A stretch of 44,367 nt of DNA, from positions 1-44,367 of IMG/VR virus record IMGVR_UViG_3300046006_004608; one strand, written 5' to 3'. The position numbers and the translations under genes are program-made. Positions 1-44,367 of the stretch are shown piece after piece. Within the stretch, counting starts at the first letter, position 1. Each line of letters starts with the position of its first letter. The notes beneath the pieces are model-generated. The model had not been told where the DNA came from, ran no database searches, and saw nothing but the letters and a program-made list of their open reading frames with translations. Source of the DNA: a virus.

Positions 1-1392
1 AGTTTCTTTACCTATGGCTCTTAAAAAGTCATTTACTTCAATTCCATCAGGTAAATATTTTCTTATATCACCTTCATTTTCATCACGTATTGCTTTTCTA
101 AGATTAGTAGCACTTATATCTTCACCATCTTCAGTTACTGACCCAGCATTGAATATTTTAGCGTTAGGGTATTTCTTTAATCTCTCATATCTACCCTCAT
201 CACCTTTACCATAAGCAGCATATACTGTCAACTCAGGATTATTTTCTACAAAATCATATACATCTTTAACAGGAGTAATACCAGATATTCTTACTTCAAC
301 GTTACCATCTAATTTTTGCTTATATAATTCCCATATAGCAGCACTTTCATCTGCAGTAATACCTTCATGTGTTTTAGGAGAAATTAAAACAACTACTTGA
401 TCAGCATTCTGTAGTAATTTCTTTACTACTTCAAAATGACCTTTATGTGGAGGTTTGAATTTACCTGGGTATAGGGCTATTGTTGGTTGGTCTTGCTCTA
501 ATAATAATGAGGCGAGATACCTACCTAAATTAGTTTCAGTTAATGTGTTATTCACTTTATCTAATGATTTTTGTTTATTATCGCCTTTAGGTGTACCTAC
601 TTCACCACTTTTAATAGACACCATCGAATTAAAAATACCTTTAATGCGATTTTTTGAGCGTATGTTTTTTGTCTTAGATGATATATCATTTAATAGATCT
701 TCAAAGCTACCATCTATTTTGTAGTTGGTAAATAACCGCTTGATATTGGACCAATTACTAGTTTTCCATACTTCAGTGCGGTCAACTTCTTTAAAATTAT
801 CTAATGTTACGATACGTAGTGTTAATCCGGCGCTTGATAAATTGAATTCGTATTCTTGATTCGCTTCAAGTTCAGGTATATTTTTAATACCCATACGAGC
901 AAATATTGCTTTAGGATCTTCTTCCAAACATATTACTTTAGATAATCCTAATAATAATCCTTGTATTTCAGCAGGATAATCTAAAAATTCTTTTTTAAAT
1001 TCAGCTTCATCATCACTAATAGAAACAATATTATCTATTTGAACATATTCACCTGGTTGTCCTTCTATAGGATATAGTATAGTGATTATTTCTCCTGTGT
1101 TTAGATATTTTTTACCTTTATATTTTTCACTTTTAAAAGGAACAATAATATTATCTGGTAGAGCAGATAGGAATTTAGCTAATTCTACTTTAATATTTTT
1201 CTTATCAGTTGCTTCTAAATTAACAATTAAATCAATATCACCAAAGTCTTCTTTAGCGCTTGTATTATATGAGCCTGATACTTTAGCACTTTTAAAAGCA
1301 GGAAATTTCTTTAATATCCTGTTGATATAATTATCTACTGTTTTAGCAACAGAAGCTCTAGTAATTCTATTTCCACCGGCACTTCCAGACAT
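1..1392 (-). CDS. Nucleotidyltransferase fused to HxGH-type nucleotidyltransferase domain (3' end outside window)
   Basis: Open for 464 codons from an ATG at 1392 to the window edge, so the C-terminus is missing. The N-terminal part carries a pol-beta-type nucleotidyltransferase signature: GSYN near residue 42, then GDIDLIV near residue 52. The C-terminal part, from about residue 300, has GKFKPPHKGH (the HxGH motif) and, later, ISATNLR, which matches the ISxTxxR motif of the cytidylyltransferase/NMN-adenylyltransferase superfamily. The protein therefore looks like two nucleotide-transfer modules in one chain. Its ATG overlaps by 1 nt the stop of the upstream nucleotidyltransferase gene (TAATG), so the two are probably translated together. 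Substrates are unknown; NMN/NAD metabolism or phosphocholine/glycerol-type cytidylyl transfer are both possible. Confidence is high for the folds and low for the reaction. Confidence 0.72.
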   Translation of the reverse strand, partial: MSGSAGGNRITRASVAKTVDNYINRILKKFPAFKSAKVSGSYNTSAKEDFGDIDLIVNLEATDKKNIKVELAKFLSALPDNIIVPFKSEKYKGKKYLNTGEIITILYPIEGQPGEYVQIDNIVSISDDEAEFKKEFLDYPAEIQGLLLGLSKVICLEEDPKAIFARMGIKNIPELEANQEYEFNLSSAGLTLRIVTLDNFKEVDRTEVWKTSNWSNIKRLFTNYKIDGSFEDLLNDISSKTKNIRSKNRIKGIFNSMVSIKSGEVGTPKGDNKQKSLDKVNNTLTETNLGRYLASLLLEQDQPTIALYPGKFKPPHKGHFEVVKKLLQNADQVVVLISPKTHEGITADESAAIWELYKQKLDGNVEVRISGITPVKDVYDFVENNPELTVYAAYGKGDEGRYERLKKYPNAKIFNAGSVTEDGEDISATNLRKAIRDENEGDIRKYLPDGIEVNDFLRAIGKET

Positions 1393-2363
1393 TAGGCTTT
1401 TTCTTTTTGGTAAGGAATTAAATTTGAATTATCCGGTAAAAATTTACCTTTTAATCCTAATCTGTCTTGATTTTCAATCCAATATTTTTGTAAATTATTT
1501 GGTATATCTGCTCGAGTTGAATCAAGTATTTTAAGGTATCTATCTATAATAGAATTATATTCTTCTTTAGATATATTTTTCCTCATAAAATCTTCTAACT
1601 TAAAATAATCATCTAGAATATCTTGAGTTAAATTAAAGCCATATAGTTGATTTAATAAATCGATAGCTTCTTTAGGATTAGATGCTTCTTGTTTACCACT
1701 TTCTTTATCAACAACACCTGTAGTATGACCAAATGATTTACCTTTATTAGAGAATAAAGCCAACATTAATTGTGTGCGATGCAAACCTTTAACATTTCCC
1801 TCATATGATTGGGAATAATAACTAAAACGTAACCATTCAGGATTACCTACATTAATGTCAGTCTGAACGGCTTTACCTACTTGTTCACCATCAGGGCCAT
1901 ACTGAGGTATGGCGCAGAATAATGATCCGGCACCTGATGCTTTAAGATCTACTTCAACATCAGGTAAAGTATCATTAATTTTATCCCCAATTAACACAAT
2001 CATAGCGCGTAATTGAAGTTTTTCAGGAGATGCTGTTCTAGCTTTCTTAGTAAATTGAGCTAATAATTCGTTGTATTTATTTTCATCTACACCCCAACCT
2101 TTAAAATCAGGTTTACCACCAGGAAATATATTTTTAATATCGTATGATAAATCAATATCACCGGATACTGCTTTTTTACCTGCTGAACCTAGTTTTTCAA
2201 ATGCAGTAAATGTTGATGCTTTAGCTGGGAATACTTGGGATAATTGCTCTACAAATTTTTCAATTGTAGGTTCAATATTATCTTTTTCAATTGAGTCTGT
2301 AGTACCGAATACGTTACCACCTTCTTTTAGTATTTGCTTAGCTAGGTTAAGTAATTTGATCAT
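1392..2363 (-). CDS. Pol-beta-fold nucleotidyltransferase with possible capsid-targeting N-terminus
   Basis: 323 aa. A GSAG...SGDIDLSYD motif (residues about 58-75) followed by DVEVDL (about 137-142) gives the G-S / D-x-D / third-D pattern of minimal nucleotidyltransferases. The N-terminus, MIKLLNLAKQILKEGG, is short and amphipathic and contains L-K-E. It resembles T4 capsid-targeting peptides, which the prohead protease cleaves after (L/I)xE; the protein at 6209 starts in the same way (MIKLLDLIEA). The inference is that the enzyme could be packaged in the head and delivered with DNA. The gene lies just upstream of, and overlaps, the second nucleotidyltransferase fusion gene. A late-type box and a hairpin precede it. 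Confidence 0.62.
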   Translation of the reverse strand: MIKLLNLAKQILKEGGNVFGTTDSIEKDNIEPTIEKFVEQLSQVFPAKASTFTAFEKLGSAGKKAVSGDIDLSYDIKNIFPGGKPDFKGWGVDENKYNELLAQFTKKARTASPEKLQLRAMIVLIGDKINDTLPDVEVDLKASGAGSLFCAIPQYGPDGEQVGKAVQTDINVGNPEWLRFSYYSQSYEGNVKGLHRTQLMLALFSNKGKSFGHTTGVVDKESGKQEASNPKEAIDLLNQLYGFNLTQDILDDYFKLEDFMRKNISKEEYNSIIDRYLKILDSTRADIPNNLQKYWIENQDRLGLKGKFLPDNSNLIPYQKEKA

Positions 2364-2378
2364 AATTAAACATAAATA

Positions 2379-2403
2379 GGTAGCATGGACAATCCAAGCT
2401 ACC
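2379..2403 (-). terminator. Hairpin in the leader of the 1392-2363 gene
   Basis: Perfect 6-bp outer stem GGTAGC/GCTACC, with an inner TGG/CCA stem across one T-T mismatch. It lies between a late-type promoter box (2404-2413) and the start at 2363. No T-run follows, so it may be an mRNA 5' stabiliser or processing site rather than a true terminator. Confidence 0.5.
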
Positions 2404-2413
2404 TATAAATATT
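2404..2413 (-). promoter_or_regulatory. Late-type promoter box
   Basis: Minus-strand AATATTTATA, directly upstream of the 2379-2403 hairpin and the nucleotidyltransferase gene. No GKCA element is found 16 bases upstream, as in the other late-type boxes. Confidence 0.45.
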
Positions 2414-2424
2414 GATTATTTTAA

Positions 2425-2550
2425 TTATGCAATTAATTTAATTAAAGTAAAAATTAAAAAAAACGTAATAAAACCCCATGCTATATCTCTTTCAAGGTTA
2501 ATTTTTTTACCTGTGTTAAAATTAAATAACAAATCTACAATTTTGTGCAT
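2425..2550 (-). CDS. Small membrane protein, 41 aa
   Basis: ATG at 2550, TAA at 2425. A short charged N-terminal half (MHKIVDLLF..., then KKINLERD) is followed by one hydrophobic segment (GFITFFLIFTLIKLI) running to the C-terminus, so it is probably a tail-anchored inner-membrane peptide. It fills the gap between the phosphoesterase gene and the nucleotidyltransferase pair, in the same direction. No family is recognised; its size and membrane segment fit small lysis or superinfection peptides, but nothing shows which. Confidence 0.5.
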   Translation of the reverse strand: MHKIVDLLFNFNTGKKINLERDIAWGFITFFLIFTLIKLIA

Positions 2551-2553
2551 AAT

Positions 2554-3300
2554 TTAATTATTATAAATGTGAATTTTTCCGTGTGTATCAATAAGTATAG
2601 CACTCATATTTTCCACCCAATCTCCACTATTAAGATACCTCTTACCATTAATTATTCTATCTTCAGGTTGATGTATATGACCACACATAACCCCATCGCA
2701 CCCTTTCTTTTCTGCCATTTTTAATGCTGTAGTTTCAAAATCATTAACATAATTAGTAGCAGTTTTAACACTATTTTTTATTTTTTGAGATATTGATTGA
2801 TATGGTAATTTACGCCATTTACGATATTTGTTATACCAACGATTTAAAGTTAATGCTATATCATATCCAACAGCACCAATTTTAGATAACCATGTATATT
2901 TTGTTATAAACACATCAATTATATCACCATGAAAAACATAGTAACATTTTCTCTCCCAATTATCATACTCAATATGTTCTGCGTATTCAATTTTATAATC
3001 TTCTCTAAATTCAATACCACCAAAATGATTACCTATAAATTCTTGTAAGAATTCATCATGGTTACCTCTAATCCAGATTACTTGTATTTTATTAGATAGT
3101 TTCAATATTTTACCTAATACTTTAGTATGTTGTTTTTTCCATTTGCTTCCTCTATTTAAAGCCCAACCATCAATAATATCGCCGTTTAATATTAAAAGAT
3201 CAGTGGGGTGATTATCTAAAAACTCTAAAAACTCTTCAGCTTTAGAATCTTTAGTACCTAAATGTAAATCAGAAACTATTATTGCCTTGTAATTTTTCAT
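2554..3300 (-). CDS. LpxH-like calcineurin-fold phosphoesterase
   Basis: 248 aa from the ATG at 3300. A TTG two codons upstream is also open, but the ATG overlaps the TGA of the glycosyltransferase gene (ATGA), which is the likelier coupling. Metal-binding motifs appear in order: DLH (11-13), GDIID (40-44), GNHD (79-82), HGD near 123 and GHIH near 208. The spacing is that of UDP-2,3-diacylglucosamine pyrophosphatase-like enzymes, which act at the membrane in lipid A synthesis. Being translationally coupled to a glycosyltransferase, it may modify a host lipid or surface glycan. The family call is firm; the substrate is inferred. Confidence 0.78.
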   Translation of the reverse strand: MKNYKAIIVSDLHLGTKDSKAEEFLEFLDNHPTDLLILNGDIIDGWALNRGSKWKKQHTKVLGKILKLSNKIQVIWIRGNHDEFLQEFIGNHFGGIEFREDYKIEYAEHIEYDNWERKCYYVFHGDIIDVFITKYTWLSKIGAVGYDIALTLNRWYNKYRKWRKLPYQSISQKIKNSVKTATNYVNDFETTALKMAEKKGCDGVMCGHIHQPEDRIINGKRYLNSGDWVENMSAILIDTHGKIHIYNN

Positions 3301-3983
3301 TCCCAATAATTAAAGTCTTGTTTAAAAAATTCATCATTATTTCTGTTTAACCATGATTTCCAAGCCAGCACAATCATATACCATACACCTTTTTTATCAA
3401 ATCTTCTACTTGAAGTATAAACGTAATTGTTTGTGATTTTAAAACGATTAGGTTTAATTTTGGAACTGAGGTGATAATCCTCGGCAATTTTATCTTCTTC
3501 ATTGAATCCTTTTAAATTATTAAAGGTTTCTGTTTTAAATAACATAAAACCACCTAAAGCAAATGGTTTTGTTTTTGAACTATACCACTGGAACAGATCA
3601 AATACTCTATATAGCCAGTTATATTTTTTATCTGTTTTATATTTGCAAGTAACTAGATCATATTTACCCTTAATAGCACGTCTGATACATCCTTTAATTG
3701 TATTTTGTTCTGGAAAAATATCAGCATCTAGAAATAAAATATAGGGTGTTGTTACTAATTTAGCTCCATTATTGCGGGCTATGGCAGGTAATCCACCTTC
3801 AATTACTTCTATATTTTTATATATTGATTTATATTTTTTTAATAACAAAATAGAAGATTCCTCAGTTGAGGAATCCGCTATTATTATTTTACAATCAATT
3901 TGAGATAATATTATTTTTAATAAATCAATTATTCCTTTACCTTCATTTTTGCAAGGAATTACTATGGTTAATTGTTGATTCAC
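3297..3983 (-). CDS. Family 2-type glycosyltransferase (GT-A fold)
   Basis: 228 aa, starting at GTG (3983). The N-terminus TIVIPCKNEG, an IIIADSS strand, ARNNGA (about 69-74) and FLDADIF (D86-A-D88, the metal/nucleotide-sugar DxD) define a GT-A glycosyltransferase of the GT2 type. An acceptor-loop ED (DKIAEDYHL) follows near residue 163. The stop overlaps the phosphoesterase start. A GATATTTATC box lies exactly 3 nt before the GTG, so the mRNA may be leaderless. It probably adds sugars to a host glycan or a virion protein. Confidence 0.8.
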   Translation of the reverse strand: MNQQLTIVIPCKNEGKGIIDLLKIILSQIDCKIIIADSSTEESSILLLKKYKSIYKNIEVIEGGLPAIARNNGAKLVTTPYILFLDADIFPEQNTIKGCIRRAIKGKYDLVTCKYKTDKKYNWLYRVFDLFQWYSSKTKPFALGGFMLFKTETFNNLKGFNEEDKIAEDYHLSSKIKPNRFKITNNYVYTSSRRFDKKGVWYMIVLAWKSWLNRNNDEFFKQDFNYWE

Positions 3984-3986
3984 ACA

Positions 3987-3996
3987 GATAAATATC
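3987..3996 (-). promoter_or_regulatory. Late-type box 3 nt before a start codon
   Basis: Minus-strand GATATTTATC, then TGT, then the GTG start of the glycosyltransferase gene. The box-NNN-start spacing is the same as at 6937, 21465 and 41537. Confidence 0.45.
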
Positions 3997-4782
3997 TTAA
4001 TTTAATTTTACTGATGTGGGTAATAGTAAAGTCATAGGCTTAAAATCAGGATTTTCCATTTTGTATATTTCATATATGTTTTGGAACATCTTAAAATTAG
4101 TAGCAATTCCACCATATTGTTTTAATTGCCATCCTTTACCTTGAATTGTATCTCCTTTACCTTCACCACGAGTAGATGCTTTTAACCACAATACTCCTGT
4201 ATCTTCAACTAATTGATTATGGGTTTCATTCCAGGCAACAGCATATGCTGCTAATTGTAAACCATAAGATGTATGAAGTGAATTAGATGTTTTAATATCA
4301 AGTAACCATACTTTACCATTAATTTTAACAATTAAATCCGCTGTACCAGCGTATTCATGATTATCTGAAAATAAATGATATTCAGTTACTATTAGTTCGG
4401 GTTTATGTGTTGTCCAGAAATCGGCAAATTTAAGAATCATTCTCCAAACATCAAGTGAATATTGTGCTTTACCATATTCATCTATCCATTGAATTTCTTC
4501 TCCATTTAAATAACGATCAATAGCATTATGTACTTGTGTACCTTCGTTTGCTGCTTTAGAAGCAATAATATCGGAATTATGTCCTACATCTTTAAGCCAA
4601 GCATGAAAAAATTGGTTTTTAGGAAAATAATTTAATACTGATGTAACTGAAGGGTAATATTTATCGTTGCGTTTATAAAATCTACTATCTAAAACATTTA
4701 CTTGTTTATCACCTTCGCTATATTCTACAAGACGCTTAATTTTAGGGTCTTTAATAATGTTTACATTTCTGTCAATAATCAT
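3997..4782 (-). CDS. PD-(D/E)XK (RecB/Cas4-like) nuclease
   Basis: 261 aa. The RecB-family nuclease motifs are visible: a conserved H (H85 in TQVHNAI), E134, GTADLI with D149, LDIKTS (D162-I-K164) and QLAAY (Q176, Y180). These form the catalytic core of exonucleases such as RecB, Cas4 and many phage recombination nucleases. The ATG overlaps the TGA of the primase gene (ATGA), so it is coupled to replication; it probably resects or processes DNA ends for replication or recombination. Confidence 0.8.
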   Translation of the reverse strand: MIIDRNVNIIKDPKIKRLVEYSEGDKQVNVLDSRFYKRNDKYYPSVTSVLNYFPKNQFFHAWLKDVGHNSDIIASKAANEGTQVHNAIDRYLNGEEIQWIDEYGKAQYSLDVWRMILKFADFWTTHKPELIVTEYHLFSDNHEYAGTADLIVKINGKVWLLDIKTSNSLHTSYGLQLAAYAVAWNETHNQLVEDTGVLWLKASTRGEGKGDTIQGKGWQLKQYGGIATNFKMFQNIYEIYKMENPDFKPMTLLLPTSVKLN

Positions 4783-5720
4783 AATAATTGTAATTTTTTT
4801 TCAAGCAAACTCTGAAAATTCAGTGGTTGTGTTTGCTCAATATTGTTTAAAAAATTTTCGAAACCTATTTCATTAGCATCTTTACCTTCCATTTCTACCA
4901 AATATATTTCTTTACCGTATGACATTAACATTTCAGCTTGTTTTAAAGCATCACGTCTAGCGTCTTGATCCAAAGCAATATAAATTCTATCAACAGAAGA
5001 TTTAACTAATTTTTCCATTAATTTACCATGTATTACCTTTCCAAATAAAGGAATAACATTACGTTTAATTGTTAATGCATCAAACATACCTTCAACAAGT
5101 ATGATTGGTGCATCCCAATTTATATATAGTTCAAAACCAATAACGTCTTTAGCCGCCACTGGTGGATTTTTGTATTTTTGAGGTGTTTCACCTTTATAAT
5201 CTCTAGCTATAAAATAATTTAATTTTTTATCATTATCATATGAAGGGATAATAACACGACCTCCATATTTACCATCTTTACAAAAACCAATATTGTATTT
5301 AATTATATCGTCTTGAGTTAAACCACGTGACTTAAGAAATTTCAAAACGTGCTTTACTTCAATTTGTAATATTTTATCTAATTTAGTTATATCAATTAAT
5401 GAAATAAATTCTTTAGGTAATTGTACAGCACCTAATTCAATATTTTTAGTATTATCTGGGATTATTAGGATGTTAAGTTCTCCTATTTTATTATCTGGGG
5501 CTTTCATCTTTTTAAATAATGAAAGTAATGTTTTACCCTTAGCACTACAAATCCAACAATGCCAAAAATTTTCACGTTTAGCTGTTGTACGTAAATTAAT
5601 TTCTAATTTTAGTTTATGATGTGTACAGAATGGACACTTAAAAGCATAATTGCCTTTACTTGTTGATTGTCCTTTACCTAGTACTGATTCAATTAAGAAT
5701 AGTAGAGCTGTATTATCCAT
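4779..5720 (-). CDS. DnaG-type DNA primase (zinc finger + TOPRIM)
   Basis: 313 aa. The N-terminal zinc ribbon has CPFC (C29, C32) and CWIC (C55, C58). A core follows, then TOPRIM with VEGMFDAL near 208-215 and ALDQDARRDA near 250-259, which provide the E and DxD metal ligands. The domain order is that of DnaG and of T7-type primases, and the length fits a compact phage primase without a helicase. It would make RNA primers for lagging-strand synthesis. An accessory-class promoter lies directly upstream and the nuclease gene overlaps its 3' end. Confidence 0.88.
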   Translation of the reverse strand: MDNTALLFLIESVLGKGQSTSKGNYAFKCPFCTHHKLKLEINLRTTAKRENFWHCWICSAKGKTLLSLFKKMKAPDNKIGELNILIIPDNTKNIELGAVQLPKEFISLIDITKLDKILQIEVKHVLKFLKSRGLTQDDIIKYNIGFCKDGKYGGRVIIPSYDNDKKLNYFIARDYKGETPQKYKNPPVAAKDVIGFELYINWDAPIILVEGMFDALTIKRNVIPLFGKVIHGKLMEKLVKSSVDRIYIALDQDARRDALKQAEMLMSYGKEIYLVEMEGKDANEIGFENFLNNIEQTQPLNFQSLLEKKLQLL

Positions 5721-5723
5721 ACT

Positions 5724-5747
5724 CTCAATATATGAAATAATTTTGCC
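5724..5747 (-). promoter_or_regulatory. GKCA-class promoter for the primase gene
   Basis: GGCA, then TATATTGAG starting 15 bases downstream (the usual spacing is 16). It overlaps the stop of the GIY-YIG gene and ends a few bases before the primase ATG. Confidence 0.5.
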
Positions 5748-6199
5748 TAAGCAAAATCTTTGCGAAAGTACTTACCTGCTATATTGTCGTTGTAACTATT
5801 ATCAATAAACAATACATTATGTACTATTTGTTCTCTTAATTCAAGAAATGTAAGTTGTTTTTTATTTTTAGCAAAATTTAATATAACACGTTGAAACTTA
5901 TCTTCACCTAATAATTTAACATCAGCTAATAGTTCTTTAGATGAACCATAATATGATTTCCACCCACTATCTACTTTATCAACTCGGGTTGTTGGTTTAC
6001 GACCAACACCTGTATGTTCAGCAATTTCTTTTTTAGTGAGTTTTTTCTTTTTATTATGTAAGAATGCTTTTTTACCTATATAAAATTTATTTGTTTCCAA
6101 ATTAGTAATTATATAAGTAAAACCATAATAACCTTCAGTGTGTTCTTCAGGAAATTCATCTAAACTTCCGTCATCGAGATGCCATAACCAATTATTCAT
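5747..6199 (-). CDS. GIY-YIG endonuclease
   Basis: 150 aa. GFTYI (26-30) and FYIGK (39-43) are the paired GIY and YIG strands; WKSYYGSS near 79 and an E in LELREQ near 120 complete the usual active-site pattern. The fold is shared by homing endonucleases such as T4 Seg proteins and by T4 endonuclease II. There is no obvious separate DNA-binding module, so it is either a stand-alone homing nuclease or a host-DNA-degrading enzyme. It lies beside the primase gene. Confidence 0.75.
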   Translation of the reverse strand: MNNWLWHLDDGSLDEFPEEHTEGYYGFTYIITNLETNKFYIGKKAFLHNKKKKLTKKEIAEHTGVGRKPTTRVDKVDSGWKSYYGSSKELLADVKLLGEDKFQRVILNFAKNKKQLTFLELREQIVHNVLFIDNSYNDNIAGKYFRKDFA

Positions 6200-6208
6200 A
6201 AAATTTAT

Positions 6209-6625
6209 TTAAACACTTTCAATATTAATGAAATATTTAGGATCTAAGTAACCTTCTCTATTAGATAATATTCTTTCTTCAAAAAATTCAGTAAATTTAG
6301 AAATAATAGGTGTTCCTTCTTCTTCAAACTCATCTTTATTCCATATATTCTCTACATTAATTGGTTCAATTTTATATCTTTCAGATATTTTATTTCCATC
6401 TAATGTAATCCTAACATTTAAATCTTTATAATCTAAATATTTAAATAAACCTTTTCCACTTTTATCTCTAGTAGCAGCAATATAAAATTGATTTGGATAA
6501 AGTCCTGAGTTATCAGGTTCAAATTTTATACCTTTTTCTTTTATACTATTAATAAAAGAACTATTTGTAAAATGATATAATATACCTACTTGTTTAGCTT
6601 CTATTAAGTCTAATAATTTAATCAT
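6209..6625 (-). CDS. Possible ADP-ribosyltransferase-like protein with putative capsid-targeting peptide
   Basis: 138 aa. The start MIKLLDLIEAK closely matches the N-terminus of the 1392-2363 protein and contains LIE, a site of the (L/I)xE type cut by T4-like prohead proteases. LYHFTNSSFINSIKEKGI follows. The YHFT...I...G pattern opens many ADP-ribosyltransferase-fold proteins (DarT-type and related), where the H and nearby residues bind NAD. Later catalytic residues cannot be assigned with confidence. By analogy with T4 Alt, an ADP-ribosyltransferase packaged in the head, it could be injected to modify host proteins; this is inference. It overlaps the stop of the tail gene upstream by 1 nt. 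Confidence 0.5.
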   Translation of the reverse strand: MIKLLDLIEAKQVGILYHFTNSSFINSIKEKGIKFEPDNSGLYPNQFYIAATRDKSGKGLFKYLDYKDLNVRITLDGNKISERYKIEPINVENIWNKDEFEEEGTPIISKFTEFFEERILSNREGYLDPKYFINIESV

Positions 6626-6933
6626 TATGTATCGTATTTAACAACAAACGTCATATCTGTATCAGGTGACATTAACATTGGTTTACCAAATTTAGCAACA
6701 GCTAATAATTCATTATTATCATTATATAATCCTAACGCAGTAGCATAGGTGTAAAAATCAGAGCCAGTAGCAAAATCTTTTACAGATCCACTAGCGTAAT
6801 TAGTTACTAGTGTTGGATTGTAAGATAAATTAAAATCACTTTCCTTTACCAAACAACGAACCTCATGTTCGTATATTGGTTGTTCATTTTTAAATGAAAC
6901 TGAAAATGATCCTGTATATGTTATTGCTGGCAT
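6625..6933 (-). CDS. Small tail/baseplate protein with shared C-terminal domain
   Basis: 102 aa. Its second half (VKESDFNLSYNP... then GLYNDNNELLAVAKFGKP) is clearly homologous to the end of the 310-aa protein at 10389-11321 (VKNSEFNYTTNP... GLYNDNNELLAVAKMSRP). It is therefore a single-domain copy of a module used on tail proteins. Its location beside virion-protein and glycosylation genes supports a virion role. A late-type box lies 3 nt before the ATG. Confidence 0.65.
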   Translation of the reverse strand: MPAITYTGSFSVSFKNEQPIYEHEVRCLVKESDFNLSYNPTLVTNYASGSVKDFATGSDFYTYATALGLYNDNNELLAVAKFGKPMLMSPDTDMTFVVKYDT

Positions 6934-6936
6934 GGA

Positions 6937-6946
6937 TATAAATATT
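6937..6946 (-). promoter_or_regulatory. Late-type box 3 nt before a start codon
   Basis: Minus-strand AATATTTATA-TCC-ATG. A -10 box this close would place the transcription start at or next to the A of ATG, suggesting a leaderless mRNA. Confidence 0.5.
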
Positions 6947-6954
6947 AGAAAATT

Positions 6955-7437
6955 TTAATGTCTTTCATTGCTTCCTATATGTTTAACAGGTATACCTGCA
7001 TATTTTTGATTAGGTAATAATTTACTTTGTTTAGTTACTACTCCATTCATTCCTATCATTACCCCTGGGGGTATTGTTGATTTTTGATGAATAGCTACCC
7101 CCATTCCTAAATTTACATTTTCAGAAATGTGACAGAAACCTGCTAGTTTTGAACCAGCACTCATTGTTACATTATTTTCTATTACACAATCATGAGCAAT
7201 ATAACCATATTTCATTATATAACAATTTTCACCTATTTCTGTTCTTCTTTCTGCTCCAGCATCTATTGTTACAAATCCAGTTAATCTAGTCCCTTTTTTA
7301 ATTATTACACCCTTTCCTTCTTCTTCTCTTTTTTTCCATTCAGGTGGAAATCCTATTATACAATAAGGTCCAATGTAAACATCTTCTTCGATTATTACAT
7401 TAGGTTCAATTAGAGCTGTAGGGTGAATATAAGTCAT
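6955..7437 (-). CDS. Left-handed beta-helix (hexapeptide-repeat) acyltransferase
   Basis: 160 aa from the ATG at 7437; upstream codons in this frame overlap the glycosyltransferase gene and are not needed. It starts MTYIHPTALIEPNVIIEEDVYIG, the typical opening of LpxA/sugar O-acyltransferases, followed by repeated [LIV]-G-x-x-x-x hexapeptides. The catalytic His may be in GYIAHDC or AIHQKS. It ends with a loop and YAGIPVKHIG, typical of sugar acetyltransferases. Placed after two glycosyltransferase genes, it probably acylates the sugar they add. Confidence 0.78.
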   Translation of the reverse strand: MTYIHPTALIEPNVIIEEDVYIGPYCIIGFPPEWKKREEEGKGVIIKKGTRLTGFVTIDAGAERRTEIGENCYIMKYGYIAHDCVIENNVTMSAGSKLAGFCHISENVNLGMGVAIHQKSTIPPGVMIGMNGVVTKQSKLLPNQKYAGIPVKHIGSNERH

Positions 7438-7445
7438 ATTTTTAG

Positions 7446-8195
7446 TTAGGGTTCTATAATAGCAGTTTTTACTTCTTCTATCCAATTTAACTTCCAATGA
7501 GGATTTAAATGATAAACACCCTTAGGTTCTTTGCCAGATTCAATGTATATATTTGCTGCTTCTAACATTTTTTGATAGCTAGTAGTCTCACCTTCTTTAT
7601 CTTCTCCAAATTGAGATATATGGTTTCTTGGTGATGACCACCTATATAAAAATTGTGGTTCATCTTTACAAACATCAAGAGATTTATGTAAATATTCTGC
7701 TATTCTATTATTAAAAGCAGCATCTTCTCCTGTATTTTTTTCTGGTATTCCTCCTACAGCATCAAATAATTTTCTTGAAACTATATTTGCTCCTTGAGTT
7801 TGATCTGTCTTTTTGTAAAGAACATCTCCATATAATATATAGAATGGACCTTCATATACAAAATCAGATTGATTTAAATTATTAACCATTCTACTTATTC
7901 TACCTGGTAGATAAATGTCATCATCTCCCCATGTTAATAGATATTCTCCAGTAGCATATTTATAAGTTGTATTCCATTTATGTCCAAGATTAGGAGATCT
8001 TTCTGAGGAATTAATTATTTTTACTTCTGGGTGTTCAAATATAAATTCTTGTTGGGAGAAATCATTATATATTATTAATTCTTTTTCTCCTTGATAGTCT
8101 TGTTTCAAAAAAGATTCAAGAGCTTCTTCTAGAAGATATGCTCTAGAAAATGTAGGACATATGCAGGATACTTTAGGGAGATTTATAGTAGACAT
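7446..8195 (-). CDS. Family 2 glycosyltransferase
   Basis: 249 aa. VSCICPTFSRAYLLEEALES is a typical GT2 N-terminus; TWGDDD (D91-D93) is the DxD-type motif and GEDAAF near 157 the acceptor-side acid. The start overlaps the end of the next glycosyltransferase gene upstream by 13 nt. With that gene and the acyltransferase it forms a three-gene sugar cassette immediately downstream of the Thr-rich tail protein gene, its most plausible substrate. Confidence 0.82.
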   Translation of the reverse strand: MSTINLPKVSCICPTFSRAYLLEEALESFLKQDYQGEKELIIYNDFSQQEFIFEHPEVKIINSSERSPNLGHKWNTTYKYATGEYLLTWGDDDIYLPGRISRMVNNLNQSDFVYEGPFYILYGDVLYKKTDQTQGANIVSRKLFDAVGGIPEKNTGEDAAFNNRIAEYLHKSLDVCKDEPQFLYRWSSPRNHISQFGEDKEGETTSYQKMLEAANIYIESGKEPKGVYHLNPHWKLNWIEEVKTAIIEP

Positions 8196-9124
8196 GATTT
8201 TTGAGTTGTTTCTATTATTTCATTAACATAATTATATGAGCAGAAATTGGAATCAAATGTATTTTCTATATTATAAGGTAATGAATTAGTATAATTTCCT
8301 TTCATAAATAATCTACCATGCTCAGTTACACCAGCATTATGGAATATACAAACTTCATCCCATTTAGAAATAGGATCAGTTGCCCAACAAAAATCTAATC
8401 GTTTGTCTACTTTAGTTTCATGTTCAAATAACCAAGCATTCCATAATAATGACCACATTCCTGCTGTCCATTTTTGTATTGGGTATCCTTCACCTTTCCA
8501 TAATGGTTCTTGTTCACAAAACCATTTATATAATTTTATAGAGTCTTTTTCTACTTTATCCCAATATTCATAAGTAGAATTTTTAACAATATGTTGAGCC
8601 CCCCCTGAATTAGAGTTGAGTAGTTTAGGTATTAAAGGATCTATTCCTATTTGATTGCACATACCTCTATAAATATCCTCTCCTTTAGTTAAAATATATT
8701 GTGTACCTATATAACCTACGGTATCACTTAAATACCATATATTATCATTCAAAGCAAAACTAAAATCTACTGGTTTAGTAAATAATATATCTGAATCATG
8801 TAAAAATAGGGATTGAGTAGATAATTCAGGGTATGCTTGAATATGTTGTTTTAATATATTAAAATAAATTGATGGAATATAAGACATATCCTCTCTAGTA
8901 TCTTGATAGAAGAAAAAACGAACATAATTATACTTATTAACTAACTTATCCCACATCTCTATATTTTCAGGAGTTGAGGTTAAATCATTAGGATTCCAAG
9001 CAACTAAAATATCAATGTCATTACCACTAACCCCATGCTTAACAAAGTTATTAATCATAACTTCAACTTGCCAAGCATAATAAAGTATTCTTGGTTGAAC
9101 ACAAATGTAATGCAAATTTTTCAT
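8183..9124 (-). CDS. Glycosyltransferase-like protein (DxD type)
   Basis: 313 aa. There is no canonical GT2 N-terminus, but LFLHDSDILF (D110-S-D112) is a clear DxD nucleotide-sugar motif after a mixed alpha/beta N-terminal domain. The second half has many Trp and aromatic residues (KWFCEQEPLW, QKWTAGMWSLLWNAW), as in acceptor-binding regions. It is the first gene after the Thr-rich tail protein gene. Such enzymes could attach the first sugar to Thr/Ser; that is inferred from position. Confidence 0.6.
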   Translation of the reverse strand: MKNLHYICVQPRILYYAWQVEVMINNFVKHGVSGNDIDILVAWNPNDLTSTPENIEMWDKLVNKYNYVRFFFYQDTREDMSYIPSIYFNILKQHIQAYPELSTQSLFLHDSDILFTKPVDFSFALNDNIWYLSDTVGYIGTQYILTKGEDIYRGMCNQIGIDPLIPKLLNSNSGGAQHIVKNSTYEYWDKVEKDSIKLYKWFCEQEPLWKGEGYPIQKWTAGMWSLLWNAWLFEHETKVDKRLDFCWATDPISKWDEVCIFHNAGVTEHGRLFMKGNYTNSLPYNIENTFDSNFCSYNYVNEIIETTQKSCLL

Positions 9125-9141
9125 AACAAATTTTTATTTAT

Positions 9142-10383
9142 TTACGGTATAGGACATGTTATGCAAGATGAAGATAAGGTTTCTGTACCTTCAACATACG
9201 TTTGATTACCAAACGTTCCTGGGGTGATTGATGTAATTTCCAAATTAGATCCAGTCTCATTAGGATCAGCCCCTGTTAATGTTATTGTTCCACATGTTTC
9301 TCCTGCTAGTATTGTAGCAGTTCCACTAATAGTACTTGTATCAGCAGCTGTCCAAGTAAGATCAACTGTAACGTTAGTATCTACAGGAGCACTAGCATAC
9401 GCATATGCTACAACATTGCCTGAGCCATTAGCTTGAACACCGGCACATGCCGTAATTGTTATTGTTTCAGGAGCCTCCGTTGTAGTGCTAGTAGTTGTTG
9501 ATGTAGTTGTTGTTGTGGTTGTAGTAGTAGGCTCCGCAGTTGTAGTCGTTGTTGTTGTACTAGTTGTCGTTGTAGGTGCAGCCGTGGTAGTAGTAGTTGT
9601 TGTACTAGTAGTTGTTGGTGCCGTAGTTGTACTAGTTGTTGTGCTAGTAGTTGTTGGTGCCGTAGTTGTACTAGTTGTAGTACTAGTAGTAGTAGTTGGA
9701 GCTGCAGTTGTTGTTGTAGTTGTTGTAGTTGTTGGTGGCGCAGTTGTTGATGTTGTGGTTGTACTAGTTGTTGTAGTAGTAGGGAGACAATCATCAGATG
9801 ATGTAGGAAACATTAATTGATAATCCTGATTAGTAATTATTCCTAATCCATGAGCATAAAATATATTTCCTATATGAGTATTACTAGATTGTGAATCATA
9901 TAGATTACCATATCCATCATCTACTACTCTATAAGCAGAAGAAGATAATATAAATGTGTTTGGTAATATTTTATCACCAAATACACCTTGATTAATTGCT
10001 AATACTCGAATACCTTCCATAGCGCCTGTAGGGAAGTTTTCAACTAATCTAGCACTATCATTATATATAAAATATGATTGTGTAGGTCTTTGTTGTGAAG
10101 CTGATTCGTAATAAATTGAATTAACTAGTGAAGATGTATTTAATAAAGTTGTATACTTTTGATAGAATAGTTGATTTATTTGACTATACAATAAACGCTC
10201 ATATTGTCCTTCACTTTTTGGATCGCTGCCTGAGGAAAAACTACCAGTAAAATTAGTTCCTTTATATATGGTTAAATATTCATTAGATGTTGGAAAGCAA
10301 TCAATAGAAATAGTCCATTGCTTATTAGCATAGTAAGGTACAAATGTAACGTCTGATTTGCTTAACTTTTTGAATGATGCCAT
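9142..10383 (-). CDS. Tail/fibre protein with mucin-like Thr-rich linker
   Basis: 413 aa in three parts. Residues 1-200 are a globular, aromatic-rich N-terminal domain beginning MASFKKLSKSDVTF. Residues 201-306 are almost entirely Thr with Ser and spaced AP/AAP/AEP units. Residues 307-413 are a beta-sandwich-like domain with four Cys near its ends. This is the organisation of an extended, probably O-glycosylated stalk between a tail-anchored and an exposed domain. Two glycosyltransferase genes and an acyltransferase gene follow directly. Receptor binding or mucus/glycan adherence are possible roles. Confidence 0.7.
   Translation of the reverse strand: MASFKKLSKSDVTFVPYYANKQWTISIDCFPTSNEYLTIYKGTNFTGSFSSGSDPKSEGQYERLLYSQINQLFYQKYTTLLNTSSLVNSIYYESASQQRPTQSYFIYNDSARLVENFPTGAMEGIRVLAINQGVFGDKILPNTFILSSSAYRVVDDGYGNLYDSQSSNTHIGNIFYAHGLGIITNQDYQLMFPTSSDDCLPTTTTTSTTTTSTTAPPTTTTTTTTTAAPTTTTSTTTSTTTAPTTTSTTTSTTTAPTTTSTTTTTTTAAPTTTTSTTTTTTTAEPTTTTTTTTTSTTTSTTTEAPETITITACAGVQANGSGNVVAYAYASAPVDTNVTVDLTWTAADTSTISGTATILAGETCGTITLTGADPNETGSNLEITSITPGTFGNQTYVEGTETLSSSCITCPIP
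9466..9783 (-). repeat. Thr-rich low-complexity coding repeat
   Basis: Encodes residues 201-306 of the tail protein, with about 106 codons dominated by ACN in irregular (T)n-S, (T)n-AP and (T)n-AAP units. All third positions vary (ACA, ACT, ACC, ACG), so the protein repeat is conserved without an identical DNA repeat. This suggests selection on the protein rather than recent slippage. Confidence 0.85.
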
Positions 10384-10388
10384 ACATA

Positions 10389-11321
10389 TTAGTAATCTAT
10401 CTTAATTCTTATTAATGCTTCTTTAGTAAAATCTTTTGTTAGAGGTCTACTCATTTTAGCTACTGCTAATAATTCATTATTATCATTATATAATCCTACA
10501 GTTGTTGGAAACGTTTGAGGACTATTAATTAATGTTGTATATAATAAATTACCATTATCATCTATAATAGATGGGTTAGTAGTATAATTAAATTCACTAT
10601 TTTTTACACGAGTAAAGAAATATGTTGATGATACAGTTTCAGATGATTTTAATTTAAAACTACCTCCAGCTATAATAGAATCATATAATTTACTTGCATT
10701 ATATGATACTCCAGGAGCTGCTATTTTGCCTGATAGACTTCCAGAATCTAAAATTATTACTCCTAAATCCGGAAAGAAAAAACCATAATTTGTAGCTGTA
10801 CTAAAAGAACCACTAGCTATACTACCACTAATTACATTATAATACCTATTTTCACCAAGAAAACGAGATAAATTAGTAGTTGTACTATCATCTATTAATG
10901 TAATTCCTGATGCTGCTGATAGCTTTAATTCAAAAGAGCCAGGAAGTAAACTTTCTTTATAACGTGAGCGAGCAACATTAATTACATAAATACTACTTGC
11001 TGTTACAGAATTATTAAATGAAAAATTAGTGTTTTCAGTGCCATATACTAAATTTCTATATTGTCCATACACAATACGAGATGGAGAACTACCAGTAACT
11101 AAAGCATTTATTGCAATAGATCCAGATCCATATAAATTACCATATTGAATACTAAATTGTACTGCCGGGGTTGAGTCATATACATCTATGTAATATTCAG
11201 TAGCATTACTTTGAGTAGTAAAGGGAGGTGCTAATTGATATTGATCACCACTCCATAACCCCCGTACTACGGTTTCTGAACTTATTACTTGATCTTCTGT
11301 ATTATATCTTGAAAATGACAT
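10389..11321 (-). CDS. Tail/baseplate structural protein
   Basis: 310 aa. It starts MSFSRYNTEDQVISSETVVRGLWSGD and is rich in Ser, Gly, Asn and Tyr, as in beta-rich virion proteins. The C-terminal 70 or so residues share the VKxSxFNY...NP...GLYNDNNELLAVAK module with the 102-aa protein at 6625. It lies between the Thr-rich tail protein gene and the 220-aa tail protein gene, with gaps under 10 nt, so it is co-transcribed with tail genes. Confidence 0.65.
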   Translation of the reverse strand: MSFSRYNTEDQVISSETVVRGLWSGDQYQLAPPFTTQSNATEYYIDVYDSTPAVQFSIQYGNLYGSGSIAINALVTGSSPSRIVYGQYRNLVYGTENTNFSFNNSVTASSIYVINVARSRYKESLLPGSFELKLSAASGITLIDDSTTTNLSRFLGENRYYNVISGSIASGSFSTATNYGFFFPDLGVIILDSGSLSGKIAAPGVSYNASKLYDSIIAGGSFKLKSSETVSSTYFFTRVKNSEFNYTTNPSIIDDNGNLLYTTLINSPQTFPTTVGLYNDNNELLAVAKMSRPLTKDFTKEALIRIKIDY

Positions 11322-11329
11322 AGTTTATA

Positions 11330-11992
11330 TTAGTTTGTTGATACTTTTTGAATATTCAAAGGTATAGTAATTCTAGCACCACTGTCTCTACCAATCACGG
11401 TAAGTGTAGTTGTTAGGGTAGACAAAGTAGATCCAAATAATGTATTAATAGTTGTTCCTGTTAATGTAAATGAAGTTCCAACTTGTGTTACTGATAGTAC
11501 AGTACCTGTAGTTGTATTTAGTCCTGAAATAGGAGTAGTAGTTGTTATACCAGTACCACTAAAGGTAGATACTAAACGAGAATCAGCAATTGTAGCTATA
11601 TATCCGTTTGATTCAAATGTACTTGTGGCTCCTAAATAATTAAGAGTTTGTGGAGTGATAGTTAATGAAGCCCCTTGTTTAAGAGTAACACTAGTATATC
11701 CTATATTAATAACAGGTAAACGTGAAGTACCACGAGGTAATGTTACTAGTTTATAACGCATCGTTTGTGAATCTTCAGGAAATGCTTCTAATACAGGAGT
11801 ATTTTCAATTGCTTGACCATAAAATGCAGAACCAGAAGGATGTGTTGGATTATATAATGTATAATCAATTTCATCATCTGCTAATGCAAACTGTGTTATT
11901 TGAAAAGACCCATCATTTCGAGCTAATAATTCGCGACCTTTTGTGGTTAATATTGCGTCTACAGTTATTGTTGTAGGATTTAAAATTGCCAT
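11330..11992 (-). CDS. Tail structural protein with conserved N-terminal motif
   Basis: 220 aa. The N-terminal half contains TTKGRELLARNDGSFQI and FALADDEIDYTLY, a pattern I associate with a conserved virion-protein family of large phages. The C-terminal half is a Thr/Ser/Gly-rich beta region (TGITTTTPISG...). It is the promoter-proximal gene of a unit with a late-type box 19 nt upstream. The exact place in the virion is unknown; a tail-tip or fibre-attachment role fits its neighbours. Confidence 0.6.
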   Translation of the reverse strand: MAILNPTTITVDAILTTKGRELLARNDGSFQITQFALADDEIDYTLYNPTHPSGSAFYGQAIENTPVLEAFPEDSQTMRYKLVTLPRGTSRLPVINIGYTSVTLKQGASLTITPQTLNYLGATSTFESNGYIATIADSRLVSTFSGTGITTTTPISGLNTTTGTVLSVTQVGTSFTLTGTTINTLFGSTLSTLTTTLTVIGRDSGARITIPLNIQKVSTN

Positions 11993-12010
11993 AAGTTTCT
12001 ATTGTATATG

Positions 12011-12021
12011 ATATAAATATA
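12011..12021 (-). promoter_or_regulatory. Late-type promoter box
   Basis: Minus-strand TATATTTATAT, 18 nt before the ATG of the 220-aa tail gene, without a GKCA element upstream. Confidence 0.5.
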
Positions 12022-12037
12022 TTAAGTTATAAATTTT

Positions 12038-12769
12038 TTAAAAAGTATTTATTGTTATTGCTGATTGATCTGATAGGAGTTTTAATTTTACCTCTTTAGT
12101 AATAGTATCTATATTATCTAGTACATCAGGTGCTATGTTTTGAGGAATTAAAAATCCATACGATGTGGCACCTTCACGTTTTCTAAAGGTTAAAAAAGCA
12201 TTGTTTTCATCTTCTAATCTGGAAAGTAATAAAAATCTCTGAAAAGAGCCAGACATTAAATTATTACGATATAATGTAGATAAAGGAGAAGTTAATTTTA
12301 ATCTTAATAAGTTATTACCATCAATAAAAACACGTGTTATGCTAGATTCAACATAAGTACCATCAGATAAATAAGTCAATACTATATCATATGGTTTAAT
12401 AACAAATTTATAATCTACATCTCCATAGGTTGAATATAAACTATTTAAGGATCCTGTAAGAGGATTAGGAACAAATAAATAATTTCTATCATGAAAATTA
12501 CTTATACCAGAACCAAATACAATTTCATCACTGTATAAAGTATTTTCAGCAGAACTTGAAAGCGAAGCTGAATTAAAGTAGGGACAATTAAGGGAAGCAT
12601 ACCCTGTAGCTACAGATAATGAAGATACATTTAATGACCCTGCTGATAGAGATGCAGTAAAATTATTAGTAGATGTATTTTTTACTACAAATTTAAATGT
12701 TAGTGTATCTCCTTTTTCTAAAGGAACAGATGCTTGATTTATACTAAATGTTTTTGTTTCGGATGCCAT
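12038..12769 (-). CDS. Hypothetical tail/baseplate protein
   Basis: 243 aa. It is Ser/Asn/Leu-rich with alternating hydrophobic strands, begins MASETKTFSINQASVPLEKGD, and has no signal or membrane segment. It starts 2 nt after the stop of the 1247-aa baseplate gene, so it belongs to that operon. It may be an accessory subunit of the large upstream protein. No family is recognised. Confidence 0.55.
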   Translation of the reverse strand: MASETKTFSINQASVPLEKGDTLTFKFVVKNTSTNNFTASLSAGSLNVSSLSVATGYASLNCPYFNSASLSSSAENTLYSDEIVFGSGISNFHDRNYLFVPNPLTGSLNSLYSTYGDVDYKFVIKPYDIVLTYLSDGTYVESSITRVFIDGNNLLRLKLTSPLSTLYRNNLMSGSFQRFLLLSRLEDENNAFLTFRKREGATSYGFLIPQNIAPDVLDNIDTITKEVKLKLLSDQSAITINTF

Positions 12770-12771
12770 AA

Positions 12772-15700
12772 TTATGCTTCTAATATTAATACTTCTATAT
12801 TATCACCTGGTTGGATTGTTATATAGTCAATTCCTCCTCCTCCTATTATATTAACATAAGAAGGTATAGTATCATCTGCTGGTCTACTATAAGTTCCCGA
12901 TTTAGTAGTACCGTTAACTTTTATTTCTACTACTAAAGGATCTACAAGAAGCCCACCATTATTCATTTTTTTAATCTCTACTCCTAATGATGTTGGAACT
13001 GTTATTCCTAAGGGTCCAATACTAGACTGTTCATTGCTAGTAGGGACACTACCACTAACTTCAAGAGTAGCTGCTGTTATTGCTGAGAAATAAACACTAT
13101 ATTTAGAATATGTACTGGTGTTTATTGAAGCTGTTAATGAACCTGCAGTTCCCGGAGGGGCAGCAGTGTAAAATACTTGTTCAGATTCATATAATAATGT
13201 AGATCCATTTTTAAACACTTGTAAAGACCAAGTAGCACTTTGACTACTTCCGGATAATTCTAATGAAAGATCAAAAGATGCTTGTATTTTATGATTTCCA
13301 AATTCTTGTACCGAATATGAAGGGTGTGAAGTAAAATCACCAGATTTAAAATAAGCTGCTCCTTCTTGTACTACATTAAAAATACTAGGAACATAACTTG
13401 CACTTAAAGGAAATCCAAGTACAGGTGAACCACTTATATATAGAGAAGAACTTGAATTAAGGGCGGTTGCTAGATAAGAACTGGCTCCACTTAAATTTTC
13501 AAAATATAATGTAGGATCTACACTACATGTAGAAAAATATAATATAGGATTATATGAATAACCACTATCAAATATAATCTTATTACCGTCTGTTGTTTTT
13601 TGATTACTTGATTTTTGATTATCAAATTGAGATACATTTAGATAATCACCTGCAATAAATGTTCGTTGTACTTCTTCCCAATGTTTATTACGTTGGTTTA
13701 ATTCTGTCAACCCACCATATTCATCTACAAGATATTTTAAACTAGCTTTATTTCTACCAGGCAAGAATACTGATTCTATTATGTCTGTAAATAATCCTAT
13801 TTTTCTTACATTTTTATCAATCGTTGCTGTTTTACCATATGAATTATCACCAGCATAGGTAGAGGAAGCACTAGTATAGTTACTGTATAATAAACTACTT
13901 ATTTTAACACCTTCATATCTTGATCTGTTATAAGAAGTAAGAGATTCATTTGAATCTTGCAAATAAGCAGGTGTTAATATGCTTCCTGTAGTGCCAAAGA
14001 TATATTCTATATCTTGCCTAGTATTAGATAATCTACTTGCAGATACATTATTTAATAAAATATTAAATTCAGAATGTTCGAATGCATATATGCTATTAGT
14101 TAAACTAGCAGTAGAATTTAAATATGGATTAAAGTTTCTTTCTATCCAATCATTACCATATCTAATTACACTACCACTAAATTCTCCGGTATAATATGAA
14201 CCTCTGCTACCTGTTAATCCTTGATATATGTTTGTATATTCCGTACTAATTGAAGGACCTTCTAAAATAGCATCCATTACTTCTATTTCAGAAGTAGAAC
14301 TAGGATTAGAATAAGACCATTTATTTCTCTCTAATACAGGAGAATTAATAGTAACACCGGTTGAAAGATTTGCTCTTGCAGGAACAAAATCTTTTACCAT
14401 TTTAAATAATGAATTATCAAAAAATTGAATTAATCGGATAAATCCAGAGTAATCCATATTAGATGCTGTAAAGTTATAATAAATATTACGTTGAGTATTT
14501 AAGTCACTATAAGAACTACTATATAATTGTCTTGGATCTCCAATATAGTTGTCTAAAGCCCATGAGGGGTCAGTAGAAGCAATACGCGATGCTGCATATG
14601 TATCTATTTGAGTCTCAGGAGAGAATGAAACATCAACGTAATGTAGATCATCGGTCCTAAATAGCGCAGGTAATGTTGGTTGCTGTTGTAAACTAATATA
14701 GGGTGACAATACACTCCCAGTTACTATATCATTAGTAACTATCCTTACTTTATCAGTATTATATTCGTCTAAAGTACTATTTTTTAAATCACCACCGTAT
14801 TCTTTAACATTCAATATACTACTAGTAATACCAAATGCAGATATTAATGTTTGTAATCCATAAGTTGTTCCTTTAGTTTTTAATAGTAAAGGTAAATTAT
14901 GATAAATACGTTTATAAGATTCAACAAGTAAATCTTTTTGAGGAATTGAATTTAAATAGGAACCTGTAGGGGTAAAATTGTTATCAAAACTAGAACTACC
15001 ATTATTTCCTATTAGAAAAGGAATATTATCTGAATCTCCATATTTGTTATATAATTTTATTCCTAGTGATTGTAGTGTAGTGTATACTAAATCTTTAGAA
15101 ATACCTTGTTCTAGGTTGTTATTTGCTAAGTTTATATCAGTAATAGCATTTAGGAAAATCCAAATATTATCAAAATAATGACCTACCATATTAAGGAAGG
15201 TTATATATTGATCATTATTTCCATCATCTTTAATAAATGAAGGAACAGTATTTGTTAGATTATTTTGATTATAATCATCATAATCATATGCACTAGCAGT
15301 AGTAGCACCATACCAAGTATTAACTAAATTAGATCCAGTTGAATATAAAGTAAATGGTTTTAATGAGCTAGATTTAGGATAAGGAGTAATTTCAAATTCT
15401 AAAGATGATGTTAAAGTAGAACCACTTTCAAAATATAAATAATATTCAAATCCATCAAAATTAACTATAGTATCGTTTATGCTAGCTGTAGCTGAATTTA
15501 AATCATAAATTAAATTGGGATAACTAGATGTTAAAGGAGTATATGTTGTTATAGTATTTCTATAATCTTCAATTTGCTTTACTTTATTATAAAAATTAAT
15601 AACTCTCTGTTTAGCCGAACTAAAAAATATAAAGTTATTAAAATTAGTGTAGTTGGTATTAATATCAGTACTTTGTGAATTTATTAAATTTAAAAGTTGT

Positions 15701-16515
15701 TGATATGATGATGAAATATTTTGTAAACTACTTACTAAACTATTATATGTTTGATAAGAAGTAGCAATGTTATTTTGATTAGGTATATCGATAGCAAAGT
15801 TAGGACCTCTTAATTGTGGACCCGGAGCTGGGGTAATTAATTTATCCAGGTTAATATCAAAAACATATGGGTTTGCCTTTTCATTAACAACCCATAAGGT
15901 AGATTTTTCCTGTATATTATCAGGTAGGGGTTGATATAACTTAAATAAAATTTCATAACCAGAATCTACTTTATTAAGAGCAACATTTATAGCTACTGCT
16001 TGTATGTTGTCACCAAAATTTATAAGATGATCAATAAAATAAGAAGATCCAGTTGCTTCGTTTATAAGGGATAAAGCAGCATCTTCTATTTGTTGATTTG
16101 TTAAGATTGTAGATCCTACTCTTAATTCAGTTCTATCTGCTGATATTTCTTTTAAGAATAATTCAGCACTTGGATTTGAAATTCTATTGTTAAATATATT
16201 ATATTGAACTATAAATTCACCAGATGAATATCCTAAAGTTTGTAAATCCTTAACAGGATCTATTTCAATAATAGGTAAAGCATTTGTATTTGGGTCTACA
16301 AAGGAGGTACTAGGAGATTTAAAATCTTTATAACTATAATTAATATTTAAAAGATTATTACCCGCATCATAAACAAAATATTCAATATAATCATTTTGTT
16401 GACCAAAATCTTCTTTTAATATTTGTGGTAAAAATAAATTAAGGTCAGCCTCATCATAACGAGATACCTGTTGAGTATTTAAAATTTCACCTATTATTTT
16501 AATATTATCCGCCAT
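12772..16515 (-). CDS. Very large baseplate/tail structural protein
   Basis: 1247 aa, the longest gene in the window. It is rich in Ser, Asn, Tyr and Thr, with long stretches of Y/S/N-rich beta sequence, a possible helical segment near 255-310 (SLQNISSSYQQLLNLINSQ) and a C-terminal Gly-rich beta domain. Position (downstream of gp25- and gp6-like genes) and size fit a baseplate wedge protein of the gp7 kind or a giant fibre-anchoring protein. Sequence alone does not decide. It overlaps the 109-aa gene upstream by 1 nt. Confidence 0.6.
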   Translation of the reverse strand: MADNIKIIGEILNTQQVSRYDEADLNLFLPQILKEDFGQQNDYIEYFVYDAGNNLLNINYSYKDFKSPSTSFVDPNTNALPIIEIDPVKDLQTLGYSSGEFIVQYNIFNNRISNPSAELFLKEISADRTELRVGSTILTNQQIEDAALSLINEATGSSYFIDHLINFGDNIQAVAINVALNKVDSGYEILFKLYQPLPDNIQEKSTLWVVNEKANPYVFDINLDKLITPAPGPQLRGPNFAIDIPNQNNIATSYQTYNSLVSSLQNISSSYQQLLNLINSQSTDINTNYTNFNNFIFFSSAKQRVINFYNKVKQIEDYRNTITTYTPLTSSYPNLIYDLNSATASINDTIVNFDGFEYYLYFESGSTLTSSLEFEITPYPKSSSLKPFTLYSTGSNLVNTWYGATTASAYDYDDYNQNNLTNTVPSFIKDDGNNDQYITFLNMVGHYFDNIWIFLNAITDINLANNNLEQGISKDLVYTTLQSLGIKLYNKYGDSDNIPFLIGNNGSSSFDNNFTPTGSYLNSIPQKDLLVESYKRIYHNLPLLLKTKGTTYGLQTLISAFGITSSILNVKEYGGDLKNSTLDEYNTDKVRIVTNDIVTGSVLSPYISLQQQPTLPALFRTDDLHYVDVSFSPETQIDTYAASRIASTDPSWALDNYIGDPRQLYSSSYSDLNTQRNIYYNFTASNMDYSGFIRLIQFFDNSLFKMVKDFVPARANLSTGVTINSPVLERNKWSYSNPSSTSEIEVMDAILEGPSISTEYTNIYQGLTGSRGSYYTGEFSGSVIRYGNDWIERNFNPYLNSTASLTNSIYAFEHSEFNILLNNVSASRLSNTRQDIEYIFGTTGSILTPAYLQDSNESLTSYNRSRYEGVKISSLLYSNYTSASSTYAGDNSYGKTATIDKNVRKIGLFTDIIESVFLPGRNKASLKYLVDEYGGLTELNQRNKHWEEVQRTFIAGDYLNVSQFDNQKSSNQKTTDGNKIIFDSGYSYNPILYFSTCSVDPTLYFENLSGASSYLATALNSSSSLYISGSPVLGFPLSASYVPSIFNVVQEGAAYFKSGDFTSHPSYSVQEFGNHKIQASFDLSLELSGSSQSATWSLQVFKNGSTLLYESEQVFYTAAPPGTAGSLTASINTSTYSKYSVYFSAITAATLEVSGSVPTSNEQSSIGPLGITVPTSLGVEIKKMNNGGLLVDPLVVEIKVNGTTKSGTYSRPADDTIPSYVNIIGGGGIDYITIQPGDNIEVLILEA

Positions 16516-16844
16516 TATTGTTTAGTCAAATCGTTTATTATTGTTTGAGTATCTAATACTTGTTGTCTTAAAGATGTTATTTCATCTAATAATGCTTGTA
16601 CATCTTCTTGACTAATACTAATACTTAGATAATCTGCTTCCCTCTGTAAAATATATTGATGAGAATTTGTTTCTCCCTCTCGAGGAATTTGATAAAATAG
16701 TTGATCATATAATTCAAAAAAGTCATCAACTGAAAAAGATAAGGGTTCATCTTCTTGAGTTATTAGTTGACTAAATTGAGTATCAATTACTCTATTATAT
16801 GAGTCTTTACTAAATACAGTTTTTTGAACTGGGATTTGGGACAT
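16515..16844 (-). CDS. Small baseplate-operon protein with coiled-coil C-terminus
   Basis: 109 aa. Acidic; FSVDDFFELYDQLFYQIP is followed by a probable C-terminal coiled coil (VQALLDEITSLRQQVLDTQ). It overlaps neighbours on both sides by 1 nt, implying coupled translation. It may be an adaptor or chaperone for the 1247-aa protein encoded just downstream. No family is recognised. Confidence 0.55.
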   Translation of the reverse strand: MSQIPVQKTVFSKDSYNRVIDTQFSQLITQEDEPLSFSVDDFFELYDQLFYQIPREGETNSHQYILQREADYLSISISQEDVQALLDEITSLRQQVLDTQTIINDLTKQ

Positions 16845-17944
16845 TATCTTATAACTTTAAAAATGTAATTTTCATCAAACACTGTTGTTTCACCGTTTGA
16901 AAAAACAGATTTAATTAAAACCTTATAGTAACGTTCAGGTTCTAATCCATTCATATAAATATCAAAATAATTACCCGCAGTTCCACAACTTATTTTAGTA
17001 TATGATGTATCATAATCTACGACAATTTCTTCAGTGTCCAAATCTTTTATTGACCAATATGAAGAAGAAGGTAAAGCTTTTGAATTAGTATAGCTTAATG
17101 TAGTTCTAAATGTTGTTGAAGGATATTGATCTCTTACATTTACTCTAAAACGTTGAACTGAGTCTTGTTGATATTCTGCTTTATTATTTCCTAATGTAAG
17201 GGCAAATAAACTTGAAGTTACTACGGTTAATGAACCTGTATTATATACTGAATCATTCCATCTAAATTCAAGAGCAGGAGGATAAATAGTGTGAGTATTG
17301 CCTGAAAAATATTTAGTTTCAAACTTATCAACATTAGTAAATTCTAAAGATGATGAATGTTTTAAGATGAATCCATAGTTAGCTATTGAGCTACTATTCC
17401 ATGCTAATACAGTATTAGTTACTTTAGTTTCAATATCTTTTGAAGAAATAAAAGTAAATGATTGTGTTGACTGATATAGAGAACTTGTCCACCACGCACC
17501 ACCACCTACAGTTCCGGTTGCACTATATGAACCTGTTGTTCCTGTTGGAAATATACCAGTAGTCCATACAACACTACCTGATTCTATTGTATATTGCCAA
17601 CTAACACCATCTGTAGTAATAGGAGAATTACCTAATCTACCAGTTCCTACATTCCAATCCTTAGATAAAGGATGAATAAATAATGTATAGTTTGTAGGAA
17701 TTTCAGAAGCGTTAGCTAAATACAATTTTAAGTAAACATCAAAAGCACTACTACTGATTTTATTAGTAATTATATCTGATATTTGATCAGATGGGAATTT
17801 AATAATAGGACGGGATACTTCATTAGTACCCTGTATTGAATAATAGGTACTAACTTCTAGTATTTCATCTATACCCGCATTGAGGGTTGGATAGTATGAA
17901 TAAAGAGTAGCGCTCTTTTCAGGAAATATTTTATAAACAGCCAT
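16844..17944 (-). CDS. DNRLRE-like virion protein
   Basis: 366 aa. The N-terminus (FPEKSATLYSYYPTLNAGIDEILEV then SRPIIKFP) resembles the opening of DNRLRE/CBM96-type beta-sandwich domains, in which a strand pattern D-x-x-L/Y-S...N-x-G is followed by a line such as xxxLLKFD. The C-terminal third looks like a second beta domain (YKVLIKSVFSNGET). It is the first gene after a late-type box and precedes the baseplate genes. A fibre, gp8-like wedge or glycan-binding role is possible. Confidence 0.55.
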   Translation of the reverse strand: MAVYKIFPEKSATLYSYYPTLNAGIDEILEVSTYYSIQGTNEVSRPIIKFPSDQISDIITNKISSSAFDVYLKLYLANASEIPTNYTLFIHPLSKDWNVGTGRLGNSPITTDGVSWQYTIESGSVVWTTGIFPTGTTGSYSATGTVGGGAWWTSSLYQSTQSFTFISSKDIETKVTNTVLAWNSSSIANYGFILKHSSSLEFTNVDKFETKYFSGNTHTIYPPALEFRWNDSVYNTGSLTVVTSSLFALTLGNNKAEYQQDSVQRFRVNVRDQYPSTTFRTTLSYTNSKALPSSSYWSIKDLDTEEIVVDYDTSYTKISCGTAGNYFDIYMNGLEPERYYKVLIKSVFSNGETTVFDENYIFKVIR

Positions 17945-17960
17945 AATTAGTAGTTACTAC

Positions 17961-17971
17961 ATATAAATATA
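17961..17971 (-). promoter_or_regulatory. Late-type promoter box
   Basis: Minus-strand TATATTTATAT, 16 nt before the ATG of the DNRLRE-like protein gene. No GKCA element is present at the accessory-class distance. Confidence 0.55.
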
Positions 17972-17988
17972 GCAATTACAAATTTGTT

Positions 17989-18828
17989 TTATGCTAACAA
18001 CGTATAATATTCTTTAAAATGCTTAATACGATCTGCTAAACCAATAGTACCCCCATTAACACATTTTGTAACAAGAGTAACAACATCATCCGAATTACCT
18101 AAATCACATTTGGATAAACATCTAGTAAAAAACCAAGCGGCTGACGCTAGTGGATATATAGTTGCTACTAAATCAGGATTATCAACAATCGATTCAGTAA
18201 CAACTGCATCAAACGCTTTATAGTTGTCTTTGCCAGTCAATTGAATATAACCACGTCCGCGAAATTTATAGCCTTCACCTGTTGTTTCTGCGCCATTACC
18301 CATGCGGCTGCCATAGACTAAATTAGCAATTTTTTCTGGTTTACGTTCGTATTCTTTAGCTTTAATTTCTGTTGGGAAATATTTTTTAAATATTTTTGTT
18401 AATCCTTTAGCACTATAATTTAAGTTTTCATTTACTATTTTAAATCCTCCACTTTCATGCCCACACTGTGATAGGAAATGAGCTAAACGTAAAGGTGTAT
18501 TAATTTGAAATTTAGTAATAACAGTAGGTATTTGAACTATTACACTATCAGGTATATGTCCTTTTAATTTGTCTATCTTTAAATTAGTAGTATTAGGAAG
18601 TGGAGGAGGAGGAGGGGGAGGTGGGGTTAAAGGTTTACTTAAAGCAATTCCCATAATCATCTGCCACGTTTTATCATTAACAACTCCATCAACAGATAAT
18701 CCATATTTTTTTTGAAATTCCTTTACTGCTTTTTCAGTTTTAGGACCGAAATTTCCAATGGGTTCTAATCCTAATTTTTCTTGTAGTAATTTTACATTTA
18801 TATTATTATCACCTCTTTCTAATTTCAT
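17989..18828 (-). CDS. Endolysin: peptidoglycan-binding domain + GH19-type muramidase/chitinase
   Basis: 279 aa. Residues 1-58 form a PG_binding_1 domain (LLQEKLGLEPIGNFGPKTEKAV...FQKKYGLSVDGVV). A polyproline linker spans about 68-78. From about 110 a GH19 domain follows: GHESGGF with E125 as probable catalytic acid, then ETTGEGYKFRGRGYIQLTGK (E181/E185 region). There is no signal peptide. It sits inside the baseplate operon just downstream of the gp6-like gene, so it could be a tail-associated lysozyme as well as the lysis enzyme. The enzymatic class is firm. Confidence 0.88.
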   Translation of the reverse strand: MKLERGDNNINVKLLQEKLGLEPIGNFGPKTEKAVKEFQKKYGLSVDGVVNDKTWQMIMGIALSKPLTPPPPPPPPLPNTTNLKIDKLKGHIPDSVIVQIPTVITKFQINTPLRLAHFLSQCGHESGGFKIVNENLNYSAKGLTKIFKKYFPTEIKAKEYERKPEKIANLVYGSRMGNGAETTGEGYKFRGRGYIQLTGKDNYKAFDAVVTESIVDNPDLVATIYPLASAAWFFTRCLSKCDLGNSDDVVTLVTKCVNGGTIGLADRIKHFKEYYTLLA

Positions 18829-18839
18829 ATCTTAAACTT

Positions 18840-20687
18840 TTACATAACAACAACTCTACCCTGTATATCTGTGTTAGGATATCTAACTTCAAATATTGCT
18901 GGGTCTAGGGAAGGATATATATTTCCTTGTCTAGTAGCACCAGCTATGTCATATCCATATTGAGAATATGTAGTATTAGTAGAGTCTTGTTTGTTTACTA
19001 TTTCCATTTTAATTACAGATTGTACTCCTTTAACTTGTAAAAGTTTAGATTGAATATCTGAAAGTATGATTGGTTGATTTATTTGCCATTTATCTATATT
19101 GAAGTGGTCTTGTATAGTTGAAATACAATTAGTTAGTACGTCTTTATTTGAATATCCACTCAATATTACTATATCAAAATTAATTCCTATATTAATATAG
19201 TAGGCATCCCTAATATTAATAGCATCCGTAACCATTCTATATTCATTAAGATATGTTACTAGATTTTGCTTTAATGTAGTAGAAGCAGTAGTTAATTGTT
19301 TATTATTATTATAAGATAAAATATATAAATCTAAAGCAAGAGAATTACCAGGTTGAGTATTGGCTACTGTTTGTTGAAGATCATCTCGAGTAAAGTCTTG
19401 TGAAATATAAGCTTTAGCTAAGGTTCCGTAATTAGAAGGCATTGATAATGCTCTAATAATATAATCATCTTTTGTTACAGCTCTTAATTGAGTTGAATAT
19501 GAATATAAAGCATTTTGTCTTATTTCATCAATTGTATCTCCATTCCTACCTCCAGATGAAGGATTGGGATTAGAAGATACTACACTTGATAATACAGTAG
19601 CCGCTATTCCACCTCCAGGATTACCATTTTTAAAATAAAGTCCAGATGTATCTATAGTAGTCAAATCATTAGCAGCTATATTTGATGTAATACCACCACC
19701 AACTAGATATTTTACATTATAATTTCCAGAAGGGGCTAATCCATATTCTTGAGTAAAGAATACAGAAGCTTCATTATAGTTATTTGTTAATAATGAAATA
19801 CCCGGTACTAATCCTAGTTGAATATTATCTGGGGTTGGGAGGATTTGGCTATCTGTTTTATTTGAAGATAAACCGGCTCCAAACTCTAATTGTAAGGTAT
19901 TATCTGATAGTATTCTAGAGGTAAACCTTCTAGGTACTTTCTGTAATTGTAATAAATAAGGAACTTGATCTGTAGAATATGAAGGGTTAGCTACTTTTTG
20001 AAATATTGATGCTTGGGCTAAATATGGAACTTCATACCATGTATTACTATCGCTACCTGTAACTCTTAATATTTGTAAAATATTAGTATCAGTAATAGTT
20101 GTAGTAGCAAATTTTTGATTTCCTGGGAATGATATAGTTGTTTCTTTTAATTCAGCTGATATAGCTTCAGTAGATTTTTTAAATAGAAAATAATTATTAT
20201 CTACAAAACTAATTTCAGTACTACCTGTATCTGTAAAATCTATTTGTTGCGTGGTTAAAAACTTAATACCAGTAGCAGCCGAAGTAATAGTAGTATTAGC
20301 TGGAATTATTAGACCGTATATATTATAATTTGGAAAGAATGTTGTGCCTCCGTCTGAGGAGGTAGCAGGCATTAATTGGTATACATCTACAGTAGTATTA
20401 GAAGCATATGATGCTTTAGGACGATATCCCATCACATAAGATAAAGCATATAAATTTTCTTTTTCTTTAGCATATATAAGAAAATTCTCTTGTGTTTGAG
20501 TATCTAAATAAAATGACATAACATCACCAACATATGATGATATTTCGATAAACATATTACCCGGAGTAGCTTCTGAAAAATCATTATATGTTGAAGGAAA
20601 ATATGTTTTAGCATATTGTTGCAATGCCGCTTTAAAGGCTCCAAAGTCTTTATTTAAATATGATATATTTTTATCTTCGTTAGTCAT
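18840..20687 (-). CDS. 6: Baseplate wedge protein, gp6/baseplate J-like
   Basis: 615 aa. The N-terminus (YLNKDFGAFKAALQQYAKTYFP then FIEISSYVGDVMSFYLDTQTQENFL) matches the opening of T4 gp6-like and baseplate J proteins. A typical IRQNALYSYSTQLRAVTKDDYI appears near 390-410, followed by AYISQD and a C-terminal domain. T4 gp6 forms the inner baseplate ring that holds wedges around the hub. The gene starts 2 nt after the gp25-like gene ends, the same order as in T4-like and many other contractile-tail phages. Confidence 0.85.
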   Translation of the reverse strand: MTNEDKNISYLNKDFGAFKAALQQYAKTYFPSTYNDFSEATPGNMFIEISSYVGDVMSFYLDTQTQENFLIYAKEKENLYALSYVMGYRPKASYASNTTVDVYQLMPATSSDGGTTFFPNYNIYGLIIPANTTITSAATGIKFLTTQQIDFTDTGSTEISFVDNNYFLFKKSTEAISAELKETTISFPGNQKFATTTITDTNILQILRVTGSDSNTWYEVPYLAQASIFQKVANPSYSTDQVPYLLQLQKVPRRFTSRILSDNTLQLEFGAGLSSNKTDSQILPTPDNIQLGLVPGISLLTNNYNEASVFFTQEYGLAPSGNYNVKYLVGGGITSNIAANDLTTIDTSGLYFKNGNPGGGIAATVLSSVVSSNPNPSSGGRNGDTIDEIRQNALYSYSTQLRAVTKDDYIIRALSMPSNYGTLAKAYISQDFTRDDLQQTVANTQPGNSLALDLYILSYNNNKQLTTASTTLKQNLVTYLNEYRMVTDAINIRDAYYINIGINFDIVILSGYSNKDVLTNCISTIQDHFNIDKWQINQPIILSDIQSKLLQVKGVQSVIKMEIVNKQDSTNTTYSQYGYDIAGATRQGNIYPSLDPAIFEVRYPNTDIQGRVVVM

Positions 20688-20689
20688 TA

Positions 20690-21100
20690 TTATGTAAATT
20701 GTACTGTTACTTGATCAGGAGATTGTGAAATATTAACTACATAATCTATATTTAAATCTATAGAATTGTAATCAGTATTGGGGGTAATAATAATACTAGT
20801 TACAGTAATATCTGGTATGTATATTGATATACTGTTTAATAAATTATCTTTTAAAGATTCTAAGTTACTATCTGTAATTCCTTCAAACAAGAATCGTTTT
20901 AATAACGTTCCAAAATTAGGATTCATTATTCGCTCACCAGTACTAGTCAATAATAAATTAACTAGATTTGATTTAATTTGATCTTTAGTAGTATAAGTAC
21001 TGTTGAATACTCCAGGGCCATTAAAAGGTAAAGATACCCCAATAGCAATATTCTTTTGTAAATCTAACGGATTTACACGTATTGTTTGAGGTATTGGCAT
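20690..21100 (-). CDS. 25: Baseplate wedge protein, gp25/GPW family
   Basis: 136 aa, normal for the family. The signature SNLVNLLLTSTGERIMNPNFGTLLKRFLFEG (read in parts near 44-74) contains the ERxxxPxFG motif. It continues with a helix and an IxVTSI strand. gp25 links sheath and baseplate, resembles the tail sheath handshake domain, and helps to start sheath assembly. Its place directly before the gp6-like gene confirms the call. Confidence 0.92.
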   Translation of the reverse strand: MPIPQTIRVNPLDLQKNIAIGVSLPFNGPGVFNSTYTTKDQIKSNLVNLLLTSTGERIMNPNFGTLLKRFLFEGITDSNLESLKDNLLNSISIYIPDITVTSIIITPNTDYNSIDLNIDYVVNISQSPDQVTVQFT

Positions 21101-21101
21101 A

Positions 21102-21461
21102 TTATCCTAAATTTCTTAATCCTGATATATCTTGAGCAGTCATATTAGCTGCTGAGTCTGCTATAAAAGCGGCAAATGGATTTACACGTTCTCCTGTTAG
21201 GTCGTCAATAGCATCTATTACTTCTAGTTTAGGTTGAGGTTGTTGAAAACCAAATTGTTCACCCATTTTAGCACGCAATGATGATCTAACATCAGGATTT
21301 CCTGCTATCACATCGCTACTATTAAAACTCATTGTTCTATTTTCACGTAATGCCTTTTTTTCTTGTTTAGCCATGTGCTCTTCAAGAATGAATGGTAATT
21401 CTTCATGAATAGCATCAATTACTGCTTCCTTAATTAATCTTTTAAATGCCTTAGTATTCAT
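21102..21461 (-). CDS. Virion-operon protein of unknown function
   Basis: 119 aa from the ATG at 21461; an alternative 13-codon extension overlaps the upstream gene. The N-terminal amphipathic helix MNTKAFKRLIKEAVIDAIHEELP ends in EE and could be a capsid-targeting or protein-docking peptide. The middle has SSDVIAGNPDVRSSLRAKMGEQFGF, and the C-terminus FAAFIADSAANMTAQDISGL. The start lies 3 nt after a late-type box. It is coupled to the gp25-like gene (1-nt gap). Confidence 0.55.
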   Translation of the reverse strand: MNTKAFKRLIKEAVIDAIHEELPFILEEHMAKQEKKALRENRTMSFNSSDVIAGNPDVRSSLRAKMGEQFGFQQPQPKLEVIDAIDDLTGERVNPFAAFIADSAANMTAQDISGLRNLG

Positions 21462-21464
21462 AAT

Positions 21465-21474
21465 TATAAATATT
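21465..21474 (-). promoter_or_regulatory. Late-type box 3 nt before a start codon
   Basis: Minus-strand AATATTTATA-ATT-ATG, upstream of the 119-aa gene and overlapping the end of the 417-aa gene at 21475. Confidence 0.5.
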
Positions 21475-22728
21475 TTATCCTTGTAAATTTTGTTGATCAA
21501 TAACTAATTTTAATTGTTCTATTAGATCGTTAGGGTCTAATGTGAACGAATATTCACTTTTAATAATTTCAACACCATAACGATCAATAGCTACTGCATA
21601 GCGACGTTTATTACCTTTAACAACAAACTTTGCATTTTGTTCTTCTTTAATCGCAAATTTAAATCCTTTGTAAGATCCATAATTCCCACCTGCTGGGAGG
21701 AATTCATTTGATAATTCAGATAATTGTTTGTCATTTAAATTTTCTAACGTTTTTCCATCTAATTTTAAACTAACTTCTTTTAAGCGATCTCTTAATTCGT
21801 TTAATCTTATTATTTCATTTGATAATAACATAATAGCTATAACTAATAATGCACTTAGTCCCGATATTAATCTTAGTAATTTTTGTAGTTTAGGTTGAAA
21901 TTGAACTTTTATAGGTAATAAAACGGGAATAGGTAAACTAAGTATACGTTCAATTATAGTTACTACTACGACAATTGTAGTTACTATTTTATTTATACGT
22001 TCAATATTTTTCTTTAAATTTTCTAATTTTTTAATATTATTATTAATTAAAGTAATAGCATTATTCCTTAAATTAGTTGCTATAATAACAGTAGTTTGAT
22101 CTTTAACTTTAGTATCTATATAATTATTTACTTGATCAACTAATTCTTCTAATTTTTTTCTTTGTGTAATTAATGTCGAAAAACTATTTGCTAATTGCAA
22201 CGCAATAATAGGAACTAGTGTTTTTGTTACATTAGAAACAACCTGTTTAGTTAAATCTTGTTTTGATTTAGTTTCGGATTCTTGAGTTTTTTTCTTTAAA
22301 TTTTTAATACTTGCTTTAAAAGATTTTTGTTGGTTTTTTATTTTATCGTTTGGATTATTATTTATATTTTGTTTATCTTGTTCTAATTTTTGCCTTTGAA
22401 TACTAATAGTAGCTATCTCAGTTTCATAAGTAAAATTAGCACTAATAATGATATCATTGTATTGATCCTGAGTGATCTGGTTTGTATTAAAATCAGATTG
22501 AGCCTTTTGAATTGTATTATCCTTATTTATTCCGGCTTGGATTTCTTTTTTCGTTAAATCATCTAATTCAGTATCTATATTTGCTGTCTTAGATTGATTC
22601 CCTATAATTACAGTTTCTTTATTTTTATCTTTTAACTGTGAACCAAAAGTTTTAATAGCAGTAGATGATGATATTGTTTTTAAAATATCAGGAGATATTA
22701 CGGGTGATATGTTAGTTGTATTAGACAT
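21475..22728 (-). CDS. Coiled-coil tail protein with hydrophobic segment
   Basis: 417 aa. The N-terminal 170 residues are very rich in K, Q, N and D with heptad-like helices. Helical coiled coils (about 195-245) lead into a hydrophobic stretch (about 255-310: IVVVVTIIERILSLPIPVLLPI, then LLRLISGLSALLVIAIMLL). A small C-terminal domain ends at DLIEQLKLVIDQQ. Helix plus internal hydrophobic segments is typical of tape-measure or DNA-ejection proteins, but it is short for a myovirus tape measure. It overlaps the spike-like gene by 1 nt. Confidence 0.5.
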   Translation of the reverse strand: MSNTTNISPVISPDILKTISSSTAIKTFGSQLKDKNKETVIIGNQSKTANIDTELDDLTKKEIQAGINKDNTIQKAQSDFNTNQITQDQYNDIIISANFTYETEIATISIQRQKLEQDKQNINNNPNDKIKNQQKSFKASIKNLKKKTQESETKSKQDLTKQVVSNVTKTLVPIIALQLANSFSTLITQRKKLEELVDQVNNYIDTKVKDQTTVIIATNLRNNAITLINNNIKKLENLKKNIERINKIVTTIVVVVTIIERILSLPIPVLLPIKVQFQPKLQKLLRLISGLSALLVIAIMLLSNEIIRLNELRDRLKEVSLKLDGKTLENLNDKQLSELSNEFLPAGGNYGSYKGFKFAIKEEQNAKFVVKGNKRRYAVAIDRYGVEIIKSEYSFTLDPNDLIEQLKLVIDQQNLQG

Positions 22729-23897
22729 TATGCTGTGAATACTTTTTGTGAAGGAATTTTTTCTAATAAATCACATACCCTTTTCATATCTCCCATTAAA
22801 TCTCTACCAGCGGATGTTAATCCTAATATAGGAGCGCCTTCAGGAGTACTAACAGCACTAGATAGATATGAAGCTAGTCTAGTTAATGTTTCTTGTAGGT
22901 GTTGAAATAATCTTATTGTTTCATATCCTAATAATACTGGTTGAGGAGCTACATTAGTATAAGGTCCTAAAAATACAGCATTAGAATTTAAATGTACACG
23001 TTCATCTGCGTTTAAATTAATAATATTTTTGGTATTTAATTCAATATTTGTTTTAGCAAATATCATTACTTCATCCTTTTTAGAATTTATAGTAACTCTA
23101 TCACTATTAATAATAGCTTGAGCACTGAAATAGTCAGGTACATTTAAAGGATTAGTTAAATTATTTAATATACCTGTTTTATCTGTTTGTAAAGGAATTT
23201 TTTGAGCTGAGGTTAAATAGATAGAAGATAAATCTTTATTTATTTTCTCTACATGAAATTTTTCATTAGGATCATATGCAAATCCATTTGATAATATAGT
23301 AATAGGATCATCATCTTTACCTATATCACTCCATTCATTTAAATTCTTATATAACGTAGTAGTAGTACTAAATCTTAAAGCGTTTCCTTGTCTACCTTGT
23401 AATATATGATCTCCTTCAAAAGATAATAATGCCTTAATCTTTGGATTTTCAACAAATGTAACTCCTAAGCTAGCATTATCATTTGCTGGTTGGGAATTTT
23501 GTTGTTGGTTATTCCATAAATTAATAGAGCTTATATAATATTTTTGAGAAGAAGTATTTGATATTTGAGAAACGGGTGATGGTAAATCCTCTAAAAAAAC
23601 TAACTCTCCTAATATAGGATAATACTGGAATTGTGGGTAAAGAGATTTAGCTGTTTTACATGTATTTAAAAAACTATTATCTATTGTTCCAATAATATTT
23701 TTAGATTGTTCATAATCAAGATAAAATATAGTACCTATACCACTGTATCCACCTACTTTTTCAAACATCTCTTTAGTAGGAGTATTTTCAGTAGTAACAA
23801 CACCATATACTCTACCTACCTGAGCCTTTTTAGCAGGTGAAAAATTATTTTTACCTATAGAAGCAACAACAGATGATAGATTTTCTTTTACTCTCAT
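22728..23897 (-). CDS. Baseplate hub/central spike-like protein
   Basis: 389 aa. The N-terminal part has an OB-like start (GRVYGVVTTENTPTKEMFEKVGG). The central part contains LSFEGDHILQGRQGNALRFSTT near 165-190, a pattern shared with gp5/VgrG-type spikes. This is followed by repeated strands of the kind typical of gp5 beta-helix spikes (TINSKKDEVMIFAKTNIEL then IINLNADERVHLNSNAVFLG). The C-terminus is helical. It probably forms the membrane-piercing tip complex. It is coupled to its neighbours by 1-nt overlaps. Confidence 0.72.
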   Translation of the reverse strand: MRVKENLSSVVASIGKNNFSPAKKAQVGRVYGVVTTENTPTKEMFEKVGGYSGIGTIFYLDYEQSKNIIGTIDNSFLNTCKTAKSLYPQFQYYPILGELVFLEDLPSPVSQISNTSSQKYYISSINLWNNQQQNSQPANDNASLGVTFVENPKIKALLSFEGDHILQGRQGNALRFSTTTTLYKNLNEWSDIGKDDDPITILSNGFAYDPNEKFHVEKINKDLSSIYLTSAQKIPLQTDKTGILNNLTNPLNVPDYFSAQAIINSDRVTINSKKDEVMIFAKTNIELNTKNIINLNADERVHLNSNAVFLGPYTNVAPQPVLLGYETIRLFQHLQETLTRLASYLSSAVSTPEGAPILGLTSAGRDLMGDMKRVCDLLEKIPSQKVFTA

Positions 23898-24280
23898 TAT
23901 TGTCCTATTTGTATTACCGGGGTTTGTTCTAATAGTTTTTGACCTTGCTCTTGCACTGCTTTTTGTTCTTCAATTAAAGCCGTAATTTCATCCATATTAA
24001 TTAGTTCCTGCCCAGCATTAGCGTTGACAGTTGAAGCACGCTGCGCTATACCTGCTATTTTAATTAATTGTTCGTTATTCTTAACGTTAACATCAATTAA
24101 ATCTTTAACAGTAGGCATTAACATCACTGCGGAACCTGCATTAGACGTAGCAATAGGTTTAAGAGTATCAATAAATTCATTGATTTGTTTATCAATATCT
24201 TTATTATTCCTATGTATTTGTTTAAACAAGTCTGATAGTGATGTATTACCAAATATAGTAACATCATCAAAATTAGTCAT
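23897..24280 (-). CDS. Small helical protein of tail operon
   Basis: 127 aa, mostly helical (LSDLFKQIHRNNKDIDKQINEFI; VMLMPTVKDLIDVNVKNNEQLIKIAGIAQR; EITALIEEQKAVQEQGQ), Asn- and Gln-rich, with no Cys. It is the first gene of the tail operon after a late-type promoter, coupled by overlap to the spike-like gene. Its size and helical nature fit an assembly chaperone or hub accessory. No family is recognised. Confidence 0.55.
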   Translation of the reverse strand: MTNFDDVTIFGNTSLSDLFKQIHRNNKDIDKQINEFIDTLKPIATSNAGSAVMLMPTVKDLIDVNVKNNEQLIKIAGIAQRASTVNANAGQELINMDEITALIEEQKAVQEQGQKLLEQTPVIQIGQ

Positions 24281-24294
24281 AAATTATGTTTACG

Positions 24295-24304
24295 TATAAA
24301 TATA
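24295..24304 (-). promoter_or_regulatory. Late-type promoter box for the tail operon
   Basis: Minus-strand TATATTTATA, 14 nt before the ATG at 24280. The 16 bases upstream lack GKCA. Confidence 0.55.
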
Positions 24305-24309
24305 AGTAA

Positions 24310-25083
24310 TTAAATCTTTATATATCCGTGTTGATAATAGTCATTATACAATTGAACGTATATTATCTTTAATTTTTTAATTATCTTAGTTATTTGAGGT
24401 GTAGATACGTCTGTTATTTCACGAATATAAATGTATAGTGCTTTCTTATTAAATATTTCTAATGTTTCACGTTTACGAAATAATTCAACAATAGCATCTG
24501 CTGTTTGAGCGTCTTGTTTTTTAGGAAATAATTTATATATATGTTTATCAATATATCGAATATACTGATCCATAAAATTATTTTCATTAAATATATTCTC
24601 TAAATTTTTATCATTTTCATATAACTGCATCTGATCTTCATCCGATGCATCTACATCAGCTCTTTCCTGAAGTTTCTTATAGTTATTTTCATTATAAACT
24701 ATAAGATAGCGTTTAGCAATAGTACCAAAATAAGAAAATGCTTTACCTTTTTCTGGCTTATATAAATGAAGTTTCTCAAGCAAGAAGGTAATAACCTCAT
24801 GCTTGAGTTCTTCAATTGTATCCGTATCAGTATAATAAAATTTAAACGTATGAATTATATTTTCGGCTAACTTATAAAAACCATATTCAATACGATCATT
24901 ATAAATGCGATTACGTTCAGTAGTATCTACAGTAATAAGATATTCTACAATAGCATCTTCAGTATCCTGAGTAAAGTAAATACGAGGTTCCTTTGGTTTT
25001 CGCTTGCGTGGTAAGCCACGTTTAGTCAAGGATACCTTCTCATCAGCAAATATATCAGCTCCATAATTTTCATAATATGACAT
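24310..25083 (-). CDS. 55: Late-transcription sigma factor, T4 gp55-like
   Basis: 257 aa. A sigma region 2-like stretch covers about 60-130: LAENIIHTFKF, EELKHEVITFLLEKL, then KGKAFSYFGTIAKRYLI, the most conserved string in T4-like gp55 relatives. A second helical domain near 195-250 ends in basic helices (TPQITKIIKKLKII). gp55 directs host RNA polymerase to short late -10 boxes without -35 elements. That fits the TATATTTATA-type boxes upstream of the structural genes here. Its own upstream region has TATATTGATA rather than the late box. Confidence 0.78.
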   Translation of the reverse strand: MSYYENYGADIFADEKVSLTKRGLPRKRKPKEPRIYFTQDTEDAIVEYLITVDTTERNRIYNDRIEYGFYKLAENIIHTFKFYYTDTDTIEELKHEVITFLLEKLHLYKPEKGKAFSYFGTIAKRYLIVYNENNYKKLQERADVDASDEDQMQLYENDKNLENIFNENNFMDQYIRYIDKHIYKLFPKKQDAQTADAIVELFRKRETLEIFNKKALYIYIREITDVSTPQITKIIKKLKIIYVQLYNDYYQHGYIKI

Positions 25084-25134
25084 GTAATTCCCTATTTTAA
25101 TATCAATATACGGGAAATAAGTTACATAACCAAG

Positions 25135-25407
25135 TTACTTTCTATTATTAAACTGACTAATGGAAGTTTGTATTTCTCTTAAATTTTGGAAGAAAGTACC
25201 TACTTCATCATCCGCTTCAAAAGCACCCATAGTATCTAATTCACGTAAACGTCTATCAGAATCACTAATTACTATACTAATAGCATCAATGTATTGCTGT
25301 TGATCGTTAACTGCTTTTTCAAGTGCACCGTTACGTCTAATAAGTAGAAATACTCCTATTGCTACAACTTCAATTAAATGAATTATTATTACCCAAAACC
25401 ATACCAT
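25135..25407 (-). CDS. Membrane-anchored coiled-coil protein, 90 aa
   Basis: The N-terminal transmembrane helix (VWFWVIIIHLIEVVAIGVFLLI) is followed by a short basic turn (RRNG) and a soluble helical tail with likely coiled coil (LEKAVNDQQQYIDAISIVI; LRELDTM). The positive-inside rule puts the tail in the cytoplasm. It forms a two-gene unit with the 65-aa helical protein gene (5-nt gap) downstream of a late-type box. The topology resembles spanin or holin accessory proteins, but no motif proves it. Confidence 0.6.
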   Translation of the reverse strand: MVWFWVIIIHLIEVVAIGVFLLIRRNGALEKAVNDQQQYIDAISIVISDSDRRLRELDTMGAFEADDEVGTFFQNLREIQTSISQFNNRK

Positions 25408-25412
25408 AGTTA

Positions 25413-25610
25413 TTACCCTCTAAATTGTTGTGCAAAATCGTCTTGCTCCAAAGAAATCATTTCTTGTAATTTTTCAATTTGTTCTTTTAAATCTTCAATC
25501 GATTCTAAAGTCAAATCTTGATCCGCAGCCCTATTTACTTGAAACTTAATTCTGTTTGCTGTCGCATCTAATTGTCCTAATTTTTCCGCAACGTTGTTTT
25601 TATACTTCAT
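25413..25610 (-). CDS. Small coiled-coil protein, 65 aa
   Basis: Almost wholly helical, with heptads (IEDLKEQIEKLQEMISLEQDD). No hydrophobic segment. It is the first gene of a late-type unit with the 90-aa membrane protein, possibly its partner. Function unknown. Confidence 0.6.
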   Translation of the reverse strand: MKYKNNVAEKLGQLDATANRIKFQVNRAADQDLTLESIEDLKEQIEKLQEMISLEQDDFAQQFRG

Positions 25611-25626
25611 AATGTTTGTTTATATA

Positions 25627-25636
25627 TATAAATATA
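25627..25636 (-). promoter_or_regulatory. Late-type promoter box
   Basis: Minus-strand TATATTTATA (within TCGTATATTTATATATA), 16 nt before the ATG at 25610. Confidence 0.55.
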
Positions 25637-25737
25637 CGATTTCCTCCGTTTTCCCAACCCATGCTACTATCTCTCATTCCCTCATTTCCCTAACCCTCGT
25701 AGGGCGAAGTTACCGAAGAAATTTTATACCTCCAAAG

Positions 25738-25762
25738 AAAAAGAGCGTCTTTTTTAAGACAC
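25738..25762 (-). terminator. Intrinsic terminator after the 86-aa gene
   Basis: Minus-strand GTGTCTT-AAAA-AAGACGC (7 bp, one G-U) followed by TCTTTTTC. It lies 23 nt past the stop at 25785. Confidence 0.7.
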
Positions 25763-25784
25763 CCTATCTTTATAATATTATTTA

Positions 25785-26045
25785 TTAATTATGGATTCTA
25801 TACAATTCCCGACGCACCATTTCTTTAAGTGAACTTTTAGTAAGTCTTTCATTTAATGTGTTTATTTTTGGAGACTGTTTTAGAATTGCTTTTGTAATTT
25901 CTAACTGCTCAGGATTAGTAATTTCTACTTCAAAATAATCTTCGAGTTTAACGTCTTTAATTTGCTTACTGCTGATGGTTTCGCCTTGTTTTTCCATACG
26001 ATTTAAAAAGGCAGCTTTATCTCCAGAATTTATCTTAAATACCAT
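25785..26045 (-). CDS. Hypothetical protein, 86 aa
   Basis: Mixed alpha/beta, charged, with VKLEDYFEVEITNPEQLEITKAILKQSP in the centre and a basic helical C-terminus (SLKEMVRRELYRIHN). It is a single-gene unit: late-type box upstream, clear terminator downstream. No family is recognised. Confidence 0.65.
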   Translation of the reverse strand: MVFKINSGDKAAFLNRMEKQGETISSKQIKDVKLEDYFEVEITNPEQLEITKAILKQSPKINTLNERLTKSSLKEMVRRELYRIHN

Positions 26046-26058
26046 TTCCTATATTTTC

Positions 26059-26068
26059 CATAAATATG
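26059..26068 (-). promoter_or_regulatory. Late-type promoter box
   Basis: Minus-strand CATATTTATG, 13 nt before the ATG of the 86-aa gene. A weaker match than the other boxes. Confidence 0.4.
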
Positions 26069-26156
26069 TTAAAATAATAATGTATGCAGCATATGGCTCC
26101 CACCACCACCATCTTAATCCGTATATACTATTAAACATATTAAAAGCACTTTGACT

Positions 26157-26182
26157 GTCAAAATATCTAGTTTATATTATTG
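26157..26182 (+). promoter_or_regulatory. GKCA-class promoter on the plus strand
   Basis: GTCA with TATATTATT starting exactly 16 bases downstream, just before the ATG at 26186. It is the only plus-strand member found, and it sits before the only clear plus-strand gene. Confidence 0.6.
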
Positions 26183-26185
26183 TAG

Positions 26186-26704
26186 ATGAAAGGAAATTTT
26201 ATACGCATTCCCGCTAAGGATATACAATATTATATACGGCTAAAGCCGGGTGAGGGTAATATGGCTACTCACTATGCATTAATGCCTACAACAGATCCTG
26301 GATTTAAAGAGGGATGGGAAGATATAATTTATTTAAAAGAACCCGTAATAGATTCATCGGGTGGTGTGCGTGCGATGGAATATGTGTATGTGTTAGTAAA
26401 TAGATCGATGCCTGGTATGGTGAAGATAGGGATGACTACCGACACACCAGTAAAACGTGCGCGCGATATTAATAGAGCGACCGGTGTTCCAACGCCATGG
26501 GTACCTGTTTGGGCGCTTAAATGTTATGCTTCACACATATTAGAGCAACGAGTACATGAACATCTGAGTCAATATAGGGTAGCTGAGAATAGGGAAATGT
26601 TTAGCATCGATTCGGTGACGGCGCAACGTGTGATTGAGGATTTGGGTAAGGATTTTACAAACTGCCTGATTGTGGAGAAGATTGAACAACAGACCCCTCA
26701 ATAA
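26186..26704 (+). CDS. T5orf172-type GIY-YIG superfamily protein
   Basis: 172 aa. From about residue 64, MEYVYVLVN...MVKIGMTTDTPVKRARDINRATGVPTPW matches the T5orf172/Meiotically-up-regulated-113 branch of the GIY-YIG fold: Y-x-Y-V-L, then V-K-I-G-x-T. E-x-x-V-H-E (LEQRVHEHL) follows. Members are usually predicted nucleases. The 63-residue N-terminal extension is of unknown role. It is the only confident plus-strand gene, with richer G and C use than its neighbours, which suggests recent insertion or a mobile nuclease. Confidence 0.75.
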   Translation: MKGNFIRIPAKDIQYYIRLKPGEGNMATHYALMPTTDPGFKEGWEDIIYLKEPVIDSSGGVRAMEYVYVLVNRSMPGMVKIGMTTDTPVKRARDINRATGVPTPWVPVWALKCYASHILEQRVHEHLSQYRVAENREMFSIDSVTAQRVIEDLGKDFTNCLIVEKIEQQTPQ

Positions 26705-26831
26705 TAGCTTGTTGATACTGTTCCAACGTTAACCCAAACGATGTTGCTTGGGTTGATTGTTGTTTTAATATATAATCGTTAAACGCCTCTTTAGTTAGCA
26801 TGAGTGTACTCTCAATATATTTTTTATTCAT
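26655..26831 (-). CDS. Small hypothetical protein, 58 aa, convergent with the T5orf172 gene
   Basis: ATG at 26831, TAA at 26655. It starts MNKKYIESTLMLTKEAFNDYILKQ and continues with SFGLTLEQYQQAIIEG: balanced, protein-like composition with two predicted helices. The last 50 nt overlap the end of the convergent plus-strand gene. No good promoter of either class was found. It could be a chance ORF, but it fills an otherwise empty 175-nt interval. Confidence 0.42.
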   Translation of the reverse strand: MNKKYIESTLMLTKEAFNDYILKQQSTQATSFGLTLEQYQQAIIEGSVVQSSPQSGSL

Positions 26832-26880
26832 AAAAGATTTATTGATGGTGATATATACTTTGTCGACATAAAAAGGTGTG

Positions 26881-27144
26881 TTAAAGGAGATCTTTGAAAT
26901 GTTGCAACCTACTCGGAACTTGGTTTAAACCACTTTTGCTATTCTTTTTTATAGAAGATTTAATTACTCGACGAGGTAGTGGAGTACTGGGTATTATTGT
27001 ATTTGTATTTGGAGGATAGGGGTAAAAATGTCCATTATGGTATTCACCATCATGAAATGATCCTCTTGGGTTAACTACTTGAACTCTATACTTACTACAA
27101 CTAGACATTAATAACATAATAAGGATAATAGACAATATTCTCAT
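26881..27144 (-). CDS. Lipoprotein, 87 aa
   Basis: The signal peptide MRILSIILIMLLMSSC ends in a lipobox (LMSSC, Cys 16), so it should be lipidated and anchored in an inner or outer membrane. The mature part is Pro/Asn/His-rich (GEYHNGHFYPYPPNTN) with a basic C-terminal half (RRVIKSSIKKNSK). A small phage lipoprotein could be an outer spanin or a superinfection-exclusion factor; the Pro-rich mature part mildly favours a spanin. A late-type box precedes it. Confidence 0.65.
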   Translation of the reverse strand: MRILSIILIMLLMSSCSKYRVQVVNPRGSFHDGEYHNGHFYPYPPNTNTIIPSTPLPRRVIKSSIKKNSKSGLNQVPSRLQHFKDLL

Positions 27145-27157
27145 ACGTGTGTGTTTT

Positions 27158-27167
27158 TAATAAATAT
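27158..27167 (-). promoter_or_regulatory. Late-type promoter box for the lipoprotein gene
   Basis: Minus-strand CTATATTTATT, 13 nt before the ATG at 27144. Confidence 0.45.
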
Positions 27168-27255
27168 AGTGTAGTATGTGATTTATTAGTTAGTATATGC
27201 GTATATATTGTCGGGGGTGTAGAGGTGTATGCGTGTTGAGAATGTGCCTATCCTT

Positions 27256-27352
27256 TTTTACGCCGCCCCCGCCCCGTCGATGGACCGCGGCTAGCGTGGG
27301 AGCAGATCGCAATCAGACCGCTATCGGGCCGCTAACAATCGCTAGCGCCCCG
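27256..27352. other. GC-rich structured island in an AT-rich genome
   Basis: About 95 bases dominated by G and C (for example the C-rich run at 27261-27276 and CGCGG at 27286), while surrounding sequence is strongly AT-rich. It contains a 9-bp inverted repeat with one mismatch (27326-27334 with 27343-27351) that overlaps the stop of the 86-aa gene. AGCGGTC/CGCTAGC-like words recur. No promoter or convincing ORF was found. Candidate structured RNA, 3' UTR element or origin-like site. Confidence 0.45.
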
Positions 27353-27602
27353 ACATCAACACACTTTCCATTTTCCTCCTCGCCATAATATATGCCCCGA
27401 AATCCTCATAATCCTCATCATCCACACTGTCATGTGCCAATCTAGCATCGTGCGCCTGGTCATCCAGTACCTTCATCCAGCACTCATACTGTTCATCGAA
27501 TGTGAGGTCTGAGTTCCACATACCGTTAAGGATAGTCCATTGAGCGAATGCGATTGCTACTTCTTTACTTGCTAGATCATTAATCATGTAATTCATATTC
27601 AT
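27342..27602 (-). CDS. Hypothetical acidic protein, 86 aa
   Basis: Starts MNMNYMINDLASKEVAIAF. Aromatic and acidic (FDEQYECWMKVLDDQ; DSVDDEDYEDFGAYIMARRK). No membrane segment. Its TAG stop lies inside the hairpin of the GC-rich island. A hairpin-associated promoter lies just upstream. No family is recognised. Confidence 0.6.
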   Translation of the reverse strand: MNMNYMINDLASKEVAIAFAQWTILNGMWNSDLTFDEQYECWMKVLDDQAHDARLAHDSVDDEDYEDFGAYIMARRKMESVLMSGR

Positions 27603-27614
27603 TAATTTTATAGT

Positions 27615-27639
27615 GTGAATGTAAGGTGGAGCCTTCGCC
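27615..27639 (-). promoter_or_regulatory. GKCA-class promoter, hairpin-associated
   Basis: GGCG with TACATTCAC 16 bases downstream, before the 86-aa gene. The GGCG sits in the hairpin 27628-27641, so the spacer is its 3' arm. Confidence 0.6.
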
Positions 27640-27642
27640 CCA
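27627..27642 (-). terminator. Hairpin GGGGC-GAAG-GCTCC
   Basis: 5-bp stem with one G-U plus a closing T-A, 5 nt after the stop of the 60-aa membrane gene. There is no T-run because the -10 box of the next promoter follows. Confidence 0.5.
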
Positions 27643-27646
27643 TCAT

Positions 27647-27829
27647 CTATTTATTATTTGTTTCGTAATAGATAACGTAAGCTATACCTCCAAATAACGC
27701 TCCGAAGAATAGATAAGCACCACGTCCACCCGAACCCCATTCAGCTATATTGGGAGTGAGGCTGATGAATGATACTACTAGATACAATACGATTAATGAT
27801 ACTACAAGCGAAATGATAAATTGTTTCAT
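27647..27829 (-). CDS. Two-helix membrane protein, 60 aa
   Basis: An N-terminal transmembrane helix (FIISLVVSLIVLYLVVSFISL), a Gly-rich loop (WGSGGRG), then a second helix (AYLFFGALFGGIAYVIYY). It has the holin-like size and layout of class II holins, but no endolysin gene is near. It has its own hairpin-promoter. Confidence 0.6.
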   Translation of the reverse strand: MKQFIISLVVSLIVLYLVVSFISLTPNIAEWGSGGRGAYLFFGALFGGIAYVIYYETNNK

Positions 27830-27848
27830 ATGTTTAATTTTATTATGT

Positions 27849-27874
27849 GATGAATATATGAACGGGGCTTTGCC
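27849..27874 (-). promoter_or_regulatory. GKCA-class promoter, hairpin-embedded
   Basis: GGCA then TATATTCATC at spacing 16. GGCA spans the end of the 5' arm and the loop of the hairpin at 27862-27878. Confidence 0.7.
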
Positions 27875-27878
27875 CCGT
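27862..27878 (-). terminator. Strong hairpin ACGGGGC-AAA-GCCCCGT
   Basis: Perfect 7-bp GC-rich stem 5 nt after the stop of the 59-aa gene. Its 3' arm is the spacer of the next promoter instead of being followed by Ts. Confidence 0.65.
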
Positions 27879-27882
27879 CCAC

Positions 27883-28062
27883 CTATAATTCATTTGTATT
27901 GGGTGTCGCTTTACGTTTACGGTTGAAGGCATACAGTTTAATCGTTAGTGCTAGTGGCCCTATTACTATACCTATTTCCTGGTCGGTATATATTGCTCCG
28001 AATAATACACCTGGAATTAATGATACATTTAAATACTTGGTTCTAATAATTAAATTTTCCAT
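27883..28062 (-). CDS. Membrane-associated protein, 59 aa
   Basis: ATG at 28062, TAG at 27883. MENLIIRTKYLNVSLIPGVLFGAIYTDQEIGIVIGPLALTI has one or two hydrophobic stretches, then a basic tail (NRKRKATP). It is flanked by promoters and hairpins of the same type as its neighbours. No family is recognised. Confidence 0.55.
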   Translation of the reverse strand: MENLIIRTKYLNVSLIPGVLFGAIYTDQEIGIVIGPLALTIKLYAFNRKRKATPNTNEL

Positions 28063-28085
28063 ATTGTTTTAATTTTTAATTGTGT

Positions 28086-28111
28086 CCTGAATATATGACC
28101 TTATTTTTGCC
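28086..28111 (-). promoter_or_regulatory. GKCA-class promoter
   Basis: GGCA then TATATTCAGG at spacing 16, overlapping the stop of the 32-aa peptide gene upstream and serving the 59-aa gene. Confidence 0.6.
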
Positions 28112-28199
28112 TGCGCTGATGTCTCCAGACACCTACTAGTATTACTGTGTTCACTAAGATTGTTACTAAGGCAGCTACGTTAATTGAATACATACTCAT
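28101..28199 (-). CDS. Membrane micropeptide, 32 aa
   Basis: ATG at 28199 (MSMYSINVAALVTILVNTVILV), with one transmembrane helix and a basic C-terminus (WRHQRRQK). It lies directly downstream of the C-less cassette, with normal base use. It matches in length and topology the 32-aa peptide inside the cassette (28472-28570), although sequence similarity is not convincing. Confidence 0.5.
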   Translation of the reverse strand: MSMYSINVAALVTILVNTVILVGVWRHQRRQK

Positions 28200-28221
28200 A
28201 TTAATTGATTTATATTGTTTA

Positions 28222-28247
28222 GATGAAGATAGGTGATCATTCCTGAC
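28222..28247 (-). promoter_or_regulatory. GKCA-class promoter at the left edge of the C-less cassette
   Basis: GTCA then TATCTTCATC at spacing 16. It is embedded in hairpin 28232-28251 and drives the 32-aa peptide gene outside the cassette. Confidence 0.65.
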
Positions 28248-28251
28248 CACC
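28232..28251 (-). terminator. Left boundary hairpin of the C-less cassette
   Basis: Minus-strand GGTGGTCA-GGAA-TGATCACC, 8 bp with one G-U and a GNRA loop. Almost the same sequence as the hairpin at 30227-30248. Its arms contain the first Cs of a transcript leaving the cassette. Confidence 0.65.
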
Positions 28252-28259
28252 CACATTTA

Positions 28260-28418
28260 TTATTCTTCTTCTTTTACTACTTTATTTATTTCATCCCTTA
28301 ACCTATCTAATAATAATTCACACTCTTCATTACTTATCATTTTACTTCCTTCACTATACCATCTCATCTTACCTACACAATAATACAAATCATTTAATTC
28401 CTTTAAACTTAAATTCAT
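28260..28418 (-). CDS. C-free gene, 52 aa
   Basis: ATG at 28418, TAA at 28260. It starts MNLSLKELNDLYYCVGKMRW, then a short linker and a helical acidic C-terminus (ECELLLDRLRDEINKVV, EEE). There is no Ala, His, Pro, Gln or Thr. It looks like a two-helix hairpin protein. It is the last gene of the cassette, ending a few bases before the boundary hairpin. No family is recognised. Confidence 0.65.
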   Translation of the reverse strand: MNLSLKELNDLYYCVGKMRWYSEGSKMISNEECELLLDRLRDEINKVVKEEE

Positions 28419-28436
28419 AATTATATTTTTTAATTA

Positions 28437-28462
28437 ATTAAATATACAATATTAATTCTAAC
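28437..28462 (-). promoter_or_regulatory. C-free version of the GKCA-class promoter
   Basis: GTTA then TATATTTAAT at spacing 16, before the 52-aa gene. GTTA is GTCA with C changed to T. Confidence 0.6.
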
Positions 28463-28471
28463 AAAACAAAT

Positions 28472-28570
28472 TTAATTTTTTCTTCTATCTAATTCTACTT
28501 TATAACTAATACTAATAAAAATAACATTAAATAAAATAGTAAATAAAATAACATAATTAATTAAATTCAT
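28472..28570 (-). CDS. Membrane micropeptide, 32 aa, holding the cassette's only C
   Basis: ATG at 28570, TAA at 28472. MNLINYVILFTILFNVIFIS forms one transmembrane helix, followed by a basic tail (KVELDRRKN). The single C of the cassette (G at 28539 on the plus strand) is in an ACT codon for Thr11. It has its own C-free promoter, which supports expression. Confidence 0.5.
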   Translation of the reverse strand: MNLINYVILFTILFNVIFISISYKVELDRRKN

Positions 28571-28589
28571 AATAATAATTTTTAATTTA

Positions 28590-28615
28590 AATAAATATAC
28601 ACTATTAATTCTAAC
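28590..28615 (-). promoter_or_regulatory. C-free version of the GKCA-class promoter
   Basis: GTTA then TATATTTATT at spacing 16, before the 32-aa membrane peptide gene. Confidence 0.6.
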
Positions 28616-28628
28616 TAAACTAATTTAT

Positions 28629-28913
28629 TTAATACCTAATTACTTCTTTAAATCTACAAACTATATCATTTTCTTCTACACTAAAAATATATTCTATTCC
28701 ATCATCATCATTTTTATATTTTATTTCTTTCACTTCATTAATATAATCTCTCATTTCATAAAACATATTTACATCTTCTTCATCATAATTATCTAAATCT
28801 CCTTTTTCAATTTCTTCATATCTAAACTCTACTAATTCTCCTTCATCATACTCATTATCATTTCCACAATTAAAATCATAAATCATACTTTCTAAATAAT
28901 TTTCAATAATCAT
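28629..28913 (-). CDS. C-free gene, 94-aa acidic protein
   Basis: Starts MIIENYLESMIYDFNCGNDNE. Strongly acidic (YDEGELVEF, EEIEKGDLDNYDEEDVN), ending with alternating strands (IEYIFSVEENDIVCRFKEV). It lacks Ala, His, Pro, Gln and Thr. The high D/E content partly follows from C-free codons (GAT, GAA), so DNA mimicry cannot be claimed from charge alone. No family is recognised. Confidence 0.7.
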   Translation of the reverse strand: MIIENYLESMIYDFNCGNDNEYDEGELVEFRYEEIEKGDLDNYDEEDVNMFYEMRDYINEVKEIKYKNDDDGIEYIFSVEENDIVCRFKEVIRY

Positions 28914-28931
28914 AATTATATTTTTTAATTA

Positions 28932-28957
28932 ATTAAATATACAATATTAATTCTAAC
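28932..28957 (-). promoter_or_regulatory. C-free version of the GKCA-class promoter
   Basis: GTTA then TATATTTAAT at spacing 16, before the 94-aa gene. Nearly identical over 30 bases to the promoter at 28437. Confidence 0.6.
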
Positions 28958-28966
28958 TAAACTAAT

Positions 28967-29266
28967 TTATTTAATAACTAATAAATTATATTCATCCATA
29001 TACTTATTAAAATTATTCTCCTCATTATATTCCTTTAAAAATTCATATATCCAATCAAAATCACCACCTTCAAACTCTATCATTTCTTTTTCAACTAATC
29101 TATCTAATATCAAATAAAAATACCAAATATAATTTCCACCACTTACTTCTTCATCTCCAATTCCATCACATACTTTTTTATACTTATTACTAATCTTTAT
29201 CTTATCATCACCTTCACATACTTCAATCCACATCCATTCTTTTAAATCTTTTAAATTTAATTTCAT
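28967..29266 (-). CDS. C-free gene, 99 aa
   Basis: Starts MKLNLKDLKEWMWIEVCEGDDKI, with a helical, aromatic centre (NYIWYFYLILDRLVEKEMIEF) and YEFLKEYNEENNF near the end. A normal soluble fold seems likely despite the complete absence of Ala, His, Pro, Gln and Thr. No family is recognised. Confidence 0.7.
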   Translation of the reverse strand: MKLNLKDLKEWMWIEVCEGDDKIKISNKYKKVCDGIGDEEVSGGNYIWYFYLILDRLVEKEMIEFEGGDFDWIYEFLKEYNEENNFNKYMDEYNLLVIK

Positions 29267-29286
29267 ATTTTTAATTTTTAATTATA

Positions 29287-29312
29287 ATTAAATATACACA
29301 ATTAATTCTAAC
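29287..29312 (-). promoter_or_regulatory. C-free version of the GKCA-class promoter
   Basis: GTTA then TATATTTAAT at spacing 16, before the 99-aa gene. Confidence 0.6.
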
Positions 29313-29321
29313 AATACAAAT

Positions 29322-29513
29322 TTATTTTAATAATATTATACAATATTCTTTACCATCATCATCCCAATTACTATCATCAATATTATTACCTTTATATACT
29401 TTATTAACATCTATTTTAACCATAAATTCATCACCATCACTATCAAATTCACCTAATACATCTAATTCACCATTAAATTTACTTAATAAACTAATTAATT
29501 CTTTTACTTTCAT
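29322..29513 (-). CDS. C-free gene, 63 aa, paralogue of the normal gene at 30733-30996
   Basis: MKVKELISLLSKFNGELDVLG aligns with MTIKDLIEQLSKFNPETEVLG of the 87-aa protein encoded outside the cassette. The middle (VKIDVNKV, NIDDSN, DDDG) and the end (YCIILL versus VVLLNL) also correspond. Where the outside protein has Thr, Gln or Pro, this one has Val, Leu, Gly or other residues whose codons need no C. This is the clearest evidence that an ordinary gene family was recoded or mutated to lose C. The family is a small alpha/beta phage protein of unknown function. Confidence 0.75.
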   Translation of the reverse strand: MKVKELISLLSKFNGELDVLGEFDSDGDEFMVKIDVNKVYKGNNIDDSNWDDDGKEYCIILLK

Positions 29514-29533
29514 ACTTTAATTTTTTAATTATA

Positions 29534-29559
29534 ACTAAATATACATAATTAATTTTAAT
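29534..29559 (-). promoter_or_regulatory. C-free promoter variant
   Basis: ATTA then TATATTTAGT at spacing 16, before the 63-aa gene. The first base differs from GTTA. Confidence 0.5.
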
Positions 29560-29573
29560 TAAACTAATTTACT

Positions 29574-29828
29574 TTAATAATTAAAATCAATACATCTACT
29601 CATTCTCATTCCCCATCCACTTTCACCCTCCACAAATTCAATACCTTCTAAACTCAATATTTTTTTACACTTCACCCAATTCACTCTACTACCTAATTTC
29701 CAACTCTCTCTACAAATCCTAAATCTATCCTTTTTATCCCCTCTATTACTCATACACATAATAAACACTCCATTTCCACACTTACTAAACATTTCATCTA
29801 ATTCATTCAATTTTAATTCTATACTCAT
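29574..29828 (-). CDS. C-free gene, 84-aa Cys-containing protein
   Basis: Start chosen at the ATG at 29828 (MSIELKLNELDEMFSKCGNG); the longer reading from 29861 would overlap the -10 box of its promoter. It contains five Cys, unusually many, plus Trp and Arg (RFRICRESWKLGSRVNWVKC). It is basic, unlike its acidic neighbours. Cys pairs could bind metal, but no standard finger spacing is seen. No Ala, His, Pro, Gln or Thr. Confidence 0.65.
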   Translation of the reverse strand: MSIELKLNELDEMFSKCGNGVFIMCMSNRGDKKDRFRICRESWKLGSRVNWVKCKKILSLEGIEFVEGESGWGMRMSRCIDFNY

Positions 29829-29845
29829 AATTAATAATTTATTTA

Positions 29846-29871
29846 TACAAATATACATCATTAATCACAAT
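29846..29871 (-). promoter_or_regulatory. C-free promoter variant
   Basis: ATTG then TATATTTGTA at spacing 16, before the 84-aa gene; here the -10 region also matches the Bacteroidota TAnnTTTG form exactly. Confidence 0.5.
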
Positions 29872-29895
29872 TAAACTAATTTATTTTTTTATCCA

Positions 29896-30138
29896 TCACC
29901 TCCTCCTCAACTCAAAATCAATACCTACCCTATTTAACCACATATCCAAATCAATATCCTCCACACTATCCACTCTAAACATCTCCACATCATCCTCTAC
30001 ACTATAAATTCCTATCTCACTCATTATCTCACTTACATCACCCTCACTTAATACAAATCTCTCCATCAACAAATCACTACTAACCTTATAATCTCTAACT
30101 AAATCACCATCATCATCAATACAATAAATTTTAATCAT
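29896..30138 (-). CDS. C-free gene, 80-aa acidic protein (first in cassette)
   Basis: Starts MIKIYCIDDDGDLVRDYKVSS. It has two or three acidic helices (EGDVSEIMSEIGIYSVEDDVEMF, read in parts) and ends in Arg residues (ELRRR). It lacks Ala, His, Pro, Gln and Thr. It is promoter-proximal in the cassette. No family is recognised. Confidence 0.7.
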   Translation of the reverse strand: MIKIYCIDDDGDLVRDYKVSSDLLMERFVLSEGDVSEIMSEIGIYSVEDDVEMFRVDSVEDIDLDMWLNRVGIDFELRRR

Positions 30139-30151
30139 AATTATTAATTTA

Positions 30152-30177
30152 TATAAATATAATAAATTAATTATAAC
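30152..30177 (-). promoter_or_regulatory. C-free promoter, most upstream in the cassette
   Basis: GTTA then TATATTTATA at spacing 16. A transcript from here to 28246 would contain one C. Confidence 0.6.
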
Positions 30178-30218
30178 AAAACAAATATATTTTAAATTAA
30201 TTATGTTAAGATAATATT

Positions 30219-30248
30219 AAAAAAATGGGTGATCATTTCTGACCACCC
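30219..30248 (-). terminator. Intrinsic terminator forming the right boundary of the C-less cassette
   Basis: Minus-strand GGGTGGTCA-GAAA-TGATCACCC (9 bp, one G-U, GNRA loop) followed by ATTTTTTT. It stops upstream transcription just before the cassette starts at 30204, isolating it. Near copy of 28232-28251. Confidence 0.8.
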
Positions 30249-30270
30249 ACATTCACCTGATATAAAAAAA

Positions 30271-30459
30271 CTAATTTATCTTTACCAACTCACCTCTAAT
30301 CTCAAATACATCATAATTTTCAAAAAATGATTTCTTAGCTTCTTCTAAATTAAATTCTTCTCTACCGCCATACATTTCCTCTACTAATTCATCAATTGTA
30401 CAACCATTTGTAGTAAAATAATTATCATTTCCAAAAAATTCAATTACTAAATATTTCAT
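30271..30459 (-). CDS. Hypothetical protein, 62 aa
   Basis: MKYLVIEFFGNDNYFTTNG, then TIDELVEEMYGG and EEAKKSFFENYDVFEI: a small alpha/beta protein. The coding strand is C-poor but not C-free (about 9 Cs in the region 30301-30480). It lies just upstream of the cassette-bounding terminator. No family is recognised. Confidence 0.65.
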   Translation of the reverse strand: MKYLVIEFFGNDNYFTTNGCTIDELVEEMYGGREEFNLEEAKKSFFENYDVFEIRGELVKIN

Positions 30460-30472
30460 ATGTTTTAATTTT

Positions 30473-30498
30473 GATAAATGTACGTAAATAGTTGTGAC
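30473..30498 (-). promoter_or_regulatory. GKCA-class promoter
   Basis: TTTTGTCA then TACATTTATC at spacing 16, before the 62-aa gene. Confidence 0.65.
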
Positions 30499-30505
30499 AA
30501 AAAAA

Positions 30506-30676
30506 TCAATTTAATTCTCTAATTCTATCAAACACATCATCAAACAAAGAATTAACATCTGTTTCTTCATCTTCACCAAATTCTCTCAAATAATCTACAT
30601 CATATAAAAAAACTTTTAACACAGATTCTAATTCATTTAAACGTTCGTTTTGTTCTAATGTTAATTTATCACTCAT
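30506..30676 (-). CDS. Acidic helical protein, 56 aa
   Basis: ATG at 30676, TGA at 30506. MSDKLTLEQNERLNELESVLKV is a helix; DVNSLFDDVFDRIREL ends it. Acidic, with no Cys. It has its own promoter. No family is recognised. Confidence 0.6.
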   Translation of the reverse strand: MSDKLTLEQNERLNELESVLKVFLYDVDYLREFGEDEETDVNSLFDDVFDRIRELN

Positions 30677-30689
30677 AATTTTTAATTTG

Positions 30690-30715
30690 ATTAAATATAT
30701 ATAAATAATTGTGAC
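30690..30715 (-). promoter_or_regulatory. GKCA-class promoter
   Basis: TTTTGTCA then TATATTTAAT at spacing 16, before the 56-aa gene. Confidence 0.6.
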
Positions 30716-30732
30716 AAAAAAAAGTGATGTTT

Positions 30733-30996
30733 TTATACATCACCTAAATTTAATAATACAACCTTAGGACCAATATAAGTTTCTTCACCTGTTTCTTCAT
30801 CTTCATTATAACACTCTACCCAATCTACTTCAGAACCATCTACACCTGAATAACCATTTGAATCATAAGGGTCATCTAGTATAATTGACTTAATAGGTAC
30901 TTTGTAGGTGTAATCTGTAGGGTCAGTACACATACCTAATACTTCTGTTTCTGGATTAAATTTACTTAATTGTTCAATCAAATCTTTTATTGTCAT
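30733..30996 (-). CDS. Phage small protein, 87 aa; normal-composition paralogue of the C-free gene at 29322
   Basis: Start at the ATG at 30996; the longer frame would overlap the promoter. MTIKDLIEQLSKFNPETEVLG opens the protein, followed by KVPIKSIILDDPYDSNGY and an end strand KVVLLNL. It uses Thr, Pro, Gln and Ala normally. The N-terminal pattern (helix, then SKFNPxTEVxG) is found in many small phage proteins of unknown function. It is preceded by a strong promoter and a terminator. Confidence 0.7.
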   Translation of the reverse strand: MTIKDLIEQLSKFNPETEVLGMCTDPTDYTYKVPIKSIILDDPYDSNGYSGVDGSEVDWVECYNEDEETGEETYIGPKVVLLNLGDV

Positions 30997-31009
30997 ATGT
31001 TTTAATTTT

Positions 31010-31035
31010 GATAAATATACGTGTTTAATTTTGCC
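31010..31035 (-). promoter_or_regulatory. GKCA-class promoter
   Basis: GGCA then TATATTTATC at spacing 16, lying just downstream of the terminator at 31041-31068. Confidence 0.65.
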
Positions 31036-31040
31036 CATGT

Positions 31041-31068
31041 AAAAAAGCCCCGGGTAGAAACCCAGGGC
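31041..31068 (-). terminator. Intrinsic terminator
   Basis: Minus-strand GCCCTGGGT-TTCT-ACCCGGGGC (9 bp with one G-U) followed by TTTTTT, after the 132-aa gene. Confidence 0.85.
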
Positions 31069-31101
31069 GTAATCATTAAAAATTAAAAGTATGAACTATC
31101 T

Positions 31102-31500
31102 TTAAGCGTCTGCTTTATCATATAAATTAATTAATTCTGGAGTATATGTGCTGTGGCACTCCCAATAATCACCGTCGAAAATATAAACATAATCAACACT
31201 TTGATCGACAATCAATTTATCATAGCTGGTATTTTTCACTCCCACATTCGATTCACCCCTATCTCTACCGTATGCTAAACAATTATCTTTAATTCGCTTA
31301 TCGAAATCCTGTTTTTCACCAATAAATTTTCCCAACACACTCAAATCACCCAGCTTCATTAATTCATTTACTCGGTTAGGATTATTATAATGCTCCGTTA
31401 GGATCTGTCCGTTGTGCTCTGGGTAGCCATCAAAGTGGCAGTAAATATAATCAACTGAAGCATCTGTGTTTCTAACTCCGATGTAAGATCTTGTAGCCAT
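31102..31500 (-). CDS. Conserved phage protein (SYIGVR/CHFDGYPE family), 132 aa
   Basis: Start set at the ATG at 31500 (MATRSYIGVRNTDASVDYIYCHFDG), because the longer frame runs through the promoter. I recognise the IYCHFDGYPEHNGxxLxxHY pattern as a widespread conserved phage protein without assigned function. The C-terminal half has YDKLIVDQSVDYVYIFDGDYWEC. The conserved H, D, C and Y suggest a binding or catalytic site. Confidence 0.7.
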   Translation of the reverse strand: MATRSYIGVRNTDASVDYIYCHFDGYPEHNGQILTEHYNNPNRVNELMKLGDLSVLGKFIGEKQDFDKRIKDNCLAYGRDRGESNVGVKNTSYDKLIVDQSVDYVYIFDGDYWECHSTYTPELINLYDKADA

Positions 31501-31518
31501 ATATTTAATTTTTATTTC

Positions 31519-31544
31519 GATAAATGTATGTAAAAAATCTCGCC
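31519..31544 (-). promoter_or_regulatory. GKCA-class promoter
   Basis: GGCG then TACATTTATC at spacing 16, before the 132-aa gene. Confidence 0.6.
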
Positions 31545-31720
31545 TAATAAAAACAAGCTCCACTTTTTGCTTGACACCCCACTCTATATTCACGGCTCCA
31601 CTCAAAAAAACCATCTTCTCCCCTCACATTTGAAGGACTAGTCTGCGGGTAATTAGCTGGTTCACCCTCTACTCTAACGCCGTGTAAAAAATCAATCATG
31701 TAATTAATAAGTAAATTCAT
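31544..31720 (-). CDS. Hypothetical protein, 58 aa
   Basis: ATG at 31720 (MNLLINYMIDFLHGVRVEGEP), TAG at 31544. A hydrophobic N-terminal helix is followed by a polar, Gly/Arg-rich tail with two Cys (GCQAKSGACFY). The upstream longer reading includes the promoter. No family is recognised. Confidence 0.5.
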   Translation of the reverse strand: MNLLINYMIDFLHGVRVEGEPANYPQTSPSNVRGEDGFFEWSREYRVGCQAKSGACFY

Positions 31721-31733
31721 ATGTTTTAATTTG

Positions 31734-31759
31734 GATGAATATACGAAAAAAGTTCCGCC
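31734..31759 (-). promoter_or_regulatory. GKCA-class promoter overlapping a terminator
   Basis: GGCG (in the 3' arm of hairpin 31752-31783) then TATATTCATC at spacing 16; the spacer is the terminator's T6 run. Confidence 0.65.
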
Positions 31760-31783
31760 ACCCACCCATCGGGATGGCGGACC
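31746..31783 (-). terminator. Intrinsic terminator
   Basis: Minus-strand GTCCGCCA...TGGCGGAAC, 14-nt loop, then TTTTTT. Ends the AT-hook protein gene. Confidence 0.8.
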
Positions 31784-31797
31784 TTAGGCATTATTGA

Positions 31798-32139
31798 TTA
31801 AGCAGCCACTTCGGCTGCTACTTCATCTACCTTTTTAGTTGCTGGACGACCACGCTTAATAACCCCACCTGTTGCAACCCTAGCTGCTTGTGCTGCTAGT
31901 TTGGCTTGGCGAGCGCTTGTTTGAACTGATGGACGACCTCTTTGTACTTTACCACCTGCTGCTACACGAGCTTCTCTAGCTGCTAGACGCATCTGACGAG
32001 CCGAACCTGCTACTGTTGGACGACCTTTTGAACCTTTACCTGCTTCTTTACCTACTGTGCTAGGTGCTTTTACTGTTTCTACAGTTTCAATTTCGTCGTT
32101 AAATTCGATTACTACTGGAGTTGTGATTTTCTTTGCCAT
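31798..32139 (-). CDS. AT-hook-repeat protein, 113 aa
   Basis: Three GRP cores (KGRPTVAGSARQ, QRGRPSVQTSARQ, KRGRPATKK) are separated by about 30-residue units containing ARQxxLAAxxARVAxGG. RGRP is the AT-hook core, which inserts into the minor groove of AT-rich DNA. The composition is basic and Ala-rich, unlike other genes here. It probably coats or bridges AT-rich DNA, viral or host, in a nucleoid-protein-like way. The same module occurs in the 209-aa protein at 33197. Confidence 0.7.
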   Translation of the reverse strand: MAKKITTPVVIEFNDEIETVETVKAPSTVGKEAGKGSKGRPTVAGSARQMRLAAREARVAAGGKVQRGRPSVQTSARQAKLAAQAARVATGGVIKRGRPATKKVDEVAAEVAA

Positions 32140-32173
32140 AACCTTTGTTTTTATTATTTATTTATATTTGTGA

Positions 32174-32199
32174 TATGAATGTACTAAAAAAATTCGGAC
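32174..32199 (-). promoter_or_regulatory. GKCA-class promoter
   Basis: GTCC then TACATTCATA at spacing 16; the spacer contains a T7 run after CCGAA, so an upstream terminator may overlap it. Confidence 0.55.
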
Positions 32200-32209
32200 C
32201 GGACAAAAC

Positions 32210-32401
32210 CTATTCTGATTCGTCTTCAAATTCATCATCGATTATATTACAATATTCTTGGTAAATATCCCAACATAACTCAATCATTTGTTTACGTGCA
32301 TAAAACTCTGATTGACTCAAATCATCACTATCCATGTTAGCAAAACAATCTCTAAGGTCTCTAAGTGTGTTTTCGAATCTGCAATAAGACATGTTAGCCA
32401 T
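32210..32401 (-). CDS. Conserved phage protein (MSYCRFENT family), 63 aa
   Basis: MANMSYCRFENTLRDLRDC is a pattern I recognise from many small phage proteins without known function. Start may be M1 or M4 (MSYCRF). Helical and acidic (DDEFEDESE end), with four Cys spread along the chain. Single-gene unit with its own promoter. Confidence 0.65.
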   Translation of the reverse strand: MANMSYCRFENTLRDLRDCFANMDSDDLSQSEFYARKQMIELCWDIYQEYCNIIDDEFEDESE

Positions 32402-32419
32402 ACGTTTAATTTTTATTTG

Positions 32420-32445
32420 GATGAATATAATAACTAAGCTTCGCC
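32420..32445 (-). promoter_or_regulatory. GKCA-class promoter
   Basis: GGCG then TATATTCATC at spacing 16, just after the 56-aa gene stop. Confidence 0.6.
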
Positions 32446-32448
32446 CGG

Positions 32449-32619
32449 CTAAATTAATCCTTCAGATTTTAATTCGTTGATGTGTTCCTGTACAACACTA
32501 GGGTATTTAGTGGTCAACTGAACGGCCATTTGCTCGTCCATTCCAATTCGCTCTAGAATGTATTGAGTCGTTTCTCCATCAACATCTAGTTCTTTTAATG
32601 CGGAATCTTCTACAGTCAT
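32449..32619 (-). CDS. Hypothetical acidic protein, 56 aa
   Basis: ATG at 32619 (MTVEDSALKELDVDGETTQYI), TAG at 32449. The helix ERIGMDEQMAVQLTTKYPSVV resembles UBA-like three-helix bundles, but this is only a suggestion. Own promoter. No family is recognised. Confidence 0.55.
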   Translation of the reverse strand: MTVEDSALKELDVDGETTQYILERIGMDEQMAVQLTTKYPSVVQEHINELKSEGLI

Positions 32620-32638
32620 AATTTTTAATTTTATTTCG

Positions 32639-32665
32639 ATAAATGTACGTAAAAAAACTACGACA
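32639..32665 (-). promoter_or_regulatory. GKCA-class promoter
   Basis: CTGTCG then TACATTTATC at spacing 17, before the 56-aa gene. Confidence 0.55.
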
Positions 32666-32668
32666 GAA

Positions 32669-32872
32669 TTAATCTAGTTGTTGTTGAAGATAATCAATTA
32701 GTGTTTTTAATTCTACTTGATTTAATGTCATGTTAAAACCATCAACATCTAAATTCATAGTAAATTCAACTTTATTATCTTCATTTTTAGCTTCAATATC
32801 AAAAATATGAGTATCATCTTCACAATTTTGAAATGACAAACATTGTTTTTGATTAATAGTTTTTAAATTCAT
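32669..32872 (-). CDS. Hypothetical protein, 67 aa
   Basis: Beta-rich N-terminal two thirds (FDIEAKNEDNKVEFTMNLDV) and a C-terminal helix (LKTLIDYLQQQLD). Similar in plan to the neighbouring 73-aa protein, though not clearly homologous. It is a single-gene unit controlled by a hairpin-promoter. Confidence 0.6.
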   Translation of the reverse strand: MNLKTINQKQCLSFQNCEDDTHIFDIEAKNEDNKVEFTMNLDVDGFNMTLNQVELKTLIDYLQQQLD

Positions 32873-32885
32873 AATTTTTAATTTC

Positions 32886-32911
32886 GATAAATATACGAGA
32901 CCGGTTTTGAC
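32886..32911 (-). promoter_or_regulatory. GKCA-class promoter embedded in a hairpin
   Basis: GTCA sits in the loop and the first 3' stem base of the 32895-32920 hairpin; TATATTTATC follows at spacing 16, sharing its first T with the end of the stem. Confidence 0.75.
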
Positions 32912-32920
32912 CGATCTCGT
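32895..32920 (-). terminator. Long hairpin overlapping a promoter
   Basis: Minus-strand ACGAGATCGGT-CAAA-ACCGGTCTCGT, 11 bp with one T-G. It lies 12 nt past the stop of the 73-aa gene; instead of a T-run, the next -10 box follows. Confidence 0.75.
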
Positions 32921-32932
32921 ATATTATTTCAA

Positions 32933-33154
32933 CTATAGTCTAATTAATATATTAGAGTCTGTAACTTCATAATTTAAATTATTCTGTTTACAAAATTCAA
33001 TACATTCATCAATTAATACCTGATCATCATCATAACCTTCATTAATAGAAAACTCATAATGATCATCTACTTTAAAAACATACAATGTTTTATTGTTATC
33101 AGATAATTCAAAATAATTAGCATCTACGTTTTCTAATTCTGTAATTGTAATCAT
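32933..33154 (-). CDS. Hypothetical acidic protein, 73 aa
   Basis: MITITELENVDANYFELSDNN then strands (LYVFKVDDHYEFSIN) and a helix (VLIDECIEFCKQNN) ending in a short strand (VTDSNILIRL). A compact alpha/beta fold is likely. No family is recognised. Confidence 0.6.
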   Translation of the reverse strand: MITITELENVDANYFELSDNNKTLYVFKVDDHYEFSINEGYDDDQVLIDECIEFCKQNNLNYEVTDSNILIRL

Positions 33155-33167
33155 AATTTTTAATTTC

Positions 33168-33194
33168 GATAAATATACGTAAAATAATTATGAC
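33168..33194 (-). promoter_or_regulatory. GKCA-class promoter
   Basis: TTGTCA then TATATTTATC at spacing 17, immediately downstream of the AT-hook gene at 33197. Confidence 0.6.
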
Positions 33195-33196
33195 AA

Positions 33197-33826
33197 TCAA
33201 CGGTTTGATTTAGGTCGTCCGCGTTTACCTCTCGAACGTTTCTGTACAGCTGCTTTATCTGCTGCTCGCTGGTCAATCACTTCTGCTGAGAGCGCCGGAC
33301 GACCTCTTCTTCCACCGGTTGTTTTCGGTGTAGGTACTACTTTAGGTTCGGTACTCTTAGGTCGTCCGCGCTTTCCTCCACTACGCACTCCAGCTTCTAC
33401 CTTAAGTGCTGCTCTAGCGGCTTTAAGTGCTGGATCAATTGCTGGTCTACCACGTCGTCCACCTTTAGTAACCGCTTTATATACCTTATCACGTTTGCGT
33501 TCGCGTTTGCGTGCTTCCTTTTCCGCACGACGAGCCATCTTATCCAACATTTTCTTGTGCTGGAGTACCTGGGGATGAATGATGATCTGATCCAGGTCGT
33601 ATGAACGGATTCCTCCACTTACGTCAACAACTTCATATCCGCCGTTGGGGAATGTTGCTTTATCACCCGGCTCATAACGCTTCCATAGCTCAAAATATAA
33701 TTTCTTTTCATAAAAAAAAGGCGCTGGTAATACACGGATACCCTTCTCGGTTGCTAAAAACTCCTCATCAATCTCGTCGTATGCGAGGTATGTTCCGTAA
33801 TTCCATTGTTTTTCTATTACTTTCAT
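33197..33826 (-). CDS. AT-hook-repeat protein with N-terminal domain, 209 aa
   Basis: Residues 1-90 form a soluble domain (MKVIEKQWNYGTYLAYDEID... LYFELWKRYEPGDKATF). A very basic helix follows (ARRAEKEARKRERKRDKVY), then four AT-hook cores: GGRRGRPA, GGKRGRPK, GGRRGRPA and GKRGRPK. The first two are separated by about 30 residues, as in the 113-aa protein at 31798. It is probably a DNA-binding architectural protein with an effector or oligomerisation domain. The higher C and G use than in neighbours reflects Arg/Gly/Ala codons. Confidence 0.72.
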   Translation of the reverse strand: MKVIEKQWNYGTYLAYDEIDEEFLATEKGIRVLPAPFFYEKKLYFELWKRYEPGDKATFPNGGYEVVDVSGGIRSYDLDQIIIHPQVLQHKKMLDKMARRAEKEARKRERKRDKVYKAVTKGGRRGRPAIDPALKAARAALKVEAGVRSGGKRGRPKSTEPKVVPTPKTTGGRRGRPALSAEVIDQRAADKAAVQKRSRGKRGRPKSNR

Positions 33827-33840
33827 AACTATTAATTTTA

Positions 33841-33865
33841 ATGAATCTAATAAATAATTCCTGCC
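33841..33865 (-). promoter_or_regulatory. GKCA-class promoter
   Basis: GGCA then TAGATTCAT at spacing 16, before the AT-hook gene. It overlaps the stop of the 55-aa membrane gene. Confidence 0.55.
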
Positions 33866-34014
33866 CTAACAAAAAAATCCCATAGAAAAAAACACAGCCA
33901 TATTATAAAAAAAAACTGTATGACTTTCCACACTACGTTGAAGGGGAAGTGTTTTCGTAGTGAATATAACACTAATAATATTATGATGAGAATTGCTGTG
34001 GATTTACTTATCAT
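33847..34014 (-). CDS. Two-helix membrane protein, 55 aa
   Basis: Start at the ATG at 34014 (MISKSTAILIIILLVLYSL); the longer reading begins with TTG. Two transmembrane helices flank a basic loop (RKHFPF). The second is very aromatic (VIQFFFIIWLCFFLWDFF). Holin-like in size. No family is recognised. Confidence 0.55.
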   Translation of the reverse strand: MISKSTAILIIILLVLYSLRKHFPFNVVWKVIQFFFIIWLCFFLWDFFVRAGIIY

Positions 34015-34016
34015 GA

Positions 34017-34041
34017 TGTGAATGTACGACAAAACCTTGAC
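34017..34041 (-). promoter_or_regulatory. GKCA-class promoter
   Basis: GTCA then TACATTCAC at spacing 15, directly before the 55-aa membrane gene. Confidence 0.5.
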
Positions 34042-34344
34042 ATAACAAAAAAAATTTAGGTAAAAAAAATTAAAATTGGGGTGAAGTTACAAAAAAATCT
34101 TGACAAAAACAAATTTGGTTTAGCAAAAAAACTGCTAATCAATAAAAGTTTATTGCTTACCAATAAAAAAGTATTGCTTGTCGATAAAAAATGTGTGGAG
34201 TGGCGAGGAGAAATTAAAACTCTGCGCGACACCATCATCCACATACACAACAACATTCCATATACGCAACGCAACATAACAAAAACAGACGTGGTAAAAA
34301 ACCACATCCATTCATGTTATATTTGTTTTCCACACGTTAGCAGC
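34042..34344. other. Gene-poor AT-rich interval
   Basis: About 300 bases without a convincing gene. ORFs exist on both strands (34081-34374 plus from GTG; 34056-34307 minus), but neither has a promoter of either class. The interval holds the triple 21-bp repeat at 34132-34194 and many A-runs on the plus strand. It could be an origin or regulatory region. Confidence 0.4.
34132..34194. repeat. Three tandem 21-bp repeats
   Basis: Units at 34132-34152, 34153-34173 and 34174-34194 share the frame [CT]TGCTnnnCnATAAAAnnnnn. The copies are imperfect, directly adjacent and of equal length, as in iterons. Confidence 0.5.
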
Positions 34345-34367
34345 AAAAAAACGGCGCGTATAGGCGC
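34345..34367 (-). terminator. Probable intrinsic terminator
   Basis: Minus-strand GCGC-CTATAC-GCGC, then CG and TTTTTTT, 23 nt after the stop at 34390. The stem is only 4 bp, but all GC. Confidence 0.45.
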
Positions 34368-34389
34368 AAAATAAGTGCAAAAAAACGCG

Positions 34390-34557
34390 TTACTTAACAA
34401 AAGTGTATATTGCATTAGCAGCAAAAAAAGCGCAACTCGCCGTTGCAAGCATTAATTTTATTGTCACTCGTTTCTCTTCCATTCTATCATTTATCAACCA
34501 AGCTGCTAACAAACAAATCCATCCTAACGCAAATACAATTAATGTTCCATTACTCAT
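34390..34557 (-). CDS. Two-helix membrane protein, 55 aa
   Basis: Start at the ATG at 34557 (MSNGTLIVFALGWICLLAAWL). Two transmembrane helices around a charged loop (NDRMEEKRVTIK); the second is LMLATASCAFFAANAIYTF. The ATG overlaps the TGA of the 38-aa membrane peptide gene (ATGA), so the pair may act together. Confidence 0.6.
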   Translation of the reverse strand: MSNGTLIVFALGWICLLAAWLINDRMEEKRVTIKLMLATASCAFFAANAIYTFVK

Positions 34558-34670
34558 AATATAATTTTTATAATTAAACTTAATATATTTAAACCAATTA
34601 CTATCGACACAAAACACATTGTTACATAAAAACCTATATCTTCAATTTGATGTAGTCGTTTATTTCTCAT
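34554..34670 (-). CDS. Membrane micropeptide, 38 aa
   Basis: ATG at 34670, TGA at 34554. A basic N-terminus (MRNKRLHQIEDIGF) is followed by one transmembrane helix (YVTMCFVSIVIGLNILSLII). It is coupled to the downstream 55-aa membrane gene by ATGA overlap and begins 3 nt after the preceding gene's stop. Confidence 0.5.
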   Translation of the reverse strand: MRNKRLHQIEDIGFYVTMCFVSIVIGLNILSLIIKIIL

Positions 34671-34673
34671 TTG

Positions 34674-34859
34674 TTATTTTGATTTATAACGTGTCATTAT
34701 TTCCCCGTCATATTCCACTGTAATAGTTTTGCTGGGTGTATCTTTATGTTTATCTATCTCCCCGTTTATTTTATTTAGTACTTCATCTACGCTATCTAAT
34801 TTGGCTTCTATTCTATCCAACGCTGCGTTGATTCTATCAATTGCTTCTTGTTCTGTCAT
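34674..34859 (-). CDS. Coiled-coil protein, 61 aa
   Basis: The N-terminal two thirds is one coiled coil (AIDRINAALDRIEAKLDSVDEVLNKI), followed by a short strand (TITVEYDGEIMTRY). The heptad repeat is clear. It is upstream of two membrane peptide genes in the same unit. Confidence 0.6.
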   Translation of the reverse strand: MTEQEAIDRINAALDRIEAKLDSVDEVLNKINGEIDKHKDTPSKTITVEYDGEIMTRYKSK

Positions 34860-34862
34860 ATA

Positions 34863-35054
34863 TTATTTATTTATTTCTGTTTTGAATGGACGTGTATATA
34901 CATTGTTTTCTTTCATCCAATCTATTACACTCAAGGTAACACTACCTCTAAGCCAATCCACATCATTAGTGTCGGCATCAAATAACTCTTTAGCTGTTTT
35001 CTCTAATTCATTAATATCATCCCAATCTAATGCTAAATATGCTTTTGGTTCCAT
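34863..35054 (-). CDS. Hypothetical protein, 63 aa
   Basis: MEPKAYLALDWDDINELEKTAKELFDADTN then a Trp-containing helix (DVDWLRGSVTLSVIDWMKENN). Acidic and soluble. Packed 3 nt from the coiled-coil gene. No family is recognised. Confidence 0.55.
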   Translation of the reverse strand: MEPKAYLALDWDDINELEKTAKELFDADTNDVDWLRGSVTLSVIDWMKENNVYTRPFKTEINK

Positions 35055-35069
35055 AATTTATTTTAATAG

Positions 35070-35219
35070 TTAGGATTTAATCAATTCCGTCACGTGTTGT
35101 GTTATGGTCATTCCAATTCCGTTTTTCATTTCAAATGTTATTAAATTATCCTTAACGCTAATAACTTTATATGGACCACCCACCTTTGTTGTTATTATAT
35201 CTCCAGCTGCTATATTCAT
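35070..35219 (-). CDS. Small beta-barrel-like protein, 49 aa
   Basis: ATG at 35219, TAA at 35070. MNIAAGDIITTKVGGPYKVISVKDNLITFEM, then a helix TQHVTELIKS. The pattern of five short strands with GD at the start and GGP resembles SH3-like or KOW-like small barrels. Its TAA is followed by the ATG of the 63-aa gene 16 nt downstream. Function unknown. Confidence 0.55.
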   Translation of the reverse strand: MNIAAGDIITTKVGGPYKVISVKDNLITFEMKNGIGMTITQHVTELIKS

Positions 35220-35220
35220 G

Positions 35221-35412
35221 TTATTTATTATTAATTAACATTTCTGCTATCTTATCACGACTCGCTTCAATCTGTTTTTCTATATTATCTACTCTAGCAT
35301 TTAAATAACCAATTGTGAACCCATTAATCCAAAAATACTTATCATTCTCATCACAACCCTGACATCCTTCCCAAGCGTTTTCTGCTAATTGTTTTATTTC
35401 TTCTACTTTCAT
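35221..35412 (-). CDS. Hypothetical protein, 63 aa
   Basis: A helical protein with a CQGC pair (EGCQGCDENDKYFWINGF). A C-terminal coiled coil follows (RVDNIEKQIEASRDKIAEML). It overlaps the 82-aa gene upstream by 4 nt. No family is recognised. Confidence 0.6.
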   Translation of the reverse strand: MKVEEIKQLAENAWEGCQGCDENDKYFWINGFTIGYLNARVDNIEKQIEASRDKIAEMLINNK

Positions 35413-35657
35413 TGTGTTTCAATTTCTTTTTTAATATCTCCTATTGTGTATATTCCCTCCTGTCCATTATCTAAAGCATATACTTTTGTATCATCAGATA
35501 ATTTATATGCTAAAGGACTACTAAGATAAATTTTACCTCCGTTACTCCTAAATGCTACAGGCCAAAAAAAATCCTCGCTAATGTAATCAAATATTCCATT
35601 TTCATCACCTAGCTGAATTTCTACTTCTCGTCTTGCTATTCCAAATTTGGTACTCAT
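35409..35657 (-). CDS. Hypothetical protein, 82 aa
   Basis: Mostly beta (FGIARREVEIQLGDENGIFDYISED; KIYLSSPLAYKL; TKVYALDNGQEGIYTIGDI). No Cys. It overlaps both neighbours by 4 nt. No family is recognised. Confidence 0.6.
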   Translation of the reverse strand: MSTKFGIARREVEIQLGDENGIFDYISEDFFWPVAFRSNGGKIYLSSPLAYKLSDDTKVYALDNGQEGIYTIGDIKKEIETQ

Positions 35658-35887
35658 AGTTTATTTATTTCTTCTTTAACTTGTAACCAATAATTCAAAT
35701 ACATTGGATGTGGTGTGTAATATTCGGATCCGTTCCCCCATTTAGTATCATTAAATGAGCTATCATCTTCTCTACTTTCAATTATTTCATCAACAACGAT
35801 ATTACAGCATTGTTTGATAGTCTTGATGTACAATGGAATACCATAAAACTTGTTATAAATCTCAATAGCTTTTTCCTGTGGTGTCAT
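35654..35887 (-). CDS. MTPxEKA family protein, copy 3 of 3
   Basis: Start at the ATG at 35887 (MTPQEKAIEIYNKFYG); the longer reading overlaps the upstream gene. It shares its plan with 36080-36289 and 36286-36495: MTPxEKA helix, then KQCxxIxVDEI, then YWxQVKxEIN. This copy carries a longer insert before the final helix. The family recurs in Bacteroidota phages; function unknown. Confidence 0.65.
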   Translation of the reverse strand: MTPQEKAIEIYNKFYGIPLYIKTIKQCCNIVVDEIIESREDDSSFNDTKWGNGSEYYTPHPMYLNYWLQVKEEINKL

Positions 35888-35888
35888 A

Positions 35889-36083
35889 TTAATATTCCCG
35901 TTTTGGTATAAATTTTTCAACTGATATAATATACTCTTCTGATATAAATGATTTACTATTTACCTGATGCTCATGTATCTTATTAATAATATCTAATATA
36001 TGTTGTTTAGCTTGCCCCTCAATAATCTTATACTCATCTGTATACTCTAATTCTATATCTGCTGTTTTAATTTTTAGTGTCAT
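35889..36083 (-). CDS. Hypothetical protein, 64 aa
   Basis: MTLKIKTADIELEYTDEYK is a strand pair, then a helix (QHILDIINKIHEH). It lies between MTPxEKA copies 2 and 3, with 1-4 nt overlaps or gaps. No family is recognised. Confidence 0.55.
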   Translation of the reverse strand: MTLKIKTADIELEYTDEYKIIEGQAKQHILDIINKIHEHQVNSKSFISEEYIISVEKFIPKREY

Positions 36084-36289
36084 ATATTATTTATTTCGGT
36101 TTTTACTTGTTCCCAATACGTCCAACTTGCGCCATAATCAGTAGGTGTACTTACAATAGTTGATAGTATCTCATCCACTGCAATTAATGCGCATTGTTTA
36201 GCTAATCCTTTATGAAACCAATTGTAATTTGGTTCTTGTAATCTTAAATATTTTAAAACTAACTCTTCTGCTTTTTCTTTTGGTGTCAT
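36080..36289 (-). CDS. MTPxEKA family protein, copy 2 of 3
   Basis: 69 aa: MTPKEKAEELVLKYLRLQ, then LAKQCALIAVDEILS, then SWTYWEQVKTEINNI. Helical and soluble. It overlaps copy 1 by 4 nt (ATGA), so the tandem copies are translationally coupled. Confidence 0.65.
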   Translation of the reverse strand: MTPKEKAEELVLKYLRLQEPNYNWFHKGLAKQCALIAVDEILSTIVSTPTDYGASWTYWEQVKTEINNI

Positions 36290-36495
36290 ATATTTTCTAA
36301 TATTTGTTTTACTTCAACCCAAAATGAATAACCACGATCCGCACCCATATACCCTAATATCTCATTACAAGTTTCAATTGCTTGGCGTTTAGCAATACCT
36401 TTACGTTCATCCACTGGTAGCTTATATCCTGTTTCTGCTAATATTATTATCTCATTCATTGAGATTAACTTATTTGCTTTTTCTTGTGCTGTCAT
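36286..36495 (-). CDS. MTPxEKA family protein, copy 1 of 3
   Basis: 69 aa: MTAQEKANKLISMNEII, then IAKRQAIETCNEILG, then YSFWVEVKQILENI. The most diverged of the three copies and the first gene after the promoter at 36515-36540. Confidence 0.65.
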   Translation of the reverse strand: MTAQEKANKLISMNEIIILAETGYKLPVDERKGIAKRQAIETCNEILGYMGADRGYSFWVEVKQILENI

Positions 36496-36514
36496 ACTTT
36501 AATTTTTTTATTTG

Positions 36515-36540
36515 ATTGAATATATGACCCTAACCTCGCC
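36515..36540 (-). promoter_or_regulatory. GKCA-class promoter
   Basis: GGCG then TATATTCAAT at spacing 16, before MTPxEKA copy 1. GGCG is the 3' arm of a small CGCC-TAAAT-GGCG hairpin that includes the stop codon of the upstream gene. Confidence 0.6.
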
Positions 36541-36542
36541 AT

Positions 36543-36737
36543 TTAGGCGAATTTCATTTCTAATGCGGTTTCTACTTTCTTATAGTTACCCGCTTTCAAA
36601 TCTGAATTATATTCTTTAAGAGTATTCAACACTGTTTCTTCGGCTGCTTTAATAGTAATCCCTTTCATCATCAATATCTTACAACATTTATCTGCCATTA
36701 TGTAAATCTGATGTAATCCGTTTGGTAATTGGTTCAT
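36543..36737 (-). CDS. Hypothetical helical protein, 64 aa
   Basis: Mostly helical (LHQIYIMADKCCKILMMKG; IKAAEETVLNTLKEYN), with a CC pair and a Lys-rich end. The stop is within a short hairpin (36537-36549). No family is recognised. Confidence 0.6.
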   Translation of the reverse strand: MNQLPNGLHQIYIMADKCCKILMMKGITIKAAEETVLNTLKEYNSDLKAGNYKKVETALEMKFA

Positions 36738-36750
36738 ATTTTTTTATTTG

Positions 36751-36776
36751 TATGAATATATGATCTTAATCTTGAC
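36751..36776 (-). promoter_or_regulatory. GKCA-class promoter
   Basis: CTGTCA then TATATTCATA at spacing 16, before the 64-aa gene. Confidence 0.6.
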
Positions 36777-36786
36777 AGTCGTATAT

Positions 36787-37017
36787 CTAGAAGGATAAAT
36801 CGTAATCATTAATCACATCATCAAATAACACCCACTTATCATCTATTAATACCTTACATTCTCCACTAATATTTGCTATACCTAGAAAGCCATATCCTTC
36901 ACATATTATGGGTAGCCACTCACCTTCATTTAACTTCTTGCACTCTTCAATAACATCAAAGTCATAAGGCATTTCGGGATCATTTTGATCACACCATTGT
37001 TTACTAAAGTCAGCCAT
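36787..37017 (-). CDS. Hypothetical protein, 76 aa
   Basis: An acidic, aspartate/tryptophan-rich N-terminus (FSKQWCDQNDPEMPYDFDVIEEC) leads into a beta region (WLPIICEGYGFLGIANISGECKVLID). A small SH3-like or beta-barrel fold is possible. No family is recognised. Confidence 0.55.
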   Translation of the reverse strand: MADFSKQWCDQNDPEMPYDFDVIEECKKLNEGEWLPIICEGYGFLGIANISGECKVLIDDKWVLFDDVINDYDLSF

Positions 37018-37023
37018 AGTTAT

Positions 37024-37095
37024 TTATTTTTGATTAATTCTACGAACATTTTCATTGATAGCATAAAGCAAAATAGCAATAACAATATACATCAT
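37024..37095 (-). CDS. Membrane micropeptide, 23 aa
   Basis: ATG at 37095, TAA at 37024. MMYIVIAILLYAINENVRRI is one short membrane helix with a basic C-terminus. The support is its position: it directly follows a hairpin-promoter and the standard A/T-rich leader of this region. Confidence 0.4.
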   Translation of the reverse strand: MMYIVIAILLYAINENVRRINQK

Positions 37096-37109
37096 AACTT
37101 ATTTATTTA

Positions 37110-37136
37110 GATGAAGGTAGGCGGCTTAAAGCCGCC
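37110..37136 (-). promoter_or_regulatory. GKCA-class promoter embedded in a hairpin
   Basis: GGCG then TACCTTCATC at spacing 17. The hairpin 37116-37140 covers GGCG and the spacer. Confidence 0.55.
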
Positions 37137-37140
37137 CACC
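37116..37140 (-). terminator. Hairpin after the 128-aa gene
   Basis: Minus-strand GGTGGGCGGCT-TTA-AGCCGCCTACC, 11 bp with one G-U, which fits function in minus-strand RNA. It overlaps the next promoter. Confidence 0.7.
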
Positions 37141-37148
37141 AAATTTAT

Positions 37149-37535
37149 CTAGCAACCACAATCGTCTTCATTAAGATTTTTAAACCAATCTTGGATAGAT
37201 GCTTCAACTGTTTCTTGGATATTATCGTAATGTAAATCAACACTATCAAGTTCTACCTCTCTACAATTTATACTCAAATCATAATCATAAATAGCATCAA
37301 CACCCATGTCTTTTATATCATCCGTAACTGCTTGTATTAATAAATCGAGTTGTTCAGTTGTAAAAATTACCTTACTATCATTCACAACATTTTTTTCATC
37401 TATAAAATCTTTAAGAGTAGTTTCAAGATCCCTAAGTACTTTAATTACATCACATTTAGTATACAATGATGGAAATGAACTGTCTACGATGTGTACTGCT
37501 TGGTCAAATTCTGCGATAAGTGTTGATTTTTTCAT
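37149..37535 (-). CDS. Hypothetical acidic protein, 128 aa
   Basis: Two helical parts: LIAEFDQAVHIVDSSFPSLYTKCDVIKVLRDLETTL, read in parts, and TEQLDLLIQAVTDDIKDM. An acidic end with ASIQDWFKNLNEDDCGC. Asp/Val-rich, with three Cys. No membrane segment. No family is recognised. Confidence 0.6.
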   Translation of the reverse strand: MKKSTLIAEFDQAVHIVDSSFPSLYTKCDVIKVLRDLETTLKDFIDEKNVVNDSKVIFTTEQLDLLIQAVTDDIKDMGVDAIYDYDLSINCREVELDSVDLHYDNIQETVEASIQDWFKNLNEDDCGC

Positions 37536-37559
37536 AACTTTTATTTTATTTTTTATTTA

Positions 37560-37585
37560 TATGAATATAATACCTTTACTCTGCC
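37560..37585 (-). promoter_or_regulatory. GKCA-class promoter
   Basis: GGCA then TATATTCATA at spacing 16, before the 128-aa gene. Its GGCAGAGTAAAG start is identical to the promoter at 37893. Confidence 0.6.
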
Positions 37586-37588
37586 TAT

Positions 37589-37873
37589 TTAATTTACTAA
37601 CTCTTTTATTTTAGCTACCCAAGCAGTTATATCTTCAACAAATTGCTTTGCTCGCTCTATAGTCTTAGTATAAGCAAAGAACTGACAATATTCAGAATCA
37701 AAGTCAATGCCTGAGCAATCAATGTGTTTTTGAATATACTCTTCAAGATCATATGCACCATCAAATTCTCTGAATCGATACTCCTTGGCTAGATTGCCTG
37801 TAATAGTGTACTCTTCTTTATCTTCATCTAACTTGAAAATGGTTAAACCAATTGGATAATTAATGTCTTGCAT
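37589..37873 (-). CDS. Hypothetical protein, 94 aa
   Basis: N-terminal strands (YPIGLTIFKLDEDKEEYTITG) and helices (LEEYIQKHIDC; TIERAKQFVEDITAWVAKIKEL). Acidic and soluble. Own promoter. No family is recognised. Confidence 0.6.
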   Translation of the reverse strand: MQDINYPIGLTIFKLDEDKEEYTITGNLAKEYRFREFDGAYDLEEYIQKHIDCSGIDFDSEYCQFFAYTKTIERAKQFVEDITAWVAKIKELVN

Positions 37874-37892
37874 AACTTTTATTTTTTGTTTA

Positions 37893-37918
37893 GATAAATA
37901 TAATATCTTTACTCTGCC
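37893..37918 (-). promoter_or_regulatory. GKCA-class promoter
   Basis: GGCA then TATATTTATC at spacing 16. It overlaps the stop region of the 178-aa gene and serves the 94-aa gene. Confidence 0.6.
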
Positions 37919-38445
37919 AATGCTAATCTTTCATTATTATAGTTAGCTATTTCATTTGATTTAGCTAAGAAACCATAATCTTTCTTTAATTGATTATATG
38001 CTTCATTTAGTGGCATTTTATTAATTACAGAACCAAGCATGAATGCAAAGCCGTTATTTGAATCGGTGATTAGTTTTTCATCATTTTTTAATTTATACAT
38101 CAATGCTTCAATTACTTCACTTACAAACATACCACTATATAGTCCTTTTAGGTTATGTTCCTTTACAAATTGATCAGCATGACACCAAATGAATATACAT
38201 TCTTTATTTTCAAATAAATCTACTGTATCCTTATCTATAACATAACTACGATTAAAACTAATACCAAATAAACCTTTAGGTGAACCATGACCTAACATTA
38301 TAATACGATCATGTAGCGATATTAAATTTTCTACCTCAGCAATAACTAAACCACCAGTAATAACTGTTTTATTAGGTATATCTTCGTATATTGGCTTTAG
38401 GAAATGTGTTGAATTGTCGTGTGGATGAATTACTAATGTTCTCAT
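37909..38445 (-). CDS. Possible caspase-fold (CHAT-like) protein, 178 aa
   Basis: Strand-rich N-terminal part (MRTLVIHPHD; KTVITGGLVIAEV), then RIIMLGHGSPKGLFG with H53-G and IFIWCHADQFV with C88. In caspase/CHAT/gingipain-like proteases the catalytic His is in a strand-H-G context and the Cys follows about 35-50 residues later in a strand-C-x-x-A/S context, as here. KGLYSGMFVSEVIEAL follows the Cys. The protein could be a peptidase or a catalytically dead relative. The His-Cys dyad is visible; the family is inferred. It is driven by a hairpin-promoter. Confidence 0.45.
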   Translation of the reverse strand: MRTLVIHPHDNSTHFLKPIYEDIPNKTVITGGLVIAEVENLISLHDRIIMLGHGSPKGLFGISFNRSYVIDKDTVDLFENKECIFIWCHADQFVKEHNLKGLYSGMFVSEVIEALMYKLKNDEKLITDSNNGFAFMLGSVINKMPLNEAYNQLKKDYGFLAKSNEIANYNNERLALAE

Positions 38446-38460
38446 AACTTATTTATTTGA

Positions 38461-38487
38461 AATGAAGGTAGGCACAATTATTGTGCC
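38461..38487 (-). promoter_or_regulatory. GKCA-class promoter embedded in a hairpin
   Basis: GGCA then TACCTTCATT at spacing 17, before the 178-aa gene. GGCA begins the 5' arm of the hairpin at 38467-38491. Confidence 0.6.
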
Positions 38488-38491
38488 CACC
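38467..38491 (-). terminator. Hairpin overlapping a promoter
   Basis: Minus-strand GGTGGGCACAA-TAA-TTGTGCCTACC, 11 bp with one G-U. The outer part (GGTGGGC...GCCTACCTTCAT) is the same as at 37116. Confidence 0.7.
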
Positions 38492-38515
38492 AAATTAACT
38501 ATTAAATACTAATAA

Positions 38516-38791
38516 CTAAAATTGCATATCATATTCATCATTAGTATCAGTATCCAACTTATCATAAAGATTATCGGCTTGACTATAAGCATCTATTAAT
38601 GATTTCTGGAGTTTACCCAATGTAAATCCAATTGTCATTTGTTCTTGATCACCATTTTCACACAAATCTCTAATATCCTCAGTAGCGCTATCTAACGCTT
38701 CTCTGATTTGTAGGATGGTGTTAAGTTGTTCTTTAGTAATTGTTAGTTTTACTTCTGTAGGTACTGGGATTGTTTTTGCTTTTGCTGCCAT
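38516..38791 (-). CDS. Hypothetical helical protein, 91 aa
   Basis: Start at the ATG at 38791 (MAAKAKTIPVPTEVKLTITKEQ); the upstream extension overlaps the preceding gene. Long helices (QLNTILQIREALDSATEDI; LGKLQKSLIDAYSQADNLY) and an acidic end. No family is recognised. Confidence 0.6.
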   Translation of the reverse strand: MAAKAKTIPVPTEVKLTITKEQLNTILQIREALDSATEDIRDLCENGDQEQMTIGFTLGKLQKSLIDAYSQADNLYDKLDTDTNDEYDMQF

Positions 38792-38813
38792 AACTATATT
38801 TGTTTTTTGTTGT

Positions 38814-39077
38814 TTAAAAATCATAATTTGGGGTATAACTATCATCATTAAATGAATCTTCCATCAATTCTGTATTAAGTTGTCTTCTTACTTCATCCTC
38901 AGCCGCTTCAACCCATTCACTTATTAGTTTAAATAATCCCTCAGCATCGTCTCTTAAATAATGATCTATAAACACTTCTGCTGTTTCGGTTTTGTAATTA
39001 ACTAAATCATAAGCCACCTGAGATATAATGTTTGCTATTTGAATGTCATTGAGAAGGCGATGTTGATTTCTATTCAT
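38814..39077 (-). CDS. Hypothetical acidic protein, 87 aa
   Basis: Helical (LLNDIQIANIISQVAYDLVNY; AEGLFKLISEWVEAAEDEV) with a disordered acidic C-terminus (MEDSFNDDSYTPNYDF). No family is recognised. Confidence 0.6.
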   Translation of the reverse strand: MNRNQHRLLNDIQIANIISQVAYDLVNYKTETAEVFIDHYLRDDAEGLFKLISEWVEAAEDEVRRQLNTELMEDSFNDDSYTPNYDF

Positions 39078-39096
39078 GATATTTCAATTTAATTGA

Positions 39097-39294
39097 TTAA
39101 TATTCGTCTTCATCAAACTCATATCCATCACTATCATTTTCAAAATGAAATGCTCCTATCTCATCTAAGTCTTCATAATATGCTTCCATTGTTGAAATGA
39201 AACTTTCCAGATCGAAATTTTCGGGTTCGCCTTTTTCATTTAATAAATTTGTTGCTACTGTGATTAATTCACTTAAGATGTCTTTAATTTCCAT
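39097..39294 (-). CDS. Hypothetical very acidic protein, 65 aa
   Basis: Helix MEIKDILSELITVATNLLNEKG, then PENFDLESFISTMEAYYEDLDE and an Asp/Glu-rich end. The net charge is strongly negative, so DNA mimicry is possible but unproven. Own promoter. Confidence 0.6.
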   Translation of the reverse strand: MEIKDILSELITVATNLLNEKGEPENFDLESFISTMEAYYEDLDEIGAFHFENDSDGYEFDEDEY

Positions 39295-39309
39295 GTTGTT
39301 TTAATTTTG

Positions 39310-39335
39310 AATAAATATATTAAAAGAATTATGCC
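39310..39335 (-). promoter_or_regulatory. GKCA-class promoter
   Basis: GGCA then TATATTTATT at spacing 16, before the 65-aa gene. Confidence 0.6.
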
Positions 39336-39598
39336 TGCCCAACTATAGTAGAAATAGGCATTTTTATTTTATTTAATAAAGGATCCCGATCACACAAATA
39401 CGCTAACACGTCTGAATGTTGTAATATAACAACTGATGATTCGCCTCTGTATTTTAATAGTTCTATTATATCTTTATTCTGAGTATGTTGTTCTCTGTCT
39501 AATAACTCTATATGTTGTTTGAGTTTATTAACGCGGAGCATTATCCCTACTAAAAATACTATAGTAACACCTAGCAGTATTGATAATATTATGATCAT
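39329..39598 (-). CDS. Membrane-anchored helical protein, 89 aa
   Basis: N-terminal membrane helix (MIIILSILLGVTIVFLVGIML), a basic turn (RVNKLKQ), then a coiled coil (HIELLDREQHTQNKDIIELL) and a soluble end with one Cys. Topology like the 90-aa protein at 25135. Inner-membrane, cytoplasmic-tail orientation is likely. Confidence 0.6.
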   Translation of the reverse strand: MIIILSILLGVTIVFLVGIMLRVNKLKQHIELLDREQHTQNKDIIELLKYRGESSVVILQHSDVLAYLCDRDPLLNKIKMPISTIVGQA

Positions 39599-39610
39599 AT
39601 AATTTGTTTT

Positions 39611-39636
39611 AATAAATATATGATGGGGGTTTTGAC
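39611..39636 (-). promoter_or_regulatory. GKCA-class promoter embedded in a hairpin
   Basis: GTCA lies in the loop of hairpin 39622-39645 and TATATTTATT starts at spacing 16; CCCCC of the spacer is the 3' stem. Confidence 0.75.
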
Positions 39637-39645
39637 ACCCCCACC
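39622..39645 (-). terminator. Hairpin overlapping a promoter
   Basis: Minus-strand GGTGGGGG-TGTCAAAA-CCCCCATC, with five consecutive G-C pairs plus outer pairs including one G-U. It follows the DUF932-like gene stop by 8 nt. Confidence 0.7.
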
Positions 39646-39653
39646 ATTATTAA

Positions 39654-40445
39654 CTAAAGATACGCTTCGGCTAGTTCGAACAATTGTTCGTTTAACTTAA
39701 TGTCCTGTTGGAAGTTCTTTACTGAACGTGCCTTTCTATTCTTACGACCATAACCATACCCACCACTAATTACCTTCTCCTGAATACGATTAAATACTAA
39801 CCATAAATCATTACCTGCATCTTGGTTGCGATCTGCACGAAGTAGATCTGCGATGTTGACTGTTTGTTTGTTTCTAAGTGCTGCTGCTTTAGTAGCAAAA
39901 TCAGTCATTTGAGCATCAGTCAGTTCAGTTTGTTTAAACAAATTAATCTTCTGAACCAAGTTAGGTAGTTTAGCAATTACCTCTTGAATTTTGGTTTGTA
40001 ATGTCTCGAAGGAATAATTCATGTGTCTAATGGATACATTATTAAAATCAGCATCGCTAATAACTAACCCATTTGAACATACTAACCTAAAGATACCTAC
40101 TCTAAAATTGAACGCTGCTTTACCATCATGTGAATTGGTAAGTAGAATCTGAGGGAATGAATCATCACCATTAGCACCCTTAATCATAATCTCAGGGTTA
40201 CGGAACACAACCATATGTTTTTGGAATCCCTTACCCTTACGCGCTTTAACTTCTTGCGCTTTAGTTACTTGCCATCCCATACTCATCAAATCCTCTACAA
40301 CACGTGATGTTGGGGTTTGAATGTATTTGTCTGTAAGGTGGGGTGCTTTATCAGTTGTGAATACTGATGGAGCCATTGATTTGATTTGCTCAAGCGAGTA
40401 ACTATTACCACTCATCATTACGTTTGAATTTAATTCGTTTGTCAT
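39654..40445 (-). CDS. DUF932-like phage/plasmid protein, 263 aa
   Basis: The core resembles DUF932 proteins: a region with GWQVTKAQEVKARKG, MVVFRNPE, then ILLTNSHDGKAAFNFRVGIFRLVCSNGLV near 100-128. It continues with VSIRHMNYSFETLQTKIQEV and helical segments, and ends LFELAEAYL. This family is common on phages and plasmids; its function is unsettled (DNA-associated roles have been proposed). The length is typical. It forms a single-gene unit with its own promoter. Confidence 0.78.
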   Translation of the reverse strand: MTNELNSNVMMSGNSYSLEQIKSMAPSVFTTDKAPHLTDKYIQTPTSRVVEDLMSMGWQVTKAQEVKARKGKGFQKHMVVFRNPEIMIKGANGDDSFPQILLTNSHDGKAAFNFRVGIFRLVCSNGLVISDADFNNVSIRHMNYSFETLQTKIQEVIAKLPNLVQKINLFKQTELTDAQMTDFATKAAALRNKQTVNIADLLRADRNQDAGNDLWLVFNRIQEKVISGGYGYGRKNRKARSVKNFQQDIKLNEQLFELAEAYL

Positions 40446-40473
40446 AACCTTTGTTTTTTTAATTATTTAATAC

Positions 40474-40499
40474 ACTAAATATACAGCAATAATTTTGAC
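40474..40499 (-). promoter_or_regulatory. GKCA-class promoter
   Basis: GGTCA then TATATTTAGT at spacing 16, before the DUF932-like gene. Confidence 0.65.
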
Positions 40500-40508
40500 C
40501 GACCAATT

Positions 40509-40700
40509 CTAATTTAATACTCCCTGCTTGGCGTATATAATGGCTTCGCTATATACCTCTTGTTCCCAAGCGGTTTGAGGTTGAAATTCCTTATTAACAG
40601 CTATTACTAGTTTAAAATTATCATCTATACCTCTCATAACCATACTACGAACCAATTCCTCAATAGCCATACAATTGAAATACATTGTGTCGTTAGTCAT
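40509..40700 (-). CDS. Hypothetical protein, 63 aa
   Basis: Helical (MTNDTMYFNCMAIEELVRSMV, then TAWEQEVYSEAIIYAKQG). Mildly acidic, no membrane segment. 3 nt separate it from the 61-aa gene. No family is recognised. Confidence 0.55.
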   Translation of the reverse strand: MTNDTMYFNCMAIEELVRSMVMRGIDDNFKLVIAVNKEFQPQTAWEQEVYSEAIIYAKQGVLN

Positions 40701-40703
40701 ATT

Positions 40704-40889
40704 TTATTTATTTACTTGTTTATCTTTCTCTAATTGTTTCAATCTAACCCATTCCATTTGATCTGCTAAACTTATCAACTCATTAAATTTACGCTCCATT
40801 AATGGTTTTTCTTTTTCCTTCTTAAAAAATGATCTATCTACTCTCCTATCCGCTTTACTCTGTGCATCGTCTTTTGTTTGAATAGCCAT
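40704..40889 (-). CDS. Hypothetical charged helical protein, 61 aa
   Basis: Lys/Asp-rich (AQSKADRRVDRSFFKKEKEKP) followed by a helix (NELISLADQMEWVRLKQLE). Probably partly disordered. Shares a transcript with the 63-aa gene. Confidence 0.55.
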   Translation of the reverse strand: MAIQTKDDAQSKADRRVDRSFFKKEKEKPLMERKFNELISLADQMEWVRLKQLEKDKQVNK

Positions 40890-40903
40890 ATTTTATTTTT
40901 TAT

Positions 40904-41533
40904 TTACTTGAATTTATAACCTGAAATTTGCTCAACCACCTTGACAGTTACTTTATTATCATTAATACCGTTTGCTTTAGTATTATCGTTGTTGAATAAG
41001 AAAGCAAACCATTCTTTAGTTTTATTAATGTATAAAACTTTCCAACATTGACTTGGTATTGATAAACCTCCTATCTTTTTAATTTCACCTACTGAGCCCA
41101 TCCAAACATGAACTGAGTCATATTGATTTGCTTCAAGGCGAGTTAATTCTTCAACCATTTTCCAATCACCTCTATTTAATTGTGGTGTTTGTGGGGCCAT
41201 ATTAGAAAAATAAAATGACTCAGTCATACTAACTACATCACAAGCACCGTCAGCTGCAGGAAAGTTATGACCACGATCATAACCTGATTTTTCATAGTAC
41301 TGTTGTAGATTAGTATTTGCTATTAACTTAGGATCAGGTCCAAAATTATCAGTTCGTTTAACCTTAGTAGAACAACTTATCATTGCTTTGGTTAACCACC
41401 ACTCAACCTTAACAGGATAGTTTTTAGATTTACTATAAGTTGTCTTGTAGGATTTGTGATTAATAGTAATTAGGTCTTGAGACGAAACAGTAAAACTACT
41501 AATTAATAATAAAAAGGATATTAGGTATTTCAT
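40904..41533 (-). CDS. Secreted DNA/RNA non-specific endonuclease
   Basis: 209 aa. A Sec signal peptide (MKYLISFLLLISSFTVSSQ) is followed by a His-Me finger nuclease: GYDRGHNFPAAD with DRGH (86-89; H89 the general base), then FSNMAPQTPQLNRGDW, where N111/N120 bind the metal, and E128/E129. This is the Serratia/NUC1 family. It would act in the periplasm or outside the cell on DNA or RNA, for instance against competing incoming phage DNA or host DNA after lysis. A late-type box lies 3 nt before the ATG. Confidence 0.88.
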   Translation of the reverse strand: MKYLISFLLLISSFTVSSQDLITINHKSYKTTYSKSKNYPVKVEWWLTKAMISCSTKVKRTDNFGPDPKLIANTNLQQYYEKSGYDRGHNFPAADGACDVVSMTESFYFSNMAPQTPQLNRGDWKMVEELTRLEANQYDSVHVWMGSVGEIKKIGGLSIPSQCWKVLYINKTKEWFAFLFNNDNTKANGINDNKVTVKVVEQISGYKFK

Positions 41534-41536
41534 ACC

Positions 41537-41546
41537 TATAAATATT
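41537..41546 (-). promoter_or_regulatory. Late-type box 3 nt before a start codon
   Basis: Minus-strand AATATTTATA-GGT-ATG, upstream of the secreted nuclease gene. It overlaps the 3' end of the 65-aa gene. Confidence 0.5.
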
Positions 41547-41742
41547 AAATATCCATCACCGACTTAGATATAGCTTCGTAATATTCTTCACGTAGACGCC
41601 TAACAGCAGCTTCTGCGCTTGCTACACCAGCTTTAAACATTTGATCTTCATGTGAGTAACCACGTTCATTAATTACTTTAAATATTTCTTCAAATAATTC
41701 AAATCCAAAATAATTGTCTCCTAATGCTTCGTATTTATTCAT
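41545..41742 (-). CDS. Hypothetical protein, 65 aa
   Basis: MNKYEALGDNYFGFELFEEIFKVINERG then a helix (ASAEAAVRRLREEYYEAISKS). Acidic-basic helical protein. Follows the 64-aa gene by 6 nt. No family is recognised. Confidence 0.55.
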   Translation of the reverse strand: MNKYEALGDNYFGFELFEEIFKVINERGYSHEDQMFKAGVASAEAAVRRLREEYYEAISKSVMDI

Positions 41743-41748
41743 AATTTA

Positions 41749-41943
41749 TTATTTTATCCAGTTATAAGCAAATGCGTCTTGTTCTAATTTAGTTCTTGGC
41801 TTTGATTCGGGGCGGGTTGTTATTTTAGGTTTACGACCTCGTCTATTACTAGGTTTGTCTTCTATAGCATCCCATTTCCATTTTTTTACTTTCTCTAAAA
41901 ATGCTGCTCTATATTTTGCTAAGCGTTCTTGTTCTGTTCTCAT
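41749..41943 (-). CDS. Small basic protein with AT-hook-like motif, 64 aa
   Basis: Helix MRTEQERLAKYRAAFLEKVKKW followed by NRRGRKPKITTRPESKPRTK, which contains an RGRKP AT-hook-like core. Probably binds DNA. It is the third protein in this window with such a motif. The pseudoknot-like element at 41956-42029 forms its leader. Confidence 0.55.
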   Translation of the reverse strand: MRTEQERLAKYRAAFLEKVKKWKWDAIEDKPSNRRGRKPKITTRPESKPRTKLEQDAFAYNWIK

Positions 41944-41955
41944 AATTTAAAGATT

Positions 41956-42029
41956 TAGGAGAGGCTACCTACTAACACCTCACACCCGATTTATAGGTAG
42001 GTCGGGTCACTTAACCTCTCCTATTTTTT
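41956..42029. ncRNA. Candidate pseudoknot RNA or leader element
   Basis: Outer stem TAGGAGAGG (41956-41964) with CCTCTCCTA (42015-42023), a perfect 9 bp. Inside, CTACCTA (41965-41971) can pair with TAGGTAG (41994-42000), and ACCCGA (41984-41989) with TCGGGT (42002-42007). These two pairings interleave, giving an H-type pseudoknot within a closing stem. On the plus strand a T6 run (42024-42029) follows at once, as for an intrinsic terminator. On the minus strand it is the leader of the 64-aa basic protein gene. No recognised family; strand of function unknown. Confidence 0.5.
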
Positions 42030-42237
42030 AATTAATGTAATCTAAGATTAATTCTTCGCCATAGCATAATGATTGTAATGTTTTAAATTTAGCTTCATTA
42101 TCTAATGGTTTAGCCTCTTTATAGTCATTACACCATACTAATTCACCACCATACATCAATCCACTAAAGTATTCTAGTTGTGAATTCATTACTATAAACC
42201 ACTCACGCTTCGTTTGTTGTGCTCTTTTCTTCTTCAT
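42028..42237 (-). CDS. Hypothetical protein, 69 aa
   Basis: MKKKRAQQTKREWFIVMNSQLEYF, basic start, then aromatic strands (GGELVWCNDYKEA) and a C-terminal helix. The start could also be the internal ATG near residue 17. It overlaps the 103-aa gene upstream by 35 nt, which is long and makes the internal start more likely. No family is recognised. Confidence 0.5.
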   Translation of the reverse strand: MKKKRAQQTKREWFIVMNSQLEYFSGLMYGGELVWCNDYKEAKPLDNEAKFKTLQSLCYGEELILDYIN

Positions 42238-42514
42238 TCATAACTGTTTTTAATCCACAATATAAATCAAGCATTGCCATTTCACGAGAGGCTAACTTTA
42301 TACCCCAACGACGTTTTTTATTTAGAAAGTTAGTACCCCATTCTCGCCACTCCTTATTTTGAGCCTCAGTCATTGTGTATTGTTGAAACCAATGATCTTT
42401 TCTACCTTCTACATCTTCAAACTTAAGATTGTGTCCAGCAATTTCAAACATTTTATCAATCAATTCCTTTAACATAAGTCTCTCCTTATTTGCTTTTTGT
42501 TCTACTCGTGTCAT
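42203..42514 (-). CDS. Hypothetical helical protein, 103 aa
   Basis: Lys/Glu-rich helices (VEQKANKERLMLKELIDKMFEI; TEAQNKEWREWGTNFL) with several Trp, ending in an acidic tail (NEEEKSTTNEA). Its start overlaps the 201-aa gene stop by 4 nt. No family is recognised. Confidence 0.6.
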   Translation of the reverse strand: MTRVEQKANKERLMLKELIDKMFEIAGHNLKFEDVEGRKDHWFQQYTMTEAQNKEWREWGTNFLNKKRRWGIKLASREMAMLDLYCGLKTVMNEEEKSTTNEA

Positions 42515-43116
42515 AGATATTTAGTTTTAAGTATACGTTGATAATAATCTACGATTTCTTCTTTGCCCATAGAAGATACTTTCCATGTTTGTGGAAATTC
42601 CTTTTTACATTGCTCTATTCGTTCACGTTTAGATTTAGTTTTATCAGTAGCCTTTTCATAATATAACCATGATTCCCAATAATGTGAGCTGTGTTTGTGA
42701 CCTACCATTAATGCTATTTGATAACCAAAAAACACAAATGATAATACAGGACCCCATTCATATCTAAAATCAGTATCAGTCCATTTTGTTTTCCATCCTA
42801 ATCCACAGTAACTGAATCCTACTGTTAGTGGTATTGGAAATGAATAACCTAGTTTTTCTTGATATAGTTCTTCGTATGATTTTATCCTATGAGTATATTT
42901 AGGATTTATACTATTCCACTTTTTTTCAGACTCCATTGTTTCCAATGCTGCCTTTTTAGCCAATTCTGGAGTTGCCTTAACCCATTTTCTAGGTAGAAAA
43001 TATGGGGTACCAATTTGGGTTTTACCTGCGTATAAATTAACATTAAATGGTTTGAATGGACTATTTAATACCTTCAACCACTTTAGATCTTGTAATATGT
43101 ATTTTAATTTGTTCAT
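42511..43116 (-). CDS. Conserved-looking hypothetical protein, 201 aa
   Basis: Aromatic-rich. The N-terminal LKWLKVLNSPFKPFNVNLYAG is followed by FLPRKWVKATPELAKKAALE, a Trp/Tyr-rich centre (YCGLGWKTKWTDTDFRYEWGPVLSFVFFGYQIALMVG) read in parts, and a charged helical end. One region (about 125-145) is hydrophobic enough to associate with a membrane. It overlaps the Tat-signal gene by 4 nt. No family is recognised. Confidence 0.6.
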   Translation of the reverse strand: MNKLKYILQDLKWLKVLNSPFKPFNVNLYAGKTQIGTPYFLPRKWVKATPELAKKAALETMESEKKWNSINPKYTHRIKSYEELYQEKLGYSFPIPLTVGFSYCGLGWKTKWTDTDFRYEWGPVLSFVFFGYQIALMVGHKHSSHYWESWLYYEKATDKTKSKRERIEQCKKEFPQTWKVSSMGKEEIVDYYQRILKTKYL

Positions 43117-43382
43117 ATGTTTGCTTTTCTAATTTTTGGTTGTATATTAGTTATATTAAATGGGTATTTAGGTTGCTGATATTCCGCTACATCCATATCT
43201 GTTTTCTTTACTGCAAGCGGATGATAATCTACTCCATTGTGATTAAAGGTAATAGTATTAGATACCATTAACTCTTCTTTTGGTTCTTCTTTTTTTGGAA
43301 TATAAGAAGTTACTTTAGCTGCTACTACTCCACTAGCGAATGCTGCTAGTCCTTTAAAAAATGATCTACGATTATTTTCCAT
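43113..43382 (-). CDS. Exported protein with Tat-type signal, 89 aa
   Basis: MENNRRSFFKGLAAFASGVVAAKV matches a twin-arginine signal (RRSFFK, then a mildly hydrophobic segment). The mature part is short, polar and Pro/Lys-rich (YIPKKEEPKEEL; ITFNHNGVDYHPLAVKK). Tat export implies folding or cofactor binding before export, unusual for such a short protein; it may instead be a membrane anchor. It precedes the 201-aa gene with ATGA-type overlap. Confidence 0.6.
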   Translation of the reverse strand: MENNRRSFFKGLAAFASGVVAAKVTSYIPKKEEPKEELMVSNTITFNHNGVDYHPLAVKKTDMDVAEYQQPKYPFNITNIQPKIRKANI

Positions 43383-43389
43383 AACTTAT

Positions 43390-44151
43390 TTATTTTACTG
43401 AGTTAACGGTAAATTTATTATCTTGCCAAATCAAATATTCTCCTGTGGTATCCATTGTATCAATGAAATAATATCTCCCACCTGTGAATTTATCTGATCC
43501 AGTAAGGTCTAATTTACTCATTTGAGTATGTCCTACAATTTGAATATAATCTTTCTTTAACCCTTTCTCGTGTTTTTTATTTGCAGACATTAATGATCTA
43601 GGTCTAATCCAAATTGGGGTTTGAGTTGTATTATCACCCGAACCATCAAAACCATTAAATTCAAATGCTTTAGGTTTATATTTAAACAGCTCATTTAAAT
43701 CTACTACTACTGTTTCTATATTCCAATCATTCTCTCCAAACACTTGATCCATGAATACAGGACTTACACCAGCATGTGTAAACAAGAAATTTTCAAACCC
43801 ATAAGCCATTTGCAAATGATGTCTATTTTCATTTATAACTTGACTGATTGAAGGAGCAATTCCAGATTGATATCCACTAGTTCCGGTATAACCAATTTCG
43901 GGAAAATAATGATGATCATGATTACCAATCAACATTACAACTTCAACTTGTGGATTACTTTCTTTGTAGTGAACTATTTCTTTGAAATTATAAATTTGAT
44001 CTAGTCCCGGTATATCAAATGAGTCAAAATAATCACCTATAAAAATAACTCTATCAGGTTTATCTTGATGTATTGCTAATTTCCAATTTGAGCGACCATG
44101 AGTATCGCCAAGTATAAGAGTCTTGTAATTATTTACTAAAGTCTTCTTCAT
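43390..44151 (-). CDS. Calcineurin-like metallophosphoesterase
   Basis: 253 aa. Motifs in order: LGDTHGR (D16, H18), IGDYFDSF (D40), IGNHDHHY near 75-81, TH near 120 and GHTQ near 207. These are the metal ligands of PPP/PrpE-type phosphatases. The target may be phosphoproteins or nucleotides (T-even and lambda phages carry similar enzymes). The N-terminus overlaps the upstream partial gene by 23 nt. Confidence 0.82.
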   Translation of the reverse strand: MKKTLVNNYKTLILGDTHGRSNWKLAIHQDKPDRVIFIGDYFDSFDIPGLDQIYNFKEIVHYKESNPQVEVVMLIGNHDHHYFPEIGYTGTSGYQSGIAPSISQVINENRHHLQMAYGFENFLFTHAGVSPVFMDQVFGENDWNIETVVVDLNELFKYKPKAFEFNGFDGSGDNTTQTPIWIRPRSLMSANKKHEKGLKKDYIQIVGHTQMSKLDLTGSDKFTGGRYYFIDTMDTTGEYLIWQDNKFTVNSVK

Positions 44152-44367
44152 AACCTATTATTATACCTTTTATTGATTTATGTTCTGATTCCCTATTTAG
44201 TATTTTATCTTTCTTCTCTATGTTTTTAAGTAAATCATGTTTACCATAATACCAAACATTATTAACATTTAATACTAATTCTTCATGATTAACAATATTA
44301 ACATCATTATACCCAGCTTCATATCCCTTAATAAACACTTTTAATTCGGGATCTATTGTTTGTAAAT
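44129..44367 (-). CDS. Hypothetical protein (N-terminus outside window)
   Basis: The frame is open to the window edge, so the true start is upstream; a GTG at 44338 is possible but not needed. The visible part has KGYEAGYNDVNIVNHEEL, WYYGKHDLLKNIEKK and a C-terminus GIIIGYEEDF. Acidic, soluble, coupled to the phosphatase gene by overlap. No family is recognised. Confidence 0.55.
   Translation of the reverse strand, partial: LQTIDPELKVFIKGYEAGYNDVNIVNHEELVLNVNNVWYYGKHDLLKNIEKKDKILNRESEHKSIKGIIIGYEEDFSK

Follow-up and report, generated by a model that had tools for sequence, protein, structure and literature searches.

A conserved closed H-type pseudoknot RNA at cistron and tRNA boundaries in Bacteroidota-type phages

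Introduction

Does the dense pairing seen in one intergenic spacer of a viral genome mark an RNA under selection, and if so, which strand carries it and what might it do for the transcript in which it lies? The spacer belongs to a stretch of 44,367 nucleotides (IMG/VR record IMGVR_UViG_3300046006_004608), hereafter the window, and had been predicted from its letters alone to hold a closed H-type pseudoknot with a T6 tail. Our analysis shows a conserved RNA of ~68 nt, encoded in the sense direction and closed around an H-type pseudoknot, that resides in co-directional transcripts and is gained or lost as a unit. As judged against open-licence papers, the family is a previously undescribed small folded RNA. 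Traced from one spacer, it adds a covariation-supported pseudoknot RNA family that neither Rfam 15 nor sequenced phage records contain.

A closed pseudoknot fills a spacer of the window

All genes near the element lie on the minus strand. It takes up the spacer that separates a 69-aa gene from a 64-aa gene (Table 1), neither of which matches Pfam or PHROG. Read on the plus strand, a 9-bp closing stem (TAGGAGAGG at 41956-41964 with CCTCTCCTA at 42015-42023) surrounds a 7-bp pairing (CTACCTA at 41965-41971 with TAGGTAG at 41994-42000) and an interleaved 6-bp pairing (ACCCGA at 41984-41989 with TCGGGT at 42002-42007). The three pairings and the T6 run are present as first described, and the closed H-type pseudoknot is thereby confirmed. 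The homologues described below add a tenth P1 pair in the window, U42014-G41965 on the minus strand. They also redefine the pseudoknot helix to the boundaries given in Table 1, because the outermost pair originally assigned to it, 41965-42000, is lost in relatives whereas 41965-42014 is kept.

The pseudoknot in the window exists and is not a product of chance. With the pseudoknot ignored, the two strands still fold much better than their dinucleotide shuffles, at z scores of -3.9 and -3.8. A closed pseudoknot with stems of at least 8, 6 and 6 bp and modest GC content occurs once in the window outside its skewed region and in none of 200 shuffled copies; at 9, 6 and 7 bp with no GC filter, a single locus arose among 300 shuffled copies.

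Table 1 Coordinates of the element, its parts and the neighbouring genes in the window
Feature	Position	Strand	Remark
Upstream 69-aa gene	42028..42237	-	Stop codon 4 nt before P1
Downstream 64-aa gene, RGRKPK (AT-hook-like) motif	41749..41943	-	Start 12 nt after P1
Whole RNA element, 68 nt	41956..42023	-	Closed H-type pseudoknot; sense to both flanking genes
P1 5' strand (columns 1-10)	42014..42023	-	Pairs covary in alignment A6
J1, unpaired UAAGNG, conserved	42008..42013	-	5 of 6 positions invariant in 29 sequences
P2 5' strand ACCCGA (columns 17-22)	42002..42007	-	P2 paired in 174 of 174 cells
Pseudoknot helix 5' strand (columns 25-31)	41993..41999	-	202 of 203 cells paired
P2 3' strand UCGGGU (columns 35-40)	41984..41989	-	Covariation and cell pairing
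J2, unpaired GUGAGKUGUUA, conserved	41973..41983	-	9 of 11 positions invariant
Pseudoknot helix 3' strand (columns 52-58)	41966..41972	-	Covariation and cell pairing
P1 3' strand (columns 59-68)	41956..41965	-	P1 length varies with tRNA context
T6 run (on the mRNA strand, an A-run after the upstream stop codon)	42024..42029	+	Conserved no further than L002

Other parts of the window are also structured or biased in composition. Strong simple hairpins, not pseudoknots, sit in other spacers of the minus-strand operons (27830-27882, 31039-31101, 32873-32932, 37018-37148, 38446-38515 and 39599-39653) and are followed by AT-rich leaders. The region 28246-30204 is striking in that its 1,959 bases hold a single G on the plus strand, so that several short ORFs have a minus-strand mRNA with essentially no C, and the DNA on to about 31000 is also G-poor. 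A repeated GTTGTTGGTGCCGTAGTTGTACTAG-type sequence occupies 9611-9690 within the ORF at 9142-10383. Another structured spacer, of the form ACTTAGC...GCTAAGT with an inner ACAGT/ACTGT, occurs in two related phages (L004:3484-3546 and L007:674-738) and differs from the element.

Homologues occur in at least three unrelated phage groups

Among relatives of the 64-aa gene, the element is found only in contig L002; in L003, L006, L010 and L011, the homologues of the 69-aa and 64-aa genes abut or overlap with no element between them. Relatives of the 69-aa gene led to the further carriers L033, L050 and L068, and the element of L068 recurs in L069 and L071. Scans with patterns derived from all these carriers raised the total to 46 IMG/VR contigs, which together with the window make up the family (30 distinct sequences). 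A first covariance model gave E values of 1e-11 to 7e-17 on the first 20 new contigs, and covariance model R2 matches the window at 41953-42023 with an E value of 6e-21. All homologues are metagenomic contigs from uncultured phages, many of them fragments. Because the scan patterns demanded several of the conserved loop bases, the family may be more diverse than this set, and the loop invariance is partly a product of the search.

The carriers fall into at least three unrelated phage groups, all of Bacteroidota type. The first comprises the relatives of the window, with the longest records at ~130-180 kb and a baseplate protein nearest to that of Flavobacterium phage immuto. In the second group, a primase-like protein has its nearest counterpart in a 61-kb Manatee Spring podovirus, followed by those of Flavobacterium phages, and in the third the terminase is nearest to those of Bacteroides phages. 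We infer Bacteroidota-type hosts for the carriers.

Searches of known families and sequenced genomes gave no second source of the element. Rfam 15 returned nothing but chance matches for the window (E ≤ 10); in a further twelve carrier loci, its matches were confined to tRNA and a single hammerhead, both outside the element. Whole-spacer BLAST against sequenced phages and plasmids gave nothing or chance pieces, the exact core pattern matched only L002, and the element DNA found short chance pieces only in the full records of relatives. A pattern search of a genome collection gave five matches, of which four lie in conserved coding sequence (IKGPDFPTG) and the fifth is without the rest of the element. 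Model R2 found no match in the cultured relatives Immutovirus, Elemovirus, a Manatee Spring podovirus and Bacteroides phage BF1-4, an empty answer that is weak when taken alone.

Covariation supports every helix and G-U pairs identify the mRNA strand

If the pairings matter, related phages should preserve them through compensatory change, as the original prediction had anticipated. This expectation is strongly supported, with compensatory changes above controls in every helix. Across 29 distinct sequences aligned with an ungapped core, 9 of 23 pairs have changed on both sides and all three helices covary. The covariation score of 0.261 compares with 0.149 (sd 0.009) for shuffles, none of 500 of which reaches it, and with at most 0.121 for slid controls. 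Four distinct sequences alone could not be separated from shuffles, whereas 29 can. The shuffles leave relatedness in, and the argument rests on the slid controls together with the multiple pair types observed. The P2 pair 21-36 is seen as C-G, G-C, U-A and A-U, all four Watson-Crick types, and pair 18-39 of the same helix as C-G and U-A with U-G intermediates. Similarly, the pseudoknot pair 30-53 alternates between A-U and G-C, and the P1 pair 10-59 among C-G, U-A and U-G.

The same alignment distinguishes the strands. On the sense strand, 100% of cells are paired in P2, 99.5% in the pseudoknot helix and 98.6% in inner P1, as compared with 98.9%, 87.7% and 93.1%, respectively, on the antisense strand, and every observed G-U pair falls on the minus (mRNA) strand. 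Therefore, the RNA corresponds to the minus strand of the window, the strand of the mRNA. An antisense small RNA on the plus strand with its own T6 terminator, which had been suggested by the stable stem of the window and the T6 run behind it, is not supported by these data and is extremely improbable: the T6 run is limited to the window and its nearest relative, L002, pairing on the plus strand is worse, and no plus-strand gene lies nearby. A plus-strand intrinsic terminator was likewise rejected, as the T run after the stem is not conserved.

Outside the helices, J1, the loop bases CC and AA, and J2 are nearly invariant, although limited divergence, and not function, may account for some of this conservation. 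A possible GAGGUGUU match between J2 and the 16S tail of Bacteroidota was dropped, the position being U in many members.

The element is placed at stop codons and tRNA ends

The genes that flank the element are co-directional with the RNA; the few minus-strand calls at carrier loci are small ORFs, several of which overlap tRNA-like sequence. Where no tRNA lies upstream, the element starts between -13 and +8 nt from the upstream stop codon. In L143, L147, L148, L153, L156, L161, L162 and L165, an upstream 68-aa HTH-type gene ends within J1, whose conserved UAA serves as its stop codon. The element is fused directly to the 3' end of a tRNA or tRNA-like sequence in 26 of 45 loci and lies directly before a tRNA-like 5' end in another 4, while the remaining 15 have neither context. 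The window copy is unfused. At the junction between an HTH gene and an MPRMLPK gene, both arrangements are found, with the pseudoknot alone in L143 and a tRNA-like sequence plus the pseudoknot in L141.

The length of P1 differs with this context: free copies have 9-11 bp, those that precede a tRNA 7-10 bp and those joined to a tRNA 3' end 3-6 bp, such that fused copies (3-6 bp) and all others (7-11 bp) have non-overlapping ranges. The window and its clade are without this tRNA-like RNA; with no tRNA adjacent, the 10-bp P1 of the window would close the domain alone. Among the tRNA partners, the acceptor and T arm are held in common (TAGTCAGG/CCTGACTA), but the middles, comprising the anticodon and variable regions, are very different; the partner in L160 is a canonical tRNA. 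Together, the tRNA-like fusion and the context-dependent length of P1 bear on the role of small RNAs beside phage tRNAs. The tRNA-like sequences form a family of their own, seen in L139, L140, L144, L145, L151, L152, L154, L159, L160, L167, L171 and others, sited between short genes and present in three copies in the records of L139, L151 and L167.

Flanking genes vary between clades, and the function of the element is therefore not tied to one gene. This bears on the possibility of a riboswitch or a protein-bound translational regulator acting on the downstream DNA-binding gene. Such a role would suit the window, L033 and L050, in all of which the element lies 12-15 nt before the start codon of an RGRKPK gene. 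However, elsewhere the element precedes unrelated genes, or precedes or follows tRNA-like genes, and most phages with this gene pair are without it, which leaves the regulator highly unlikely. As such, the earlier placement of the element in the leader of a DNA-binding gene holds locally, 12 nt before the RGRKPK gene, and does not extend to a dedicated regulator, given the varied neighbours and the close relatives that lack the element.

The element is gained and lost as a unit

L068 and L051 are nearly identical across the junction once a clean 76-bp element, bordered by TAAA on either side, is set aside, and an inserted stretch of about 87 nt distinguishes the window from L003 where their junctions correspond. 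In the gene tree, carriers are scattered among non-carriers, and L033 and L068 share identical elements beside an adjacent gene that is 85% identical. This presence pattern fits repeated gain, loss or recombination. The clean presence and absence with its flanking TAAA repeat, and an element more conserved across clades than the adjacent gene, are also what would be expected of a selfish mobile sequence that inserts at cistron or tRNA boundaries with no benefit to the phage. We consider such a sequence improbable. The element is never multicopy, the covariation, including that of the pseudoknot, implies selection on the RNA, and no associated recombinase was seen. It occurs exactly once per record, in 42 records and in those of L033, L050, L068, L069 and L071, many of these records being fragments; within this limit, the single copy does not fit a multicopy mobile repeat of the MITE or REP type.

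A candidate structural unit at RNA ends

The reading that we tentatively favour, and that stops just short of being called probable, is a cis-acting, gene-independent structural unit that would define RNA ends, or protect them, where cistrons and tRNAs border on other sequence. A cis role at such ends is suggested because placement tracks stop codons and tRNA ends, not particular genes. In the proposed sequence of events, the transcript carrying the element would fold, a cut might then be made at the edge of the element by tRNA-processing enzymes (where a tRNA-like sequence is fused), by host ribonucleases or by the RNA itself, and the compact pseudoknot would cap the new RNA end. The stop codon inside J1 in L143-type loci counts against this explanation, as a cut at the 5' edge would remove that stop codon.

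A single copy per record is also uncommon among general punctuation or stability elements, and would suit an RNA acting in trans, carried in mRNA or tRNA transcripts, freed by processing and serving as a protein decoy, an anti-defence RNA or a regulator. Unrelated neighbours and phage types, patchy presence and conserved unpaired segments point the same way, as does the frequent linkage to tRNA or tRNA-like genes, which is known for GOLLD and ROOL (PMC12286853). However, the consistent site right after stop codons or tRNA ends suggests a logic in cis, no promoter or terminator of its own was identified, and no target is known. We regard a trans-acting RNA as possible but rather unlikely.

Comparison with ribozymes and other known systems

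The catalytic version of the structural unit, with which its probability overlaps, would be a new small self-cleaving ribozyme class whose core cuts its own transcript and thereby frees tRNA 3' ends or splits cistrons. This version appears doubtful, though possible. The size, the pseudoknot and the ~18 near-invariant unpaired nucleotides fit the criteria by which candidates were picked in PMC10085705, but ten motifs picked elsewhere by similar criteria did not cleave (PMC10085705). The genomic context matches that of theta ribozymes (PMC10879173), and one carrier, L140, contains a hammerhead-like RNA. Against catalysis, no known ribozyme family matches the element, an HDV-type descriptor found it in no segment, and the J1 stop codon in L143-type loci argues against cleavage at the 5' edge.

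An HDV-type fold, that is, a nested double pseudoknot with a 7-bp P1 at the cleavage site, P2, a 3-bp P3 with L3, and a C in J4/2, was sought with a loose custom descriptor and found in 0 of 45 carrier segments. The element has only 3 nt where P3 and L3 of HDV must be, and the Rfam HDV model gave no match in the window or in twelve other carrier loci. The type III hammerhead ribozyme (RF00008) is likewise small, structured and present in phages of this kind, but the element is without the hammerhead core. The hammerhead type III-like sequence at L140:340-394 reaches 46.9 bits, slightly short of the 48.5 set as gathering score.

Similarly, GOLLD and ROOL are structured phage RNAs of unknown function that often lie near tRNA islands (PMC12286853), but they are multi-stem RNAs of hundreds of nucleotides, whereas the element has 68 nt and neither sequence nor Rfam match to them. 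The tRNA-like structures of the carriers are found at the same boundaries between genes and are frequently joined to the element, which itself lacks the tRNA fold.

The closest parallel is with the theta ribozymes, which are HDV-like, associated with phage tRNAs and found in Caudoviricetes with mostly Bacteroidota hosts (Kienbeck et al. 2024, PMC10879173). They lie directly after tRNA 3' ends that have no encoded CCA and also occur as isolated sense copies (PMC10879173). In the tRNA-associated subset, the cleavage site falls within 5 nt of a tRNA 3' end; of the loci studied here, 26 of 45 have the element joined to such an end, and the window copy is not one of them. It is conceivable, though fairly unlikely on our estimate, that the element represents a new ribozyme class, built as one stem around an H-type pseudoknot, that would cut tRNA 3' ends and cistron boundaries in Bacteroidota phages and would have converged on the use made of theta ribozymes with a different fold. 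The two differ in helix order, the element being one stem that encloses a simple H-type pseudoknot, yet both are small pseudoknotted RNAs found mainly in Bacteroidota phages, after tRNA 3' ends without an encoded CCA and as isolated non-coding copies in the sense orientation.
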